Source: Thermoproteus uzoniensis 768-20 (GTDB lineage: Archaea > Thermoproteota > Thermoprotei > Thermoproteales > Thermoproteaceae). Taken from it: a stretch of DNA of 64,000 bases. Shown here piece after piece: positions 1 through 64,000 of this stretch. The stretch lies in the NCBI RefSeq assembly GCF_000193375.1, contig NC_015315.1:1744622-1808621 (forward strand), in the 5' to 3' direction. Made by a program: the position numbers and the translations under genes. Position 1 is the first letter of the stretch. Each line of letters opens with the position of its first letter. A model generated the notes under the pieces. The model did no database searches and was not told where the DNA came from. It worked only from the letters and a program-made list of their open reading frames with translations.

Positions 1-1
1 C

Positions 2-67
2 CCTAGGGACGAGGATAGGAGGAAGTTGGCCCAAGCGCTGGCTGAGGACGAGCTGGAGGTTATCTAA
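2..67 (+). CDS. C-terminal end of an unidentified protein (partial)
   Basis: An open frame enters from the left edge and ends at a TAA at 65-67. Only 21 residues are visible, ending in [10 protein letters not shown]; they are charged and probably helical. There is too little to assign a family. The stop overlaps the end of the convergent gene at 64-360 by 4 nt, the compact spacing seen across the window. Confidence 0.5.
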   Translation, partial: PRDEDRRKLAQALAEDELEVI

Positions 68-360
68 CACCTAGGTTGCCTCAAGCCCGAGGCATCTCTC
101 CCGACAGCTTCTAGGTCCATCCTCGCCTCTGCAACAAAGCGGGCGACGTCGCGGCACCTCTCCCTCAGTTGCGGGATAGACGCGTCGATATGCGCGGCCT
201 CTCTCTCGAGGATCTCTACAGCCCAAATTGCGATTTGTTTAAGCCTATCGTAAAAGTCGGCATCGCCATAAATTTCGATACGCATGCCGACGCGCTCCGC
301 GTATTCCGCGAGGAGCTCCGGCCTCTTGACCGCCTGCCAGAGGAAGTCGTAGAAGCTCAT
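64..360 (-). CDS. Hypothetical protein, 98 aa
   Basis: Small, largely helical, charged protein that I do not recognise. It has no signal peptide, membrane segment or metal motif, and one Cys in the body plus one as the last residue. Its ATG overlaps the archease stop in an ATGA, so it is very likely co-transcribed with archease and translationally coupled to it. A role in RNA repair or tRNA splicing would be a guess from position only. Confidence 0.6.
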
Positions 361-797
361 ATATCGACGACGAACTGCACGGTCCAGAAACCGTCGTGCC
401 TTATCTCCATCATGTTGTAGGTCATCGCCTTGACTATAAGGCCCTTGAACCCATGCCTACCTATGTCGTACCTCTCGCCTTTCACAGACGCCGTAAGTCT
501 GTACGGCCCCTCGCCGGATATCTTCAGCTCGATATCCCTAGCCACGGCGAATTTCTCCCCGTCGAATAGGTACAACACTTCGCTGATCCAAGAGAAGAGC
601 AACCCCTCCAAATCGTCGTGCTCGACCTCTATCTTCCTCTCCTCCACCGGCGCTACGCGCTCGCTGTAGTAGGTTATATCCGCCGTAGCTATCGCCGCGT
701 TCTTGAAGGCCTCCTCAAGGGTGCAGCCGTAGGCCACCACGAGGACGTCGGCTGTGTGCTCGCCGTATTGGTAGTCCTTGGGCTTCCCGCACGCCAC
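357..797 (-). CDS. Archease, activator of the RNA ligase RtcB
   Basis: Archease promotes guanylylation and turnover of RtcB, the tRNA-splicing and RNA-repair ligase. The family signature EHTADV lies near the N-terminus, followed by a Gly/Leu-rich segment, the acidic block [11 protein letters not shown], the [10 protein letters not shown] motif typical of archease, and a C-terminal [11 protein letters not shown] block ending in Asp-Ile. The acidic residues D/E/D that bind metal in the family appear to be kept. I chose a GTG start at 797 (146 aa) rather than the upstream ATG at 881, because the longer form would run into the divergent gene and a TATA-like TTAAAAA lies about 25 nt before the GTG. 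The family is usually 140-150 aa. RtcB is not in the window. Confidence 0.85.
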
Positions 798-830
798 GTA
801 ACTGTAATATCCGCGGTTTTTAATTCCTAC
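798..830. promoter_or_regulatory. Divergent promoter region, archease and hexulose-phosphate synthase
   Basis: 33 bp separate two divergent start codons. On the minus strand TTAAAAA (about 815-823) lies 25 nt before the archease GTG. On the plus strand GTAATAT (803-809) lies about 25 nt before the ATG at 831. Both transcripts would therefore be leaderless and would start inside the same short spacer. Confidence 0.55.
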
Positions 831-1472
831 ATGAAGATCCAGATAGCCCTCGACTTGACGGACCTGCTCAAGGCCGTACACATGGCGAGGGATCTATGCG
901 CCGCCGGCGCCGACTTGTTGGAGGCGGGCACGCCTCTCATAAAGACGTTCGGCGTGGGGTCCGTGGCCTTGTTGAAATCCGCATGTCCCTCGGCCGAGGT
1001 GGTCGCGGATCTCAAGACGGCCGACGTGGGCGCTCTGGAGGCCGAGCTCGCGAAGGCGGCCGGCGCCGATTGGGCGACCGTCATGGCCGCGACAAACGTC
1101 GAGACGATAGAGGAGTTCGCGCGGAGGGGCAAGGAGCTGGGCCTCAAGACGGCGCTGGACACGATAGGGGTGGCGAGCCCCTACGACAGAGTTAGAGAGG
1201 TACTTGACAGAGTTACGTTGGACATGGTGATATTGCACCTCGGCATCGACGTGCAGAGGAGGAGGGGGTTGACCGTAGATCAACTGATAGCGGAGGCCTT
1301 GAGGATAAAGCACCTCGGCGTGTCGGTCGCCGTCGCTGGCGGGATAGGGCAGAAAGAGCTCGAGAAGATAGCCGGGACGGAGATCGACGTGGTGATTATA
1401 GGCAGGGCCATCACGTCTGCGCCGTCGCCGAGAGAGGCTTTCCTTCTGTTGAAATCCATAATTACTAAGTAA
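831..1472 (+). CDS. hps: 3-hexulose-6-phosphate synthase (OMP decarboxylase superfamily)
   Basis: Interconverts ribulose 5-phosphate plus formaldehyde and D-arabino-3-hexulose 6-phosphate. In archaea this ribulose monophosphate route mainly makes pentose phosphates from fructose 6-phosphate. The 213-aa protein is a single TIM barrel starting MKIQIALDL. It carries EAGTPLIK at about residues 31-38, the superfamily catalytic motif D60-x-K62-x-x-D65 in ADLKTAD, and the phosphate-binding loops VAGGIGQ and VVIIGRAI near the C-terminus. Length matches stand-alone HPS. The start is the ATG at 831; the open frame further upstream overlaps archease and looks non-coding. No isomerase (PHI) domain or gene is adjacent. 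Confidence 0.85.
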
Positions 1473-1503
1473 AACTTAAAAGAAGGGGTCTCTTCGGTAT
1501 CCG

Positions 1504-2097
1504 ATGAGAATTATCCTAGTCGCGGTCCCCGGAAGCGGCAAAACGACTATTATGGGCTATGTAAAGAAGAAGTTGCCGGACGTCCAGATCGTGAATTTCG
1601 GCGACGTCATGCTCGAGATATCCAGGAAGAAGTACGGCATAGAGAATAGAGACGACATGCGTAGGAAGATACCGGTGGAGGAGTACAGGAAAGTGCAGGA
1701 GGAGGCCGCCGACTACATAGCGTCTCTGCCAGGTGACGTCATAGTGGACACCCACGCCTCGATTAAGATGATGGGCGGATACTACCCCGGGCTCCCCGAT
1801 AGGGTTGTGGCCAGACTGAAGCCCGACTCCATAGTGCTGGTCGAGTACGACCCCAAGGACATACTGGAGAGGCGCAGAGGGGATCCCACGAGGTTCAGAG
1901 ACGTGGAGACCGAGGAGGAGATCGAGCTCCACCAGATGGCCAACAGATACTACGCGTTCGCTGCGGCTAATGCGGCGGAGTGCACCGTCCACATAATCAA
2001 CTTCAGGGGGAGGCCTCAGTCCAGACCGTTCGAACACGCCGAGATAGCTGCCGACTACATAGTCAACTTACTACTATCCTCGCGTAGGCCGAGATAG
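1504..2097 (+). CDS. adkA: Archaeal adenylate kinase (AdkA type)
   Basis: Catalyses ATP + AMP to 2 ADP. The 197-aa protein fits the archaeal AdkA family, not bacterial Adk. It has a P-loop AVPGSGKTT at residues 7-15, in which the first Gly of the Walker A consensus is Ala. An AMP-binding region VNFGDVM follows at about 34-40, then VDTHASIK, and an arginine-rich lid ERRRGDPTRFRDVE near residue 122. A TATA-like CTTAAAAG lies about 25 nt upstream of the ATG, which supports this start and a leaderless message. Neighbours are unrelated housekeeping genes. Confidence 0.9.
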   Translation: MRIILVAVPGSGKTTIMGYVKKKLPDVQIVNFGDVMLEISRKKYGIENRDDMRRKIPVEEYRKVQEEAADYIASLPGDVIVDTHASIKMMGGYYPGLPDRVVARLKPDSIVLVEYDPKDILERRRGDPTRFRDVETEEEIELHQMANRYYAFAAANAAECTVHIINFRGRPQSRPFEHAEIAADYIVNLLLSSRRPR

Positions 2098-2128
2098 AAT
2101 TTTAAATATCCGGTATCAACGCGGCACA

Positions 2129-3689
<1,561 letters not shown>

Positions 3690-3754
3690 TCAGCAGTCGC
3701 GGCGCGTTCACCTATCGCCCCGGAAACCTTTACATCACCGGATCAACAGCCTGA

Positions 3755-3806
3755 GCTCTATTTAAGCTAGAAGTCGGCTAGGCCGAACCCGAGTGCCGCG
3801 GATATC
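3755..3806. repeat. 52-bp repeat, copy 1 (orphan 3-prime gene end)
   Basis: Identical to 5725-5776 except for one base (position 3791 G, A in the other copy). On the minus strand it encodes the last residues ([15 protein letters not shown] plus stop) of the protein at 5737-6141 and the bases just after it. No upstream part of that gene is present here, so this copy is an isolated gene end. The flanks on both sides are unrelated between copies. Confidence 0.9.
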
Positions 3807-3857
3807 AACGGCCCGTTTCTCCGGCCGCCTCGGCGGGTTGCGGCTCAAAAACCGGAA

Positions 3858-3925
3858 GGCCGCCGGGATTCGAACCCGGGGCCGCGGACCACAGTCCGCC
3901 ACCCTCCCGCTAGACCGCGGCGGCC
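3858..3925 (-). pseudogene. tRNA-His(GUG)-like gene with small deletions
   Basis: On the minus strand the sequence has a typical D arm (GTCT-AGCGGGA-GGGT), an anticodon loop reading CTGTGG with GTG in the anticodon position, a T loop TTCGAAT and a complementary GCCGCCG/CGGCGGC acceptor. G-1 and C73, the identity pair of tRNA-His, are both present. Two defects are visible. The anticodon loop is one base short, and there is one CGG triplet too few between the T loop and the 3-prime end, so T stem and acceptor must compete for the same bases. No clear TATA box precedes it. A decayed gene is the simplest reading; an unusual functional tRNA or a sequence error cannot be excluded. Confidence 0.55.
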
Positions 3926-4008
3926 ACGAGAAAATTCGTGCAACGGCAGTGAGCCGGAGTTGAGAGAACTCGGAGCTTGATCATCCTTACTGTCCTAGTC
4001 AGCGAGTA

Positions 4009-4617
4009 GTGCGTGGAACAACTGGCCGTCTCTCCTCTCCACAATATGAAGTCCACATTTCAGTATCGGCGCCTGGCAGTGTCGAGTGGGCGGTCTCGTC
4101 GAGAGTGGATTCCTACGTAAGCTACGGTTCCGATTCCTTCACTCTACAAATAGCAGGCCCCACCGATACGGTGAGTATCTCGATATGGGATGAGCCAATA
4201 GGCCGGTCCTGCCATCCCAGCCCATCGACCCAGACGATCCAGAACGGAGGAAGCTATTCGTTCACTATATATTGTACCAGTGGAGGCAACGGAGGTTCCA
4301 GTGGAGGCGGTTGAGGTGGCGGAGGAGGCGGGTCTGGCGGGACCAGCGGCACTACGCCCAAGCAGAACGGCGGAGGGACCGGCGGTACGACGCCTCAGCA
4401 GATATCCACTACTAAGACCACTCAGCCTACCACTACTACCACGACAGGCACCACTACACAGACTTCGCCGCCTCAGCAGACTGGCGGATCGACCGGCGGG
4501 CAGACCAATACTTCCACTAGCAATCGCGGCACTAGCGGTGTGATCACCGCGTCATTGACGACTATAACAATAACAACTCCGCAGCAATTAGCGGCGGTAA
4601 GATATCATGGGCTGTAG
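4009..4617 (+). pseudogene. Gly/Thr-rich surface-protein gene interrupted by an in-frame TGA
   Basis: The frame opens at GTG 4009 with a beta-rich segment (about 90 residues) and runs into a Gly/Ser linker. A TGA at 4312-4314 interrupts the linker in the middle of a run of GGN codons. The same frame continues for 100 codons of Gly-, Thr- and Gln-rich stalk (GGTTPQQ, TTTTTTGTTT) to a TAG at 4615-4617. A single GGA to TGA change would explain the break. No signal peptide or membrane segment is left at either end, so the gene looks truncated as well. Composition resembles the stalks of archaeal S-layer or other anchored surface proteins. The N-terminal segment alone could still be expressed. Confidence 0.55.
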
Positions 4618-4639
4618 CGTAGGTGGTACATCGTTCAGT

Positions 4640-4690
4640 ATTTAGGGATCTGAAAAAACCTGTTTTTCTTTTAAGTTCTTTTTTAACCCC
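4640..4690 (+). promoter_or_regulatory. T-rich terminator-like stretch and TATA box before the 4706 gene
   Basis: A run of T-rich sequence (CTGTTTTTCTTTT) follows the interrupted gene and could end its transcript. TTTTTTAACCC at about 4677-4687 is centred about 24 nt before the ATG at 4706 and fits an archaeal TATA box for a leaderless message. Confidence 0.45.
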
Positions 4691-4705
4691 CAAATAATTT
4701 AGGAC

Positions 4706-5392
4706 ATGATAGACTGGTGGAGCTGGCGGTGGAGGGGTCTGTTTCTGGCCGTGGCGGTCGTCGTCGGCATAATAGCAGGATGGGCGATTTCAAACACGGC
4801 GTCTCCGCGGACCGTCACGACAACACAGACGGTGACCGTCACGTCTACAGTTACAACAACTCAGCCCAACGTCGCGTTCCTACAAGCCGTGTGGTATCCC
4901 GACAAGTGCGAGATGTCTATCAGTGCGGCTCCTCCGGGCCTTATCGACTATCTCATACCATACGAGGGAATTACGCCGAACTCCACCGGCGGTTACTACG
5001 CCCTCCTTTACTTCCGAGACGTCAATGGATCGGTCGTCGAGCTTCCCGTCCTCATACGCTTCATGTCGCCCAACATCACGTTGCCGTTTGTCTGCAACAA
5101 CGGAGTCCCCGTAGCAGTGCGCTACGGGACGTACGTCAACGGGCCGTACTTCGAGCAGATAGTGCCGAAGACTAACGAGGTGCTGGACTGGCCCGCCGCC
5201 AGATGTACCGGCAACTGCACGATACCGCTTCCCAAGCCCATATCGGTAAAGCAAGTAGTTATCTTCATAGTCTACGCCTCGCCCGCCTTGGCCAACATGA
5301 CGATGAGGAGCTCTCCGGACTTATTACTGCTTAACGCGAGGTTGCACGCGCTCTTTACCGTAACGTTCATAGTAGTCAACGCCACCTCCTAA
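4706..5392 (+). CDS. Membrane-anchored extracellular protein, 228 aa
   Basis: Function not recognised. Residues 1-8 are Trp/Arg-rich, 11-28 form a hydrophobic membrane segment (signal anchor), and 30-53 are a Thr/Val-rich linker (TVTTTQTVTVTSTVTTTQ). The rest is a beta-rich domain with four Cys (two in a CTGNC cluster) that may form disulfides. There are six N-glycosylation sequons (NST, NGS, NIT, NCT, NMT, NAT), so it probably sits outside the cell. A clear TATA box supports the ATG. It lies in an accessory patch next to a decayed surface-protein gene. Confidence 0.65.
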   Translation: MIDWWSWRWRGLFLAVAVVVGIIAGWAISNTASPRTVTTTQTVTVTSTVTTTQPNVAFLQAVWYPDKCEMSISAAPPGLIDYLIPYEGITPNSTGGYYALLYFRDVNGSVVELPVLIRFMSPNITLPFVCNNGVPVAVRYGTYVNGPYFEQIVPKTNEVLDWPAARCTGNCTIPLPKPISVKQVVIFIVYASPALANMTMRSSPDLLLLNARLHALFTVTFIVVNATS

Positions 5393-5429
5393 CCCCCTCT
5401 TTTCCCCTCTTGAAACAATACTCCCCTTT

Positions 5430-5660
5430 TTTCTCCTCCGCGCGGCCTGGGAGCGCCGCGTCGCGCCCCACCAAGTACGCTCCGGCGCGGCGCCTCTCTA
5501 TGGATCGCCAGTTCTCCTCTCATCAAGTCGCGCCCGGGCCTCGGCCGCCCCTCTGCGGCGTCCGGAATGGGGCGGTAGCTCTCCCCGCCCTCTGGGCGTG
5601 CCGTCCTTCGTGGGGTTTCCGGGCTACGTCGTGACAGCGTTCTGGGGCCGGGCAGGCGTC
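5430..5660. ncRNA. GC-rich non-coding block, candidate structured RNA
   Basis: About 230 bp with very high GC and no convincing reading frame; the one frame open across it (about 5410-5634, plus strand) has poor composition. Several helices can be drawn, including GCGCCGCG/CGCGGCGC around 5452-5493 and a GCCGC/GCGGC hairpin near 5545-5560. On the minus strand a TATA-like TTTTTAAAAG at 5659-5668 would place a start near 5640. I looked for SRP RNA (GGAAGGGAGCA loop) and RNase P (GGAAAGUCC, ACAGAA) signatures and found neither. The strand and the RNA identity are inferences. Confidence 0.35.
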
Positions 5661-5724
5661 TTTTAAAAAGTGGAAAAAGACGTGAGCTTGGTCCAGATCC
5701 AGCGCGGCGACATAGAAGTTCCGG

Positions 5725-5776
5725 GCTCTATTTAAGCTAGAAGTCGGCTAGGCCGAACCCAAGTGCCGCGGATATC
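5725..5776. repeat. 52-bp repeat, copy 2 (inside the 5737-6141 gene end)
   Basis: Partner of 3755-3806, one mismatch in 52 bp. Here it is in its natural context, covering the last codons and stop of the minus-strand gene 5737-6141 and 12 bp downstream. The distance between copies is 1,970 bp. Confidence 0.9.
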
Positions 5777-6141
5777 AACGGCCCGTCGTAGTTCCTGTGA
5801 TCTATATACGATATGTTTTGGCTTACGCATCTCTGGGCCAACACGCATAGGCCGTCCAAACACCTCGCCCCGACCACCGTGCGGAGGCCGTAGTCCACAA
5901 GCCACCCGACGCCGGTGATCTTGGGCTCGACGTATGCCGTCCAGTCGTCGCAGGCAGTTAGAGCCAGCCTCATGCCCACCAGCCCTCTGCTCGCCTCCTG
6001 TAGCGAGTTGAGTATACGGTACATGCCGACGGCGAGGTTCCTCAAGACGGCCGTATAGATGACTCTATTTTCTTTTCTTACCTCTATATATCCGGTATTC
6101 CACGTAATAACGCTCTTATATTCGCCAATTGTCGACGCCAT
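5737..6141 (-). CDS. Hypothetical protein, 134 aa
   Basis: I do not recognise the family. It has an N-terminal beta-rich part ([22 protein letters not shown]), a helical centre and three Cys in its C-terminal half. There is no signal peptide or membrane segment. I prefer the ATG at 6141: an in-frame start at 6156 exists, but TATAAAT at 6156-6162 fits a leaderless start at 6141. The 3-prime end is the source of the duplicated fragment at 3755-3806. It is divergent from malic enzyme, sharing a 42-bp promoter region. Confidence 0.55.
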
Positions 6142-6183
6142 AACAAGGCAATACATTTATACCTTAAAAACGTAAAAAAGGCG

Positions 6184-7488
6184 ATGGTGGATAAGTGGTA
6201 CAGGCTGTCCGTGGAGGTGCATAGACGTTACGGCGGGAAGTTCGCCACGGTGCCTAAGGTGCCCGTCACCTCTATGGACGACTTCGCGATCTACTACAGC
6301 CCAGGCGTCGCCGAAGTCTCTAGAAGAATCGCGGAAAATCCGGACCTCGCGTTCGAGCTCACGTCGAGATGGAACGTCATAGCGGTAATTTCGGACGGCA
6401 CCAGAGTGTTGGGGCTGGGCAACGTGGGGCCCGAGGCGGCGTACGCGGTGATGGAGGGCAAGGCTTTGATATTCAAATATCTCGGCGGGGTTGACGCCGT
6501 TCCGCTACCTATAAGGGCTAGAGACGCCGATAAGTTTATAGAAGTCGTGAAGGCGGTAGAGCCCGCCTTCGGCGGGATAAACCTAGAAGATATAGAGTCG
6601 CCCAAATGCTTCAGGCTGTTGGACCAGTTGAGCAAGGAGCTAAAAATACCGGTGTGGCACGACGACCAGCAAGGGACGGCCACGGCAACTCTTGCAGGCC
6701 TGATCAACGCGGCGAAGCTCACGGGCAAGGACCTCAAGAACTCGACCATAGCGCTTATAGGCGCCGGCGCCTCGAACATATACACCGCGAGGCTCCTCAT
6801 GGCTTACGGAGTAAAGCCGGGCAACCTCATACTGGTCGACACCAAGGGCATACTACATCCGGAGCGGGACGACATAGACAGGTTGATGGTGGAGAATCCC
6901 TGGAAGTACGAACTGGCGCTGAGGACAAACGCCGAGCGCAGGAAGGGCGGAATAGCCGAGGCCATGAAGGGCGTCGACATAGTCGTGGCCGCGTCGCGTC
7001 CCGGCCCCGGCATTATAAAAAAGGAGTGGGTGGCGCAGATGAACAAAGATCCCATAGTGTTCGCGTTGGCCAACCCCACGCCGGAGATATGGCCTTGGGA
7101 GGCGAAGGAGGCCGGCGCCAAGATAGTGGCGACTGGCAGAAGCGATCTGCCGAACCAAGTCAACAACTCGCTGGTATTCCCCGCGGTCTTCAGAGGCTTG
7201 CTAGATGCCAGAGCCAAGACGGTGACCGACGAGATGCTTATAGCCGCCGCCGAGGAGCTCGCCAAGTTCGTCGAAGGTAGAATGAGCGAAGACTACATAC
7301 TTCCAAAGATGACCGAATGGGAAGTATACCCCCGCGAGGCGGCGGCAGTCGCCGCCAAGGCCTCCGAGCTAGGCCTCGCTCGCCGTCCTCTAAGCTACAG
7401 AGAGGAGTTGAACATAGCACAGGAAATTATAGGCAAGAGCGTCAAGACCTTAGAAGTGCTTATGGACTCCGGGCTTATACCTAAATGA
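6184..7488 (+). CDS. NAD(P)-dependent malic enzyme
   Basis: Oxidatively decarboxylates malate to pyruvate and CO2. The 434-aa protein matches the compact prokaryotic malic enzyme. It has [13 protein letters not shown] near residue 38, the conserved [15 protein letters not shown] at about 71-85, [18 protein letters not shown], the metal and substrate site [15 protein letters not shown], and [15 protein letters not shown] at about 158-172. The nucleotide-binding GAGASNI follows near 194. No phosphotransacetylase domain is attached. TATA-like CTTAAAAAC precedes the ATG. The stop overlaps the next gene in an ATGA. It links the dicarboxylic acids made by nearby citrate-cycle enzymes to pyruvate. 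Confidence 0.92.
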
Positions 7489-7811
7489 CTGTTTTTGCCG
7501 AAATCCACCTGGGCGATCTCATAATCTTGTGGAGGGACGAAGACGGGCGGATAGTCCGCGTCGAGTACGACAAAGGGTTTGAAGACGAGGCGCTGGAGGA
7601 GGAGGTGCACGACGTCGTGAGCTCCATATCTGAGACGCTGGCCAGAGAGCTCAAACTGCCCAGCGCCGTCGTTGGAAAAATTAAAGAAGCCCTGAAAGAA
7701 GCCGGTCTGCCCGTAGTAGGCAAATTGAGGCATGAGGGCTATACATCGTATTTAGAGCTCCGGGGGAAGAGGAAAAACCTTGTTTTGAAGATAGTATATT
7801 CCCTAGTTTAA
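7485..7811 (+). CDS. Hypothetical protein, 108 aa
   Basis: Not recognised. It is an acidic, soluble alpha/beta protein without Cys or membrane segment, with a strongly acidic stretch [13 protein letters not shown] at about 33-45. Its ATG overlaps the malic enzyme stop by 4 nt, so it is translationally coupled to it. A link to malate metabolism is only positional. It converges with citrate synthase, overlapping by 4 nt. Confidence 0.6.
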
Positions 7812-9040
7812 GTACGCGAGTTGAGCGGGATATATTGCTGATCGTGCGGGCCTACGTAGCAAGCCCTCGGCCTGAACAGCCTGTTGTTCTCCCAGTACTC
7901 CAACACGTGCGCAGTCCAGCCCACCACCCTCGACATGGCGAACAGCGGCGTGAAGTAGTCGTAGGGTATCCCCATATAGTAGAACACTATTCCCGACCAG
8001 AAGTCGACGTTGGGGTAGAGCTTCCTCTGCTGGAAATACTCGTGCGACAAGACGGCTTGCTCTATACCGCTCGCTATGGCGTAGAGCTTCTGCGGATCTC
8101 CGAATTTGGCCGTGTAGTCCTCGACCAGCTTCTTGAATATCTTGGCCCTCGGATCGTAAGCCTTGTAGACCCTATGCCCGACGCCCATCAGCCTGGGGCC
8201 GCCCGGCTTAGTCGCCGCCTCGACGAGGTCCTTGGTCTTCGCGGGGTCGCCTATCTCTAGGTACGACTTGACGGCCGCCTCGTTGGCGCCTCCGTGGAGG
8301 GGTCCCTTCAGGGCCCCTATAGCGCCCGCTATCACCGAGTATAGATCGCTCAGAGTAGCTCCTATGACCAACGCGGTAAATGTCGACGCCGGGATCTCGT
8401 GGTCGGCGTGGAGGATCAGATAGAGATCTATGGCGCGGGTGGCCAGAGGATCGGGCTCCTTCCCGAAGAACATGTAGAGGAAGTTGGCGGAGTGCGATAA
8501 GTCGGCTCTCGGCCTTACGGGCTCCAGCCCTCTGGAGAACCTGTAGTGGTAGGCCACTATGGTGGGCAGTTTAGCCACGAGCTTCTCAGCTATCTTGAGG
8601 GCGAGGTCCTTCTCTTCCTGCTTGTAGCGGCCGGCCCTCAGAGCCTCGGCCAGTTTTAGGTTGTCTTCGTCGAATGCCCCCTCGGCGGCTACCGCAGCCT
8701 CCAAGGCGAACATGGGATGTGCCTTAGCCAGCGAGCGGACGACCTCGATCGTGGCCGGGTTCAAGTCTCTGTTGGCCGCAAGCCTTCTCTTGAGATCTTC
8801 GAGCTCCTTTACATTCGGCAATTTGCCGTAGAGGAGGAGGTAGACCACCTCCTCGTATGTCGAGTTCTCGGCCAAATCCTCTATCCTATATCCCCTATAC
8901 CAGAGCTTGCCGGCGCGTCCATCGATATCGCTTATGGAGGTGATCTTGACCAAGACGTCTTCGAGGCCGTGCACTATGGGGCCGCATGGAGATTGTATGA
9001 CCTTGCCGGTTGTCCTTATAGACACGGTCTGCTCGCTCAT
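7808..9040 (-). CDS. gltA: Citrate synthase family enzyme (possibly 2-methylcitrate synthase)
   Basis: Condenses oxaloacetate with acetyl-CoA, and in many archaeal homologues also with propionyl-CoA. All catalytic motifs are visible: His in LHADHEIPASTFTA, His in GVGHRVYKAYDPRA, and Asp in NVDFWSG. The 410-aa length fits the small archaeal/Gram-positive type. I chose the ATG at 9040: GTTTTAGAG lies about 23-25 nt upstream, whereas the in-frame TTG at 9049 is 9 nt further. Methylisocitrate lyase and methylcitrate dehydratase at 20.4-22.7 kb make a dual citrate/methylcitrate role plausible. Confidence 0.92.
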   Translation of the reverse strand: MSEQTVSIRTTGKVIQSPCGPIVHGLEDVLVKITSISDIDGRAGKLWYRGYRIEDLAENSTYEEVVYLLLYGKLPNVKELEDLKRRLAANRDLNPATIEVVRSLAKAHPMFALEAAVAAEGAFDEDNLKLAEALRAGRYKQEEKDLALKIAEKLVAKLPTIVAYHYRFSRGLEPVRPRADLSHSANFLYMFFGKEPDPLATRAIDLYLILHADHEIPASTFTALVIGATLSDLYSVIAGAIGALKGPLHGGANEAAVKSYLEIGDPAKTKDLVEAATKPGGPRLMGVGHRVYKAYDPRAKIFKKLVEDYTAKFGDPQKLYAIASGIEQAVLSHEYFQQRKLYPNVDFWSGIVFYYMGIPYDYFTPLFAMSRVVGWTAHVLEYWENNRLFRPRACYVGPHDQQYIPLNSRT

Positions 9041-9109
9041 CGATATCAAGGCTTAGGTCCCTCTAAAACGTTGCTTTAGCCTTTCTATGTAGATCTATAT
9101 TGATAACTG

Positions 9110-9166
9110 TTAATCAGATAGGATGCCGAACTTCATCAACTCCGTCCGGGTTATTTCATCACGCAG
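9110..9166 (-). ncRNA. C/D box sRNA overlapping the stop codon of the 9151 gene
   Basis: On the minus strand the order is box C GTGATGA (9156-9162), a guide of about 12 nt, a degenerate D-prime, box C-prime TTGATGA (9133-9139), a 15-nt guide segment, then box D CTGA (9114-9117). Spacing and the 57-nt length fit archaeal dual-guide C/D sRNAs, which direct 2-O-methylation of rRNA or tRNA through fibrillarin. Box C lies across the last codons (Val-Met-Lys) of the gene at 9151-9696. No separate promoter is evident, so it may be processed from that mRNA. Targets were not determined. Confidence 0.75.
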
Positions 9167-9696
9167 ACCACGTCTAGGGGGGCCATGGCTTGTCCGAAAT
9201 TATCGCCGCAAGATACGATTAAAGTATCGCCCTCCTTTAAAAGAGTTCTCAGGGCGGATGCCAAGTCGCTGTCTAAGTCCTCCAGCCGCCTCTCGGCGAG
9301 CGGGATGTATATAGAGCCTCCCTTTAGATACGCTATTATAGCTCCGCACCCTCCTCTCCTTACAACCTCGTCTCTGAACTTCACGATGTTGTCGACGGGC
9401 CTATTTAGCGAGAAGGCGACGCAGATCTGTCCGCATAGCTTTTCGCCAAATCTATTAGTATATATTAAAGGTTTAATACCGCATTTAGCAAGAATTTGTG
9501 TTAGATAGTCTAATCCGCCCTCAGTTATCCTCACGCCCGCTCTGTTCACCGATATATGATTATTTTCTCTGCCTATGTCCAAGAGCCTTCTGGTGACGCC
9601 CTCGCCGAGGCCGAGTTTCTGGGATAAATAACGCCGGCCGGCAAACGATTTAGTCATAGCCAAGAACGATAAGATCTTCAAGTAGCGTATATCCAT
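9151..9696 (-). CDS. DUF4443-like protein with N-terminal winged helix
   Basis: The 181-aa protein opens with a helix-turn-helix-like segment (residues 5-65: FLAMTKSFAGRRYLSQKLGLGEGVTRRLLDIG), followed by an alpha/beta domain ending VSCGDNFGQAMAPLDVVCVMK. This two-part layout matches archaeal DUF4443 proteins, thought to be DNA-binding. It has Cys residues but no obvious metal site. The start is ATG 9696 with an AT-rich TATA stretch (9718-9730) about 27 nt upstream. Its 3-prime end doubles as a C/D box sRNA. Confidence 0.6.
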   Translation of the reverse strand: MDIRYLKILSFLAMTKSFAGRRYLSQKLGLGEGVTRRLLDIGRENNHISVNRAGVRITEGGLDYLTQILAKCGIKPLIYTNRFGEKLCGQICVAFSLNRPVDNIVKFRDEVVRRGGCGAIIAYLKGGSIYIPLAERRLEDLDSDLASALRTLLKEGDTLIVSCGDNFGQAMAPLDVVCVMK

Positions 9697-9883
9697 AACG
9701 TCTTCTTGGGCACCTCAATATTAAATATATTGCACGTGGCGATGGCGGCGCCGTGGTTAGCGGCCGGGGCCGTCACAGCGTCGCGCTTCGGCCGTCTTAT
9801 TCAGCCGGCGGTCAATTGCCGTATCTATCGTCGACGGGCTACCGCCGTGATAAGCTTAAATCTTGCCGGAGATACTCGCCACC
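9697..9883. promoter_or_regulatory. Intergenic region with two outward promoters
   Basis: Holds the TATA box of the minus-strand gene (ATTAAATATA, 9718-9728) and that of the RuvB-like gene (AGCTTAAATC, 9852-9861, about 27 nt before the ATG at 9884). The 120 bp between are GC-rich. I see no tRNA, C/D box or convincing small gene in them. Confidence 0.5.
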
Positions 9884-11239
9884 ATGTCGTCTATAAAGAT
9901 AGAGGAAGTTAAGGCTAAGTTCGAGAGATTTGCCGCGCATACTCATATAAAGGGGCTTGGAGTCAAGGACGGCAGGGTTGAGTTCTCCGCGGACGGCTTC
10001 GTGGGGCAGACGGAGGCTAGGGAGGCGGCTTATATGGTCGTGAAGATGATAAAGGCGGGCAAGTTCGCCGGCAAGGGGGTGTTGATTGTGGGCCCTCCCG
10101 GCACGGGGAAAACCGCGTTGGCTATCGGAATTGCGAGGGAGTTGAGCGAAGATACTCCTTTCGTGGCGCTCTCGGCGGGGGAGATATATTCGGCCGAGTT
10201 GAAGAAGACGGAGTTCCTCATGCGGGCGTTGAGGAGAGCCATAGGCATAAGGATGAGGGAGTGGCGCAAGGTCTACGAGGGCGAGGTGAAGTCGATAGAT
10301 ATAAGATACGACCGGCATCCGTACAACCCATATGTGCAGGTGCCGAGGGGCGCCACGATAAGGCTTAGGACAAAGGACGAGGAGAAGACGTTGAGGGTGC
10401 CCGCCGAGATAGCGGTCCAGCTCATAGAGCTCGGCGTCGAGGAAGGCGACGTGATCATGATAGATGAGGAGACGGGGAGGGTCACGGTCGAGGGCAGAGG
10501 GGAGTCCGGCGAGCAGTACGACATATCGGTCAGGAGGAGGATCGAGCTGCCCAAGGGCCCGGTGTATAAGGAGAAGGAGATAACGCGCTTCTTCACCCTC
10601 AACGACATAGACGTGGCTTTTGCCAGGCAGAAGGGGCTTCTGACCGCGGCGCTCTTCGGCTTCGTGGAGGAGACTAAGGAAATACCTGAGGAGGTGAGGC
10701 GCGAGGCTGATGAATTTGTCAAGAAGATAGTGGATGAGGGCAAGGCCGAGTTGGTCCCCGGCATTCTATTCATAGACGACGCGCATCTGCTGGACATAGA
10801 ATCTTTTGCGTTCCTCTCGAGGGCTATGGAGAGCGAGATGGCGCCGATAATAGTGCTGGCGACCAATAGAGGCATAGCGAAGATTAGAGGAACCGATATA
10901 GAGTCGCCGCACGGGATCCCGCGGGATATGTTGGACAGGCTAGTTATAATACGGACGAAGCCGTATAGCGACAAGGAGGTCAGAGAGATTGTGAAGATAA
11001 AGGCCGACGAGGAGGGCATAAAGCTGAGCGACGACGCGCTGGAGCTTCTGACTAAAATAGGCGCCGAGGAGTCGTTGCGATACGCCATACAGCTCCTAGT
11101 GCCCGCATACATAAGGGCCAAAGACGCCGGCAGAGACTCGATAAGGCGCGAGGATGTGGAGTACGCCAAAAGTCTATTTGCGTCGTTGAAGGAATCTGTG
11201 GAGTACGTAAAGCAGTACGAGGAGCTATTTCTTAAATAG
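9884..11239 (+). CDS. TIP49/RuvB-like AAA+ ATPase (Pontin/Reptin homologue)
   Basis: Homologue of eukaryotic RuvBL1/RuvBL2, hexameric ATPases of chromatin-remodelling and RNP-assembly complexes; the archaeal role is unknown. Residues 70-77 are Walker A GPPGTGKT, an insertion domain II spans about 120-290, then Walker B LFIDDAH (Asp where eukaryotes have Glu), sensor 1 ATNRG and the arginine-finger segment GIPRDMLDRLVII. The C-terminal lid has sensor 2 near SLRYAIQLL. I start at ATG 9884 (451 aa) because AGCTTAAATC fits a leaderless start; the frame extends 7 codons further. RuvBL1/2 assist box C/D snoRNP assembly in eukaryotes, and C/D sRNAs occur in this window. Confidence 0.9.
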   Translation: MSSIKIEEVKAKFERFAAHTHIKGLGVKDGRVEFSADGFVGQTEAREAAYMVVKMIKAGKFAGKGVLIVGPPGTGKTALAIGIARELSEDTPFVALSAGEIYSAELKKTEFLMRALRRAIGIRMREWRKVYEGEVKSIDIRYDRHPYNPYVQVPRGATIRLRTKDEEKTLRVPAEIAVQLIELGVEEGDVIMIDEETGRVTVEGRGESGEQYDISVRRRIELPKGPVYKEKEITRFFTLNDIDVAFARQKGLLTAALFGFVEETKEIPEEVRREADEFVKKIVDEGKAELVPGILFIDDAHLLDIESFAFLSRAMESEMAPIIVLATNRGIAKIRGTDIESPHGIPRDMLDRLVIIRTKPYSDKEVREIVKIKADEEGIKLSDDALELLTKIGAEESLRYAIQLLVPAYIRAKDAGRDSIRREDVEYAKSLFASLKESVEYVKQYEELFLK

Positions 11240-11695
11240 CCTAAGGATATTGTATACCCCATAAATTATAAATAGTTGACCTATATCTAAATAATATTGA
11301 TTTATTAAATTCCCATTTATATTTATGTTTATTATATAAAATAATGGATATATCTTTATAGAGTTTGTCATGGCGAGGAGGTTGGCGTAGTGGAGCGCGG
11401 CTATTGCGAACGATATAACTGCGAAGAACGACCTGACGCCCGGCCCCGCCTCCACGAAGAAAGACGCTATTAGAGCCGCGAAGAAGACGATCACGAGCGT
11501 GACTGTGGCTTTCCAAAGATAATACCATAGGAATCCATTGCCGGGCTGAATAATGCCGTTGATTATTAGCAGATTAGGCGGCGCCGGGAGAGGCTCGTCT
11601 GAAAGGAGGGGACCTATTGGCATCCACGCAACCGCCAACGCCACCGCCACTGAGAGTATCCCGAGCGCGAGCCCGTAGGCCGTCCGCCGGTTCAT
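11225..11695 (-). CDS. Four-helix membrane protein, 156 aa
   Basis: Unrecognised integral membrane protein with about four hydrophobic segments (residues 7-25, 60-85, 92-112, 130-152). The C-terminal half is strongly AT-rich (NININGNLINQYY), unlike the GC-rich surroundings. Its ATG overlaps the stop of the site-2 protease gene in an ATGA, so the two are one operon and it may work with the protease. It converges with the RuvB-like gene, overlapping by 15 nt. Confidence 0.6.
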   Translation of the reverse strand: MNRRTAYGLALGILSVAVALAVAWMPIGPLLSDEPLPAPPNLLIINGIIQPGNGFLWYYLWKATVTLVIVFFAALIASFFVEAGPGVRSFFAVISFAIAALHYANLLAMTNSIKIYPLFYIINININGNLINQYYLDIGQLFIIYGVYNILRLFKK

Positions 11696-13233
11696 CTAAG
11701 CAACGAAAATATCTGCTTATATATGCCGCTTACAATACCCAGCGCGGAGTCGAACACCAAAAACGCCGCCAACAAGGCGGTTATTCCATAGACTATATAG
11801 GTAGCGCCGTTCTTGCCTAGATACCGTTCAAGAATAGCCAGAACAAGCAAGCCCCCATCGAGCGGATATATAGGCAGTGCATTTATTAGAGCAAGTCCTA
11901 GATTTATTAAGAAAAACCACATAACTGTCTTCACAAATAGGGTATTGGCGAAGAGAGACGCCGAGAAGACAGACGTGTTGAAGCCCAGTTGGCCCAAGCC
12001 GTTTGTATAGATCCCGAAGAACGGCCTAGTGTAGTTATCCGGATTGTGGCCGAGGACCACTGTGTAGTTCTCCTCCCTTCCGTTGCGTAATACGCTTACA
12101 ACGACTTGATCGCCCGGCCTACACAAGCCGTCGGAGACTATCTTCTGGATAATCGATATGAGCTGGCCGCTGGAGTATACGCGGTAGGCGCCGCCGCAGC
12201 CGTAGATGGCGGTTACCACGTCGCCGGGCCTTATGCCGGCCTCGTACATAGGCCCCCCGTATATTAAGCTGGTCAGCGGAGCGCCTACGTAGATCTTCTC
12301 GGCCGGGAAGCTGACGTCGACGAGCTTTCCGTTCCTCTCGACGACTAGAGTTATTGTCTGGTTGGGGCTACATAGAGGCGTCCCCGCGGGGTTGCCGACT
12401 ATGGCGTTTAGCGTTGCCAGTAGTTGGTCGGGCACGACGACGTCGGCCGACACGCCGCAGCCGTTAACGGCCACGACTACGTCGCCTTGCTTGAGGCCTA
12501 GTTGCGCCGTCGCCGGATTTATGCTTGCGAGGACCGCGCCTCCCAGACCGGCGTGTACGCCGGCTAGGTATATCGCGAGCGCCAACAAGGCCAGGACTAC
12601 GTTGGCCGCGACCCCGCTCACGAAAACCGCGATCTTAGCCCTTAGAGGGCTGGACTTGAGCTGCTCCTCGTCGGGCTCCACGAACGCGCCGCTGAACACG
12701 AAAAAGGCGGAGAAGACGCCGGCGGATTTCAGCCTAATGCCGTGCCTCACCGCGGCGTATCCGTGCATGAACTCGTGGAGCGCGACGCCCACGACGACGG
12801 CAAGCGCGATGTAGGGCAGCTGGTCCCAGGGTATTGTTATGCCGGGCAGTAGGGGCACTGCGCCGGCCTGCGCCCCCACCACGGCGACTTCCTGCACCGA
12901 GGCGCCGTGGGCCAAACCCGTCAAGGCCTGGTATGTGGACCTCAGCAATATGTAGAGGAAGCCCGGCATGTAGGCCACGCCGGTCCCCGCAGGTATGGGG
13001 AAATAGGGCGAGTAGGCCGATAGTAGGAAGAGCGCGGCCGCAACCGCTAGATACGCCTTAAGGGGTATGAAGGAGAGCCGTTCCGAAACCCTCCTTATGA
13101 ACTGGGCCGCCCTTTCGGAGCTCCACATTATCAACACGAATCCCTTGACCAAATCTCTACGTATGGCGTAAAGCGCCAGGGCCACTATCAGCCAAGCCAG
13201 TACGTAAAGAGCCAGCGACTCCAATACGTCCAT
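11692..13233 (-). CDS. Site-2-protease family zinc metalloprotease with two PDZ-like domains
   Basis: Intramembrane protease (RseP/S2P type) that cuts membrane-bound regulators or signal peptides. The active-site helix VALHEFMHGYAAVRHG carries HEFMH. The second zinc-ligand motif NALPIYPLDGG lies near the C-terminus with Asp as third ligand. Between them are two PDZ-like segments (GLKQGDVVVAVNGCGV and GIRPGDVVTAIYGCGG). At least six membrane segments are visible. 513 aa is long for the family because of the doubled PDZ. It forms an operon with the small membrane protein 11225-11695. A membrane-tethered regulator at 15983-16804 is a conceivable substrate, but that is speculation. Confidence 0.88.
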   Translation of the reverse strand: MDVLESLALYVLAWLIVALALYAIRRDLVKGFVLIMWSSERAAQFIRRVSERLSFIPLKAYLAVAAALFLLSAYSPYFPIPAGTGVAYMPGFLYILLRSTYQALTGLAHGASVQEVAVVGAQAGAVPLLPGITIPWDQLPYIALAVVVGVALHEFMHGYAAVRHGIRLKSAGVFSAFFVFSGAFVEPDEEQLKSSPLRAKIAVFVSGVAANVVLALLALAIYLAGVHAGLGGAVLASINPATAQLGLKQGDVVVAVNGCGVSADVVVPDQLLATLNAIVGNPAGTPLCSPNQTITLVVERNGKLVDVSFPAEKIYVGAPLTSLIYGGPMYEAGIRPGDVVTAIYGCGGAYRVYSSGQLISIIQKIVSDGLCRPGDQVVVSVLRNGREENYTVVLGHNPDNYTRPFFGIYTNGLGQLGFNTSVFSASLFANTLFVKTVMWFFLINLGLALINALPIYPLDGGLLVLAILERYLGKNGATYIVYGITALLAAFLVFDSALGIVSGIYKQIFSLLR

Positions 13234-13251
13234 GTAGGCGCAACGAACATG

Positions 13252-13851
13252 CTATATAGGTATTTCCAACGCGGAGCCGGCCCCGAGTCTATATACGTTG
13301 AAACGCCTCTCGACCTCCCTCACAATTCCGGGCGGACTGTGGAGAGGCGCGACGCACCGCACCCCCAAGGCCCTCAATTCCCCCAATATTCTGGAGACGG
13401 CGTAGGGGCTGGCGGTCGACCCGCCCAGCCCGCCGACGAAACAGTCGGCTCTCAGGCCCATGCGCGACAGCCTCCCAAAGGGTATGGTAAAGAGGCCGCA
13501 CGGGGATATGACGGTCTTGCCAATTATCAACACGGCCTCTCTGCCGAAGCCGATAACCCGGTGGAGGGTGCCCCCTATCTTTAAGTCAAGAACGCCTTCC
13601 GCCCACCGAATTACGGGCACGTTAAAAGCAGAGAAGCCCCCCGAGTGGTGGGGATTGTCCACCGCCGAAATGCCCAGAATAGGAGGTCGCGGCGCCTCCT
13701 CCAAAAACCGCCTCGCCGCGTCTTCCGTACAGGAGTCGAACACGACGCCGCTGTCTAGAAACACCCCGAATCCGTGGGATGGGGGCAGTTTGCCCTCGAA
13801 GTCGCTACATATAGCGTAGACCTTCACTGAGGGTCGAGATAGGCTATGCAT
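13252..13851 (-). CDS. Metallo-beta-lactamase-fold-like protein with degenerate metal site
   Basis: The protein resembles MBL-fold enzymes near the 4-(ribofuranosyl)aminobenzene 5-phosphate synthase-like group: GVFLDSGVVFDSC early, DNPHHSGGFSAF where the family has HxHxDHxGG, then VGGLGGS and CVAPLHSPP in the later metal-ligand positions. Only HH and the last His remain of the ligands, so normal metal chemistry is doubtful. ATG 13851 and GTG 13827 are both possible starts; each has an AT-rich element about 25 nt upstream. It is divergent from the 13885 membrane protein. Confidence 0.45.
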   Translation of the reverse strand: MHSLSRPSVKVYAICSDFEGKLPPSHGFGVFLDSGVVFDSCTEDAARRFLEEAPRPPILGISAVDNPHHSGGFSAFNVPVIRWAEGVLDLKIGGTLHRVIGFGREAVLIIGKTVISPCGLFTIPFGRLSRMGLRADCFVGGLGGSTASPYAVSRILGELRALGVRCVAPLHSPPGIVREVERRFNVYRLGAGSALEIPI

Positions 13852-13884
13852 AAAGCTTTTAGGAGGCCTAAAACGGTCGCTTAT

Positions 13885-14628
13885 ATGAACCAAGTAGCGT
13901 TGAGGATTGCCATAACTCTAGGAACTATCTTTGGATATGCCGCGGTGCTGGCCGTGTTGGGGATGAGCTACCTATGGCTCGTCGGCCTTCTATATGTGGC
14001 GTCGATCTTCATAATAACTGCGGTGATGGGGATTAGGGCTTACCGCAGAGGTTCGCAACAAGCGAGGGAGGTCGTTAAGGGGAAGCTGTTGTTCGATATA
14101 GGAGAAAAAGACGTAAATAAGGCTCTTGAAAAAGACAAAGAGCTACCTAATGAAATGAAGAAATTAAATAGAATATTTATGGTATATTTCATATCTTTTC
14201 CTATAATATTAGCTGGTATTTGGATATTCCCCGCACTGCAGTCGGCCGTAGTGCCTGCGGTGAGCGAGAGGCTACAGCCAAGCCTAGGCCAGTTTCTGGC
14301 GAACTACCTAGGCTATGTGGCGCTCTTCGCCGCGTTTACGGCGATATTCTCGCCGCTCTACTACTTCACGTTTCGCCCGATTCAATTCCCGATAATAGCT
14401 ACGGACGTCAAGATATACGACACTGGAATAGTGATAAATAAAAACACAGGCCTCAAGGCCCCTATACCTATACAGGAATATAAATATAATCCAGAAAGAA
14501 AATTTATAGAATTAAGAATTGGAAATCAGATATATAGAATATATTATAAAGATATAGATAAAGTTCATGAGGTCGTTTCGAAGATGGTGGTGATACAAGA
14601 GAGAAGCAGAAAACCCTCGTCGAGTTGA
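13885..14628 (+). CDS. Membrane protein, DUF2208-like, 247 aa
   Basis: Has two N-terminal membrane segments (residues 8-50), a charged cytoplasmic loop (QQAREVVKGKLLFDIGEKDVNKAL), two more segments (about 95-115 and 138-165) and a C-terminal soluble beta-rich domain (about 175-247). This pattern matches archaeal DUF2208 membrane proteins of unknown role. The final third (14460-14560) is unusually AT-rich. ATG 13885 is preferred over an upstream in-frame ATG at 13846, which overlaps the divergent gene; AAGCTTTTAGG lies 25 nt before 13885. Confidence 0.6.
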   Translation: MNQVALRIAITLGTIFGYAAVLAVLGMSYLWLVGLLYVASIFIITAVMGIRAYRRGSQQAREVVKGKLLFDIGEKDVNKALEKDKELPNEMKKLNRIFMVYFISFPIILAGIWIFPALQSAVVPAVSERLQPSLGQFLANYLGYVALFAAFTAIFSPLYYFTFRPIQFPIIATDVKIYDTGIVINKNTGLKAPIPIQEYKYNPERKFIELRIGNQIYRIYYKDIDKVHEVVSKMVVIQERSRKPSSS

Positions 14629-14636
14629 AAGGCTTT

Positions 14637-14966
14637 TTAAAACAGCGCGGCGAGAGATCCGGCGATCTCCTCCTCGCTCGGCCCCTTCTTCTCCTCTTCC
14701 TCCTTCTTCTCCTCCTTGGCTTGTTGCGCAGCTCCTCCCGCCTGCTGTCCAGCGGCCGGAGCCGCGACGGGCGCCGCCGCTACGGGGGCAAACGCGGCGG
14801 ACTTTATCGCCTCGTCTATGTTTACCTCTTTTAGGGCGGCCACCAAGGTCTTGACCCTAACCTCGTCGGGCTGGAGCCCGGCGGCCTGGAGGACTTTCGA
14901 TAGGTTGTCCTCGTTTATCTCCTGCTTCGCGTAGTGCAGTAACAAAGCCGCATAGACGTATTCCAT
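14637..14966 (-). CDS. rpl12: Large-subunit ribosomal protein L12 (P1, acidic stalk protein)
   Basis: Stalk protein that recruits translation factors to the ribosome. The 109-aa protein starts [20 protein letters not shown], the N-terminal dimerisation domain of archaeal P1. An Ala/Pro/Gly hinge follows ([16 protein letters not shown]), then the charged C-terminus with [14 protein letters not shown], ending in a hydrophobic SLAALF tail for factor binding. A TATA-like GTTTTTAAAC lies about 25 nt upstream. Unusually it stands alone, without L10 and L1 next to it. Confidence 0.95.
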
Positions 14967-15066
14967 GGCTCATCGCGATCTAGTCCGTTTAAAAACATTT
15001 TGGGCTCGGCGCATCGGCCTCCCCAGCGGCGCTATAACAATTAAAAACCCGTGATAACGCGGCGTC

Positions 15067-15276
15067 ATGCCTAAGGAGGTGTTCTTGGTAGAGGTATGGC
15101 GGAAATATGCCGAGGAGGCGCAAGAAATCAGGGTGAAACGCTTCCCAGAGGAGGGCGTGGTTAAGCTGAAGGCGCGGCTGTCCGGCTATCTCTACACGAT
15201 AAAGTTGCCCGTTGAGAAGGCCGACGCCATATTGGGGGAGTTGAAGGAGAAAGGCAAGAAAATCGTCGAATATTAG
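15067..15276 (+). CDS. rpl38e: Large-subunit ribosomal protein L38e
   Basis: Small eukaryote-type ribosomal protein found in some Crenarchaeota. The 69-aa protein starts MPKEVF, has the basic KVKRFPEEGVVKLKARLSGYLYTIKLP core (YLYT is typical) and ends in a Lys-rich helix. ATTAAAAACC lies 25 nt before the ATG, consistent with a leaderless message. It follows L12 divergently and precedes the structured region at 15313-15393. Confidence 0.8.
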   Translation: MPKEVFLVEVWRKYAEEAQEIRVKRFPEEGVVKLKARLSGYLYTIKLPVEKADAILGELKEKGKKIVEY

Positions 15277-15283
15277 GCAAAAG

Positions 15284-15393
15284 TTTTTAAGTAGCAGAAG
15301 AGTATCTCGACGCCACACAGACTGCCCCGATAGGGGCCGGGATGAGAGTGGTGGGTTACCCCGGCCGCATTTTATTTTGACTACTACAAATAA
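15284..15393 (+). promoter_or_regulatory. Promoter and structured leader before the cobalamin adenosyltransferase gene
   Basis: A strong TATA-like GTTTTTAAG (15284-15292) predicts a start near 15313, leaving about 80 nt before the ATG at 15394 in a genome where most messages are leaderless. The leader contains hairpin 1, GCCCC-GATA-GGGGC (15324-15337), and hairpin 2, GGCCGGG (15335-15341) with CCCGGCC (15360-15366). The two share bases 15335-15337 and so exclude each other. Hairpin 2 is followed directly by GCATTTTATTTTG, an intrinsic-terminator-like run. This is the layout of an attenuator; it could instead be a small independent RNA. Confidence 0.45.
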
Positions 15394-15950
15394 TGAGGCC
15401 GTCCGAGCAATGTTTCGTGTCGCTCGTCAAGCCTTGCCTGTTGCTGTTCGCCTGTCCAGGCGACGGCGGAGACACGGTTGCTCTATATAGGGGGAGAGCC
15501 GAGAGGGCGAGCAAGGACTCGCCCGTCATAAAGTTCTACGGGGCGCTGGACGCCGCAATCGCCTACGCCTTCAAGGCGGCCAACAGCCTCCCGAGGCCTC
15601 AGTCCCGCGCCATGAGGCTCGCCGGCTTCTCGTTGATGGAGCTCGGCTTCTATCTGGCGACGGGCAAGGCGGCGCATCTGGACAACGCCCTGGAGCTCTA
15701 CAGAAGGGCCCTCAAGATTGCGTACTCCATATCGCCGGGCCCGCCCAAGAGCTGGGCCGCCTGCGCGTCGCCCGAATGCTCGGCGGTCGACGAGGCCAGA
15801 GTCTGGATAAGGTGGGCCGAGCGCCGCGCCGTCTCGCTGGGGGACGCGGAGGCCGCCAAGCTCTTGAACCACCTATCAAACCTCGCCTTCGAGATCATGC
15901 TGACGTTGCCGCACATAGAATATAAATCGCGGCCGTTAAGGAGCTGGTGA
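15394..15950 (+). CDS. PduO-type ATP:cob(I)alamin adenosyltransferase
   Basis: Transfers the adenosyl group of ATP to cob(I)alamin to make coenzyme B12. The 185-aa helical protein shows PduO features: a GDGGDT-Leu glycine-rich N-terminal segment, RASKDSPVIKFYGALDAAIAY (matching SKDDPRVEAYGxLDELN), then DEARVWIRWAERRAVSLGD and LLNHLSNLAFEIM (matching ARRAERRxxxL and YLNRLSDLLF). The N-terminal ATP loop is less conserved than usual. Its stop TGA lies inside box C of a C/D sRNA. The possible attenuator upstream suggests regulation by corrinoid or a downstream metabolite (inference). Confidence 0.7.
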
Positions 15951-15999
15951 TGACTCCGCTGAGCGGCGACGATGATCGGTCTTTAGCCGTCTGAGCACC
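15943..15999 (+). ncRNA. C/D box sRNA overlapping the stop codon of the adenosyltransferase gene
   Basis: Box C GTGATGA (15947-15953) contains the TGA stop of the preceding gene. A 12-nt guide follows, then a D-prime-like GCGA, a C-prime-like CGATGAT, a guide of about 13 nt (GTCTTTAGCCGT next to the box) and box D CTGA (15991-15994). AATATAAAT at 15919-15927 could be its own promoter inside the coding region. It also overlaps the 3-prime end of the convergent regulator gene. C-prime is imperfect, so the second guide is less certain. Targets were not determined. Confidence 0.65.
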
Positions 16000-16804
16000 T
16001 CCTCAGTAGCTCGACTCTCTGGACGCCTCCCTCGGAGACGAGCCTCAGATAGCCGTACCTAGAGAGCTTATGTAGGTGTTTATGCAACGTCGATGCCGGC
16101 AGTCCCAGCCGGCGCGCCAGCTCGGCCCGCGGCATACGTCCGCCCCCCTCCTCGAGGGTTCTCAGTATCAGCTTGTCTGCGTCGCCTAGATCGCTACATC
16201 TATCGATACGTCTTCTGGCGATCAAGACTATCGACGTCGCTATAGCTACAGCCGCTACAACGAGCGCGATGGTAGTTACGGGGAGTCCGCCGGAGGAGCT
16301 CGAGGTAGAGAGCGGGATGCTTGTATTAGTCGACGCGGAGCTCTCTGTCCTGGCCGTCGCGGCGGTCGAAGTAGGCGGCACGGCCGTCTTGTTAATACTT
16401 GAGATAACGATCTTGGCTGGATAAAATACAATAGATATATTGCTTGCTTTAATAGAAATATATAATCCAGTCCTATTTATAGATATCAATGTATAGTTGC
16501 TCGGGCTTAGCTCGGCGATTACCCCTGGCGGTATGGCTATCACGGCCCCTTCGGGCGCGCTGATAGATACCGAGTATATCCCCGATCTGTTGAGAAACTG
16601 CGGCACGTACTCGACGTAGGCCGGCTCGCCGTCTTGTAATACGTAGAGCCTGTCTTGGAGAACCCAACAAGGTATCGGCGTGTTGTTGAGCCAAAAGGCG
16701 GCGACGGCGGAGGCGGGTTGTGCCGGTAGCGACACGTTTGAGAGGGAGGCGGCTCCCAGGAATATCACCAATAGAGGCGGCAACGTTAAGTTGAGCAGTA
16801 TCAC
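15983..16804 (-). CDS. Membrane-tethered winged-helix regulator with an extracellular domain
   Basis: Residues 1-20 form a signal or membrane segment, followed by a beta-rich extracellular domain of about 110 residues with several N-glycosylation sequons and a Thr/Ser-rich stalk (residues 140-170). A second membrane helix (VTTIALVVAAVAIATSIVLIA, about 175-196) follows. The C-terminal cytoplasmic part is a winged-helix domain (ADKLILRTLEEGGGRMPRAELARRLGLPASTLHKHLHKLSRYGYL). This looks like a one-component sensor that reads the outside and binds DNA inside, or that is released by proteolysis. It converges with the adenosyltransferase gene. Confidence 0.7.
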   Translation of the reverse strand: MILLNLTLPPLLVIFLGAASLSNVSLPAQPASAVAAFWLNNTPIPCWVLQDRLYVLQDGEPAYVEYVPQFLNRSGIYSVSISAPEGAVIAIPPGVIAELSPSNYTLISINRTGLYISIKASNISIVFYPAKIVISSINKTAVPPTSTAATARTESSASTNTSIPLSTSSSSGGLPVTTIALVVAAVAIATSIVLIARRRIDRCSDLGDADKLILRTLEEGGGRMPRAELARRLGLPASTLHKHLHKLSRYGYLRLVSEGGVQRVELLRRCSDG

Positions 16805-16822
16805 GGCCGCATAGGGGAGGCG

Positions 16823-17506
16823 TTATAAATCTCTCGCTATTTCCCTCACTGCGTCCAGGGCCTCCGCGAGGTTTGCGGCGGCTCTGTCCGGCCTAACGTA
16901 GGATAGGTCTACGCCGAGTAGCTCGCCGTATTTTAGAACCGCTTTATCCCAATCGCCGACGAAGACCGTCTTTAGGCCGAATTTCTTGGGGAAATACACG
17001 TCGAATACTGGGTTGTCGCCTATCATTAGAGACGCTCCGTCGAAGTACTCCTTGCAGTTCTTCGCGCAGCCGTAGTCGTCTGAGGTCCTCAGACCGACTA
17101 TGTACTTAGAGAAGCCGAGCGCCTCGACCACGATGGATTGGTATCTACGGAGCCCGTTTGTGGCTATAGCGACTTTTAGGCCGAGGTCGTTGATCCCCCT
17201 CAACAAGTCATAGGCTCCGTCGATGACGGGGAAGCCCGACACGTATTTGGCCAGCACGTCTTCGATCTTGGGCACCTCGTACACGCCGAAGCTGGAGGCC
17301 ACGGACTCTACCAGATACTGCCAGTCGAAGGCCTTGAAGTTGAGCCGCCTCATCAGCTGGTAGTGGAGAGCCTTCACCAAGCTCCAGAACTCGCCGGGCT
17401 GTATGCCGATCCTGCCGGCCACCGTTGCGGATATTTCATAGAATACTGGATCCCAAGCCTCGAGCGGTATCAGCGTGCCGTCCAGATCGACTAGGACCAA
17501 ACCCAT
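16823..17506 (-). CDS. HAD-superfamily hydrolase
   Basis: Has the HAD motifs in order: motif I VDLDGTL (residues 7-13, nucleophile Asp), motif II ATNG near 118, and motif IV GDNPVFD near 165 followed by a Gly-rich strand. A helical cap of about 80 residues lies between motifs I and II, the C1 type of phosphatases such as phosphoglycolate phosphatase. The substrate cannot be read from the sequence. It lies 16 bp downstream of the UbiA prenyltransferase gene on the same strand, so probably one transcript. Confidence 0.8.
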   Translation of the reverse strand: MGLVLVDLDGTLIPLEAWDPVFYEISATVAGRIGIQPGEFWSLVKALHYQLMRRLNFKAFDWQYLVESVASSFGVYEVPKIEDVLAKYVSGFPVIDGAYDLLRGINDLGLKVAIATNGLRRYQSIVVEALGFSKYIVGLRTSDDYGCAKNCKEYFDGASLMIGDNPVFDVYFPKKFGLKTVFVGDWDKAVLKYGELLGVDLSYVRPDRAAANLAEALDAVREIARDL

Positions 17507-17522
17507 GGGGCGATCTTTCCAT

Positions 17523-18356
17523 CTAAAATATTGCGATAAGCACGCCTTGCGCTAGAAGAGCTATCAGCGTGATGCCGAACGCCGCGAGCGACCCTCTGCG
17601 AAACAGTTGCCACCTGCCGCGTATACATAGGATTGAGAGGACGATGAGAGCCGCCGTAGTGGACGCCACCCCAGCTAGTAGTACATACATGCCGCTTGCC
17701 GTCAGCGCATAGGCTAGATAGATCCCGACGGTGGACGACGCAAGCGCGAAATAGGCGCCTAGATCGGCGGCGCGTCTAGGCCCCAGAACCGTTGCGGCGG
17801 TCCTAACCCCGGCCGCCAGATCGCCCGGATAGTCTATGGCGGTCTTGACGAGCTCTCTGCCGAAATTTGCGAGTAGCGATGCGGCGAAGAGGAGCAATAG
17901 GTATATGTCTACGGCGCCTGCGGCCGCCATGCCGTAGGGGTAGACCATAGAGGTCAGGAAGGCGACTATGAAATTGCCGACGAAGGGCACGCGCTTGCCC
18001 TTCTCGTTGTAGAGGGCGCCGAGCGCGGCCGCCACTAGATATATAGTCAAGGCTTGCCAAGTCAAGAAAGACGCCAGGATTAGGCCGAGGAGGTAAGACG
18101 CGACGGCCACGGCCTTGGCCGCCCTAACGCTCACGGCGCCTGTGACCAGCGGCGCGTCGGGCCTGTTTACTCTGTCCTCCTGCAAGTTGGCGAGGTCGTT
18201 GTGCGCGAACATGCCTGCCTCAGCCAGAAACGCGCTGGCGCCTATCAGCGCAGACTCAAGGGGGGCTCTGCCGCCCGCGATGATATACGACGCGACGCTC
18301 GATATGGCTGTCAAGACGCCGTGCTCCCCTCTGATGAGCCGCCAGTACTGGCGCAC
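17523..18356 (-). CDS. UbiA-family prenyltransferase, candidate digeranylgeranylglyceryl phosphate synthase
   Basis: Membrane enzyme with 7-9 hydrophobic helices. The first Asp-rich motif reads [18 protein letters not shown] (about residues 53-70), close to NDYFDxxxDxxNRPxRP of archaeal DGGGP synthase but with Asn in place of one Asp. The second is [17 protein letters not shown] synthase adds the second geranylgeranyl chain to the glycerol-1-phosphate backbone; other UbiA enzymes make quinones or heme O. 277 aa is typical. The start is GTG at 18356, close to the divergent L22 gene. Confidence 0.75.
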
Positions 18357-18402
18357 GCCGTCCCTGGCGCTAAGACTTATAAATAATCCTATATCCGCCC
18401 CC

Positions 18403-18954
18403 GTGGCGAGGCTTCACTACAGCATGTCGGACGAGGACGTGATAAGGCTGGTCTTCGAGAGGTACGGGGTCAAGGTGACCGGGGACCAGATAGTTAGGGC
18501 TTACGGCAACGAGTTCAGGATGTCGTGGAAGAAGTCGGTCGAGGTGGGGCGTTTCATAAAGTACATGACGTTGAAACAGGCGAGGCAGTGGCTGGAAGAC
18601 ACTGCGAATTTGAGAAGGCCTATACCTATTAGGAGGTTCACCAAGAAACAAGCGCACCACGCAACGCCGTGGGGCAACTGGCCTGTGGCCAAATGGCCTG
18701 TTAAGGTTGCCAAGAACTATCTGCGGGTGTTGGAGAACCTCGAGAACAACGCCAGATTCAAGGGTCTCGACGTCGAGAGAGTTGTGATAGTACACGTGGC
18801 GTCGCATAAAGGCATAACTATCAGGAACTACATGCCGAGGGCTTTCGGCAGATCCACGCCGTGGAACGAGCAGACGGTGAATATAGAGATCGTCGGCGTC
18901 GAGCTACCCCAAGGCGTTGTGCCCAAGAGGCTCAAGCTCAAGGTGTTCAAGTAG
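18403..18954 (+). CDS. rpl22: Large-subunit ribosomal protein L22
   Basis: Lines the peptide exit tunnel. The 183-aa protein has the archaeal/eukaryotic L17e-type signature [21 protein letters not shown], the [21 protein letters not shown] segment, the [21 protein letters not shown] beta-hairpin loop and an EIVGVEL C-terminus. I chose GTG 18403 rather than ATG 18424: CTTATAAAT is 23 nt upstream of the GTG, and the resulting MARLHYSM resembles L22 N-termini of relatives. It is isolated here from the usual S10 operon. Confidence 0.92.
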
Positions 18955-19001
18955 CCGTCGTCGATATAAAAGTTATATATCATATAGTCCTCCGGGAAGC
19001 C

Positions 19002-19448
19002 ATGCACATAGAGATAAGGGATCCGTCCCTCGTCGAGCGGCTCCGCAGACTCCTCCCAAGGCCCGACGCGCCTTACGACGACGCCATCAGGCTCTTGCTG
19101 GAACAGCCCTGCAAGATAAGGCTGATCGACGTTGCCAGAGAGGCCCTCAACGAGTTCCTAAACGATAAACGGCTCTACGACCTCTTCAAGAAGGCCGTGA
19201 GGGAATCGCTCGCCGAGCAGTTGCCCGAGCTCCTACAAGAGCTGAAGCCCGAGCTCATGGCGGAGGGATACGAGGGGGGCTGGGAGGCCGTAATAAACCA
19301 AGCCCTCAAGAGGCCGGACAAATGCCTTACCTTTTCAGAGGTGAGGAAGTACTACGGCAAGAACCTAAACAGCGTTATGTTGAGGCGGAAGGGTTTTGTC
19401 CAGAAAGAGCGAGGTATCTGGTGTTACCAAGGCGAGGCGCGCTCCTAG
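19002..19448 (+). CDS. Hypothetical protein, 148 aa
   Basis: Not recognised. Helical, charged protein with a central LYDLFKKAVRESLAEQLPELLQELKPEL segment and a C-terminal basic region with two Cys (KCLTFSEV, IWCYQGEARS) that could form a small DNA-binding fold. AAGTTATATATC lies 25 nt before the ATG. It follows L22 after 47 bp with its own promoter and converges with the next gene, overlapping by 4 nt. Confidence 0.55.
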   Translation: MHIEIRDPSLVERLRRLLPRPDAPYDDAIRLLLEQPCKIRLIDVAREALNEFLNDKRLYDLFKKAVRESLAEQLPELLQELKPELMAEGYEGGWEAVINQALKRPDKCLTFSEVRKYYGKNLNSVMLRRKGFVQKERGIWCYQGEARS

Positions 19449-20401
19449 TCGCTCACGGACTCAATCCTTTTAGCCATGGCTCTGCCTCCAAGCAGATCCC
19501 TCACGCTGAAGAGCATGGCGTAGCCGTCCGCGAAACGGCCCGCGACCCTTTCCATTATGGTCTTCCGGGCGCGTGCGTGTACCATGAAGTAGCAGGGATA
19601 CTCCCACTTGCCAGGCACGGTGTTCCTCAACACCACGTGGGTCGACTCCCTCAGCCGGGCCGCCTCCTCGCAGTCGGGCTTCCTGAGGACGACCATGGCG
19701 TTCTCCTTGAACCCCAACGCCTCGCCGTCGAGCGACGCGTGGAAATCCCTCAGAACGCCCATGTCTATGAGACTCCTCAATACGTCCAGCGCCTCGCCCA
19801 CGCTTTTGCCTAGGACCTTCGCCGCCTCGCGAAACGGCTCGGCCACCAGAGGTATGGATCTCACCTTGGAGTAGAACTCCTTAGGTATGCCGAGGTTTTC
19901 TATAGGCGGAGGGTTCTCGGGCAGTATCCCGGATTTAGATCTGGAGATGCCCTCGTAGAGATCGAAGCGCACGTCGAGCTTATAGGTCCTGAGCGAGTAG
20001 AGTATCACGTAGTCGACGCCCCATCTCTCTGCTATAGATCTGACCTTCTCCTCCAACTCGTCCGCGGTCTTCGCCTTAGTGACGAACCAGACGTTGTAGG
20101 GCCTATAGTCCCTCAGATAGTTGTGGGTCACCATAGGGTCTCTATTTATGTCGGCCGCGACGGCGTCTACCCTATCCTCGGGGACCGAGAAGCCCACCAG
20201 CGCCGCCTCGAGGCCCCTCGCTCTGTAGTTCATGACGGAGCCTATCCTCCTAAGCACGCCGACCTCGGCCAGCCTCCTCAGCCTGTCTATGACCTCGTCC
20301 TCGCTCAGCCCAAGCGCCCTGCCCATCTCCTGGAAAGGCCTATCCACCAGCGGGAACTCGTACTGGGCCATCATCAGTAGCTCGACGTCTTTACTGTCCA
20401 T
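19445..20401 (-). CDS. Siroheme decarboxylase-like protein with fused AhbA/AhbB-type (Lrp-like) halves
   Basis: Two copies of an AsnC/Lrp-like unit, each a winged helix plus ferredoxin-like domain, joined by a linker near residue 175. The first half contains HNYLRDYRPYNVWFVTKA, the hallmark of AhbB/NirDL proteins that decarboxylate siroheme to didecarboxysiroheme on the way to heme or heme d1. The second half (FYSKVRSIPLVAEPF, PCYFMVHAR) is the partner-type domain. In many organisms the halves are separate genes. 318 aa fits a fusion. The promoter is shared with the divergent lyase gene. Confidence 0.75.
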   Translation of the reverse strand: MDSKDVELLMMAQYEFPLVDRPFQEMGRALGLSEDEVIDRLRRLAEVGVLRRIGSVMNYRARGLEAALVGFSVPEDRVDAVAADINRDPMVTHNYLRDYRPYNVWFVTKAKTADELEEKVRSIAERWGVDYVILYSLRTYKLDVRFDLYEGISRSKSGILPENPPPIENLGIPKEFYSKVRSIPLVAEPFREAAKVLGKSVGEALDVLRSLIDMGVLRDFHASLDGEALGFKENAMVVLRKPDCEEAARLRESTHVVLRNTVPGKWEYPCYFMVHARARKTIMERVAGRFADGYAMLFSVRDLLGGRAMAKRIESVSD

Positions 20402-20447
20402 GGAATCTCGTTTTCCATATAATTAATATAGGGATCGTGTTTATGGA
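20402..20447. promoter_or_regulatory. Shared divergent promoter, siroheme decarboxylase and methylisocitrate lyase
   Basis: An AT stretch at 20415-20432 (CATATAATTAATATAGG) lies 22-25 nt from both start codons (ATG 20401 on minus, GTG 20448 on plus). The two TATA elements overlap, so initiation in one direction may compete with the other. Confidence 0.6.
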
Positions 20448-21389
20448 GTGAAGGCCCCAATATTGAGGAAAGAGAGGAGGGACGCGGTCGCCGAGCTGAG
20501 GGCCGAGCTGAAGAGGCCCGGAATAGTGATGGTGCCCGGCGTCTACGACGTGATAACGGCGTTGCTCGTCCAGTCGATGGGCTTTAGGGCAGGCTACGTC
20601 TCGGGCGCCGCCGTCACGGCGTCTCTGGGGCTCCCCGATCTAGGCCTCATAACTCTCGACGAGATGGCGCGCGTGGTTAGGTACATAGCGTCCTCGGTCG
20701 ATATACCTCTCATAGTCGATATCGATACTGGATATGGCGAGGCCCTAAACGTGGTCAGGGCCGTGGTGGAGTTCGAGAGGGCTGGCGCGGCCGGCGTCCA
20801 GATAGAGGATCAGGTATTGCCCAAGAAATGCGGCCATCTATCCGGCAAACAAGTCGTGCCCGCCGACGAGATGGCGAAGAAGATAAAGGCCGCCGTGGAG
20901 GCCCGGCGCAACCCCGACTTCGTGATCGTGGCGAGGACAGACGCTCGGGGGGTCACCGGCTTTGACGACGCCGTGGAGAGGGCGAAGCTGTATTTGGAGG
21001 TCGGCGCCGACGTGATATTCCCCGAGGCCTTGGAGAGCGAGCAGGAATTCGCCGAGTTTGCGAGGAGAGTTAAGGCCCCACTGCTGGCTAACATGACCGA
21101 GTTCGGCAAATCGCCGTTGATACCTGCCAAGAGGCTAGAGGAATACGGCTATAAATTTGTAATATTCCCCGTGACTCTGCTCAGAGTAGCGCTGGGCGCC
21201 ATGAGGGAGGCATTAAGGACCATAGCCGATCTAGGCACCCAAGAGCCCCTAGTGCAGAGGATGTTGACCCGCAAAGAGCTGTACGAGCTCATAGGCTATT
21301 ACGACTACGAGGATTTCGACAAGAAGATAGCAGAGGAGGTGGACAGAAAGCTAGCTGTTAAATTGAGGCCCGATAAGGTCCATGGATAG
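20448..21389 (+). CDS. prpB: 2-Methylisocitrate lyase (isocitrate lyase/PEP mutase family)
   Basis: Cleaves 2-methylisocitrate to pyruvate and succinate in the methylcitrate cycle. Visible features are the barrel start GIVMVPGVYDVITALLVQSMGF, the metal-binding VDIDTGYGEA at about 88-97, the catalytic loop KKCGHLSGK (Cys as general acid) and EALESEQEF. The 313-aa length matches PrpB rather than isocitrate lyase. The start is GTG 20448. It overlaps the prpD-like gene by 8 nt, and isocitrate dehydrogenase follows, so carbon from propionyl-CoA would enter the citrate cycle here. Confidence 0.88.
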   Translation: MKAPILRKERRDAVAELRAELKRPGIVMVPGVYDVITALLVQSMGFRAGYVSGAAVTASLGLPDLGLITLDEMARVVRYIASSVDIPLIVDIDTGYGEALNVVRAVVEFERAGAAGVQIEDQVLPKKCGHLSGKQVVPADEMAKKIKAAVEARRNPDFVIVARTDARGVTGFDDAVERAKLYLEVGADVIFPEALESEQEFAEFARRVKAPLLANMTEFGKSPLIPAKRLEEYGYKFVIFPVTLLRVALGAMREALRTIADLGTQEPLVQRMLTRKELYELIGYYDYEDFDKKIAEEVDRKLAVKLRPDKVHG

Positions 21390-22743
21390 GATAACCAAGG
21401 CGCTGGCCCAGTACGCCGAGTCTATAAACTACGACAAGATACCCAGCGACGTGGTCCACGAGGTCAAGAGAAGGATACTGGACTCCCTCGCCGTGGCCTT
21501 TGCGGCGTACAACGCCGAGCCGGTCGCCCTGGCGCGTAGGGCTCTCTCCAGAGGCCAGTCCCAGTGGGGCGCCAGGATTCTGGGCACGAGATATAGGGTC
21601 GTCCCCGACTGGGCGGCCTTTGTCGACGGGGTGATGATAAGGTACCACGACTTCAACGACACCTACTTGTCGAAGGAGCCTCTCCATCCCAGCGACATGA
21701 TAGCGGCCGCGTTCTCGCTCGGCGATATGTTGGGCTCCGGCGGCAAGGCCGTCATCACGTCGATAGCGGTGGGCTACGAGGCCGCAGTATCTCTATGCGA
21801 CGCGGCCAGCCTCAGGAAACGCGGCTGGGATCACGTGAACTATCTCGGCGTCGGTAGCACGCTTGTCGCCGCAAAACTGCTGGGCCTAGACGCCGAGAAG
21901 ACTCAGCACGCGCTCGCCATATACGCGGTCCCACACGCCGCCATGCGGCAGACCCGCGCAGGCGAGTTGAGCATGTGGAAGGGCGCGGCGGCCGCTAACG
22001 CGACGAGAAACGCCGTATTTGCAGCCCTACTAGCCGCCGAGGGGTTCACAGGCCCCTTCAAGCCGTTCGAGGGCGAGATGGGATTTATAAGGCAGTTGCT
22101 CTCGGGGGAATTCGACTACGGCCCTCTGGCGGAGATAGAGAGGCTGGTGCCGCCTCATAGGATCCTGGACACCTACATAAAGCCGTACCCCGTCGAGTAC
22201 CACGCCCAGACCGCGGTCGAGGCGGCTCTGAGGCTGAGAGAAAGGGTCAGACCAGAGGAGATAGAGAAGGTCGTAGTGGAGACGTTCCAAGCCGCCTACG
22301 ACATAATAGGGCCTAAGGATCCCGAGAAGTGGGATCCGCACACCAAAGAGACCGCGGACCACTCGATCATGTGGATAACGGCCGCCGCGTTGCTCTACGG
22401 CCCCATCACTGTAGACAGCTACGAGAACATCAGAGACCCGCAGATTCTCTCTCTCATGAAGAGGATGGAGGTGAAGGTGGATCCCGAGTTGGACAAGATG
22501 TACCCCAAGGCGCATCCCAACAGAATAACGGTGATCACGAAAGGCGGGGCTAGACACACCGAACAGGTAGACTACGCCAAGGGACACCCCAAGAACCCTC
22601 TGAGCGATAGGGAGCTCGAGGAGAAGTTCTACGCCAACACCAGACGGGTCCTGCCGAGCGGCATACAGAGAGAGGTCGTTGAGTTCGTGTGGCATCTCGA
22701 GGACAAGAACATGGCCGAGCTCCACGACTTGCTGGCTCAATAG
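21382..22743 (+). CDS. prpD: 2-Methylcitrate dehydratase (MmgE/PrpD family)
   Basis: Dehydrates 2-methylcitrate to 2-methylaconitate. The 453-aa protein has the family pattern: a helical domain with KRRILDSLAVAFAAYNAEPV, HDFNDTYLSKEPLHPSDMIAAA (active-site region), the GYEAAVSLCDA helix, the MRQTRAGELSMWKGAAAANA stretch, and a C-terminal beta domain with PVEYHAQTAVEAAL. An 8-nt overlap with prpB and no promoter between them indicate an operon. The citrate synthase at 7808-9040 could provide the first step. Confidence 0.88.
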   Translation: MDRITKALAQYAESINYDKIPSDVVHEVKRRILDSLAVAFAAYNAEPVALARRALSRGQSQWGARILGTRYRVVPDWAAFVDGVMIRYHDFNDTYLSKEPLHPSDMIAAAFSLGDMLGSGGKAVITSIAVGYEAAVSLCDAASLRKRGWDHVNYLGVGSTLVAAKLLGLDAEKTQHALAIYAVPHAAMRQTRAGELSMWKGAAAANATRNAVFAALLAAEGFTGPFKPFEGEMGFIRQLLSGEFDYGPLAEIERLVPPHRILDTYIKPYPVEYHAQTAVEAALRLRERVRPEEIEKVVVETFQAAYDIIGPKDPEKWDPHTKETADHSIMWITAAALLYGPITVDSYENIRDPQILSLMKRMEVKVDPELDKMYPKAHPNRITVITKGGARHTEQVDYAKGHPKNPLSDRELEEKFYANTRRVLPSGIQREVVEFVWHLEDKNMAELHDLLAQ

Positions 22744-22810
22744 TCGTCGATGATGTAGCGGTCAGCAACTTGCTTGGCGGTTCTGCCGGCTTTTAGAGGA
22801 GCGATGCTGG

Positions 22811-22954
22811 TTAATCTTCCGCCGTCCCCGTCTTATCTGATCGGGCAGGGCCTTTGTAAGCGAATAGCGATCCTATGCCCCTCGGTACAAGTTCTAGCGG
22901 CTCATGACTGGGCGTCTTGGCGTATCTAACTCTTGGCCTAGGCTCCGCCTGTAT
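22811..22954 (-). CDS. Small 47-codon gene with a possible AUA start
   Basis: An open frame on the minus strand ends at TAA 22811-22813 and reads as a credible protein: AEPRPRVRYAKTPSHEPLEL then VPRGIGSLFAYKGPARSDKT. Codon choice resembles neighbouring genes. Upstream, TATATAAAG (22980-22988) would place the transcript start within a few bases of the codon ATA at 22952-22954. There is no ATG, GTG or TTG at the beginning of the frame; ATT, ACC and ATA precede CAG. A non-standard start, a spliced leader or a decayed gene are all possible. I recognise no family. Confidence 0.35.
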   Translation of the reverse strand: MQAEPRPRVRYAKTPSHEPLELVPRGIGSLFAYKGPARSDKTGTAED

Positions 22955-23157
22955 GGTAATTAGCCTATTTGGCTAGAAGCTTTATATATCTAATTTAATA
23001 CGATTCGATAAACATGAAAATTTTCCTGCTATTTTATAGATAAATACGTTTTAATGATGCAAGATGTATGTGTCTAACTCCTCATTCCAGCTTGTCGTTT
23101 AACCTCAAACACACTAGACGAAAAGTAAGAATTTAAAAGGGCGAAGCAGTTTCTATC
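22955..23157. promoter_or_regulatory. AT-rich intergenic region before isocitrate dehydrogenase
   Basis: AT-rich, without a convincing gene. It holds the TATA box of the small minus-strand gene (22980-22988) and GAATTTAAAAGG at 23129-23140, about 24 nt before the isocitrate dehydrogenase ATG. An AATGATGC near 23053 resembles box C, but no box D follows. 22744-22810, on the other side of the small gene, shows nothing I can name. Confidence 0.5.
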
Positions 23158-24477
23158 ATGTCAGATTACCTGGAGAAGATAAAGGCGCAGATACCTAATC
23201 TACAACCCTACGCCGGAAAATACGCCGACCCCATCGAGGGCGAGTACGTCGTCTATACGGGGCCCGGCCAGCTCAAGGTGCCCGACAAGCTCGTCGTAGG
23301 CTACATAGAGGGCGACGGAACAGGTCCCGAGGTAGCCTATGCCGCTATAAAGGTCGCCAACGCCGCAGTTGAGAAGGCGTACGGCAAGGCCCGCAAGGTG
23401 TTGTGGTACGAAGTCCTCGTGGGCTCTAAGGCCGAGAAGCTGTTGGGGAGCAGACTGCCCGACCAGAGCGTCGAGGTCCTCAAGAAGATCAGAGTCTTCC
23501 TTAAGGCCCCTCTAGAGACGCCTGTAGGCGGCGGCTTCCGGAGCTTGAACGTGACGCTGAGGCAGATATTCGATCTGTACGCCAATATAAGGCCTGTGAA
23601 GTACTTCCCAGGTCTGCCCTCCCCTCTGAAGAATCCGGAGAAAGTGGACTTAGTCATATTCAGGGAGAATACCGAGGACGTATACATGGGCATAGAGTGG
23701 CCTTGGAACGCGCCCGAGGCGGCGAAGCTACGCGACTTTCTGAAAAAAGAGTTGAAAGTAAATATTAGAGACGATGCCGGGATCGGCATAAAGCCCATAA
23801 GCAAGTTCGGGACCCAGAGGATAGCCAGGCTCGCCTTGAAGTTCGCCATCGAGAACAAGAGAAGATCCGTGACGATAATGCACAAGGGCAATATACAGAA
23901 GTACACCGAGGGCGCCTTCAGAGACTGGGCGTACGAGGTCGCCAGAACGGAGTTCAGAGATTACGTAGTGTTCGAGGAGGAATTGCCCCAGTACGGCGGA
24001 AAGGTGCCGCCCGGCAAGGTGCTCGTCAACGATAGAATCGCCGACAATATGCTCCAGCAACTGCTCACGCGCACGGGCGAATACGACGTAATCCTTGCGC
24101 CGAATCTAAACGGCGACTACGTAAGCGACGAGGCGGCCGGCTTAGTCGGAGGCCTTGGCGTAGCCCCCGGCATAGACGTAGGCGACTGGGGCATGATGGC
24201 GGAGCCCGTCCACGGCACCGCGCCTAAGTACACGGGCAAGAACTACGTCAACCCAACCGCGACTATACTGGCTCTCGAGCTGTTGTTCAGATTCATAGGC
24301 TGGAGAGAGGCCGCCGACTTGATACTGAGGGGCGTCAGCAAGACCTACGAGGAGGGCTATTTCACCGGGGATCTCGCCAGGCAGATGACCGAGGAGGAGA
24401 AGAAGGCGGTTAAGGAGGTTCTGGGCACTCAAGAATTCGCCGAGAAGGTCGCCGAGATAATAAAAACTGAGCTCTAA
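23158..24477 (+). CDS. icd: Isocitrate dehydrogenase, NAD(P)-dependent
   Basis: Oxidatively decarboxylates isocitrate to 2-oxoglutarate. The 439-aa protein has GYIEGDGTGPEV near residue 43, the substrate loop RSLNVTLRQIFDLYANIRPVKYF with its Ser and Arg residues, VIFRENTEDVYMGIEW, the Lys/Tyr catalytic region around IMHKGNIQKYTEGAF, the metal site NGDYVSDEAAGLVGGLGVAPG and the adenosine loop AEPVHGTAPKYTGKNYVNP. Cofactor preference cannot be settled from this alone. Its own TATA box precedes it. It sits directly after the methylcitrate genes. Confidence 0.93.
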   Translation: MSDYLEKIKAQIPNLQPYAGKYADPIEGEYVVYTGPGQLKVPDKLVVGYIEGDGTGPEVAYAAIKVANAAVEKAYGKARKVLWYEVLVGSKAEKLLGSRLPDQSVEVLKKIRVFLKAPLETPVGGGFRSLNVTLRQIFDLYANIRPVKYFPGLPSPLKNPEKVDLVIFRENTEDVYMGIEWPWNAPEAAKLRDFLKKELKVNIRDDAGIGIKPISKFGTQRIARLALKFAIENKRRSVTIMHKGNIQKYTEGAFRDWAYEVARTEFRDYVVFEEELPQYGGKVPPGKVLVNDRIADNMLQQLLTRTGEYDVILAPNLNGDYVSDEAAGLVGGLGVAPGIDVGDWGMMAEPVHGTAPKYTGKNYVNPTATILALELLFRFIGWREAADLILRGVSKTYEEGYFTGDLARQMTEEEKKAVKEVLGTQEFAEKVAEIIKTEL

Positions 24478-24480
24478 AAA

Positions 24481-24954
24481 CTACACCTCTTTTGCATATA
24501 TAGATTCGATGGGTCTGAAATTCATCTTTTTATAGAATTCTATTGCTATTTCATTGAGAGCAGGGAAGTCGGCCATTATCATCTGCGCGCCCTTGCGCCT
24601 CAAGGCATCCATAATCTCCGACATCATTCTCTTGCCAAGACCTTTACGTCTGAACTCTGGCAGGATATAGAACTCCCTTATGATGCCTGCCATCCTCGGC
24701 TCGTAGAAGAGGCGATCCTCGACGTCGCCTACGACGACTCCTACAGCTCTTCCATCTATCTCTGCAACTAACACGACAGAGTTAGGGGACGATATTTTCG
24801 ACTTAATGTACTCCTTGGACACGGCGAGGAGGTTTTCGGCGGGTCTCAATAGCGGATCAAACTCGCCGTTTAGCTTTTTCAAACGCGCTATCAGATCAGC
24901 CAAGGCGTCAACATCGCTCTCCAACGCGGCCCGAATCACTATGTTGGGATACAT
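24481..24954 (-). CDS. GNAT-family acetyltransferase
   Basis: Has the GNAT core: a first strand NIVIRAALESDVDALADLIARLK, the acetyl-CoA pyrophosphate loop LPEFRRKGLGKRMM (R-x-x-G-x-G pattern) at about residue 105, and the C-terminal IEFYKKMNFRPIE strand-helix. The acceptor is unknown; RimI-like N-alpha acetylation is possible. I start at ATG 24954 (157 aa), with CTTTAATAG about 25 nt upstream; an in-frame TTG lies 15 nt further out. Confidence 0.8.
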   Translation of the reverse strand: MYPNIVIRAALESDVDALADLIARLKKLNGEFDPLLRPAENLLAVSKEYIKSKISSPNSVVLVAEIDGRAVGVVVGDVEDRLFYEPRMAGIIREFYILPEFRRKGLGKRMMSEIMDALRRKGAQMIMADFPALNEIAIEFYKKMNFRPIESIYAKEV

Positions 24955-24993
24955 GGTAGGAACCGCCAAGACCCTATTAAAGCAATATTACGT

Positions 24994-25992
24994 CTAGATC
25001 GGAACTATATAGCGCCTATCGCCTATCTCCACGTAGTACGCGACGCCGTCCCTATAGCCCGGGGCATCCATTATTCTCCGGCCCTCGACGTCTACGAACT
25101 CTCCGTTCTTCACCTCGCCCTTTACGCCCCTTCCGACCCTCTCTGTCTTGACTTCGGTGAATCGATGAAGCGGGATCCTCGCGCGGTTGCCGCTAGATAT
25201 ATCTACAACGTAGATGCCGTCGCGACCTACATCGAGGACTAGATAATAGCTGGATCCCCTCCTCAACACATCGCCATTCTTAACTGTTATTATATAAATT
25301 GTTGCTGTATAATGATATATATCTCTATCCTTTTTTCTCCCAATTTTCTTGTAGCTCTCCACATAGTCGCTGGGGGCGATCTCGTGTATTTTATGGGCTA
25401 TATGTCTCGCCAGCTTGGGCTCCGTGGTGGATATCTCTAGGGATCGGCCTACGCGCTCGGCCGATATCACCGAGCCGAGGTTTTTGCCCCTCACCTCGAA
25501 GGCTATGTGTTCCAGAATTGCCTCTAACTTGACAAAGTCGTTATCGTCGAGCTCGTCGGGGAATCCCCTTATCCTCACGAGGCCTCTCTCGGAGCCCCAG
25601 ATATTCCTCCTACAGTCCAGGCAAACGTCCAGAACCACGTCGGCGATGTAGTGGGCCGAGAACTCGCGCGGTTTTATGAGCTCGTGGGGCGACCCCACGC
25701 CCGATATTCTGTAGGCCACCTTGCCGTTGCCTATCTCTACGTCTACGGACAAGATCCTCCCGCTGACCTTCACGTTGTCTTTGAGCAGTCTCTCCAACAA
25801 CGCCTTCTCGCCCTCTCTGCCTGGCCTTATCCAGCGCCCTCTTATGTACAGCGCCCCGCAGTACTTACACTTCACAACGTTGAACTTCCTTATCTCGAGG
25901 ACGGGATGCCTCTCTAGGTAACAGCTCTCGCACATGCCCTCTATGAGCCTCTCCGCAGGTCGTCCGCAGATCGGGCATATGACAGTGGGCAC
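24994..25992 (-). CDS. NMD3-family zinc-binding protein
   Basis: Archaeal relative of NMD3, which in eukaryotes binds 60S subunits for nuclear export; archaeal versions probably act in large-subunit maturation or recycling. The N-terminus has paired Cys motifs (CPICG, CESCY, CKYCG, CLDC) for zinc. Then comes the conserved FSAHYIADVVLDVCLDCRR region, an eIF5A-like middle part and a beta-rich C-terminus. Length (332 aa) fits archaeal members. The start is GTG 25992, 12 bp downstream of the methyltransferase stop on the same strand, so they may share a transcript. Confidence 0.85.
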   Translation of the reverse strand: MPTVICPICGRPAERLIEGMCESCYLERHPVLEIRKFNVVKCKYCGALYIRGRWIRPGREGEKALLERLLKDNVKVSGRILSVDVEIGNGKVAYRISGVGSPHELIKPREFSAHYIADVVLDVCLDCRRNIWGSERGLVRIRGFPDELDDNDFVKLEAILEHIAFEVRGKNLGSVISAERVGRSLEISTTEPKLARHIAHKIHEIAPSDYVESYKKIGRKKDRDIYHYTATIYIITVKNGDVLRRGSSYYLVLDVGRDGIYVVDISSGNRARIPLHRFTEVKTERVGRGVKGEVKNGEFVDVEGRRIMDAPGYRDGVAYYVEIGDRRYIVPI

Positions 25993-26004
25993 TACGGAGG
26001 GCCC

Positions 26005-26943
26005 TCACCGCAATATATCTTTAATGTACTCTGCGATGGCCCGAGCCAACGGGGGCGGGACGGCCTCGCCCACCTGGTTGAATTGGCTGTCCTTGGGCCC
26101 GAAGAACACGTGGTGGTCGGGGAAGCCCATGAGCCTTGCCTGCTCTCTAACAGTGAGAAGCCTATTCTCCTCCGGATGTACAAAACGCCTACTGCCCATC
26201 ACGGTAGGAGCCAGCTCGTCCCACTTAAGCCTCACGAAGTTCCCGTATATCCCTGAGGCTCCTTTGAACTTCATCAAGGCATCTCCGGGCCTTAACGCGG
26301 CTATCCTCTCGGCCTTCGACGAACTTAGAGTCACGGTCTCATGGTTCGGAAAGCCAGAATCCACAGGCGGTAGCCCGGCCAAGGCCTGTCTAACCGTCGG
26401 CGGCTTGCTCCGCCTAGGCGTTATCTTGACGTTGGAGATAAACACCCTCTTTCTATGGCTCGGCACTCCGTGGTTTTCTGCAAGTAGTATATTGAAGTAT
26501 ATCTCGTCGAACCCCACTCTCTTGAACTCCCTCTCTAGGGCCTCCCTCAGCGGACCTTGGGCTATGCCAGGCACGTTCTCTAACACGAATATCCTAGGCT
26601 GCAGCTCGCCGACGAGCCTTATGAAGTGCAAGGTCAATTGGCCGAGGGGATCGGTGTAGAGCCTGTCCAGCGGATTCTCCATACGCCTCGGGTTAGTGGC
26701 CGTGAATGGCTCGCAGGGCGATCCGCCAATCACGACGTCTACCTTGCCGACGTGCCTCTCCACCTCCCTATAGCTAATCGAGGCGACGTCCTCCTCGAGG
26801 ACGACTGCGCGGGGGAAGTTATAGCTGTATGTCCTGGCCGCGTTGGCGTCGATCTCCACCCCCAGCACCACTCTGAAACCGGCGTCTGCGAATCCCCTTG
26901 AAAACCCCCCGCCGCCGGCGAATAGATCTACGACGTTGTACAC
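26005..26943 (-). CDS. DNA (cytosine-5)-methyltransferase
   Basis: Transfers methyl from S-adenosylmethionine to C5 of cytosine in DNA. Motif I is VDLFAGGGGFSRGF at residues 5-18, motif IV GGSPCEPF with catalytic Cys77, motif VI LENVPG at 121-126, motif VIII SHRKRVFIS, and motif X FNQVGEAVPPPLARA near the C-terminus. The target-recognition region between VIII and IX is short, and the protein (312 aa) is small but complete. It is divergent, 44 bp apart, from a PD-(D/E)XK-like protein, which suggests restriction-modification. m5C deaminates quickly at high temperature, so a C5 enzyme in such an organism is notable. Confidence 0.92.
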   Translation of the reverse strand: MYNVVDLFAGGGGFSRGFADAGFRVVLGVEIDANAARTYSYNFPRAVVLEEDVASISYREVERHVGKVDVVIGGSPCEPFTATNPRRMENPLDRLYTDPLGQLTLHFIRLVGELQPRIFVLENVPGIAQGPLREALEREFKRVGFDEIYFNILLAENHGVPSHRKRVFISNVKITPRRSKPPTVRQALAGLPPVDSGFPNHETVTLSSSKAERIAALRPGDALMKFKGASGIYGNFVRLKWDELAPTVMGSRRFVHPEENRLLTVREQARLMGFPDHHVFFGPKDSQFNQVGEAVPPPLARAIAEYIKDILR

Positions 26944-26987
26944 TGAGGACCATCGTAACCTTTTTATATCAATATCCCTAGTTGGGT

Positions 26988-27587
26988 ATGTCGATACGCA
27001 GATTGAGGTTGAGGCTTAGCGACGCCTTGGGGTTGCCTAAGCCGGACGAGCTGAGCTCCAAATATGGCAGAGCCTTTGAGCGCGCCGTTTTGATTCTGTT
27101 GAAGGCCAAGGACGCCGTGTCCGCTCTGAGGACCTTCATAGAGAGCTACGGCGAGCCGCACTCCGGAGCCTTCAACAAGATAAGGATGTTGATCCCCTGG
27201 GCCAAGAAGGTTAAGGAAGTCGCCGAGGCGCCGCCCGTGATTACCAAGATAGGCGACGCCATATTAACTGCCCAAGCCGATTTCTTGATTTCCTACGAGG
27301 ACGGGAAGAAAGAGATCGTGGAGCTTAAGAGCCATATAATAAAGAGGGATGAGTGGAAGATAAAGGCCGAGTGGTCTTTTGCCGCCAAGGTCATGAGGAT
27401 GTTGTACCGCCGCGCTGGGTACGACTATCCGATAAGGCTTATCTACTTCACCGAGGATAGGGGCGGCGTCAAGGTGGAGCAAGAGGTGTATCTATATCCC
27501 AACGACGAGAAGGACGACGAGCACTTGATCAAGGCTTTGGAGGAGCGCATAAACAAGATCAGACAAGTACAGAGCGAGGAGCATTAG
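26988..27587 (+). CDS. Putative PD-(D/E)XK nuclease-like protein beside the C5 methyltransferase
   Basis: I do not recognise a named family. The 199-aa protein shows a nuclease-like pattern: helix SSKYGRAFERAV with Glu31, then ADFLISYEDGKKEIVELKS with Asp98, Glu112 and Lys114 in the D-x(13)-E-x-K arrangement of PD-(D/E)XK enzymes. Strand IRLIYFTEDRGGVKV follows. A DNA-cleaving role is inferred from this and from the divergent methyltransferase 44 bp away. CTTTTTATATC lies about 23 nt before ATG 26988. A methylation-dependent or non-nuclease role remains possible. Confidence 0.5.
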   Translation: MSIRRLRLRLSDALGLPKPDELSSKYGRAFERAVLILLKAKDAVSALRTFIESYGEPHSGAFNKIRMLIPWAKKVKEVAEAPPVITKIGDAILTAQADFLISYEDGKKEIVELKSHIIKRDEWKIKAEWSFAAKVMRMLYRRAGYDYPIRLIYFTEDRGGVKVEQEVYLYPNDEKDDEHLIKALEERINKIRQVQSEEH

Positions 27588-27683
27588 CCCTACGGGCGGA
27601 TAACCTTCGGGCCCCAGAGCTAGACGGTCAGCCGGAGGATTGTGGGGGCATTAACTTCTTAACTCCACATCGTCTAGACGCCT

Positions 27684-28649
27684 ATGAGTGCCGACTACGA
27701 CGTTATCGTGGTTGGAGGGGGCATAGCGGGCTTCTCGGCCGCGCTGTATGCCGCTAGGCAGAGGCTTAAGACGTTAGTGATAGCGAAGGATATCGGCGGC
27801 CAGCTAAACATGACCACGCTCGTCGAGAACTACCCCGCCATAATGAAGATATCGGGGCCTGAGCTCGTGGCGAGAGTACATCAGCAGGCGGAGCGTTTCG
27901 GCGCCGAGGTCATATTCGACGAGGTTGTCGGGATAGAGAAGGAGGGGAATATCTTCAGAGTTAAGACGTACGGAGGCGACGAGTACAGATCTCTGGCCGT
28001 GATACTGGCGTTCGGGAAGACCCCCAAGGAGTTGGGGGTGCCGGGCGAGGCCAAGTTTAAGAACAAGGGAGTCTCGTACTGCACTATATGCGACGCCCCG
28101 TTCTTCAAAGGACAAGACGTGGCTCTAGTAAGCTGGGGAGATCTGGCCAGGGAACCTACTACGATCCTGTCTTCAACGTCTAATAAGTTCTACTGGATAT
28201 TTCCCGGAGAGAAGCCCATATACGACGACGAGTTCATGTCGACGGTGCTGGGCGCCGGCAAGGCGGTGTTGGTGCCCAACAGCGAGGTCGTGGAAATAAG
28301 AGGCACTAACAAGGTCGAGTCTGTCGTCGTGAGGAATAGGAAAACCGGCGAGGTGCAGGAGCTCAAGGTAGCCGCCATCTTCATAGAGGTGGGGTACGTG
28401 ACCAAGACGGACTTCGTGAAGCATCTGGTCGACCTCAACGAGAGGGGCGAGATAATAGCCGATTGGGAGGGCAGGACTAAGACGCCGGGCATCTTCGCCG
28501 CGGGCGACGTCGTCCAGTACCCGTACAAACAAGCCGTCATAGCGGCAGCTCAAGGAGTCGCCGCGGCCCTCTCGGCCACCGCATACGTCATGGGCTTGAA
28601 AGGCAAAAAGGTGGTCTCTCTGACGGATTGGCGCGCTGAGAAGGGATAG
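27684..28649 (+). CDS. Thioredoxin reductase-like flavoprotein with degenerate NADPH site
   Basis: FAD-dependent disulfide reductase fold: VIVVGGGIAGFSAALYAAR (FAD Rossmann, residues 8-25), redox pair Cys133-x-x-Cys136 in YCTICDAPFF, and the C-terminal FAD motif GIFAAGDVV. The second dinucleotide site is altered. Where NADPH enzymes have GGGxSAxE and HRR, this protein has ALVSWGDLAREP and WIFPGEKP. It probably does not use NADPH in the usual way; ferredoxin, reduced flavin or another partner could supply electrons, as known for some atypical reductases. 321 aa is normal length. No thioredoxin gene is adjacent. Confidence 0.85.
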   Translation: MSADYDVIVVGGGIAGFSAALYAARQRLKTLVIAKDIGGQLNMTTLVENYPAIMKISGPELVARVHQQAERFGAEVIFDEVVGIEKEGNIFRVKTYGGDEYRSLAVILAFGKTPKELGVPGEAKFKNKGVSYCTICDAPFFKGQDVALVSWGDLAREPTTILSSTSNKFYWIFPGEKPIYDDEFMSTVLGAGKAVLVPNSEVVEIRGTNKVESVVVRNRKTGEVQELKVAAIFIEVGYVTKTDFVKHLVDLNERGEIIADWEGRTKTPGIFAAGDVVQYPYKQAVIAAAQGVAAALSATAYVMGLKGKKVVSLTDWRAEKG

Positions 28650-28745
28650 ATATTTCCCTCATATCGTCGAGCTTCAGCTAGGGGTCTACATCTGTCTGGG
28701 GCCTCTACGTAGAGAGAAGCTAAAAACTTTCTATATGGTTTAAAT

Positions 28746-29894
28746 GTGCCCGCCAATCTGCCGGCCGAGGCTAAGGCGAAGTGGTTGAAGGTGATGGAGG
28801 CGAAGACGCCAGAGGAGAAGATAAGGGCCATGGAGGAGTTCCTCTCCTCAGTCCCTAAACACAAGGGTACTGAGAAGCTGATTAAGTTCGTCAGGCGTAG
28901 GATGGCCGAGCTTAGACGAGAGGTAGAGGAACGGAGAGCCAAGGAGCGCAACGCGCGCGGCGGTGGCGGGCACTACGTGAAGAAAGACGGCGACGTCCAG
29001 CTGGTGGTCGTGGGGCCTCCAAACGGCGGGAAGACAGCCTTGCTCAAGTGTCTCACGTCGACGCCGCTTGAGCCCGACGACGTGCCCTTCAGCACAGTCG
29101 AGCCCGTCCCCGCCATGTTCGTCGAGGACAACGTATACGTTCAGTTGGTCAAGGCGCCTAGCCTGGTCTTGGGGGATCCGTCGAGCGATATAAACTCCGT
29201 GGCGCTCGCCTTGGCGAGAAACGCAGACGGCCTCCTCCTAGTCCTAAGAGCCGACATGGAGCCTAGGAAGACTCTGGACGCCGTGATAAGGCTCTTCGAC
29301 GACGCCGGAGTATCGATATATAGACCTAGGAGCATGGTGAGGATAGAACGTAGGGGGCTCGGCGGGATACAGATAGTGGGCCGCCTCAAGGGCGCCACGT
29401 TCGAGGACGTCAAGAGGCTCCTCCACGAATACGGGATACACCACGCAGCGGTCTACATAGAGGGGGAGGCTACCCTGGACGACGTGGAGGACGCCGTCTT
29501 CTCGGAACACCTCTACAAGCCGACGATAGCCGTGCTCTCGGGCCGCGACGAGGAGACTGAGGCGGCGTTGAGGGATCTCGGCATGCCCTACCTCAGCGTC
29601 GATCTGCCTAGGTGCGAGGTAGATAGAGGGCGCCTCCTCTCGCTCATATTAAGATCCCTAGGCCTCATAAGGGTCTTCACAAAGCAGATACACAGCGACG
29701 GCTATACGCCCAAGCCCCTCGTGGTGAGGGAGAACAGCACGGTCGGAGATGTCGCGAAGCTCATACACAGCTCGCTCTACGAGAACTTCAAATACGCGGT
29801 GGTGTGGCGCCGCGACGCCTACCCCAAGTGGCCGAAGAGGGTGGGGCTGGAGTATAGGCTTAAAGACAACGACGTGGTGGAGATACATGCGTGA
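28746..29894 (+). CDS. DRG/Obg-related GTP-binding protein with C-terminal TGS domain
   Basis: An N-terminal charged helical region (RMAELRREVEERRAKERNARGGGGHYVKKDG) is followed by G1 VVGPPNGGKTALL near residue 95, the switch segment DDVPFSTVEPVP, then a TGS domain from about 300 (DGYTPKPLVVRENSTVGDVAKLIHSSL) ending [12 protein letters not shown] proteins act with translating ribosomes. G3 (DxPG) reads VKAPSLV and G4 (NKxD) reads VLSGRDE, so nucleotide specificity or hydrolysis may differ. The start is GTG 28746 with GCTAAAAAC 24 nt upstream. It overlaps the next gene by 8 nt. Confidence 0.8.
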   Translation: MPANLPAEAKAKWLKVMEAKTPEEKIRAMEEFLSSVPKHKGTEKLIKFVRRRMAELRREVEERRAKERNARGGGGHYVKKDGDVQLVVVGPPNGGKTALLKCLTSTPLEPDDVPFSTVEPVPAMFVEDNVYVQLVKAPSLVLGDPSSDINSVALALARNADGLLLVLRADMEPRKTLDAVIRLFDDAGVSIYRPRSMVRIERRGLGGIQIVGRLKGATFEDVKRLLHEYGIHHAAVYIEGEATLDDVEDAVFSEHLYKPTIAVLSGRDEETEAALRDLGMPYLSVDLPRCEVDRGRLLSLILRSLGLIRVFTKQIHSDGYTPKPLVVRENSTVGDVAKLIHSSLYENFKYAVVWRRDAYPKWPKRVGLEYRLKDNDVVEIHA

Positions 29895-30357
29895 CGACGA
29901 GTGCGCCAGGAGGCTGAAGGAGCTCGAAGAGAGGATAGAGGCCCTTGAGGGGCTGGTCAACCTCGCCCTGGAGGAGCTGAGAGATATCAGAAGCCTTCTG
30001 GAGCAGAGAGGTAGCGCGGCGAGGGCGCGGGATGAGGGCGGACATCCTCTGCTTAGGGCCATAGAGGAGAGGAAATTCTTGGACACCAAGGAGATCCGCT
30101 CCAAAAGCGCCTTGAGGGGGCTCATAGAGCGGGGCGTAGTGGTATTACTTAGAGATGAGGGAGCCAATAGGGAGATCGCGACTACTAAGAAGATAGTATC
30201 CGATTTATTAAGCCGCCTACCGTTAGACGTGGGAGAGGCCGAACGCCTCGGGGAAAGGGAGTACGAGCTGTTGGAGATCTTGAACCGTCTGGGCTACGTA
30301 ATTAAGAAGGACAACAAGTACGTGGCGACACAGCTGGCCGACGAGTTCAAGACATGA
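29887..30357 (+). CDS. Hypothetical coiled-coil protein, possibly with a winged-helix domain, 156 aa
   Basis: The N-terminal 35 residues form a heptad-like helix ([29 protein letters not shown]). A charged linker follows, and the C-terminal half has a helical part ending in [33 protein letters not shown], which looks like a winged-helix wing. Function not recognised. It overlaps the GTPase gene by 8 nt and the RFC gene by 4 nt (ATGA), so it sits in an operon between a ribosome-associated GTPase and a replication factor. Confidence 0.55.
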
Positions 30358-31322
30358 GCGAGCTCTTCTGGTTTGAGAAGTACCGTCCTCGTTCTTTTGA
30401 GGAGGTTGTGGATTTGGAGGAGGTTAAGGCTAGGCTTAAGGAATTTGTCAAGGCGGGCAATATGCCGCATCTCCTCTTCTACGGGCCTCCGGGCACTGGC
30501 AAGACGACGATGGCCTTAGTCCTCGCAAGAGAGCTGTACGGAGACGCTTGGCGGGAGAACACGCTGGAGCTAAACGCCTCGGACGAGAGAGGGATAAACG
30601 TAATTAGGGAGAGAGTGAAGGAATTCGCCAGAACAGCCCCCGTGGGCAAAGCCCCCTTCAAGCTCGTGATACTAGACGAAGCCGACAACATGACATCGGA
30701 CGCACAACAAGCCTTGAGAAGAATAATGGAGATGTACGCAAACACCACAAGATTCATACTACTAGCAAACTACGTGTCGGGCATAATCGAGCCGATACAG
30801 TCGAGGTGCGCCATATTTAGATTCTCGCCGTTGCCCAAGGAGGCGGTCTTGTCAAGGCTTAGGTTCATAGCCGAGCAGGAAGGCGTCAAGATCTCGCAGG
30901 AGGCGCTGGACGCCATATTCGACTTCACGCAAGGCGATATGAGGAGGGCGATAACGGCGCTCCAGATAGCCAGCTCCATGACGAAGGCCGTAGACGAGGA
31001 GGCCGTCGCCAAGGCGCTCGGCTACGTCAGCCCGTCGATGCTACGGCAAATAATCGCCGAGGCCATAGGGGGAAGCTTCAGCAAGGCCATGTCGCAGATA
31101 TATGGGCTGGTGGCGGACGGCGGCGTGGGCGAGCTAGAGCTCGTGAGGCAAATCCACCGCGAGGTCCTCAGGCTGGACGTCCCGGAACACCTAAAGCCGG
31201 ATCTCGCGTTTGAGGTGAGCAAGGCGCATTACGCGATTCTACGCGGCGCAAATGGTTTGCTACAAATATATGGGTTATTAGCTAAAATAAGAAAAATTAT
31301 TTCTATATCTAAGAAAAGTTAA
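30354..31322 (+). CDS. rfcS: Replication factor C small subunit
   Basis: Clamp-loader ATPase that places PCNA on primed DNA. The 322-aa protein starts [17 protein letters not shown], has Walker [14 protein letters not shown] near residue 42, Walker B ILDEADNM, the [11 protein letters not shown] sensor helix, the SRC motif QSRCAIFRF and a C-terminal collar domain. No large subunit gene is adjacent and no intein is present. Between 30600 and 30785 codon choice shifts to A-ending codons (GCA, ACA, CAA, CTA), unlike the GCG/GCC/CTC style of the rest. The final 60 bp are AT-rich. Confidence 0.93.
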
Positions 31323-31397
31323 TCATGGTATTTATATAAATTATATAAGTAAATATGTAAACGAAAAGTTTATATAGTGATAAAGTATTTATAAGGG

Positions 31398-32396
31398 ATG
31401 TCTTCCCAGCCTAACGCCCAGGGGATACCTCACAAGCTCCGAGTGACGAAAAGTAGCGATGGCTATTTAAGCTTAATCACAGAGACCGGAGAGCCGTATA
31501 TATGTCCGGTCTGTGGAAACGACAAGTTCGTTTACAACTATGAGAGAGGAGAAATAGTATGTGTTGTGTGCGGCACCGTGATATCGGAGAACTTGGTGGA
31601 TCTAGGCCCCGAATGGCGTGCCTTCACTAACGAGGAGAAGGGGCAGAGAGCCCGCACAGGCGCGCCCATCACGCGTCTGGTCTCGGAGGCCTTGACCACA
31701 GTTATAGACTGGAGGGATAAGGACGTGTCGGGCAAGGAGCTGGACCTTAAGCGGAAGTTAGAGGTCATAAGGTTGAGGAAGTGGCAGACGCGGGCCCGCG
31801 TGCAGACATCCTACGAGCGCAACTTCGTCCAGGCGGCGCAGGAGCTGGAGAGGCTCAAAAGCGCCATGGGCGTCCCGCGGCCCTGCGTAGAGCAGGCTCT
31901 GGAGATCTATAGACAAGCGTTGGAGAAAGAGCTGGTCAGAGGGCGCTCCGTCGAGGCCATGGCCGCCGCCGCGCTGTATATGGCGTGTAGGATGCTCAAG
32001 ACGCCGAGACCTCTCGACGAGCTTATAAGATTCACGAAGGCCTCTAGAAGGGAGGTAGCCAGATGTTACAGATTGTTGCTACGCGAGCTTAACGTCAGGG
32101 TGCCCATAAGCGATCCGGTGCTCTACATATCTAGGGTGGCCGAACAGCTCAAGCTGACAGGAGATGTTGTAAAGACGGCGATCGACATAATAAATAAAGC
32201 CAAGAAAGCCGGGCTGACCGCGGGCAAAGATCCCGCGGGCCTCGCCGCGGCGGCGGTCTATATCGCCTCTCTGCTACACGGCGATAATAGGACCCAGAAG
32301 GACTTCGCAATAGCCGCCGGCGTGACTGAGGTCACAGTTAGGAATAGATATAAGGAGTTAGCTAAAGCGCTTGATATAAAGATACCAATCAAATGA
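31398..32396 (+). CDS. tfb: Transcription initiation factor B (TFIIB homologue)
   Basis: Recruits RNA polymerase to TBP-bound promoters. The N-terminal zinc ribbon is CPVCGNDKFVYNYERGEIVCVVCG (residues 35-58). The B-finger/reader region FTNEEKGQRARTGAPIT follows, then two cyclin-like repeats (about 135-220 and 230-325) with the typical CRMLKTPRPLDEL and GLAAAAVYIAS. The length of 332 aa is normal. An AT-rich promoter region of 75 bp precedes ATG 31398. The stop overlaps the next gene by 4 nt. Confidence 0.95.
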   Translation: MSSQPNAQGIPHKLRVTKSSDGYLSLITETGEPYICPVCGNDKFVYNYERGEIVCVVCGTVISENLVDLGPEWRAFTNEEKGQRARTGAPITRLVSEALTTVIDWRDKDVSGKELDLKRKLEVIRLRKWQTRARVQTSYERNFVQAAQELERLKSAMGVPRPCVEQALEIYRQALEKELVRGRSVEAMAAAALYMACRMLKTPRPLDELIRFTKASRREVARCYRLLLRELNVRVPISDPVLYISRVAEQLKLTGDVVKTAIDIINKAKKAGLTAGKDPAGLAAAAVYIASLLHGDNRTQKDFAIAAGVTEVTVRNRYKELAKALDIKIPIK

Positions 32397-32707
32397 TTAT
32401 AAAAAGCAACGATTTAATTACGGTAAAGCCAGCGGAAATGCCGCTTAGTAGCGGCCACGTAGTTATGTATCTGCACAAACGGGTGGCGGATATGTCGGTC
32501 AGCGAACTTTTCGAGCTGGCGAAAGACCTCAAGGAGCTGATAGCCAAGATGAAGCGCTCCTACAGACCCGAGGCCTACAACGTAGTGCTGTGGGACGACA
32601 AGATAGAGGTACTGCCCCGTTGGTGCGGCGACATGAGCTTCAACGCGTTCTACGGCCTCAAGACCACTCCCCAAACTCCTCAAATGATCTTTGAATCATA
32701 TAGATGA
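32393..32707 (+). CDS. HIT-like protein without the catalytic HxH motif
   Basis: The 104-aa protein resembles the core of HIT nucleotide hydrolases: DLITVKPAEMPLSSGHVVMYLHKRVADMSVSELFELAKDL matches the strand-loop-helix part, and YNVVLWDDKIEVLPRWCGDMSF matches YNVGxNxG...HxHxxPRWxGDTNF, but the His triad is absent. Catalysis is therefore unlikely; nucleotide binding is possible. It overlaps tfb by 4 nt and the next gene by 4 nt, so it belongs to the tfb operon and might be tied to transcription. Confidence 0.55.
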   Translation: MIIKSNDLITVKPAEMPLSSGHVVMYLHKRVADMSVSELFELAKDLKELIAKMKRSYRPEAYNVVLWDDKIEVLPRWCGDMSFNAFYGLKTTPQTPQMIFESYR

Positions 32708-33051
32708 ATATTACAATAGATTTAATATTTTTTATTTTTATTTTCAGTATAGGATTATATGTAATTTATAAGATTGAATATGATATAAAGATTTTACGGA
32801 TATTGAAGGCTTATCCCGTAGTTGCGAGGGTAAAGGGCGAGGGGTTAGTGGACTTCTCGAACCTCTCTGTAATGCTCAGAGACTACGACATAGAGTATTC
32901 GGTTGAGGGGCCTGTGGACGTCGAGAGGGTGGGCGAAGGGGTGTACAAGATAAGGGCGAGGTCGGGCGGGAGAGTAGTGTTCAGGATAGTGGCGTACGGG
33001 AATTTCGACGAGTACGCGGTGGAGAAGAGCGTGGAGGTTTTAGGCGGCTAA
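32704..33051 (+). CDS. Single-pass membrane protein, 115 aa
   Basis: Residues 3-22 form an AT-rich-encoded hydrophobic helix (LIFFIFIFSIGLYVIYKI), followed by a soluble beta-rich domain of about 85 residues with a repeat-like YDIEYSVEGPVDVERVGEGVYKI pattern. No family recognised. It overlaps the HIT-like gene by 4 nt, so it is third in the tfb transcript, and converges with the 33040 gene, overlapping by 12 nt. Confidence 0.55.
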   Translation: MNITIDLIFFIFIFSIGLYVIYKIEYDIKILRILKAYPVVARVKGEGLVDFSNLSVMLRDYDIEYSVEGPVDVERVGEGVYKIRARSGGRVVFRIVAYGNFDEYAVEKSVEVLGG

Positions 33052-33378
33052 GAGGCGCGAAAGTCTAAACACCTCTACGTCCCACGCAACGGCGGCCAGA
33101 TAAAATGCTATATATGGCGAAGTGTCTCCGGCGAACGCGCCGGCTATGCCGGCGAGCGACGATATGGCGAGCACGAGGCCCACGGAATCGACGAGCGCTA
33201 TGAGGGGTATTATGACCACGTAGATCTCCGGCTCCCTCGCTATGGAGAGCGCCAGTGAGGCTATAGCGGTTACTACTATGCTTACGACGGCCACCGGGTC
33301 CATCAAAAGCGTGACGAAGTATATCGCCAGCACCACTACGAACCTATACACGGCCAGCGACGCCAGCAACCTCTGCAC
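33040..33378 (-). CDS. Small membrane protein, 112 aa
   Basis: Four closely packed hydrophobic segments (residues 8-24, 28-46, 52-72, 78-100) with an Arg/Leu C-terminus (RLSRLLAA). No conserved polar motif stands out; function unknown. The start is GTG 33378, with an AT-rich TTTGAAATAC about 25 nt upstream. It is divergent from ribosomal protein L13e. Confidence 0.5.
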   Translation of the reverse strand: MQRLLASLAVYRFVVVLAIYFVTLLMDPVAVVSIVVTAIASLALSIAREPEIYVVIIPLIALVDSVGLVLAISSLAGIAGAFAGDTSPYIAFYLAAVAWDVEVFRLSRLLAA

Positions 33379-33471
33379 GTCGGAGAGATACGAGGTGGTA
33401 TTTCAAACTTTTCAGCCCGGCTTTCGCCACTACGGGGGAAGACTTTATAAATTGGTTCTAATCGTGTGGCT

Positions 33472-33960
33472 ATGGCTGACGCCATAGCGGCGACGCCGCC
33501 TAAGCCCCTCGTCAAGGAGCCGGCAACCATAAGTAGCGGCGGCGTGGCCAGATGGAAGGTGGGCAGAGGGTTTTCCGTCGGCGAGGTGAGGCAGGTGGGC
33601 TTGACCGTGGAGCAGGCCAGGCTGTTGGGCCTTTACGTGGATACGAGGCGTAAGTCTATCCACGACGTCAACGTGCAGGCGCTGAGGGAGTGGCTGGTCA
33701 AGGTGCTGGAGGGGCAGATGCCTCCTCCCGAGCCGAAGATGCCTGTCTCTGTCTCGATAAAGCCCAAGAGAGGACGCGCGTTTAGGGGCTTGACGTCGGC
33801 CGGAAGGAGGGCCAGAGGTCTATTGAGCACCAGATATAAGGAGACCCACGCGAGGAAGTGGAAGAAGAAGGCGGCCGAGAGGGCGGCTAAGAGGCGCCAT
33901 GAGGCTACCAAGGGCTTGGGCAACCTAATGAGGATCTCGAAAATAATCCATAAGAAGTAG
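33472..33960 (+). CDS. rpl13e: Large-subunit ribosomal protein L13e
   Basis: Eukaryote-type ribosomal protein present in some Crenarchaeota. It has [45 protein letters not shown], the L13e signature, followed by a very basic C-terminal tail ([18 protein letters not shown]). I start at ATG 33472 (162 aa): CTTTATAAAT is centred 25 nt upstream; a GTG two codons earlier is less well placed. Confidence 0.82.
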
Positions 33961-33961
33961 T

Positions 33962-34672
33962 TTACTTAAATCTACGTAAATTCTCTATTAACGTTTCTAT
34001 TTCTAGATTTGTCACCGCTAGCGGAATATATTCCCGTTTACATATTTCCAAGGCCAGGCTATCCACCTCCTTGACGCCGTGTAGCACCATCACAGCAGGT
34101 TTCAGATTAACTACGGCCGACATAGCCTTCACGGCTATCACGGGAGATCTTCCGGTCGATACCTTTGTGAATATGGCCGCCCTTTGGGACGTCGTGCCGT
34201 AGAGGCGCAGATACTCGTTGGAGGGCACTTCCAAGACGAGCTTTATGCTGTCCACCAGGGTGTAGCCGTATATATCTACGGGCGGAGGCTCTATCAAGAT
34301 CTCCGCATCTATTGCGTTTAAAAACTCCCTAATGGGCACGGGGGACGTGAAGTCCCGCATGTCGAGGACAGCGATCCAATACTTCTCCTTCAGTATCTGC
34401 CTCATCAGCAGATTGACGATGGGGCTGCCGCGCTCCAGATCCGCCTCTATGAGCGCCTGGACCAGCCTCTTCACGAACCTGGCGCCGGGGAACTTCCTAC
34501 GGCCCGACTCGTAGTCGCTGATAACGCTCGGCGAGGTGTTCAGCCTTACGGCCAACGCAGTCTGCGTAAGGCCGAAGACCAGCCGCCACCTCTTTATCGC
34601 CTCGCCAGGGTTTTCCGACATTATTATATCGCCTGCTATATACATGGCGACATCCCTATACGGCTGAGTCAT
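33962..34672 (-). CDS. XRE-type helix-turn-helix regulator (archaeal COG1709-like)
   Basis: An N-terminal helix leads into a cro/C1-type HTH (IKRWRLVFGLTQTALAVRLNTSPSVISDYESGRRKFPGARFV, residues 27-70). A C-terminal alpha/beta domain of about 130 residues follows (IAVKAMSAVVNLKPAVMVLHGVKEVDSLALEICKREYIPLAVTNLE) that resembles a ligand-binding domain of this archaeal family. The ligand is unknown. ATG 34672 is chosen because GGGAATATAA (plus-strand view) lies 24 nt upstream. Confidence 0.72.
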   Translation of the reverse strand: MTQPYRDVAMYIAGDIIMSENPGEAIKRWRLVFGLTQTALAVRLNTSPSVISDYESGRRKFPGARFVKRLVQALIEADLERGSPIVNLLMRQILKEKYWIAVLDMRDFTSPVPIREFLNAIDAEILIEPPPVDIYGYTLVDSIKLVLEVPSNEYLRLYGTTSQRAAIFTKVSTGRSPVIAVKAMSAVVNLKPAVMVLHGVKEVDSLALEICKREYIPLAVTNLEIETLIENLRRFK

Positions 34673-34775
34673 CGTAGGAAGGTACACATGGGAATATAAT
34701 CATTTCTTTTTTGTAAACAGAAGGCGTGCCGTGCTTTGAGCAAGAAAAGCTAAATATCGCTGGTACTCCCCCCAC

Positions 34776-35765
34776 GTGATCAACAAGGACGAGCTTTTGA
34801 GCAAGATACGTGAATTGAGCGCGTCGATGGATCAACTAGAGGGGCAGATAGCCGCTATCACTAAGGAGATTGAGGATAAACGAAATGCTCTGGGCGAGGT
34901 CAGGAGGAGTCTGGCGGAGGTCAGATCCCAAATAGACAATATAAGGGCTAAGTTCCAGAAGATCAGGGAGGATCTGGGCCAGCTACGGGCTAAGCGCCAG
35001 GAGATAATAGATTCCATACGTAAAGCCAAGTCGCAGATCTTAGAGATAAACGTGGAGATGCAGAAGCATAGGGAAAAGCTAGACGCGTATAGGAAAGCCC
35101 TCAGCGCCATTAACGAATACGTGGGGGGCAGGCCGCTGGACAAGGAGAAGATGAAGATGTTAGTGGAGAAGCTCGAGTACTATTTCGAGACCTCGCCGAC
35201 GGATCCGGAGTGGGAGCGCCAGTTCATCAAGACGATATCCGAGATAGAGGAGGAGTTGAACTTGGCCGACTCCCTCGAGAAGTTGCGGTCTCACATACAG
35301 GAGATAAAAAACAAGCTGGATGAGCTGAAGAGGAGAAAGGACGAGATTAGGCAGAATATAGCCAACTTGGTGAATTCTCTAAATTCCGTAAAGGAGGAGA
35401 TCGCGAAGCTCAAGAAGGAGAGGGAGGAGGCGTATAAACAGCTAACAGAGCTGAAGAAGAAGAGGGACGAGCTGAAGCAGATGAGGGACGACTTAAAGAA
35501 GGCCATCGTCGATCTAGCTATAAAGAGGAAGGAGCTTAGGGCCCGGTTAGCCCAGCTTAGGGATGAGCTGAACAAATACACCATACTGCTCAAGGCCGCC
35601 GATCTCTCGGAGAGGTACAAAACTGCCCTAGAGGCGCAGAACGCGAAGAAGGAAGGCCTGAGGGCCAAGGCCGAGGAGATATACCAGAAACTGCTAAGGG
35701 GCGAACGCCTCACCCACGAGGAGATGAAGATATTAGCGGAAGCCGGCTACCTCGCTGAGGAATAG
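34776..35765 (+). CDS. Long coiled-coil protein (archaeal COG1340-like), 329 aa
   Basis: Almost entirely heptad-patterned charged helix in two arms (residues 1-115 and 160-300). A short non-coiled centre (NEYVGGRPLDKEKMKMLVEKLEYYFETSPTDPEWERQFI) lies between them, and a small conserved C-terminal helix (GERLTHEEMKILAEAGYL) follows. This fits the archaeal coiled-coil family sometimes misannotated as phosphoserine phosphatase. The role is unknown; a scaffold or SMC-like partner is possible. The start is GTG 34776. It overlaps the DUF373 gene by one base. Confidence 0.75.
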   Translation: MINKDELLSKIRELSASMDQLEGQIAAITKEIEDKRNALGEVRRSLAEVRSQIDNIRAKFQKIREDLGQLRAKRQEIIDSIRKAKSQILEINVEMQKHREKLDAYRKALSAINEYVGGRPLDKEKMKMLVEKLEYYFETSPTDPEWERQFIKTISEIEEELNLADSLEKLRSHIQEIKNKLDELKRRKDEIRQNIANLVNSLNSVKEEIAKLKKEREEAYKQLTELKKKRDELKQMRDDLKKAIVDLAIKRKELRARLAQLRDELNKYTILLKAADLSERYKTALEAQNAKKEGLRAKAEEIYQKLLRGERLTHEEMKILAEAGYLAEE

Positions 35766-36808
35766 TGAGGGTACTTGTTCTCTATGTCGATCGTGATGGG
35801 GACCTCAAACAAGCCGGAATCGCCACGCCGGTAGTAGGCAGAGACAACGTACTGCGCCTGGGCATACAGTACATCCTTAGGCATCCAGACGACTCGGACG
35901 CCAACGCGATATTTGCGGCGGTTAAGATCTACGACAGCCTCGAGGAGAAGCTGGGCAAGGGCAACGTGGAGGTGGCCGTGGTCTGCGGCTCTCCCGACGA
36001 GAGGATGGCCAACTTAGTCGTCCTCGACGAGCTTGGGCAAGTCCTCACGTCCTTCGACGCCGACGCCATATATTTCGTGTCGGACGGCCCCTCGGACGAA
36101 GCGGCCGTAATGGCGATCCAGACGCGCAGACCTGTGATATCGGTGGAGAGGGTTATAGTGAAGCAGTCTAGATCCGTCGAGGAGACCGTGTCCCTAATAA
36201 GGTATTACTTAACTAAGGCGGTGAGGGAGCCCGAGTATAGGAGATACACCGTCGGAATTCCCTCATTCCTTCTATTCCTATACGCTCTCTCAATATTTAT
36301 AAATATTCAAATAATTTCATATATTTTAGAACTTGGTGTACTATTTCTATTATTTTTATTAATGATGTATGGATTCGGTGTATATGATTTTCTGAAGACT
36401 ATACTTAGGAAATACGAGGTCACCTTCGCGGTCTCCGTGGTATCTCTCTTCGCAGTGACGGTATATTTCATACTAGCCCTCTCGGGGTATCTCGGGATAA
36501 GGGTGCCTCAGAGCCTATCTATACAATACAACGGCCTAGTGCCCGCCGTTGTCCTCGTAGTGCCGATAGTCAGCTACGCCATCGAGGGCTTCTTGAGGAC
36601 TCAACGCATCTCGCGGAGCGTGTTTATACTAGCGGCGTTGGTGTTTTCGTTCTTCTACTTCATCATGCCTCCAATCGTTGGGGCGGTCGGGGGATCTCTC
36701 GACGTAAGGCTCTTCTTCGAGGGGGTCTTGCTATTCTCAGCAACTACGATCTTGGGAATAATAATAGCGTTGGTGTTATCGCGTGCGTTGCCGTCTGTCA
36801 TTAAATAA
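35765..36808 (+). CDS. DUF373 membrane protein, 347 aa
   Basis: Soluble N-terminal domain of about 150 residues (VLVLYVDRDGDLKQAGIATPVVGRDN, then HPDDSDANAIFAA), followed by about six hydrophobic segments to the C-terminus, the layout of archaeal DUF373 proteins. Function unknown. The first two membrane segments are encoded by strongly AT-rich DNA (36285-36400). GTG 35765 overlaps the preceding TAG by one base, so it is coupled to the coiled-coil gene. It overlaps the next gene by 26 nt. Confidence 0.78.
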   Translation: MRVLVLYVDRDGDLKQAGIATPVVGRDNVLRLGIQYILRHPDDSDANAIFAAVKIYDSLEEKLGKGNVEVAVVCGSPDERMANLVVLDELGQVLTSFDADAIYFVSDGPSDEAAVMAIQTRRPVISVERVIVKQSRSVEETVSLIRYYLTKAVREPEYRRYTVGIPSFLLFLYALSIFINIQIISYILELGVLFLLFLLMMYGFGVYDFLKTILRKYEVTFAVSVVSLFAVTVYFILALSGYLGIRVPQSLSIQYNGLVPAVVLVVPIVSYAIEGFLRTQRISRSVFILAALVFSFFYFIMPPIVGAVGGSLDVRLFFEGVLLFSATTILGIIIALVLSRALPSVIK

Positions 36809-37463
36809 GCGATATCCTTGCCTGTCTAGGGAGGAGCTAGCCTCGTTGGCTAAGTCCCACGGCTGCAATATCCTCGAGGAGGATTCCGTGGTGGTATTGG
36901 ACTGCCCCGATTGCGCTGTGGCCAAGAGAGCCGCGTTTGCCAGACCCCTTGAGGCGTCTAGAGATAAGCCAGTGCAAATACAGAAGAGGAGTACGGTGAC
37001 CATGGACGCCTTCACGGCGCGATTATTGGCAAATCTGGCAATGTCTAGGAAGCTGTCGAAGGTTCTGGAACCCTTCATAGGATCAGGCGCGGTGGCCGCT
37101 GAGGCCGAAAGATACGGAGCCTACGTGGTCGGCGTCGACATAGACGCCGATATGCTGAGGAGAGCCGCGGCCAACACGTCGGCGGATCTCGTACAAGCCG
37201 ACTCGCGCATGTTACCGTTCAGAAAGGCGTTTGACGCGGCCGTGGGGGATGCCCCGTACGGTAGGATGTCGGTGGTCGAAGGAGACGTCGAGGGCCTCAT
37301 AAGGCAGTTTCTAGACGAGGCGATGTGTGTGGTGAGGGGCCGCATAGTATTGGCCATACCCATATATTTCGACGTGCCTCATCTCCGTAGCTGTGCTATG
37401 TACGTCCACGGAGGCCTATACAGGGTTATAATAGTGGCTCAATCGGGCGGCGGCCCCTCGTAG
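36783..37463 (+). CDS. Trm11/TrmG10-like tRNA methyltransferase
   Basis: Class I SAM-dependent methyltransferase. After a short Cys-containing N-terminal part come MDAFTARLLANLAMSR, motif I VLEPFIGSGAVAAEAERYGAYVVGVDID (residues 93-120) and motif IV GDAPYGRMS. Relatives with DPPYG methylate N2 of guanosine in tRNA (position 10); here the first Pro is Ala, which may change activity. At 226 aa the THUMP-containing N-terminus of full-length enzymes is missing or very short. The start is GTG 36783, inside the DUF373 gene. Confidence 0.65.
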   Translation: MRCRLSLNKRYPCLSREELASLAKSHGCNILEEDSVVVLDCPDCAVAKRAAFARPLEASRDKPVQIQKRSTVTMDAFTARLLANLAMSRKLSKVLEPFIGSGAVAAEAERYGAYVVGVDIDADMLRRAAANTSADLVQADSRMLPFRKAFDAAVGDAPYGRMSVVEGDVEGLIRQFLDEAMCVVRGRIVLAIPIYFDVPHLRSCAMYVHGGLYRVIIVAQSGGGPS

Positions 37464-37870
37464 AAGATCCGCCCCTTGTAGGTCCGCGGCGCTATCCAGT
37501 CGAGGAAACCCCTGACGTCAGACGTCTCGACCGAGAAGACTATGGGGCCCAGGGGGGACTCGTTGGGCTCCGTGGCGAAGGAGACGACGCCGACGTATGC
37601 GGCTTGTTTATGTAGGTTGAAGACGATCCTCCCCTCGCCTGCTATGGACCTGGAGAGCACCGAACGCGCCGAGTCTTGAATGCCCTGGCGCCATATGGCC
37701 TCCTTGAGCTTCAGGAGGGATCTATAGCTATGTCCTCTGGCCACTAACAACGTCGTGTCGCCCTCGCGCCTCACCTCGACCTCGTCCGGCTCGAAGACGT
37801 TAAGGACAGCGCGTCTAACCTTCTCGGGATCCTCCGTGGGCCTTATCTCGGCTATGACCTCCACCTTCAT
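37439..37870 (-). CDS. UPF0201-family protein (COG1931)
   Basis: Archaeal family of unknown function with a ferredoxin-like fold. The 143-aa protein starts VEVIAEIRPTEDPEKVRRAVLNVF, diagnostic for the family, and continues with EVRREGDTTLLVARGHSYRSLLKLKEAIWRQ. RNA binding has been suggested for relatives. It overlaps the upstream kinase-like gene by 4 nt (ATGA) and converges with the methyltransferase gene, overlapping by 25 nt. Confidence 0.8.
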   Translation of the reverse strand: MKVEVIAEIRPTEDPEKVRRAVLNVFEPDEVEVRREGDTTLLVARGHSYRSLLKLKEAIWRQGIQDSARSVLSRSIAGEGRIVFNLHKQAAYVGVVSFATEPNESPLGPIVFSVETSDVRGFLDWIAPRTYKGRIFYEGPPPD

Positions 37871-38379
37871 AACCTCCTCACTATTGCGTCCACCTCCGCA
37901 TCGAGCTCCTCGATGCTTTTGTCCTCGTTCACGATTATCGCGTCGGCTCTCATGAGCAACGCGGTCACCCCGAGCTTCATCTCCCTGTAGTCGCGCATAG
38001 CGAATTGGGCGTACGTGGCTGGGTCGTCCTCTCTCCCTCTAGAGGCGAGCCGCCTCAAGCGAGTCTGCCGAGAGGCCGCGACGTAGACGAGGAACAGACG
38101 TCCGAGGATCTCTTCCAACGCCTCGGCCTCCTCGGGGCTTCTCAAACCATCTATCACTACCCTATCGTCTCTCCCTAAGCCGAGCCCCCGCACGACTGCC
38201 CTCATGCCGCCCTCGAGCCTTATCAACACAGCCGCCTCGTCGGGAGTCACGCCCCTCTTTTCGGCGTAGCTCCTTATGATGTCGCCCATGGTGTACGGCT
38301 TAAAGCCGCGTTTGACGAATAACGATGTAATTAATGTCTTCCCGCTTCCCGGCAGGCCGGCTATGCCGACCGCTACCAC
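37867..38379 (-). CDS. UPF0200-family P-loop kinase-like protein
   Basis: P-loop NTPase of the archaeal UPF0200 group, related to dephospho-CoA and adenylate kinases. Walker A is AGLPGSGKT (residues 7-15), followed by YTMGDIIRSYAEKRG and VVIDGLRSPEEAEAL, then a lid with RLRRLASRGREDDPATYAQF. The substrate is unproven. It overlaps Trm1 upstream by 7 nt and UPF0201 downstream by 4 nt, so it is the middle gene of a four-gene minus-strand operon. Confidence 0.8.
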   Translation of the reverse strand: MVAVGIAGLPGSGKTLITSLFVKRGFKPYTMGDIIRSYAEKRGVTPDEAAVLIRLEGGMRAVVRGLGLGRDDRVVIDGLRSPEEAEALEEILGRLFLVYVAASRQTRLRRLASRGREDDPATYAQFAMRDYREMKLGVTALLMRADAIIVNEDKSIEELDAEVDAIVRRL

Positions 38380-39458
38380 CGCCCCAGCCTCTGGGCCAAT
38401 ATTAAAAGTTCTCCGTAGTCCGCCTCCGCCTTAAAGCCTTGAGGAGACATATGGGTCGGCGCGGCGTGTATACCATATTCGCCAAGCCGCCGCACCAGCT
38501 CCGACACGCCTATCTTCAGATCGCCCAGCTCGTGCGTTAAATAATACCAAGGCCTCGACACGGAGTACTCGAGAGCCAAAGTACTCAACAACCGCCTGGC
38601 CCCCTCCTCCTCGGCCCTATCGGCCAGCTCAGATACAAAGGCCGCGTCGCCGAGCTCCCCAACCCAAAGCGGCCCGATAGACGACGGCTTCCCGGTCCTT
38701 GAGACGAGTCTATACCCCCTCCGGATCTCTAGGTAGGCCAGCCTACGGAGCGAGTCGGAGGCATCCCTGGCGCCCCTCACGACCTTGCCGCAGAACCTAA
38801 AGTAGTGCCTCTCCCAGTACGCTATCAGAGGCTCGAGAGCGAAGTCGTTGGCCGCCGCGGCTCTCGCCAGAAAGCTCAACAACGCTCTGAGGCCCACCTC
38901 GACGTAGAACGGCGTCTTGGAAAGCCTTACGCCATACCTCCTCAACGCCTTTTCCCTATAGTTGCCCACGAGCACCGCCGTATCGGTGGCGGTGGCGCAG
39001 AGAAGCCCGCCGTCCCTAATCGCCTGGAAGGCGGACTCCACGAACGGCGCGGGGGAACCGAAAGGGTCTAGGTCAACCACGTCGCATTCGCCCCTCAGCC
39101 GCCTCAACAATATCGAGGCGTCTTCGTTGTATACCTCGGCCGACACGCCGTTGAGCTCTAGGTTCTTCCTTATCACCTCCACGGCGGCCTTAGATATGTC
39201 GTTGAGCACGAGCCTGCCGACGGCGTTTGTCTCCAAGGCGTATCTTATCCCGCGTATGCCGGTGGCGCTGAGGGGTTCGCATACGTCTAGCTTCCTGCCC
39301 TCGATGCGGGAAAAAGCATCGAGCACGAGGATCGATATATACCTATTCCTAGCCATATATCTGTTGTAGAACACAGGGGCGTTGGCCGGATCTGCATATT
39401 TGGCCGGATCAGGCGCCCAGAACCTGGCTTTCCCCTCCTCGAGGAGGACGAAGCTCAC
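38373..39458 (-). CDS. trm1: tRNA (guanine-26 N2)-dimethyltransferase Trm1
   Basis: Methylates G26 of many tRNAs at N2. The 361-aa protein has FYNRYMARNRYISILVLDAF, motif I VCEPLSATGIRGIRYALE, the catalytic DLDPFGSPAPFVESAFQA (DPFG motif) and TATDTAVLVGNY. The C-terminal domain includes the Trm1-typical GPLWVGELGDAAFV. It sits in an operon with the COG1395 regulator upstream and UPF0200/UPF0201 downstream, all overlapping by a few bases. Confidence 0.93.
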   Translation of the reverse strand: MSFVLLEEGKARFWAPDPAKYADPANAPVFYNRYMARNRYISILVLDAFSRIEGRKLDVCEPLSATGIRGIRYALETNAVGRLVLNDISKAAVEVIRKNLELNGVSAEVYNEDASILLRRLRGECDVVDLDPFGSPAPFVESAFQAIRDGGLLCATATDTAVLVGNYREKALRRYGVRLSKTPFYVEVGLRALLSFLARAAAANDFALEPLIAYWERHYFRFCGKVVRGARDASDSLRRLAYLEIRRGYRLVSRTGKPSSIGPLWVGELGDAAFVSELADRAEEEGARRLLSTLALEYSVSRPWYYLTHELGDLKIGVSELVRRLGEYGIHAAPTHMSPQGFKAEADYGELLILAQRLGRW

Positions 39459-40207
39459 CCCCTCACGACCTCGGCGCCGAATATGCTGGCGAGGGCTTCC
39501 GCCTTCTCGCGCCTCTCCTCGCTTTTCACTATGAATATAGGCCGCTCGTCGTAGGCTATCCCGTTGGGATGAGACTGCTCCAGCTTGTAGGCGTTGGCGC
39601 CTATGGCTCTGCTCGCCTTGTCTATAGAATCTGCCTTAATCGAAGTGAATAGATCTATCCGCTTGAATATGTCCGTCCCGAAAAACCTAGCCAACGTGGT
39701 TGCGGCCTCCTCGGGGACTCCCATGTCCCCCCGCTCATATCTATACACGGTCTCCCTGGACACCGACAACATCTCAGATAAGGCGCTCAGACTGAGGCCG
39801 GCCTCCTCCCTACGCTCCCGCAAGGCCTCGCCGTCAACGAGGGCGTAGCGCCTCCCTCTGATCTGGAGGAACATGGGCATATCGCCTCTGAACGCCTTGG
39901 CGAGAGTGGCTAGGGACACGAAGTTGACGTTGTCGCGCCTATAGACGACTCCCTCCCTCAACACGCTGCCTCTAGCTGAGGAGGCGACGCCGAGGGCGGG
40001 GACGTCGAGGAGCTCGGAGAGTAGCTTAACGTCGCGAAGGGCTCCGGTGGGGACCTCGTCGGCGTTGGGGGCCACCTTGAGCAATATCTTCTTCCCCTCG
40101 TGCTCCACGACCATGGTGTAGGCATATGGCCTAGAGACGTCTATGAATAGATCTACTCCGTGTTGCCTCACTATGCTTAAGGTAGCGCTGAGCAGCTTCT
40201 CCTGCAC
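39455..40207 (-). CDS. HTH transcriptional regulator (archaeal COG1395-like)
   Basis: An N-terminal domain of about 125 residues resembles a degenerate restriction-endonuclease-like fold (VDLFIDVSRPYAYTMVVEHEGKKILLKVAPN). A cro/C1 HTH follows (LRERREEAGLSLSALSEMLSVSRETVYRYERGDMGVPEEAATTLARFF), then a C-terminal segment. This is the COG1395 architecture, conserved next to RNA-processing genes in archaea. The ATG overlaps nothing upstream; it leads the operon that includes trm1. Confidence 0.78.
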   Translation of the reverse strand: MQEKLLSATLSIVRQHGVDLFIDVSRPYAYTMVVEHEGKKILLKVAPNADEVPTGALRDVKLLSELLDVPALGVASSARGSVLREGVVYRRDNVNFVSLATLAKAFRGDMPMFLQIRGRRYALVDGEALRERREEAGLSLSALSEMLSVSRETVYRYERGDMGVPEEAATTLARFFGTDIFKRIDLFTSIKADSIDKASRAIGANAYKLEQSHPNGIAYDERPIFIVKSEERREKAEALASIFGAEVVRG

Positions 40208-40343
40208 TGTGATAAGTTAGATGTGAAAATATATAAGGCTTAAAGGCGTATTATCGCGGTGGGGAGTACCCGGCAAGCCTGATCCCTGATGATCCATTCA
40301 TGGGCCGAGAAAGCTATTTATCCGAGGGCCTTCCCTCAACTAC
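40208..40343. promoter_or_regulatory. Divergent intergenic region between the COG1395 regulator and the PUA protein
   Basis: 136 bp. An AT stretch near 40217-40237 (ATGTGAAAATATATAAGG) fits the minus-strand promoter. CTATTTATCC at about 40313-40322 is placed for the plus-strand gene at 40344. A CCTGATGATCC at about 40285 resembles box C, but no box D follows. Confidence 0.4.
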
Positions 40344-40862
40344 GTGAGGCGCGTGAGGCTTAGCAATAAGGAGATTAAGGAGCTCGTCGCCAGCTTGGGC
40401 AGAGCCGGCGAGCTCATCAGAGATGCTGACGCGGTAGAGGTTGTGGAGATCGAGGGGGGACGCGCCATCTATGTAGCGGATTCACAGCCGGCGCTCTTGA
40501 AGACCCAGATCGCCAACATCGGCGAGATCTTTCTGCCTACGCTTTACTTAATACACAAAACTCCGCTGGGCCAGAAGGCGCTCTCGCTGTACCCGTTAGT
40601 TCTAGTCGACGCAGGAGCCGTAAAACACATACTAAACGGCGCAGACGTCATGAGGCCGGGGATAAGATCCATCGAGGGCGATTTCAGCAAGGGCGACCCC
40701 GTCTTGGTATCCGACGAGAAGAGGAGGGCTATAGCGGTAGGCGTCGCCCTATATCCGCGGGGCGAGCTAGAGGCCATGGATCGCGGCAAGGTGATCTACA
40801 ACGCCCACTACCTCGGCGATAAGGTGTGGAAGCTATCGCTTGAGCTGGCCGAGAAGAGATGA
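40344..40862 (+). CDS. PUA-domain RNA-binding protein (MCT-1/Tma20-like)
   Basis: N-terminal pre-PUA domain (RRVRLSNKEIKELVASLGRAGELIRDADAVEVVEIEGG) followed by a PUA domain (residues 83-165: VLVDAGAVKHILNGADVMRPGIRSIEGDFSKGDPVLVSDEKRRAIAVGVAL). This is the architecture of archaeal relatives of MCT-1/Tma20, which act in translation initiation or recycling. 172 aa is typical. The 3-prime end overlaps the convergent kinase gene by 30 nt. Confidence 0.82.
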   Translation: MRRVRLSNKEIKELVASLGRAGELIRDADAVEVVEIEGGRAIYVADSQPALLKTQIANIGEIFLPTLYLIHKTPLGQKALSLYPLVLVDAGAVKHILNGADVMRPGIRSIEGDFSKGDPVLVSDEKRRAIAVGVALYPRGELEAMDRGKVIYNAHYLGDKVWKLSLELAEKR

Positions 40863-41513
40863 CAACAGTTCGTTGAAGGCCAAGTCGTCGCGCCGCTCGG
40901 CATATCTCCTAAGGGCCTCCAGGGGCGGCGTGAGGCCCAACGCCCGCAACAAGTTTGCGGCCTGGGTTACGTTCTGCGCCCCGGGCCGCGCCGACTCGAA
41001 GTCGAGGATGACAGCCCTCCCGCCTCTGGCGACTAGCACGTGTTTCCCCGGCCTGGAGAGCTCGCCGTGAGAGATCCCCGCCAGATCCAGAGCCCGCGCC
41101 TGTCTGAGCAGATCGGCCACGAACCTGGCCCTCTCCTCGGCCCCAGCGGCTCTCCACCAATCCGCGACGGGCGTGCCCTCCACGTACTCCATAACCAACA
41201 CGTCTCTAGTGTATGCGTAGAGCCTGGGGCCTACGCCGACCCCGTTGGCGATCTGGAGATAGCGGGCCTCGTCGAGCAGATGCGGCCTCTGGGCATCCCC
41301 CCTCCTAATTTTACACGCATATATGTCGCCGTGCCTGGATCTACAGAAGACGACGACTCCGTTATTGCCCTTGCCTAGAAGGCGCGTAGGTCCCCACACA
41401 ACATCGCCGCCCGGCTCCACCCTTACGCCTAGAGAGGACAGTTGCCTTGCTACCTCCGCCAAGTGGGCCAGATCGCCGCCTATAGCTAACGCGAGAGCCT
41501 CCCTCAACTTCAT
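40833..41513 (-). CDS. RIO/PKL-type serine/threonine kinase-like protein
   Basis: Small archaeal kinase (COG2112-like). An N-terminal helix is followed by the glycine loop LLGKGNNGVVV (residues 50-60), the lysine strand GDIYACKIRRGD, a hinge VLVMEYVEGTPV, the catalytic loop region DLAGISHGELSRPGKHVLV (His-x-Glu where most kinases have HxD), and the metal-binding VILDFESA (DFE). The substrate is unknown. ATG 41513 lies only 23 bp from the divergent gene. Confidence 0.78.
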   Translation of the reverse strand: MKLREALALAIGGDLAHLAEVARQLSSLGVRVEPGGDVVWGPTRLLGKGNNGVVVFCRSRHGDIYACKIRRGDAQRPHLLDEARYLQIANGVGVGPRLYAYTRDVLVMEYVEGTPVADWWRAAGAEERARFVADLLRQARALDLAGISHGELSRPGKHVLVARGGRAVILDFESARPGAQNVTQAANLLRALGLTPPLEALRRYAERRDDLAFNELLSSLLGQLKR

Positions 41514-41536
41514 ATATACATGATCCGTATCGGTAT
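41514..41536. promoter_or_regulatory. Very short shared divergent promoter
   Basis: Only 23 bp separate ATG 41513 (minus) from ATG 41537 (plus). CATATATAC at 41511-41519 serves as TATA for the plus gene and overlaps the minus start codon. The mirror element CATATACC near 41535 serves the minus gene and overlaps the plus start. Each TATA box thus lies on the other gene's first codons. Confidence 0.5.
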
Positions 41537-41893
41537 ATGAGCACTAAGAGGGATCTCGTGGTGAAGAGGATCGCCGAACTTGTGAGGGCCGGCGCCACTT
41601 TGACGTCGTATACATGTCCGGCGTGCGGCACGGTGCTCGTCAAGCTAAAGACCGGCGAATACTACTGCGCCAACTGCGAGAGGACTGTCGTGGTCGTCAA
41701 GTCGGAGGAGGAGGCCCAGAAGGTCTCGGAGCTCTACAGCCTGAAGGAGGTTAGGCAGATAGTCTTCAACAAGATACTGTCGCTGGGCAGAGAGATAGGC
41801 GGGCTCGACGGCGAGGAGCTCTACGACAGGTTGAGGACTCTTTCCATTCTGCTTGATATATACGAGAAGTTGAGCAAGATGAGCGGCTCCTGA
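41537..41893 (+). CDS. Sjogren/scleroderma autoantigen 1-like zinc-ribbon protein
   Basis: Member of the archaeal p27-autoantigen family. It has an N-terminal helix RDLVVKRIAELVRAGATLTS, the zinc ribbon CPACGTVLVKLKTGEYYCANC (residues 27-47) and a helical C-terminus with EVRQIVFNKILSLGREI. Its role is unknown. 118 aa is typical. It is divergent from the kinase-like gene. Confidence 0.75.
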   Translation: MSTKRDLVVKRIAELVRAGATLTSYTCPACGTVLVKLKTGEYYCANCERTVVVVKSEEEAQKVSELYSLKEVRQIVFNKILSLGREIGGLDGEELYDRLRTLSILLDIYEKLSKMSGS

Positions 41894-41964
41894 TCAGCGC
41901 TGCATACCCTCGTCACCTGTAGGGAGCGGTGATCCTCATCACGTTAAAAAGGCGGATCCCGGTA

Positions 41965-42024
41965 TATATGTGATGACGTGGTCCTATTGCGAGGGATGAG
42001 CGGACCCCTACCCATCTGATAAAA
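41965..42024 (+). ncRNA. C/D box sRNA upstream of the alcohol dehydrogenase gene
   Basis: Box C GTGATGA (41970-41976), a guide of about 12 nt, a D-prime-like GCGA, C-prime-like GGATGAG, a 13-15-nt guide containing GACCCCTACCCAT, and box D CTGA (42016-42019). A TATA-like GTTAAAAAGG at 41943-41952 lies 20-25 nt before the predicted 5-prime end. Box D is followed directly by the promoter of the dehydrogenase gene. The imperfect D-prime/C-prime is common in archaeal sRNAs. Confidence 0.75.
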
Positions 42025-42053
42025 AGGTTATATAGATGAGAAAAGCCATTTAT

Positions 42054-43079
42054 ATGCGGGCGGCTAGGTTCTATGGGCCTGGAAAGCCTCTGGCGATCGA
42101 GGAAGTGCCCAGGCCCAGCCCGGGGCCCGGCGAGGTGCTCGTCAGGGTAAAAGCCGCCGGCGTCTGCCACACCGAACTGCATTTCCTAGACGGCATACTC
42201 AATCTAGGAGTTATGCCAATAACGTTGGGCCACGAGATAGCTGGAGTCGTGGAGGAGGTAGGCCCGGGCGTCGACGACCCCAAGCCGGGCGATAGGGTGA
42301 TTGTGTATTACTATGTCGGGTGCGGCAGATGTAGGCACTGCCTGAGAGGCGAGGAGAATCTCTGCGAGAACCCCAAGGCCGAGTACGGATTCATAACCGA
42401 CGGCGGGTACGCCGAGTACGTGAAGGTGCCTGCGAGGAACGCCGTGAAGCTCCCCGACAATATCCCCTTCGAGCAGGCCGCGCCTATAGGGTGTAGCGTC
42501 ACGACGGCCATACACGCCACCAAGAGGGCGAGGCCGGAGATGGGCGAGTACGTGGCAGTCTACGGCGTAGGGGCCGTGGGCTTCGCATTGATACAGTACA
42601 ACAAGCTTATCGGCGCGAAGGTAATAGCCATAGGCAGATCCGAGAGGAAGCTTGCGCTGGCTCGGGAGCTGGGCGCCGATTACGTCATAAACGCCAGGTC
42701 CGAGGACGTGGTGAGGAAGGCCCTGGAGATAACTGGCGGGCGCGGCGTCGACGTGGTGTACGAGCTGGTGGGCGTTAAGGAGACCATGGATAATTCCCTC
42801 AAGATGTTGGCCAAGAGAGGGCGCCTGGTCCTGATAGGCTATTGGCGCGACAAGCTGGAGGCCAACCCGCTGGATCTAGTGGTGAAGGAGGCCGTAATAA
42901 CGGCGTCGGTGGGGAATACGCTGGAGGAGCTTATTGAGGCGGTGCGCCTGGTCTCTGAGGGCAAGATAAAGGTGGTCGTCGATAGGGTCGTCGGGCTCAG
43001 CAAGATAAACGAGGAGCTCGAAAGGCTTAGGAGAGGCGAGGTCGTGGGCAGGGTCGTTATCAACCCCGAGGCGCCTTGA
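42054..43079 (+). CDS. Zinc-dependent alcohol dehydrogenase (MDR family)
   Basis: NAD(P)-dependent oxidoreductase. Catalytic-zinc residues are Cys and His in AAGVCHTELHFL and GHEIAGVVEEVGP. The structural zinc lobe has four Cys (CGRCRHCLRGEENLC). The Rossmann motif is VYGVGAVGFALIQ. I start at ATG 42054 (341 aa, MRAARFYGPGKPL is a typical N-terminus): GTTATATAG is about 25 nt upstream, whereas ATG 42036 would sit too close to the promoter. The substrate alcohol is unknown. A C/D sRNA ends just before the promoter. Confidence 0.9.
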   Translation: MRAARFYGPGKPLAIEEVPRPSPGPGEVLVRVKAAGVCHTELHFLDGILNLGVMPITLGHEIAGVVEEVGPGVDDPKPGDRVIVYYYVGCGRCRHCLRGEENLCENPKAEYGFITDGGYAEYVKVPARNAVKLPDNIPFEQAAPIGCSVTTAIHATKRARPEMGEYVAVYGVGAVGFALIQYNKLIGAKVIAIGRSERKLALARELGADYVINARSEDVVRKALEITGGRGVDVVYELVGVKETMDNSLKMLAKRGRLVLIGYWRDKLEANPLDLVVKEAVITASVGNTLEELIEAVRLVSEGKIKVVVDRVVGLSKINEELERLRRGEVVGRVVINPEAP

Positions 43080-43860
43080 AGTATATCTCGAAGGAGAACT
43101 CGGCGGCCTCGCCCGGGCCCAATATCTTCAGCCCCATGCCGTTGTGGTAGGCATCGGGCGCCCCCGACATCGGCTCGACCGCGACTGCCCCCTCTACGCC
43201 CGTGTATACCTGTATATACGGCATATTCCGTCTGCGCATCTCGACTACGGAATACGGCGACTCGAGAATCACGGGATCGCCCTCGACGAGGAAACAGTCG
43301 TCGTAGTCGCCCTCCACCCCGAAACTGTGCGGGACGAGCTCGCCGGTGGGTATCTTGCCTACAGCAACACATCTAAGCGGGTTCTCCGCCCTCAATCTCC
43401 ACGGGCGCGACACGACGAAGTACGGATGTGCGCCCACGACCAGAGGCGCCCTCCTCCGGCCCGCGTTAACGATGCTTAACGAGACTGAGAGGGAGTTCTC
43501 GGACAGCTCGTAGCGGACTGCGCATGAGAGGGTCGAGGGGTAGCCCGGATGGGAGAGCTCCAGCTGGAATTCGGCAAAGTCGTCGCCGCGTTCAGCCAAG
43601 GCCCAGTCCATGGACATGGCCAGGCCGTGTATCGCGTGGCCCTCGGCGCTTTTGGGCAATTCGTAGAAGACCCCGTCCAGCTCGTAGACGCCGTCCTTGA
43701 CCCTGTTGGCGAAGGGTATGAGCAACGCCATACCGCCCCTCGTCTGGCTATCGACCGAGCCGGGAAGCACTATATCCCTACCGCCTTGTCTGAGCGAGGA
43801 CAGGTACGCGCCCCTCGCGTGGAGGACGGCCACGGTCTGGCCCGACCTGAGCGTTATCAC
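43060..43860 (-). CDS. Aldose 1-epimerase family protein
   Basis: Beta-sandwich mutarotase-like protein interconverting sugar anomers. Seen: LSSLRQGGRDIVLPGS early, GGMALLIPFANRVKDGVYELDGVFYELP (with the NRV motif) at about 45-72, HAIHGLAMSM with the catalytic-type His near 80, VVGAHPYFVVS near 148, and a C-terminal Glu in AAEFSFEIYFKAP. 266 aa is somewhat shorter than GalM, as in YeaD-like or archaeal members. The start is GTG 43860. It converges with alcohol dehydrogenase, overlapping by 20 nt. Confidence 0.8.
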   Translation of the reverse strand: MITLRSGQTVAVLHARGAYLSSLRQGGRDIVLPGSVDSQTRGGMALLIPFANRVKDGVYELDGVFYELPKSAEGHAIHGLAMSMDWALAERGDDFAEFQLELSHPGYPSTLSCAVRYELSENSLSVSLSIVNAGRRRAPLVVGAHPYFVVSRPWRLRAENPLRCVAVGKIPTGELVPHSFGVEGDYDDCFLVEGDPVILESPYSVVEMRRRNMPYIQVYTGVEGAVAVEPMSGAPDAYHNGMGLKILGPGEAAEFSFEIYFKAPRG

Positions 43861-43886
43861 AAAAATATAAGAGGGGATATATTTTC

Positions 43887-44285
43887 ATGCTCAAGAGGGA
43901 GCTCATAAGATTGCTGGAGGAGGACGCCGAGTTTAGAGACATTGCGAGGGCCAAGCTGGGCATCGCCGAGCTGGCGCAGACCCTCCAGAGGCTGGCGCAG
44001 GCCCTAGAAAACCTCGCGGCCGAGATAAGAGAACAGAACGTCTCGACGAGGGCGCTGGCCGAGGCTTGTCGGAGTAGCTCCTCGGATATAGCCGCGCTGA
44101 AGTCGTTGGCGGAGAGGGAAGTCGAGGCGATAGGGGCGCTCGCGCGGACCGTGGAGCAGATCGCCGAGAGGCTCGAGAAAAGGCAGACGGAGTCGACCGA
44201 CGCGCTCAGCGCGAGGATAGTCGAGGTGGCGGAGGCCGTGAGGAAGCTCGACGAGACGTTACGCAAGCTGGTCGCGGCGATTTAA
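43887..44285 (+). CDS. Hypothetical coiled-coil protein, 132 aa
   Basis: Entirely helical with heptad-like repeats (LAQTLQRLAQALENLAAEIREQ, LARTVEQIAERLEKRQTEST, VEVAEAVRKLDETLRKLV). Such short archaeal coiled-coil proteins often accompany DNA-modifying or toxin-antitoxin genes, but nothing here confirms that. AAATATAAG about 21 nt before the ATG supports the start. Its 3-prime end lies 9 bp from the end of the convergent 5S rRNA gene. Confidence 0.6.
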   Translation: MLKRELIRLLEEDAEFRDIARAKLGIAELAQTLQRLAQALENLAAEIREQNVSTRALAEACRSSSSDIAALKSLAEREVEAIGALARTVEQIAERLEKRQTESTDALSARIVEVAEAVRKLDETLRKLVAAI

Positions 44286-44293
44286 CGAAGAGG

Positions 44294-44427
44294 AAGCCCT
44301 CCTGCCAGCACGCCGGTTTCCCGGGCCCTCGCGGAGCCCAGTACTCCCGAGCGCGGCGCCGGCCTTAGCTTCCGGGATCTGGCGAGTCCGGGCGTAGCAC
44401 CGGCGCCTATGGCCGGCTCAGAGGGCA
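44294..44427 (-). rRNA. rrf: 5S ribosomal RNA
   Basis: On the minus strand the conserved 5S blocks appear in order: GGCCATAG, loop B with GCCCGGACTC, loop C CCCGGAAGCTAAG, loop E GGGAGTACTGGGC and the 3-prime GGGAAACC. The ends pair as helix I (GCCCTCTG with CAGGAGGGC, one bulge). GCTTAAAAAG at 44448-44457 is a TATA box about 25 nt upstream. Ends are good to a few bases. It is not linked to 16S/23S here, as usual for Crenarchaeota. Confidence 0.93.
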
Positions 44428-44566
44428 TCCGCTATACAAGCTTGGCTTTTTAAGCATTTTGCCGCCGAGAGAATACGCTGAATTTACGGCGCCATGGCCT
44501 CTTCCATGTATCGCGAGCGGGCGACCTAAACCCTCTAGCGTACTTTATTACAATATTGTTGTCTAT

Positions 44567-44977
44567 TTAAATGATTTTTGTTTCGTTTCTACTTAGACTT
44601 TCTTTAATTAATGTATATAATTCATCCCAGTGCTTATAGGCATTATCCTCGATAAAATACACATCGCCGTACCTCATGCCGAGCCTTTTAACTAAGCCGT
44701 TTTTCTCCAGCAAGCTTAGGTGATACTTAACGGTTTTATAGTCTATACCTAATTCTTTTGATATTTGATTTATATTAGTTGGCCTTTCTTTTAATAGCAT
44801 TAATATCTTAGATCTCATATAACCGCCTTTAGATTCTACGAGTAGCCATCTGATTCTGGCATACATAGGACACGTGTTGGCTAACCTATCGGTTGCGTCG
44901 TTGCTGCTAGAAGCGCCTACAGTTAGCAACATTAATAGGCGGAATATATCGGCGGTACTGCCTAAAGCCGTATGCAT
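44567..44977 (-). CDS. ArsR-like winged-helix regulator, 136 aa
   Basis: The central part is a winged helix: SKILMLLKERPTNINQISKELGIDYKTVKYHLSLLEKNGLVKRLGMRYGDVYFI (about residues 54-108). The N-terminal 45 residues are atypical for ArsR and contain one Cys. TTTTATAGC 25 nt before ATG 44977 lies on the end of the hyuB gene, so the regulator can be made separately from the operon it follows. It plausibly controls the MFS-hyuA-hyuB operon (inference). Confidence 0.7.
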   Translation of the reverse strand: MHTALGSTADIFRLLMLLTVGASSSNDATDRLANTCPMYARIRWLLVESKGGYMRSKILMLLKERPTNINQISKELGIDYKTVKYHLSLLEKNGLVKRLGMRYGDVYFIEDNAYKHWDELYTLIKESLSRNETKII

Positions 44978-44996
44978 GGGACAAAAGATATACCCG

Positions 44997-46547
44997 CTAT
45001 AAAATCTTCTCTCTTCCGTAGCCTCCCCCGCCCGGCGTCTCTATAACCACCTCGTCGCCCTCAGCGAGCTCGACCGTCTCGCTACCTATTGTCGCGGCCT
45101 CGCCGTTGCGTCTCCTCACAGTTATTCTGCCGGGCCGTCCAGGCTCCCCGCCCTCGAGCCCCCAAGGCCCTATCTCCAGCCTGCTGGCTATTATCGACAG
45201 AGTTGTCGGCGCGAGGACCTTAAAGGCCCTGATAATGCCGTCCCCGCCCGGATACCTCCCACGTCCTCCGCTACCCTCTCTGATCGTATACGCGGTGAAT
45301 CTGATGGGGTATTCCCGCTCAGCTATTTCTATGGGCGTGTTGAGGGTGTTGGTCATGTTCACGTGGACGCCCGACACGCCGGGACCGTTGGGCCTGCCGC
45401 CGGAGCCCCCGCCTATGGTCTCGTAGTAGGACCAATAACGGCCGCGCCACACGCCGCCCATCATGACGTTCATCATCGTGCCGGATCCCGCAGCGGGTAT
45501 TCTGCCGGGCAGGGCCTTGGAGAGCGCTAGAAATGTCACGTCGGCTATCCTCTGGCTAGTCTCGAGGTTGCCGGCCCCCACGGCGGCCGGCTTCACCGGG
45601 TTTACCAGAGAGCCTTCGGGCGCCTTGAGTTTTATAACGCTGTAGAACCCGTGGTTGGTCGGCAGATAGCCGCCTATGGCGGATCTCACGGCGAACGAGA
45701 CGGCTGAGAACGTGACGCCGAGCACCGCGTTGAGGGGCGCCTCGACTTGCCCCGCAGTTCCCTCGAAGTCTGCCACGACTCCCTCCCGCGAGATGTCCAG
45801 CGATATCCTTATGGGCAACCTCTCCCCCCTCCAGTCTAGGTAGTCCACTGCCTCGTATCTGCCCGCCGGCCATTTGCCTATCTCGCCCAGGGCGAGCCTC
45901 CTGCCGTACTCGACGGCCTCGCCCCACTGCCCGGAGATGTCCCCAAACTTCTCGAAGAGGTCTCTGACCCTCGCCGCGCCTACGCGGGACGCCGCCAATT
46001 GCGCCTCTAAGTCGCCGCGGGCGGCTGCCGGCGTCTTGAAATTCTCCAGGATGAAGCTCAAGGCCTCCTTGTTAAGCTCGCCGCGCCTCAGTATCTTGAC
46101 CGGCGGCACCACAACGCCCTCTTCGTATATCGTCTTGGCTCTGGGGTTTAGAGACGCCGGGAGCGGGCCGCCGACGTCCACGTAGTGGGCCTTAGAGGCC
46201 ACATAGGCCACGAGCCTTCCCCGCCAGTACACCGGGTACAGCACCATCACGTCGTTCAGGTGAGTCCCCGAGATGTAGGGGTCGTTGGTCAACACGGCGT
46301 CGCCCTCCTCGAGCTCGACGCCTTCTCTGGCCAAATAGCCCAGCAGATTGGCCACGCCTATGTGGAAGGAGCCCAGATGCACCGGTATATGCTCGGCCTG
46401 CGCCACTATACGTCCCTCCGAGTCGACGATCGCCACGCTGTGGTCCATGCGCTCCCTGATATTCGGCGAGAAGGCCGAGTTCCTCAGCGCGATGCCCGCC
46501 TCCTCGGCTATATACTCGGTAGCTCTATGGATCAGCTCCCACCTCAT
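44997..46547 (-). CDS. hyuB: Hydantoinase B/oxoprolinase family protein
   Basis: Second subunit of an ATP-dependent hydantoinase, oxoprolinase or acetone-carboxylase-like enzyme. Starts [42 protein letters not shown], the family N-terminus; continues with [54 protein letters not shown] and GGGGYG at the end. I start at ATG 46547 (516 aa) because it overlaps the hyuA stop as ATGA; the frame has an upstream TTG. The substrate could be a cyclic amide such as a hydantoin or 5-oxoproline. Confidence 0.88.
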
Positions 46548-48490
46548 AGCCTCATCTCGAGCACGCCGTATTTCCTCACGGAGACCTCCCAACGCGGCGG
46601 CACGACGGTCGTGGAGTAGTCCTCGACGATTAGGGCGGGCCCCTTGATCTTGAAGCCCAGGGGCAGATCCTGTCTGCGGTACACCGCGGCGGCGATCCAG
46701 CCGTCGAAGTAGACCTCCCTCTCGAAGACCTTGGGCGAGCCGGAGGCGGGAGGATCGCCGAGGCGCGGCTTGGCCCTCCTCACAACGGCGAAGGCGCGTA
46801 TGGTCGTCACCTCGATCTCCCGATCCAGCTTGAACCCGTAGGTGGCCATGTGCTTCTCCTCGAACGCCCTCCTTATAGCCTCGGGGGAGGCGTCCGCCCC
46901 CACGGGCACGGTGAGCTCCCAGCCCTGTCCCCTATACCGCACGTCGGCATACCGCAGGTAGTAGTCAGGCTTGTATTGGGCCAGCCTCCCCTCCAGCTCC
47001 TCGAAGCCCTTCGCCACGTCTTTTGGATAGGCCATACGCGCCTCGAACTTGAAGTCTGCCATCAACATGCCGAGGGAGGTGAAGACGCCCGGCATAGGCG
47101 GGATCAACACGCGGCCTATCCCCATCTCCTCGGCCACCTCCGCCGCGTGTTGCGGCCCGGCGCCTCCGAAGGCCATGAGGACGAAGCGGGAGGGATCCAG
47201 CCCCCTTTCGACCGTCACGAGCCTTATGGCGCGGGCCATCTCGAGGTTGACCAGCTTGACGGCGGATCCGGCGACGTCCACGGGGTCGCCCAGCTTGGCG
47301 AAGGCCCTCTCGGCGGCTTCTCTGTCCAGCCTCATGCGGCCGCCCGCTATAGCCTCCGGTATCCTCCCCAGCACTAGGTTGGCGTCCGTTATGGTGGGCT
47401 CCACGCCGCCTCTTCCGTAGCTCACGGGGCCAGGGTCGGCGCCTGCGCTCAGCGGCCCGACCCTCAAGGCCCCGCCGGCGTCCCTCCAGACTATGGTCCC
47501 GCCCCCGGCGGAGACCTCCGCGAGATCCACGAAGGGGAACCTCACGGGGTAGCCGGAGCCCTTGACGACTCTGCCTCTGTGGCTTTCGCCGCCCACCTCG
47601 TACTCCGCAGTTATGGCGGGCTCGAAATCAACGACGGTCCCGGCCTTAGCCGTCGTGCCGCCCATGTCGAACGAGATGACCTGTCTCTCGTCCAACAGCT
47701 TGGCCAGCTCCGCAGCCGCTATGACCCCCGCGGCCGGCCCCGACTCGACCAGCTGGACAGGCCTCCTCGCCGCCTCGTCCACGGTCACCAAGCCGCCGGA
47801 GCTGGCCATGACGTACATCCTCCCGCCTCTCGACTCCACGTAGCTCTTCAACTTGCCCAGATACCTCCCGACGAGAGGCATCAAGGCCGCGTTGACCACG
47901 GCCGTGGAGAACCGCTCGTACTCTCTGGCCTCCCACGCCACCTCGTACGACGCCGTGACGTACTCGAAATGCTCCTTGAGGACCTTCGCCGTTGCCTCCT
48001 CGTTGGAGGGATTTGCGTACGAGTGGAGGAAGCCGACGGCAACGCTAACTGCGCCGGCCGACTTGGCCCTCCGGGCGAGCTCCTCGACCTCTCGGGGATC
48101 GACGGCCCTCTCCACAGTCCCGTCGGGCAGAGTCCTCTCGTCGACCTCGAAACGTAGCTCCCTAGACACTATCTGTCTGGGCTTCTGAAAGTACAAGTCG
48201 TAGAGCCTAGGCCTGTTCTGCCTCCCGATTTCTATCACATCGCGGAAGCCCTTCGTGGTGAAGAACGCCACCTTGGGTATCTCCAGCCCTACCTGCCCCA
48301 GAAGCGCGTTGGTGCCTATAGTCGACGCGTGGAGGACCTCGGAGAAGTCGAGGCCGGAAAGCCCCTCGATGACCGCCCTCTCCGGCTCCCTAGGCGTCGA
48401 GAGTATCTTGAGCGTCTTAATATTGCCGTCCCTATCAACGACCACGAAGTCTGTGAACGTCCCTCCTACGTCTACGCCGACGAGGCTCAT
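46544..48490 (-). CDS. hyuA: Hydantoinase A/oxoprolinase family protein
   Basis: First subunit, carrying the actin-like ATPase fold: [15 protein letters not shown] at residues 4-18, STIGTNALL near 56, [26 protein letters not shown] and [14 protein letters not shown] (phosphate 2-type loop) near 260, and [13 protein letters not shown] near 420. 648 aa is typical of HyuA. ATGA overlaps link it to the MFS gene upstream and hyuB downstream, so transporter and both subunits are made together. Confidence 0.9.
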
Positions 48491-49725
48491 CTCCGGGGCC
48501 TATACGCAACCACGCCGGCCAGCCCTATTACCGCCAGGAGGGCTAGGTAGGCCCCGGCCCAGAAACGGCCGTAGGGCAGAATGGCGGTCATGACATAGGG
48601 CGCGGTGCTCGCTATGACAGTATTGCCTATCTGGTAAGCTGAAGACACGCCGGTGTTTCTCTCGAGCGTTGGGAACAACTCGGCCAAGTATGCGGCCTCC
48701 GGCGTATAAACTATCCCGTGCGCTATGCCGGTCAGCGCAGCGAGGGCGGTCATAACGGCGGCGCTTGAGAGGCCTTGTTCTATCAATAACGCGGCTATTA
48801 TGAACATGACGAAGCCAACCGTTATAGGCACGACGTTGCCAAGACGTTCAGCTATGAACCCACTGACTACTATCCCTATTAGGTCGAGGACGGCGAATAG
48901 AATTATGACCGAGAACTTCTGGGCGGCCGTGACTAGGCCCAGGGCGTTAGCCACATTAGGCAGGAACGTGTTGCCGTAGTAAAACACCGCGCCAGCGGCG
49001 CCGGCCAGGAATATGCCCACTATGAGGGAGGCCCAGTGCTTCAAGAAGACTCCGCCGATGGGGTTCTCTATCCTGGTCGCCGAACGTCTAGCCTCAAGAT
49101 ACTCGAAGGTTTCTCCGAAGCTTATCCTGAATAAAAGCCCTATTACTACTATTATGATAGAGAGCAGGAACGCGATTCTCCAACCCCATGCAGAGGTTGC
49201 GGCAGTTCCCAGCACGGCGGTCAAGGCCAACATAACGCCGGCAGCTAGGAGGAGGCCGAGCGGCACGCCGCTCTGGACGAAGAGCATATAAAGGCGTTTC
49301 CTATTCACATTCTCGAATAGATAATTAACCGCGGAGCCCCACTCGCCTCCTAAGGCTAATCCTTGTAGCAATCTCAACACTACTACTGTGACTATGGCGG
49401 CGGCTCCCCACACAGAGTAAGGAGGCACGACGCCGATTAGGGCGGTGCCTAGGCCGGCCAGCGTCAAGGTCCAGAGCATGGCCTCCCTTCTGCCGTAGCG
49501 GTCGCCTATATATCCGAATAGCAACGCGCCGATAGGACGCGCGAAATAGCCCAAGGCAAATGTCAGAAAGACGTTGGCTAATTCCGTCAAGGGATTCTTC
49601 GACGGGAAGAAGGCAGCTCCCACATAGCTTGCAGCCACGACGAAGAGGAAGGCGTCATACCACTCGAGGAGAGTCCCGGCGGCGACGCCCGCCACCAACC
49701 CGGCGCCGACCTTAGGTTGGGCCAT
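48487..49725 (-). CDS. MFS transporter, metabolite:H+ symporter type
   Basis: Twelve-helix carrier of the MHS branch (relatives move proline/betaine, citrate or other acids): AGTLLEWYDAFLFVVAASYVGA near the N-terminus, GYIGDRYGRREAMLWTLTLAGLGTALIG as the loop 2-3 motif, LQGLALGGEWGSAV, and a large loop at residues 205-225. First gene of the hyu operon, so it may import the cyclic amide or related substrate. Divergent from the DUF998 gene; AT-rich elements at 49738-49758 serve both. Confidence 0.85.
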   Translation of the reverse strand: MAQPKVGAGLVAGVAAGTLLEWYDAFLFVVAASYVGAAFFPSKNPLTELANVFLTFALGYFARPIGALLFGYIGDRYGRREAMLWTLTLAGLGTALIGVVPPYSVWGAAAIVTVVVLRLLQGLALGGEWGSAVNYLFENVNRKRLYMLFVQSGVPLGLLLAAGVMLALTAVLGTAATSAWGWRIAFLLSIIIVVIGLLFRISFGETFEYLEARRSATRIENPIGGVFLKHWASLIVGIFLAGAAGAVFYYGNTFLPNVANALGLVTAAQKFSVIILFAVLDLIGIVVSGFIAERLGNVVPITVGFVMFIIAALLIEQGLSSAAVMTALAALTGIAHGIVYTPEAAYLAELFPTLERNTGVSSAYQIGNTVIASTAPYVMTAILPYGRFWAGAYLALLAVIGLAGVVAYRPRR

Positions 49726-49758
49726 GGACGGCCTAATTTATGGGTCTTATATTTATCT

Positions 49759-50334
49759 ATGGTAAAAAGTACATGGCAAGCCGGATCTCTGTGGATGATA
49801 TTAAAGTATATGGGGCTTGTAGCCTCCGCGGCCTTCTGGCTAACCGCACTGGCGTCTATATCCGTAAATCCCTGGTTCGATATTTCTAGGAACGCCTTCA
49901 GCGACTTGGGAGGCCCGAGGGCGGCCTATCCGTGGATCTACAACGACGGCCTGATCCTGGCCGCCGCCTTCCTAGGCCTCTTCTCCGTCCACGTGGTCTC
50001 GTCTTCGTCGAATAAGCTGGAGGCCGTCGGCGGCGCCTACCTATCGATCTCGGCCATCTTTCTCGCCCTCATAGGCATATACCACGAAGGAACTCGGCCG
50101 CACGTCTTCGTCTCCACCTGGTTCTTTATCCAGGCGTTTCTCGGCTTCTTGATATACGGGCTGGGCCGAGTCCTCGTCGAGAGGAGGCGGATTAGGCTGT
50201 CGTACGTGGCGATATTCTTTGCGGCCCTAGCAGGCGCCTTGATAGTGCCGTGGCCCTCGGCGGCGGCGTTGGAGGCGTACGAGATAGCGCTCCTTACAGC
50301 GGGCGCCGCTATATACGCCTTAGGCCAGAGCTAG
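49759..50334 (+). CDS. DUF998 family membrane protein
   Basis: About six hydrophobic helices with the DUF998 signature ISVNPWFDISRNAFSDLGGP and GIYHEGTRPHVFVSTWFF. Function unknown. Start uncertain: ATG 49759 is used here; ATG 49795 is also possible given the TATA-like TCTTATATTTATC at 49745-49757, and an upstream frame reaches 49717. A second DUF998 gene lies at 59618-60184. Confidence 0.65.
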   Translation: MVKSTWQAGSLWMILKYMGLVASAAFWLTALASISVNPWFDISRNAFSDLGGPRAAYPWIYNDGLILAAAFLGLFSVHVVSSSSNKLEAVGGAYLSISAIFLALIGIYHEGTRPHVFVSTWFFIQAFLGFLIYGLGRVLVERRRIRLSYVAIFFAALAGALIVPWPSAAALEAYEIALLTAGAAIYALGQS

Positions 50335-50450
50335 ATGCGGAGCCGTAGGGAACCGGAGCCGCGCTCACAGCGGGCTCCCCGGCCCTCTCGGCGGCCGATC
50401 CTGCCGTATAGCTGGGCCAAGCGTGAATAAAAAATTTCCGCCGACCAGTT
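50335..50450. other. Intergenic stretch without a gene
   Basis: GC-rich first half, AT-rich second half (AATAAAAAATTT near 50427). I see no gene or RNA here; it leads into the palindromic promoter at 50451-50516. Confidence 0.4.
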
Positions 50451-50516
50451 ACTTGTGCACAGAGCCGCGAAAAATCGCGGTTAACTACGCAAACTCCGTG
50501 CACAAGTTTTTATATG
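50451..50516 (+). promoter_or_regulatory. Nested palindromes overlapping the promoter of the NicO-like transporter gene
   Basis: Outer arms ACTTGTGCAC (50451-50460) and GTGCACAAGT (50498-50507) are perfect inverted repeats. Inside them CCGCGA-AAAA-TCGCGG (50465-50480) is a second perfect palindrome. The right outer arm runs into the TATA element AGTTTTTATATGG (50506-50516). With transcription starting near 50535, these lie upstream of the RNA and look like DNA operator sites whose occupancy would block TBP/TFB. Confidence 0.6.
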
Positions 50517-50534
50517 GAAGTCCGATACGTCTAC

Positions 50535-51440
50535 ATGAACTGGCTTCAATACGTGTTGAGCCCTCCCAGCGGGCTCCATCTGGGGGAGATCCTCCTGATT
50601 TCTTTTATACTGGGCGTCCTGCACGGCGCGACGCCCGACGAGCATACCTGGCCCATAACCTTCAGCTACGCCGTCGGCAAATACAGCACGCGCGGCGGCA
50701 TGAAAGCAGGATTTCTATTCTCGCTCGGCTTCACGGCGCAGAGGGCGCTCTTGACTACGCTGGGCTATTTAGGACTCGCCCAGATATATAACCAGTACAA
50801 CCTAGACGGCCCCGTCTACGTGGCGGTGGGGGTCGCCATGGCCGCCGCTGGCTTCTACGTCCTCAAGGGCAGATACATCCACCTCCCGATAGACGTCCTG
50901 CTGGGAGGCCGGCGGCACCACAGCGGCGAGGTGGGAGGAGTCCCCATGCACGAGCTCGAGGAGAGGGACGTCCCGTTGGGGATGACCGTCGTGCACGGCC
51001 TCATAGCCGGCTTCGGCTTCGGCGCGTACGCGAGCGTGATAACCTTCGTCTTGGCCCCCCAGACCGGCTCGATCGTCTACGCCCCGCTCCCGGGCCTCCT
51101 CTTCGGGCTTGGGACAATGGCCGTGCAGATAGCCTTCGGCGCATTTTTCGGCTCGATCATGCGGCTGAAGGGCCTCACCGAGGAGCAGATCAGGAGAGTA
51201 GCCAGACGGGTGGCCGGCTTCACGCTGTACTACGGCGGCCTCCTCTTCGTGGCGGCCGGCGTTCTGATAGCCGCATTGCCGGAGGTAGACGCGTGGGCTA
51301 TAGCGACCGGCAACCCCATCCCCAATCTGGACTCGATAAACATAGGCACGATACTGGTGCTCACCGTAGTCGGCATCTTGGGCATAGGCTCCATGTTGAG
51401 AGAAGTCAATAGGCTGGCGAGGGGCGGGCGCAGACCATAG
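50535..51440 (+). CDS. NicO/RcnA-like metal transporter (nickel or cobalt)
   Basis: The 301-aa membrane protein has about six to seven helices. The first carries LGVLHGATPDEHTWPITFSYAVG, similar to the His/Asp motif of nickel/cobalt transporters (HGxTPxH). A His-containing loop (GGRRHHSGEVGGVPMHELEE) follows, then a second motif VVHGLIAGFGFGAY. Direction and metal are inferred. ATG 50535 is chosen because the TATA element lies 26 nt upstream; ATG 50514 would sit on the TATA box. The palindromic promoter suggests metal-dependent control. Confidence 0.6.
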   Translation: MNWLQYVLSPPSGLHLGEILLISFILGVLHGATPDEHTWPITFSYAVGKYSTRGGMKAGFLFSLGFTAQRALLTTLGYLGLAQIYNQYNLDGPVYVAVGVAMAAAGFYVLKGRYIHLPIDVLLGGRRHHSGEVGGVPMHELEERDVPLGMTVVHGLIAGFGFGAYASVITFVLAPQTGSIVYAPLPGLLFGLGTMAVQIAFGAFFGSIMRLKGLTEEQIRRVARRVAGFTLYYGGLLFVAAGVLIAALPEVDAWAIATGNPIPNLDSINIGTILVLTVVGILGIGSMLREVNRLARGGRRP

Positions 51441-51612
51441 CACATCTCCCTCGCACTTCAAGACATCATACCCTTAAGGGCCAAAATACGGCGGAGCCCC
51501 GGCTGACTCTCTGTTCCACACAGGTACGTTGTCCCTCTATTCGTGCCCGCCGCGGCTAACACATCCCTGAAAATGCGAATATCGGCTTTATGCTACCTAC
51601 GGCACATCTCTT
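51441..51612. other. Intergenic stretch without a recognised gene
   Basis: About 170 bp with mixed composition. No reading frame, tRNA or C/D signature that I trust. It leads into the repeat-rich regulatory region at 51613-51696. Confidence 0.4.
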
Positions 51613-51696
51613 GACAGATAGCGACAGATTGTCGTGGGCGTCTGTAAATGGCATGTCAGGGGCAAAGTTTATATCTGTCTATGTATCTCTAGACAG
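51613..51696 (+). promoter_or_regulatory. Repeated GACAGAT elements and TATA box
   Basis: GACAGAT occurs at 51613 and 51623, exactly one helical turn apart. The inverted form ATCTGTC is at 51673-51679, and a shorter AGACAG at 51691. The TATA-like AAGTTTATATC (51664-51674) sits among them and predicts a start near 51695 on the plus strand, at the first base of the structured segment. Confidence 0.5.
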
Positions 51697-51767
51697 CCGG
51701 GCGGGCTCACCTCAATACCCTCTCTTCAGAGGTCCGCGAGCCAGTTCTCGATCATCGCCCGCCCGGC
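51696..51767 (+). ncRNA. Candidate structured RNA with a three-way junction
   Basis: The ends pair perfectly over 11 bp: GCCGGGCGGGC (51696-51706) with GCCCGCCCGGC (51757-51767). Inside are two hairpins, CCTCT-CTTC-AGAGG (51719-51732) and CGAG-CCAGTT-CTCG (51737-51750). A TATA box lies 22-30 nt upstream of the first base. It is not a tRNA and has no C/D boxes. The 3-prime part is antisense to the end of the decayed gene 51752-52118. Confidence 0.45.
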
Positions 51768-52118
51768 GATTTGACATCAACGCCAAGCCTTTCGACAAGC
51801 CCGGAGAACTCCCGCTATGTGAGGACCGGAATCCTCCCGGGAGAGTGCTCATATGAGATCTCGCCCAGATACTGGCCCGCCACGTTGGCCGCCGTCTTGA
51901 AGTGGATTTCCACGCTTGGCAGAGTCGCCTTCATGACGTCTTGCGGCGCGCCGAGGACGGCGATCAACAATGTCGCCTTTCTTGGCCTCGCCGTCTATGG
52001 CGTTTAGCTTAATGTAGGCCGCTCTGCCCCCACGTGTATATCCCTGCGATCCTGACGCGGGGGCGGTGATGCCGTACAGCAATCCCGGGGCGTCTTGGGA
52101 TTGAGGTTTGTCCGACAT
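51752..52118 (-). pseudogene. Decayed gene with a frameshift and an in-frame stop
   Basis: From ATG 52118 the frame reads SDKPQSQDAPGLLYGIT... to KLNAIDGEAKKGD. Just after it (around 51970) a one-base shift is needed to continue into a sensible protein, LLIAVLGAPQDVMKATLPSV then EIHFKTAANVAGQYLGEISY. A TAG follows at 51815-51817, after which the same frame continues (REFSGLVERLGVDVKSPGGR) to TGA 51752-51754. A promoter-like TTTATATATCC remains 22 nt upstream. Family not recognised. A programmed frameshift is possible but less likely given the extra stop. Confidence 0.6.
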
Positions 52119-52178
52119 CAAAATTAGCTGTAGGATATATAAATATCCGTTCATTTAAAATATTCGGAGTCGAGTAGA

Positions 52179-52295
52179 ATGAAAGTAACTGTGGCCGACT
52201 TTAAGGCCTTCCCCGTCCCAGCTCCTTCGCCGTTCTATCTCTCTTCTGTTTTTCCGGCGTCCGCCAATTCTCTTTACATTGATGGTTATTGGTGA
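52179..52295 (+). CDS. Possible small protein, 38 aa
   Basis: Short frame starting MKVTVADFKAFPVPAPSPFY and ending in a Trp before TGA. TTTAAAATATTC lies 18-25 nt before the ATG, and the frame is divergent from the decayed gene. It may be the front of another decayed gene or a genuine micro-protein. No family recognised. Confidence 0.25.
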   Translation: MKVTVADFKAFPVPAPSPFYLSSVFPASANSLYIDGYW

Positions 52296-52397
52296 ACAGA
52301 GTTAAGAAAGGTTGGTGGAGAGTTAAGGAAAGGGCGCCGTATGTGAACGGCGCCGCCGATTTTCGGCGTGTTGGGGGAGTTGTATTGTGAGGGTGAG

Positions 52398-52497
52398 TAG
52401 CCCGGCCGGGATTCGAACCCGGGCCACGGGGTCCAGAGCCCCGCATCCGTAGCCGGGCCGCATCGCCGTGGCCCGTTGGCCGCTAGACGACCGGGCT
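52398..52497 (-). tRNA. tRNA-Gln(CUG) with an intron in the D loop
   Basis: Acceptor AGCCCGG/CCGGGCT, discriminator A, anticodon arm GGGG-CTCTGGA-CCCC with anticodon CTG, T arm CCGGG-TTCGAAT-CCCGG. The D stem GTCT pairs with GGAT, but the D loop is about 36 nt instead of 8-10. The extra 26-27 nt include a CGGGCC/GGCCCG hairpin, as expected of a small archaeal intron removed by the splicing endonuclease at a non-canonical site. Removing 27 nt leaves 73 nt. CCA is not encoded. GTTTAAAATCC lies about 25 nt upstream. Confidence 0.88.
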
Positions 52498-52595
52498 CGC
52501 CCCACAAATACGCAGAGGATTTTAAACGTTTTCCCGACATAGGCGCCTATCGTTACCGCGGGCGGTGGTTCGTGGGCCCATGTATCCCCTCGTTG

Positions 52596-53000
52596 TTAGT
52601 TACCTCCGCCGCTGGGAGAATTCTCGTCAACAACTACGTCGAATACGAACCCGCCCACGCTTAACACCCCGTCCTTTATCATCTTGTATTTGACCATGTC
52701 TAATTCCTCGCCTAGCTTTCCGTCAACTTCATATTCCAGATCTAGGTCTATGCATTCGCTGGGGCCTAGATAGAACGGGGCGCTCTCCCCTGTGACGTTA
52801 CTTGCGGAGAAGCCTTGGGCGGCTACAGCGATATATTTGACATATCCCTCTAGGCCGGTTTTGGTGAACGGCCCTCCGTACCTCAGCCGTAGCCTTAACG
52901 GCTCTCTCGTGTTGTTGCATAGCCTCATAGAGCTCGGATATCTAACGCGTCCATCTATATTTCTAGTTATATATATCAAAAATCTATGAAATACTTTCAT
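52596..53000 (-). CDS. Hypothetical protein downstream of the cbsB-like gene, 134 aa
   Basis: A short hydrophobic N-terminus (KVFHRFLIYIT) precedes a beta-rich domain with two Cys (MRLCNNT, SECIDLD). Its position after cbsA and cbsB, with a 17-nt overlap, suggests a small accessory subunit of the respiratory complex. In Sulfolobus a small gene also accompanies cbsAB-soxLN; homology to it is not established here. It could be a periplasmic-side cap or assembly factor. Confidence 0.5.
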   Translation of the reverse strand: MKVFHRFLIYITRNIDGRVRYPSSMRLCNNTREPLRLRLRYGGPFTKTGLEGYVKYIAVAAQGFSASNVTGESAPFYLGPSECIDLDLEYEVDGKLGEELDMVKYKMIKDGVLSVGGFVFDVVVDENSPSGGGN

Positions 53001-53964
53001 TAATTTTTAAATATACTAATATATTAGACACTGTAATTATAGAAGCGAATATGACCATAACGGCGTGTTCCACAAACGCTGTGGTTAAATATACAAGGGC
53101 GGCCACCGCCGTAGCCGAGCGAATGGGCGACTTGGCGACCACGCCGTTTACCACCAGCGCGATTATCGAGAACACGTAAATGCCGGCGAATATCGCGGCT
53201 ATAGGCATTGCCTGAGGCGGAATCAACACGCCCATGCCCATGGCGAATACCATCGACATTATCCCCGCCATGAAGTTGTTGTAGATAGTGAGCTGGTATA
53301 GAGGGTAGGCGAGCAACAAGGCGAGGACGGCCGCCGCCGCGTAGCCCAACGCGGATTTGAGGCCTATACGCGTCCTCGCCATGGAGTACAGGGCGTAGGC
53401 CAGAAGCGACAGGCCGCCTGTAGCGGCTAAGTAGAGCATGGGATATACCAGATACGGGCCGAGACCTCCGAACGGAGCCGCGAAGTATTCGGTCAGCACG
53501 TTGGCCAGGTAAAGCAAGAGGGATAGTATCTGCAACGCTATTAGCGGCCATAAGGGCGCCGATCTAAGGCCTATCTCCGCCAGCACGGTCACAAGAGATA
53601 GAACCGTCAACGACGCCACGATGATGCTGACGAGGATCCACGGCACGGTCATGTAGTACTGGCTATATATGAAGCTCAGAAGAGTCCCTCCCCACATGGC
53701 GGCGGTCACAGCCACTAGGTATATCTTGCTGAGGGGAGTCTCCGCCACGTAGAGCAGGAAGGGTATGACGACCTCTATGCCGAAGACGGCGAAGGTCCCC
53801 ACGAGCTCTAGATACGATACGCCCGGCCCCGGGCTCGGCATAAAGGGAGCTACATAAAATAAAAATTCTCTAAATAAAAACTGCAATATAAACAATATTG
53901 AAAATAAAGAGAAAAGAATAGTATAATCGTTTATAGAGGAAAAAATATTGTTTCTAATTTTCAT
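52984..53964 (-). CDS. cbsB: CbsB-like polytopic membrane protein
   Basis: The 326-aa protein has about nine to ten hydrophobic helices and few charged residues; the first is encoded by AT-rich DNA. In Sulfolobus, CbsB is the hydrophobic partner of the heme glycoprotein CbsA. I base the name on topology and on location 11 bp downstream of the cbsA-like gene, opposite a Rieske/cytochrome b pair. Direct sequence similarity is weak by eye. It probably anchors CbsA and passes electrons across the membrane. Confidence 0.55.
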   Translation of the reverse strand: MKIRNNIFSSINDYTILFSLFSILFILQFLFREFLFYVAPFMPSPGPGVSYLELVGTFAVFGIEVVIPFLLYVAETPLSKIYLVAVTAAMWGGTLLSFIYSQYYMTVPWILVSIIVASLTVLSLVTVLAEIGLRSAPLWPLIALQILSLLLYLANVLTEYFAAPFGGLGPYLVYPMLYLAATGGLSLLAYALYSMARTRIGLKSALGYAAAAVLALLLAYPLYQLTIYNNFMAGIMSMVFAMGMGVLIPPQAMPIAAIFAGIYVFSIIALVVNGVVAKSPIRSATAVAALVYLTTAFVEHAVMVIFASIITVSNILVYLKINESIS

Positions 53965-53975
53965 TTTTATTCTCT

Positions 53976-55382
53976 CTACTTAGTGCGCCTCCTAATGGAG
54001 TAGTATACTAGGCCTATGGCGATCACAGCTATTATCACGCCTATCACCGCGACCGTGATCACGGCCGAAGGCACCGCCGAGACGGCCGTAGTGGACGTAG
54101 TGGAGGTAGTAGTCGTGGCGGTCGTCGTTGTGGACGTAGTCGTCGAGGTTGTAGTCGTTGGCGGCGCCGATGTGGCTATTGTTAGAGGTATGAAGCTGGG
54201 CGATATCGACTTATCCCAGCTGGTCTCGCCAGCCTTGCCTATCCACACGGCGAAGGCGACGTCGTATGTCTGGCCGGGAGTTAGGTCCACGGTGTAGGGC
54301 ATGGGCGCCTTGAGAGGCCTCACGAACTCTACCACCCAATAGCCGTCCTTATAGACGGCGCCGGTGTACCCGTCGAAGTAGCCGGGCTCGGGGCCTGTGG
54401 CGTTGGGGTACCATATGCCGTTGTCGCCCACGTCGTAGAGGCCTGTCTGGTTGTCGAAGAGGTTTATGAAGAAGCCGTGCGGGCTCGCGGCGAACTGCTT
54501 GGCGGCCGAGGGATCGATGCCGTTCTCGACGTCCCACGTGACGTTGGTGAAGTAGGCGAAGTTATCTCCCTGGGGGTCGGTGGCGCCGCTTATCCACTCC
54601 CATATATTTGCGGCGCCTGCGCTCAGGGATCCGCCTGTGTTGGGCTCCACGTTGCTACCCAGATAGGCTTGCATCAATTGGCCGAGCGTGCCGCCGACCT
54701 TGAAGTTGGGGTGGCCGCCGCCTATGTTCATGCAGTCGCTGGGGTTCTGTTGGGTTCCCATATACCACATTATGGCCGCTCTATCGGGGTAGTAGTGGCC
54801 TGAGGTTAGGTTCACGTAGTAGCCGTAGAAGTAGACCCCGTAGTGCGGCGCCATGTAGGCCAGCACGTACTCCATGGGCCTCGGCGAGCCCTTGATCACG
54901 GCGTAGCTGGAGTTGAGCACGAAGTACTTCTTGTGGAAGGCACTTGTCAAGATGTTCAGGAACGTCATGTTTAGCGGGCCCTTGGGGTTGTATACGAGGG
55001 TCCAGTGGCCCGGGCCCGCTATTGCGGCAGGTCCAGCGTAGCTGGGGCCGTAGGGATCCGGCCACTCCATGAGTATGAATATATCGGTGCCGTTCCACGC
55101 GGCCTTGACCATCACGTAGGGCACTAGGCCCGAGGTCGGCACGCTGTACGATATGGGCAACATCTGGGGCGAGAGGTTCGGCACGAGAGAGACGTTGTAT
55201 GCCGGTATCTGGCTCCAGAAGCTCTCCGTGCCGGGAGCCGCCAGATTGGCGCTCCCCACCACCCTGTACGCCACTATGCCCGAGGGGGCTTGCGCCAGGG
55301 CTATGGGGTATACGACGGCCAAAAGCCCCACGGCGAGGGTCAGCGCCGCGGCGACGATCGTGATGGGCTTTACTCTAGCCAT
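53976..55382 (-). CDS. cbsA: CbsA-like heme-binding surface protein (cytochrome b558/566 type)
   Basis: Signal peptide at residues 7-30, then a 360-residue beta-rich domain like the heme-binding domain of ethylbenzene dehydrogenase gamma subunits and Sulfolobus CbsA (VKAAWNGTDIFILMEWPDP, then YVLAYMAPHYGVYFYGYY and GAVYKDGYWVVEFVRPL). A Thr-only stalk (TTTTSTTTSTTTTATTTTST) follows, then one C-terminal membrane helix. Many N-x-S/T sites predict heavy glycosylation. It faces outward and probably shuttles electrons to or from the Rieske/cytochrome b arm encoded divergently. Confidence 0.75.
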   Translation of the reverse strand: MARVKPITIVAAALTLAVGLLAVVYPIALAQAPSGIVAYRVVGSANLAAPGTESFWSQIPAYNVSLVPNLSPQMLPISYSVPTSGLVPYVMVKAAWNGTDIFILMEWPDPYGPSYAGPAAIAGPGHWTLVYNPKGPLNMTFLNILTSAFHKKYFVLNSSYAVIKGSPRPMEYVLAYMAPHYGVYFYGYYVNLTSGHYYPDRAAIMWYMGTQQNPSDCMNIGGGHPNFKVGGTLGQLMQAYLGSNVEPNTGGSLSAGAANIWEWISGATDPQGDNFAYFTNVTWDVENGIDPSAAKQFAASPHGFFINLFDNQTGLYDVGDNGIWYPNATGPEPGYFDGYTGAVYKDGYWVVEFVRPLKAPMPYTVDLTPGQTYDVAFAVWIGKAGETSWDKSISPSFIPLTIATSAPPTTTTSTTTSTTTTATTTTSTTSTTAVSAVPSAVITVAVIGVIIAVIAIGLVYYSIRRRTK

Positions 55383-55519
55383 AGGAAGCTGAATGGCCTT
55401 ACTTTTAAGTTTTTATCTCTATATTTTGGAATGAAATCTGTACTAAATTGGTATAAATTTGGGAAAAATCTGGGAAAGTGGTAAGGGAAAAGCCTTTAAA
55501 TACGAAAAATCGCCTCTCT
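55383..55519. promoter_or_regulatory. Divergent promoter region of the cbsAB-like and soxLN-like arms
   Basis: 137 bp. On the plus strand CCTTTAAATACG (55493-55504) is centred about 22 nt before ATG 55520. On the minus strand ACTTAAAAGT (about 55401-55410) lies 20-25 nt before ATG 55382. The middle is AT-rich. Co-regulation of both arms from here is likely. Confidence 0.6.
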
Positions 55520-56308
55520 ATGTCGCCTACCGACGAGGCCAAGATCGTCGATGAAGGTAGGAGGAACTTCCTAAAGGCGGTGATATTCATATCGGGCGCT
55601 GCCGTCGTTCTCGGGACGTTGCGGGGGCTCGAGTACCTGTTTCCTCCCGAGCTGGGATCCAGCGCCTTCCCGCGGCTCTTGCTAGTTGACGAGAACGGAA
55701 ACCCCATAAAGGCCAGCCAGTTGCCCGTCAACGCCCAGCCCACAATAGCCATATTTCCCTATCCCCTAAGCAATGAGCCCAACTTCTTGCTGAATCTGGG
55801 CGACGAGAACAACCAACCGGTGGAGGTGCCGCCGACCACTGTTGTGATACCCCAGAACGGCGTTAAGTACCAGTTCCCAGGCGGCGTGGGTCCCCACAAG
55901 TCCATAGTGGCTTTCAGCGCCTTGTGTCAACATCTTGGCTGTACGTTCCCCGAGCTCACGTTCTATCCGCCAGGCCATAAGGCCTTCACGGCGTTGGGTC
56001 CCAAAGACAGAGTATTGAACTGCTCGTGCCACGGCTCTACGTACGACCCATATCTCGGCGGCGCTGTCGTGACGGGGCCCACAGTCAGGCCGTTGCCGGC
56101 CGTAGTCTTGGAGTGGGATCCCAACACCGACTACCTATACGCCGTCAAGATGGTGGGGCCTGTGATCTACGGACATCCGGGATACAACTCGCCGACGCCT
56201 TCGCTAGTCATCAACCCCACAAACGATCTCCAGGGAGGATCGCCGATAAGCGGCGATAAGACAGTCGTCAAGACGCACGCGAACCCGGCTCTGTCGGGAG
56301 GGCCATGA
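55520..56308 (+). CDS. soxL: Rieske iron-sulfur protein (SoxL-like)
   Basis: High-potential 2Fe-2S subunit of a bc1-like quinol-oxidising complex. A Tat-type signal RRNFLKAVIFISGAAVVLG (residues 14-32) anchors it. Cluster ligands are Cys/His in CQHLGC and CSCHGS, separated by about 40 residues. 262 aa is long for Rieske proteins, as in archaeal SoxL/SoxF. ATG 55520 is chosen with a TATA box about 22-25 nt upstream. It overlaps the cytochrome b gene by 4 nt. Confidence 0.9.
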   Translation: MSPTDEAKIVDEGRRNFLKAVIFISGAAVVLGTLRGLEYLFPPELGSSAFPRLLLVDENGNPIKASQLPVNAQPTIAIFPYPLSNEPNFLLNLGDENNQPVEVPPTTVVIPQNGVKYQFPGGVGPHKSIVAFSALCQHLGCTFPELTFYPPGHKAFTALGPKDRVLNCSCHGSTYDPYLGGAVVTGPTVRPLPAVVLEWDPNTDYLYAVKMVGPVIYGHPGYNSPTPSLVINPTNDLQGGSPISGDKTVVKTHANPALSGGP

Positions 56309-57729
56309 GCAAGAGCTTGTCGGACAGATTCGGGGAGCTGTTCCGCCTCAAGGATGTGCCCTTCATGGGAGTGCCCGACTACATGTTCAACATAGAGCAC
56401 TGGCTCGGCGGCGTTGCCGCAAGCGCGCTGGCTTGGCAGGCGATAACGGGCTTGTTGTTGCTCCTCTACTACCAGCCCAGCAACGCCTACGATTCGACTA
56501 TGGCGATAATACACAATGTGCCGTTTGGCTCGATACTTCTCTCGTCGCACCTCTACGGCGCTTATATAATGATACTTGCCGTGTATCTCCACGGCCTTTA
56601 CATCATGATAAGCGGCGGGTATAAAAAGCCAAGAGGCGTCCAGTGGGTTCTCGGCGTACTGCTCTTTGCCATGACTCTCGGCGTGGCGTTCATAGGGTAT
56701 TCCATGACTGGGGATGTGCTGGCCGCCGACGCGGTCGACGTGGGGCGGGGCATCTTGACTTCGCTGGGGCTCCAGTCCCTCGCCCCTGTGTTGTTCGGCA
56801 ATGGGACGACTCTGGATCTGTTTACCAGACTGCTCGGCTGGCATATAATAATCGCGGCGGCCATAATCCTGTTCTTCGTCATACATTTCTATCTAGCCGA
56901 GGCCGTCGGCCTCATGCCTAGGCTTAAGGACGCCAACTACAAGGCGCCCGCGGTGCTCGACAAGGCTACTGTGAAGGACCCGTGGTGGCCCAGGAACTTC
57001 GTGTACATGATAGCGCTGGCGTTCATGGTGTGGGGAGTCATACTGCTGTTGCCGTCGATTCTCGCACTGCCGTCGGTATATCCCTACGTGCCCGTACTCT
57101 TCTCGCCGTATCCAGGCCCGTCGCCGACTAGCCCACAGGCGGCTTTGGTGCCCGCGTACCCGCCTTGGTTCTTCCTAATGCTTTACAAGATGGCGGATAT
57201 GCCTCTCGGGTTGAGGAACAACATGCTCCTCGGCGCTATAGTGCCGCTCGTCATACTGTTGTTGATACCCATATTCGATAGAGGCGAGAAGCTACACCCC
57301 ATGGACAGACCCGCCATACTAGCCCTAGCCCTTATAGGCTTGACGTGGCTGATCGAGTTGAGCTCGTGGAGCGCTATTCAGCCAGGCATCCCGGTACAGC
57401 CGCTGTGGGGCGCCATAGTCCTTCTGCCCCCGTTGCTCATAATAGTGGCGGGCATCTACCTGCTACATAGGCAGTGGCTTAAGGTAAGGGACAGGGCGCT
57501 CGCCCGCAGAGAGGAGGCGGCAAAAACGCCGTGGGCTCTAAGTAGCGCGGGAGCCCAAGCGCTGGCCTATCTAACTGCTGTGTTGGCGATAATAATGATC
57601 GGCCTATCGTTTGTCCTAGATCCATTAAGCGAGGGGCCCTATATAGGCATCCTCTGGGGAGCCGCGTTTCTATCGCTATCGGCAAGTATATACAACTACT
57701 TCTATATAACTTATATATTGAATAAATAA
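56305..57729 (+). CDS. soxN: Cytochrome b of a bc1-like complex (SoxN-like)
   Basis: Integral diheme subunit that oxidises quinol. The 474-aa protein has about ten to eleven helices. Heme His pairs appear in SSHLYGAY/LYLHGLYIM-like segments (residues 72-95) and in LLGWHIIIA and VIHFYLAEA (residues 180-200). The KKPRGVQWVLGV loop is typical of cytochrome b. The Qo motif reads PPWFF instead of PEWY, so the conserved Glu is replaced by Pro. It is cotranscribed with the Rieske gene. Confidence 0.88.
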   Translation: MSKSLSDRFGELFRLKDVPFMGVPDYMFNIEHWLGGVAASALAWQAITGLLLLLYYQPSNAYDSTMAIIHNVPFGSILLSSHLYGAYIMILAVYLHGLYIMISGGYKKPRGVQWVLGVLLFAMTLGVAFIGYSMTGDVLAADAVDVGRGILTSLGLQSLAPVLFGNGTTLDLFTRLLGWHIIIAAAIILFFVIHFYLAEAVGLMPRLKDANYKAPAVLDKATVKDPWWPRNFVYMIALAFMVWGVILLLPSILALPSVYPYVPVLFSPYPGPSPTSPQAALVPAYPPWFFLMLYKMADMPLGLRNNMLLGAIVPLVILLLIPIFDRGEKLHPMDRPAILALALIGLTWLIELSSWSAIQPGIPVQPLWGAIVLLPPLLIIVAGIYLLHRQWLKVRDRALARREEAAKTPWALSSAGAQALAYLTAVLAIIMIGLSFVLDPLSEGPYIGILWGAAFLSLSASIYNYFYITYILNK

Positions 57730-58500
57730 TTAAATCTTATATTTAGATATACAACTATTTCTAAGATTTCTCACAGTCTTTAGGAACACCTCCCTCTTTT
57801 TACTGTCTAACAAGTTCTGTAAGAGCGCGTCGAGCAGTCGGGACGATGCAGGCTCTATAGTTCTTCTTATATTTTCATAAAGTAATTCTTTTGTATATTG
57901 ATTTATCTTTATTTGCTTTATTAAAGATTTAGCATCTCCAAACAAATTATCTCTGCCTACCATATATATTAATCCTCTTTCGGCGGCTACGCTCGCGGGC
58001 AGGGGGGAGCCCGCCAATACGTTGAGGGCGTCATATCTTGGGAGTTTTTGGATCAGCGTGTTGAAGCTGAAGAGCGTGGGCACATCGACAGCGCCCTCGG
58101 GATAGCAGAGGTATACATCGGGCGGCGCTATCGTTAGATCGCTTGCGAGTGCCAGCTCCATCCCGAGGCCGACCGCAGAGCCGTTGAGAACGGCCACGAT
58201 AGGCTTCGGCGTAGTTGACAGCACCGAGAAAAGGGTCTTGATATTAGAAACCAGCTCCCTTATCGAGGCGTATGTCGGCTCTATGAACTCCCAGGGCACG
58301 CCAGCCGTGAAGAAGCTCGAGCCTGTGCCCGTGATGGCTATCCACCTAACCTTGTCGTCGTTGTTTGCTATCATCAACGCGGCGCTTAGCTGCACTATCA
58401 CGTCTATATCTAAAAAGTTTTGAATATTATTATTTATTGCAATAACTCCAATATTATCTTCATTCCAGAAATTAACTTTATTAAAATTAATAGACTTCAT
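57730..58500 (-). CDS. Enoyl-CoA hydratase/isomerase family protein
   Basis: Crotonase fold: VRWIAITGTGSSFFTAG (first oxyanion-hole strand), then PIVAVLNGSAVGLGMELALASDLTIAPPDV (second oxyanion hole with GLGMELALASD), YPEGAVDVPTLFSF and a helical C-terminus. The catalytic Glu positions are not both evident, so it may be an isomerase, thioesterase or another crotonase variant. The DNA at both ends is very AT-rich (57730-57950, 58420-58500), unlike the centre. Confidence 0.8.
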   Translation of the reverse strand: MKSINFNKVNFWNEDNIGVIAINNNIQNFLDIDVIVQLSAALMIANNDDKVRWIAITGTGSSFFTAGVPWEFIEPTYASIRELVSNIKTLFSVLSTTPKPIVAVLNGSAVGLGMELALASDLTIAPPDVYLCYPEGAVDVPTLFSFNTLIQKLPRYDALNVLAGSPLPASVAAERGLIYMVGRDNLFGDAKSLIKQIKINQYTKELLYENIRRTIEPASSRLLDALLQNLLDSKKREVFLKTVRNLRNSCISKYKI

Positions 58501-58616
58501 GGATCGTTTCAGCCAGTCTATAATATTAAAAGATTACCATCAGTTGCTCCGATATCTGTAGAGCGGCCGCATAGATATCCAGAGTGGCGATTTAAAAGAG
58601 ATCCGGAGATGTAGGC

Positions 58617-59420
58617 ATGAACATACTCGTCACGAACGACGACGGGATATACTCGCCGGGCTTGAGAATGTTGTATTCCTTCGTGAAGGATCTGGGGCGC
58701 GTCTATGTCGTGGCTCCCGAGACGCCTAAATCGGCGTCTGGGCTCGGCATAACTCTGCACAAGCCTCTCCGCATATCCAAGATGGAGCTCGAGGGGATAC
58801 AAGCTTACGCCACGTCGGGCACGCCGTCGGACACGGTCTACCTCGCCGCGTTGGAGATAGTCGATCGGATAGACCTGGTCTTGTCGGGAATTAACGTCGG
58901 CGACAACACATCGCTCCAGGTAATACTCTCGTCGGGCACCATAGGCGCGGCTATGCAGGCGGCGCTTCTGGGCATACCGGCTCTCGCGTTTTCCGTAGAC
59001 GTCAACGAGCCGGAGGAGCTCTTGGAGGACCCCGCGCTTATATCGGCAATTAGGAACGTTGCGAGGGCCGCGGTGAGATTCGTCGTGGAGTACGGCATGC
59101 CGAAGGGGGTCGACGTGATCAGCTTGAATTTCCCCAGGAGGTTCAAGCCGGGGGCCGCGGTGAAGATGGCGCCGGCGGCTAAGGTTAAGTTCTCGCAGAA
59201 GGTCGATAGGAGGAAGGATCCGCGGGGCGGCGTCTATTATTGGCTCTACGGCGAGTTGGTGAAGGCCGAGCCGGGCACCGACGTCTACATAGTGCACGAG
59301 GAGGGCAACATAGCGCTGACGCCTCTGAGCTTCAACATGAACGTGCTCGGCCCGCGTCCCGAGGCCGACGCCGCGGCGCTCCAGAGGCTCGTCGATCTGC
59401 TTAACAAATCCATAACCTAG
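58617..59420 (+). CDS. surE: 5-prime/3-prime nucleotidase SurE
   Basis: Metal-dependent nucleoside monophosphatase. The N-terminus ILVTNDDGIYSPGLRMLY (residues 3-20) holds the metal-binding Asp-Asp. VVAPETPKSASGLGIT and ATSGTPSDTVYLAAL follow, then the ligand Asn in SGINVGDNTS and SGTIGAAMQAALLGIPALAFS. The length of 267 aa fits. It is preceded by its own AT-rich promoter region and followed by a small gene. Confidence 0.93.
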   Translation: MNILVTNDDGIYSPGLRMLYSFVKDLGRVYVVAPETPKSASGLGITLHKPLRISKMELEGIQAYATSGTPSDTVYLAALEIVDRIDLVLSGINVGDNTSLQVILSSGTIGAAMQAALLGIPALAFSVDVNEPEELLEDPALISAIRNVARAAVRFVVEYGMPKGVDVISLNFPRRFKPGAAVKMAPAAKVKFSQKVDRRKDPRGGVYYWLYGELVKAEPGTDVYIVHEEGNIALTPLSFNMNVLGPRPEADAAALQRLVDLLNKSIT

Positions 59421-59480
59421 CGTCTGTGCAGGCGTTGCACCTTCCAACCGGTTTTTAACCCGCCGTATGTAGATCTACAC

Positions 59481-59621
59481 ATGATGGAGCTGAAGAAGTA
59501 CGTGACGTCGAAGCACATGGTAATAGAGCCTTTTCTGGACGTGAGGTGTTTCGGGGTTAGGAAGGAGCTCTGCACCGATAGAAAAGAGATTAGGTTGATA
59601 CGCTGTACGTACCTAAACTAG
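59481..59621 (+). CDS. Small protein, 46 aa
   Basis: Frame from ATG 59481 to TAG 59619-59621: MMELKKYVTSKHMVIEPF, then VRCFGVRKELCTDRKEIRL, ending RCTYLN. It is basic with three Cys. GGTTTTTAACC at about 59449-59459 is centred about 26 nt upstream, strong support for a real leaderless gene. It converges with the DUF998 gene, overlapping by 4 nt. No family recognised. Confidence 0.5.
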   Translation: MMELKKYVTSKHMVIEPFLDVRCFGVRKELCTDRKEIRLIRCTYLN

Positions 59622-60184
59622 CCCCATTTTATCGCCACGTATATGCCGTATATCGCGGCGTATATCAGGATAGGGTAGACCACCGGCCTCTCCACGATGG
59701 GCGGCTCGCCAAACGCTATGTATGCGGCCAGCGACGCCAACGCCACCGCCCCGAAGAGCACGCCCAATAGCCTGAGCGGCTTCGGCATCGCGGTGTATGC
59801 TCCGAGCACCGCCACGGCAAGCCCCCCGAAGAGAAACGCTATGAGGGCCGAGATTGTGTGGAGGCCGTATGGCGAGCCCTCGGGGAACAGCCCGACGCCG
59901 AGTGCGCCGAGGCCGGCGAGGCCGAGCAGAGCCGTTGAGGTCGCTCGCTTCGCGGTCAGACGGCCCACCCCGTAGGAGGAGACGATGACCAACACGCCGA
60001 GTATTGCTGCCGATGTGTTGAAGAGGGCCGATATGAAGGGACCCGCCAGCGACTTATTGCCCAAGTCGCTTATGTAGTTGGTCCATATGCTGTAGTTGGG
60101 GTAGAGCCACTGCGCTATCTGGACAACCACCATGAACTGGACGGCGGCCGCGGCGAGCAGTATAGCGTATAGCCTTGCCGACAT
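59618..60184 (-). CDS. DUF998 family membrane protein (second copy)
   Basis: The 188-aa protein has about six helices and the DUF998-type motif LYPNYSIWTNYISDLGNKSLAGP, followed by LFPEGSPYGLHTISALIAF. It resembles the gene at 49759-50334 in layout but is clearly divergent in sequence. Function unknown. It lies 24 bp downstream of the APC permease on the same strand, so probably one transcript. Confidence 0.75.
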   Translation of the reverse strand: MSARLYAILLAAAAVQFMVVVQIAQWLYPNYSIWTNYISDLGNKSLAGPFISALFNTSAAILGVLVIVSSYGVGRLTAKRATSTALLGLAGLGALGVGLFPEGSPYGLHTISALIAFLFGGLAVAVLGAYTAMPKPLRLLGVLFGAVALASLAAYIAFGEPPIVERPVVYPILIYAAIYGIYVAIKWG

Positions 60185-60208
60185 AGTGAGGTAAACGTCG
60201 ATGTATTT

Positions 60209-61615
60209 TTAACAGTGAGGACATATAGCCTCTTTTATTGAGTTAATTTTATTTCTTAAAATAGTGAATTCCAATACTAATATGACTATTATAGAACCAA
60301 GGAAGATGGACAGCACGGCCATACTCGAGACGGAGTAGTAGAAGGCTATCCCGAGAAGGACGGCGCCAGCCGCGGCCACGGCTTTTCCCCATAGCGAGGA
60401 TATCCTAAACGCGGCGGCTGCCAGCAACACGAGCGAGGCCACGTAGTAGAGCGAGTCTACGGCGTAGGCGTACTCCATTGCGTTATACGCCAGCGCGATC
60501 GACTCTCTGTACCCGCTCAGATAGGCGGCGAGGTACGCGGCCGCCGCCGTCGCCGCCGCCAGCGCCGTGCTGAGGTAGAGCGCGTTCGCCGGCGACTTGA
60601 ACTCATTGGTCTCTGCATATCTCCTAGGCATTAGGCCGTCGCGGGCGACGCCGTATATCATCCTCGCGGTCGCGTTGAGCGTGGCTAGGTAACAGCTGAA
60701 TACGCTCGCGATAACCGCCGCTGCGAACAAGGCTTCCCCCGGCGTGCCTAGATATCTGCCGATCATGCCGTATATGGGGTTGGCGCCCGACGAGGCTTGG
60801 TCGACGAAGTTCTCCACGGCGTTCTGCGAGAAGCCCAAGTTAGCCGCTATGGCGTAGGTCACCAATACGTAGAGAAGCCCCATAGAGAGCGTGGCGAGCA
60901 ACGTGCCTAGAGGCACGTCGCGCCTAGGGCTCACGGCCTCCTCGGCCAGTTGGGTCGACACCTCGAACCCCATGAAGTACGTCACCGAATAGAGCAAGCC
61001 GCCTGAGAGCGCGGCCAACACGGGCAGGGAGCCCGACGCGAAGGTTCCCTGCGGCGTGAAGGGAAGTAGCGAGAGCCTTCCCCAGTTGGCGTATATGGTC
61101 AGCCCTGCGAAGGCCAGGAGTATGGCCACCTCGGCGCTCGTCAACGCGGCCTCGGTCCTTATGCTGGGCCTAATCCCGAGCACTGCCGGGATCAACGCCA
61201 AGATCAGAGGCAGGGGGACCAGATAGGCGGGATTTACGGCCGTGCCCGTCAAGACGGCCAAGCTCTGGGACGCGAGGTACCCGAACGCTATGGCGACGGA
61301 GCCCAGCCCCAGCGTCGCGCTGTAGAGCAGAGTGTAGACGGCCCAGTTTAGGAAGCCGGCCTTGGGGCCGAGAGTATTGGCGACGTACGCGTAGAGGCTG
61401 GCTGCGTGGGGGTACCTCTTCGCCAGTACGAACACCGAGTAGACTATCGCCATTACGCCGAGCGTTGTCAACAACATGGCGAGGGGCGCTGCGGCTCCGG
61501 CGTACTGCATTATGAGCGCGGCGCCGCCCGCTATGCTGTAGGCGGGGGCCTGGCCCGCCAGAGAGTTGTAGATAGCGCCGCCTAGGCCGGTCGCCTTCCT
61601 TTCGAGCTCGCCCAT
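60209..61615 (-). CDS. APC-family amino acid permease
   Basis: Twelve-helix transporter: YSIAGGAALIMQYAGAAAPLAML (helix 1 unwound region), VLAKRYPHAASLYAYVANTLGPKAGFLNWAVYTLLY (helix 3 loop typical of amino acid permeases), GFEVSTQLAEEAVSPRRDVPLGT, and RMIYGVARDGLMPRRYAETN. 468 aa fits. The substrate is unknown. It lies downstream of the 61646 gene (30-bp gap) and upstream of DUF998 on the same strand. Confidence 0.87.
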   Translation of the reverse strand: MGELERKATGLGGAIYNSLAGQAPAYSIAGGAALIMQYAGAAAPLAMLLTTLGVMAIVYSVFVLAKRYPHAASLYAYVANTLGPKAGFLNWAVYTLLYSATLGLGSVAIAFGYLASQSLAVLTGTAVNPAYLVPLPLILALIPAVLGIRPSIRTEAALTSAEVAILLAFAGLTIYANWGRLSLLPFTPQGTFASGSLPVLAALSGGLLYSVTYFMGFEVSTQLAEEAVSPRRDVPLGTLLATLSMGLLYVLVTYAIAANLGFSQNAVENFVDQASSGANPIYGMIGRYLGTPGEALFAAAVIASVFSCYLATLNATARMIYGVARDGLMPRRYAETNEFKSPANALYLSTALAAATAAAAYLAAYLSGYRESIALAYNAMEYAYAVDSLYYVASLVLLAAAAFRISSLWGKAVAAAGAVLLGIAFYYSVSSMAVLSIFLGSIIVILVLEFTILRNKINSIKEAICPHC

Positions 61616-61645
61616 GGAGGCGCTGAGAGGGCCCGGAGTTATCCC

Positions 61646-62245
61646 TTATTGAACGTTCAACATCCCCTCGGCCACCTTCTTCATTTTCTCCACTAGGTCG
61701 AGTATGCCCGGCAGATCCTCCCTCTTGGCTACTATGTATATCTGGTTGTCGTGCCTCAACACGTGCTCTGGGCTTATGCCGACAGCCCTCATTAGCTGGA
61801 CCAAGAAAGTCACGGCGCCTACCGGCGCTTGTCGCGGGAACACCACCTTTACGAGCCCTTTGTCCGCCTCGGCGCGGCCCAACAGACGGGCTGGCGCCAG
61901 GACCCAAGTCTTGGACCCGTCGCTGAGCGCCACGAAGGGCTCGCCTGATTTGTAAATTGCGTTGAGATCCACTGTTCCCCCCTCGGCCTCGGCCATGCCG
62001 CTGTAGGCCACCGACTCTACATATCTGAAGTCCTCGGGCCTCGTCGTTGTCGAACCGAAGGTCTTCTCGAGCCTTTCCAAGGCCTTGACTATGGTGGGTA
62101 TCTTTACGTCCTTCCCGGTGGCCGCGTCGACCAGGGGCTTTATGGCGCGCGCAACGGCCGAGAGGTTGGCGAGGCCCGTCGACAACACTAACGAGTATAG
62201 GGGGTTTCCCTCCACTGCCAGCCTCACGGCTTCCTGTATTTTCAT
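61646..62245 (-). CDS. Hypothetical protein, 199 aa
   Basis: Function not recognised. The N-terminal half is helical with a NLSAVARAIKPLVDAATGKDVKIPTIVKALERLEK segment, reminiscent of small regulatory HTH proteins. The C-terminal part has two beta-alpha-beta units (GLVKVVFPRQAPVGAVTFLVQLMRAVGIS and QIYIVAKREDLPGILDLVEKMKK), suggesting an ACT-like fold that might sense an amino acid. That would suit its place ahead of the amino acid permease, but it is an inference. Confidence 0.55.
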   Translation of the reverse strand: MKIQEAVRLAVEGNPLYSLVLSTGLANLSAVARAIKPLVDAATGKDVKIPTIVKALERLEKTFGSTTTRPEDFRYVESVAYSGMAEAEGGTVDLNAIYKSGEPFVALSDGSKTWVLAPARLLGRAEADKGLVKVVFPRQAPVGAVTFLVQLMRAVGISPEHVLRHDNQIYIVAKREDLPGILDLVEKMKKVAEGMLNVQ

Positions 62246-62394
62246 TGAATTTGAATAACTTAATTGTTTTTATGCTTTTCCTTATATTAAAGAAAAACTT
62301 ATTTTAATGAAAAATAATATATCTTAAATATTTTTGTTTCATTTATGTCATAAATAAGACAAAAAGTTTATATTTTTGATGTATACAGGCTCTT
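62246..62394. promoter_or_regulatory. AT-rich divergent promoter region
   Basis: 149 bp, strongly AT-rich. AAGTTTATATTT at 62364-62375 is centred about 25 nt before ATG 62395. On the minus strand, A/T runs at 62258-62275 precede ATG 62245. No other element recognised. Confidence 0.55.
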
Positions 62395-63219
62395 ATGGAC
62401 ATCGGCGTGGTCCAATACGCCCTTTCGGTGATATCGGGCGTGCTGGTGGGGTTCTCGCTCGGTCTAATAGGCGGAGGCGGCTCGATACTTGCCGTGCCGC
62501 TTTTCCTCTACTTCGTTGGCCTTTCGGCGTTGCCCAACTCGGCGCATATAGCCATAGGCACGACGGCGTTGGCGGTCGGGATAAACGCATTTATAAACTC
62601 GTATATGCATTTCAAGAAGAGGAACATAGCGCCTAGGGTTGGCGCTGTGTTTGCGGCCGTGGGTCTCGTGGGCTCGTTAATAGGCGCATATCTAGGCCAC
62701 ATAACGCCGGGCACCTCGCTCCTGACATACTTCGCGATAGCCATGATAGCTCTGGGCATCTACGTGGCTGTTAGGAAAGAGCCAGCGAGGGCCGGCGGGC
62801 TGGAGGAGCTCGAAAGAGTTACGGAGGCCGCGAGGAGGTGCCCGAGGCTCACGCCGTCAGTCATAGCCAAGGTCGCCGGCTTCGGGTTCGTCGTAGGCCT
62901 GCTCAGCGGGTATTTCGGCATAGGCGGCGGCTTCTTGATAGTGCCGAGCCTCATGTTCTCGGCCGGCCTCTGCATAACCAGGGCCATAGGGACGAGCCTC
63001 TTGAGCGTGGGCACCTTCGGCGTGGCGGCCGGCGCGGAGTACTGGTACTACGGCAACGTCATACCGCTCGTCGCGTTGCTCTACGTGCTGGGCGGCATCG
63101 GCGGCGGGTATCTGGGAACGAGTCTGGCAGTGAAGGCTCCGAAGGACGCCTTGAGGAAGGCCTACGGCGCGATCATCGTGGCCGTCGGCATCTATATGCT
63201 GTACAGGATATACGGCTAG
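62395..63219 (+). CDS. TauE/SafE-family sulfite or anion exporter
   Basis: Seven to eight helix membrane protein with the internal duplication of the family. The first repeat has GFSLGLIGGGGSILAVPLFLYFVGL and IAIGTTALAVGINAFINSYMHFKK; the second has GLLSGYFGIGGGFLIVPSLMF and AIGTSLLSVGTFGVAAG. Members move sulfite, sulfoacetate or other anions; the substrate here is unknown. 274 aa fits. A strong TATA box precedes the ATG. Confidence 0.85.
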   Translation: MDIGVVQYALSVISGVLVGFSLGLIGGGGSILAVPLFLYFVGLSALPNSAHIAIGTTALAVGINAFINSYMHFKKRNIAPRVGAVFAAVGLVGSLIGAYLGHITPGTSLLTYFAIAMIALGIYVAVRKEPARAGGLEELERVTEAARRCPRLTPSVIAKVAGFGFVVGLLSGYFGIGGGFLIVPSLMFSAGLCITRAIGTSLLSVGTFGVAAGAEYWYYGNVIPLVALLYVLGGIGGGYLGTSLAVKAPKDALRKAYGAIIVAVGIYMLYRIYG

Positions 63220-63848
63220 AGCAAGTCCTTTATGGTCAGCTCAGGCCTAAAACGCCTGATGAAGGCGAACCCGTTGACGACGGGATAGAAGGGGCTGCTT
63301 CCTCCGTCTTGTAAATCCACGTACCCCTTCTGCCAAAGGTCGCTCAATATACGGGCGTAGAGGAGCCTCTTCTCCACGGTCTCTCTGGCCACTTGGACCT
63401 CCCTTGGCGCGTACTGCACCGCTATCCTTATATCGCGCATCTTGACCAACTCGCGGGGGGAGAGGTCGGACCTGACGACGGGACATAGCGTCGACATGAC
63501 GAAGTTTATCTCCATCCTTATCTCCTTGGCGACGGGGTCCAGCTCGTACCTTATCACCTTGGGCAGATAGGGAAACGACCTGCAGGTCAGAGGCTTGTAG
63601 AGGCCGTGCACGAGGCATTTAGTGCCCTTGAGGAAGGGGCATTTGCCCTCTTCGTCAAGCAACATGAGGTAGCTGAGCGCCACCCTCACGCCGCTTATGG
63701 TGTCGAGAAGCGTATAGGCCGGGGCGAACTTGACCCTCACATCGAGATCGCGCGCCAACGACTCCAGCACGTACACTTCGTGCGGTAGCACGGTCACTGG
63801 GCTGGCCCTGCAACAGAGGGCGCAATTAGGCATACAGGCGAACGTCAC
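63216..63848 (-). CDS. YkgJ-type cysteine-cluster protein
   Basis: The N-terminal CMPNCALCC (residues 5-13) and later CPFLKGTKCLVHGLYKPLTCRSFP reproduce the YkgJ/UPF0153 pattern of conserved Cys that binds zinc or an iron-sulfur cluster. The function is unknown in most organisms. 210 aa is typical of archaeal members. The start is GTG 63848, with TTTATAAAG 25 nt upstream. It overlaps the exporter gene end by 4 nt (convergent). Confidence 0.8.
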   Translation of the reverse strand: MTFACMPNCALCCRASPVTVLPHEVYVLESLARDLDVRVKFAPAYTLLDTISGVRVALSYLMLLDEEGKCPFLKGTKCLVHGLYKPLTCRSFPYLPKVIRYELDPVAKEIRMEINFVMSTLCPVVRSDLSPRELVKMRDIRIAVQYAPREVQVARETVEKRLLYARILSDLWQKGYVDLQDGGSSPFYPVVNGFAFIRRFRPELTIKDLL

Positions 63849-63916
63849 CGCGACGTATGTCCGCTCGCACTTTATAAATTAATCTCCATGTAAACTCCCA
63901 GACATGTCAAGAGGAC

Positions 63917-64000
63917 TTATGAGGGGGCTATCCTAACTACGCCGACGTCGTCGAAGTCCTCGTCGTTGGACAATATCGTGTCTATGCCGTATATCTGCAT
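63917..64000 (-). CDS. C-terminal end of a PIN-domain (VapC-like) protein, partial
   Basis: The last 27 codons are visible, ending IYGIDTILSNDEDFDDVGVV then RIAPS and TAA. The Asp-rich ILSNDEDFD motif is the usual end of PIN-domain ribonucleases, where it supplies an active-site acidic residue. The gene continues beyond the right edge, so whether an antitoxin gene accompanies it cannot be seen. Confidence 0.75.
   Translation of the reverse strand: MQIYGIDTILSNDEDFDDVGVVRIAPS

Follow-up and report, generated by a model that had tools for sequence, protein, structure and literature searches.

In a stretch of 64,000 nucleotides from the genome of Thermoproteus uzoniensis 768-20 (referred to as the window), a gene encoding a C5-cytosine DNA methyltransferase (MTase) is found divergent to one encoding a 199-residue protein, which raises the question of whether the two products function together and, if so, at which DNA site. 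The data discussed below point to a type II restriction-modification (R-M) system at GCWGC, composed of a persistent MTase of the HG2 group and a PD-(D/E)XK protein that would represent a new restriction-enzyme family, a reading that we consider reasonably probable.

The MTase gene (26005-26943, minus strand) has a GTG start codon and encodes 312 residues (PF00145, E 6.5e-47; PADLOC MTase_II, E 2.8e-77) with motif I (DLFAGGGG) and the sequences SPCEPF, LENV and FNQVGEAVPP; the description of the protein as a complete C5 MTase in an earlier note on this DNA, based on the PC, ENV and FNQVGEAVPP motifs, is borne out. A clear best match to this MTase is found in 58 of 61 relatives from the same class, usually as a single copy (52-88% identity), and other orders of the phylum harbor the same gene at 50-60% identity. 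The identity is 51% to the copy in a genome that we take to be that of S. acidocaldarius DSM 639, the enzyme of which is presumably M.SuaII of the HG2 group. As judged from its sequence, the window MTase belongs with this persistent m5C group. Members of HG2 are present in 99 of 100 Crenarchaeota, the group is classed as an orphan m5C MTase, two members have been demonstrated to modify C(m5C)WGG, and the epigenetic role is described as unknown, with the suggestion that the enzyme may be silenced (PMC10609329). In S. acidocaldarius, m5C was undetectable by dot blot (PMC5809426). The MTase is, beyond what was recognized in the earlier note, a phylum-wide persistent "orphan" and not a methylase acquired as part of an R-M system.

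In other orders, HG2 commonly adjoins the gene for TFE-alpha (PF02002), often together with those for Trm56 (PF01994) and DUF2122 (PF09895, named "RecB-family nuclease"), i.e., in the clusters at L213, L215, L216, L218, L219, L222, L223 and L225, an arrangement which suggests that its transcription is coupled to that of core information-processing genes. In Thermoproteaceae the gene has been relocated, away from this TFE-alpha neighborhood. An NMD3-family gene (24994-25992) is located 12 bp downstream of the MTase gene in the window and evolves much faster than its neighbors (31-39% identity between genera at the listed loci).

The partner gene (26988-27587, plus strand) starts 44 bp from the start of the MTase gene, in agreement with the divergent 199-residue reading frame described previously. 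Homologues are found in all 17 Thermoproteus and Pyrobaculum genomes searched (all six of Thermoproteus and eleven of the Pyrobaculum group), in each case divergent to HG2, i.e., neither the gene nor the arrangement is due to chance, and in these two genera HG2 is not an orphan. Homologues away from MTases, which the earlier note had named as an argument against a restriction enzyme, were not found: the nuclease family is absent from the sister genus (g2), from other families and from a 250-genome sample of the phylum. A search for mobile copies in viral contigs, phages and plasmids yielded no homologue either, and a mobile origin of the nuclease was rejected on this basis.

No adjacency other than that of the MTase and nuclease genes is preserved throughout the 17 genomes; the pair is intact despite a rearranged left flank in two of them (G012 and G017), and its right neighbor differs between Thermoproteus and Pyrobaculum. 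The two genera form separate groups in the trees of both proteins, and MTase and nuclease diverge at the same rate (mean p-distance 0.277 and 0.286, respectively). Within Thermoproteus, dN of the nuclease is 0.06-0.12 at a dS that is about 1 or saturated, which indicates strong purifying selection. The two genes are thus linked and co-inherited, which is a feature of type II R-M systems, and a functional linkage between MTase and nuclease is likely. In one genome (G003; L074 6511-7224, minus strand), a 237-residue reading frame with an N-terminal hydrophobic stretch is located between the two genes, where the pair remains. The Pyrobaculum loci also contain a conserved reading frame of ~97 residues, convergent to the nuclease gene (L085 6057-6344, minus strand) and absent from the Thermoproteus locus; it has no PADLOC match in L085 and its homologue in L082 has no Pfam match.

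Between the two start codons of the window pair there is a TATA-like element, TTTTTATAT (26961-26969). In 16 of the 17 genomes the start of such an element lies 25-28 bp ahead of the nuclease gene; in the 15 of 17 that have a single spacer of 44-60 bp, the range given is 25-32 bp. Judged by its position, the element is probably a shared bidirectional core promoter, and the spacer length together with the TATA position appears compatible with leaderless transcripts. In the Pyrobaculum spacers (e.g., L078, L076 and L084), the TATA element is immediately preceded, when read toward the nuclease gene, by a conserved GAGTAA-like stretch that may be a BRE or an operator.

The target site is suggested by the composition of the genomes. 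Avoidance of recognition sites fits long-lasting type II restriction (PMC4687349, PMC6286503) and is typical of long-lived type II systems, but not universal (PMC4687349). The depletion of GCWGC first surfaced where this sequence was used as a control motif in a Dcm-Vsr test, and a systematic 5-mer scan followed. Among the 512 5-mer classes, GCAGC/GCTGC shows the strongest depletion in six pair-bearing genomes, with an observed/expected ratio of 0.20-0.63 (mean 0.33; next class 0.73), as compared to 0.87-1.02 (mean 0.97) in four relatives that lack the nuclease, including the sister genus. The depletion affects every codon phase as well as non-coding DNA and so acts on DNA; the representation of GCSGC is normal. 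The four Thermoproteus and Pyrobaculum viruses, when pooled, contain 17 GCWGC sites where 65.7 are expected (SIRV1, the control virus, is too AT-rich to be informative). Loss of the site by deamination of m5C was rejected as the cause since the products, GTWGC and GCWAC, are not enriched, which indicates avoidance. The sequence CCWGG was also considered as the restricted site and rejected, as its ratio in the six pair-bearing genomes (0.80-1.06) is like that in relatives. The pattern in hosts and viruses is that which would be expected of long-lasting type II restriction, and the strong avoidance of GC(A/T)GC on both sides suggests that the pair is probably an unrecognized antiviral restriction system.

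Genome-wide counts reveal avoidance in 15 of the 17 pair-bearing genomes; as the pair and the avoidance both almost coincide with a single clade, they do not represent independent data. The two exceptions (G015, pattern/control 1059/1047; G017, 4339/3943) have the pair, with its active-site residues intact, and branch early within Pyrobaculum in the tree of the nuclease. When these two genomes were examined for another avoided site, in samples of 14-15 kb that are too small for the purpose, GGCC (0.38) and GAWTC (0.35) were low in G015. The G017 nuclease is found on a long branch (1.03), as if the protein had been relaxed or retargeted.

These exceptions can be compared to the MTase region that putatively recognizes the target, residues 179-250 (26194-26409, minus strand; limits estimated from the spacing of motifs VIII and IX), which differs in the pair-bearing HG2 members; apart from the two exceptions, it is GCWGC and not CCWGG that is avoided in pair-bearing genomes. 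Residues P219 and W241 are found in all aligned pair-bearing MTases and are rare or absent elsewhere; E258, just outside the region, is also found in all of them and is rare elsewhere. At position 224 (codon 26272-26274, minus strand), all 14 aligned MTases from genomes that avoid GCWGC have Met, whereas G015 has Ser and G017 has Val; this association was noticed post hoc and is based on about two changes. That M224 is lost in both pair-bearing genomes without GCWGC avoidance, and in no other aligned one, argues for attribution of this site to the pair, and m5C systems at GCWGC do occur in hyperthermophiles, namely ApeKI/M.ApeKI (PMC8557920). Against the attribution, the characterized HG2 members modify CCWGG and the predicted fold of the partner is nearest to that of RecB/Cas4 exonucleases.

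Strong avoidance of GCWGC is also seen in two genomes that do not harbor the nuclease, G049 (2/18.8 locally, 648/2774 genome-wide) and G055 (10/27 locally; L066 and L109 are the loci of G049 and G055), which means that another GCWGC system or other causes exist. The main rival explanation is that the avoidance is the footprint of ApeKI-like m5C R-M systems that have come and gone in the family, in which case the window pair would consist of an orphan MTase and an adjacent nuclease with some other function. Several Pyrobaculum genomes indeed contain accessory modules (L104 4264-7407, L107 3064-6228 and L108 3434-7248) composed of a C5 MTase of 444-477 residues, REase_II (PDLC03411; E 5e-116 and 2e-98 in L104 and L107, where the PADLOC match was tested) and an HhH-GPD glycosylase, which from their sequences are restriction systems that include their own candidate enzyme for T:G repair. 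M.ApeKI, a 56-kDa m5C MTase for GCWGC (PMC8557920), is near these accessory MTases in size, and avoidance can persist after the loss of a system (PMC4687349). However, the presence of accessory systems does not track avoidance, and they were rejected as its cause: genomes that yielded no accessory C5 MTase (G000, G003 and G007) avoid the site as strongly or more so, and avoidance is strongest in two genomes without accessory systems (G000 and G003). Lost systems would furthermore require many independent losses with the footprint retained, and the Thermoproteus viruses avoid GCWGC now, where no accessory system was found in Thermoproteus. Two genomes (G000 and G002) harbor a single C5 MTase each and no match to any of the four other DNA-MTase families searched (PF01555, PF02384, PF07669 and PF02086), and among the families searched there is no second DNA methyltransferase in the genome of the window. 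With these data, the explanation by lost systems is considered rather unlikely.

A different question is whether the partner is a restriction enzyme at all. A family search with the single sequence gave weak matches below the cut-offs (PDDEXK_1, E 0.0035), no restriction-endonuclease profile in Pfam, NCBIfam or PADLOC scored above its cut-off, two homologues weakly matched RE_TdeIII (best E 0.023), and a search of PDB sequences with the nuclease profile returned chance matches only, so that the label "unrecognized" given to the protein earlier was apt. The AlphaFold2 model (built with nine homologues; pLDDT 89.7, pTM 0.84) has a predicted PD-(D/E)XK fold that is near certainly of the RecB/Cas4 type, and not an unrelated one. 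In this model, the predicted catalytic Glu31 (27078-27080, plus strand) is located in a helix (residues 21-40), Asp98 (27279-27281, plus strand), a predicted metal ligand, just before a strand (99-103), and the predicted (D/E)XK motif, Glu112-x-Lys114 (27321-27329, plus strand), within ELKSH on a strand (108-118). These residues are found where the earlier note placed them and are invariant across 16 aligned homologues. The suggestion of an undescribed restriction endonuclease family is thus favored by the fold, the invariant residues, the linkage to an MTase and the avoidance of one palindrome in hosts and viruses, and is weakened by the lack of GCWGC avoidance in two genomes that carry the pair.

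The predicted RecB/Cas4-like fold differs from the usual restriction-enzyme folds. The top PDB matches in Foldseek are Cas4-family ACE1 (E 1e-6), AddB, Cas4 SSO0001, AdnA, EXO5, RecE and MGME1, while restriction enzymes are weak matches (PfoI, E 0.016; HincII, E 0.013); among viral models, 151 match the predicted fold at E<=1e-3 and, where named, are mostly PD-(D/E)XK, RecB and exonuclease 8 (Exo8) proteins. This ranking is consistent with an exonuclease of the RecB/Cas4 type that serves recombination or CRISPR-related processing, the adjacency to HG2 then being inherited synteny, as is the finding that the nuclease gene is inherited vertically and is as conserved as that of the MTase. Such a role is nevertheless improbable, because it leaves unexplained the avoidance of GCWGC, and because of all adjacencies only that of MTase and nuclease was retained in 17/17 genomes, across a short and conserved divergent promoter; furthermore, the window nuclease contains no cysteines, i.e., none of the four that hold the Fe-S cluster of Cas4.

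A test for Vsr-like repair, in which the representation of CCWGG, CTWGG and CTAG was compared with an E. coli control, revealed no matching signature, where the power for CCWGG is limited as the Markov test displayed no over-representation of this motif in E. coli either (0.78). The most doubtful of the explanations considered is that the nuclease is a repair endonuclease for the T:G mismatches that arise when m5C deaminates, equivalent to Vsr without being homologous to it, with both enzymes acting at CCWGG. In its favor, HG2 elsewhere is a CCWGG MTase like Dcm (PMC10609329), dcm and vsr overlap in E. coli, the accessory Pyrobaculum m5C MTases adjoin an HhH-GPD glycosylase and m5C deaminates fast at high temperature. 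Against it, CTWGG/CCWAG is at 0.98-1.25 in pair-bearing genomes (vs 0.75 in E. coli), CCWGG is about equal whether or not a genome has the nuclease, NucS is found in nearly all relatives and the avoidance of GCWGC in hosts and viruses would be unexplained.

The preferred reading is that of a vertically inherited type II R-M system of Thermoproteus and Pyrobaculum, for which we infer the nuclease activity, the target site, the methylated base and the shared use of the promoter. Here, the local HG2 would have come to recognize G(m5C)WGC in place of C(m5C)WGG, where the outer base pair alone differs, and modification by HG2 would protect the chromosome. The PD-(D/E)XK protein, the product of the divergent gene under the same short promoter region, would cut unmodified GCWGC in incoming DNA. 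In terms of evolution, a phylum-wide orphan MTase may have become an R-M system in one family through the change from CCWGG to GCWGC and recruitment of a RecB/Cas4-type PD-(D/E)XK protein, which would constitute a new restriction-enzyme family, and may since have been kept vertically as a core gene, shaping host and virus genomes; for this scenario belief and doubt are evenly balanced.

In the published survey, CCWGG methylation is assigned to HG2 throughout Crenarchaeota, and here one family of hyperthermophiles bears signs of live m5C restriction, with a nuclease family that is recognized by no profile library. If correct, the reading would provide a direct example of how restriction systems and orphan methyltransferases interconvert, yield a thermostable candidate enzyme for GCWGC, and allow the tolerance of m5C in such organisms to be put to the test.

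A comparison with known systems places the pair between several of them. Like the HG2 orphans (M.SuaII and M.Asp7I; PMC10609329), the MTase is a single-copy crenarchaeal core gene that can be aligned over its full length, including the recognition region; unlike these, the Thermoproteus/Pyrobaculum form has a nuclease partner, carries the clade-specific P219, W241 and M224, and probably targets GCWGC and not CCWGG. With ApeKI/M.ApeKI of Aeropyrum pernix (PMC8557920) the pair would share m5C R-M at GCWGC in a hyperthermophilic crenarchaeon, but M.ApeKI is about 56 kDa, as compared to the 312 residues of the window MTase. With E. coli dcm-vsr it has in common a persistent m5C MTase that adjoins a nuclease gene, but no Vsr is found among the 50 PDB fold matches listed and a Vsr-like compositional signature is absent. 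The RecB/Cas4 clade (Cas4, AddB, EXO5, MGME1 and RecE) shares the predicted core fold and the order of catalytic residues; in contrast to these proteins, the window nuclease has no significant sequence similarity to solved structures, is devoid of cysteines, and is a stand-alone protein linked to a DNA methyltransferase.
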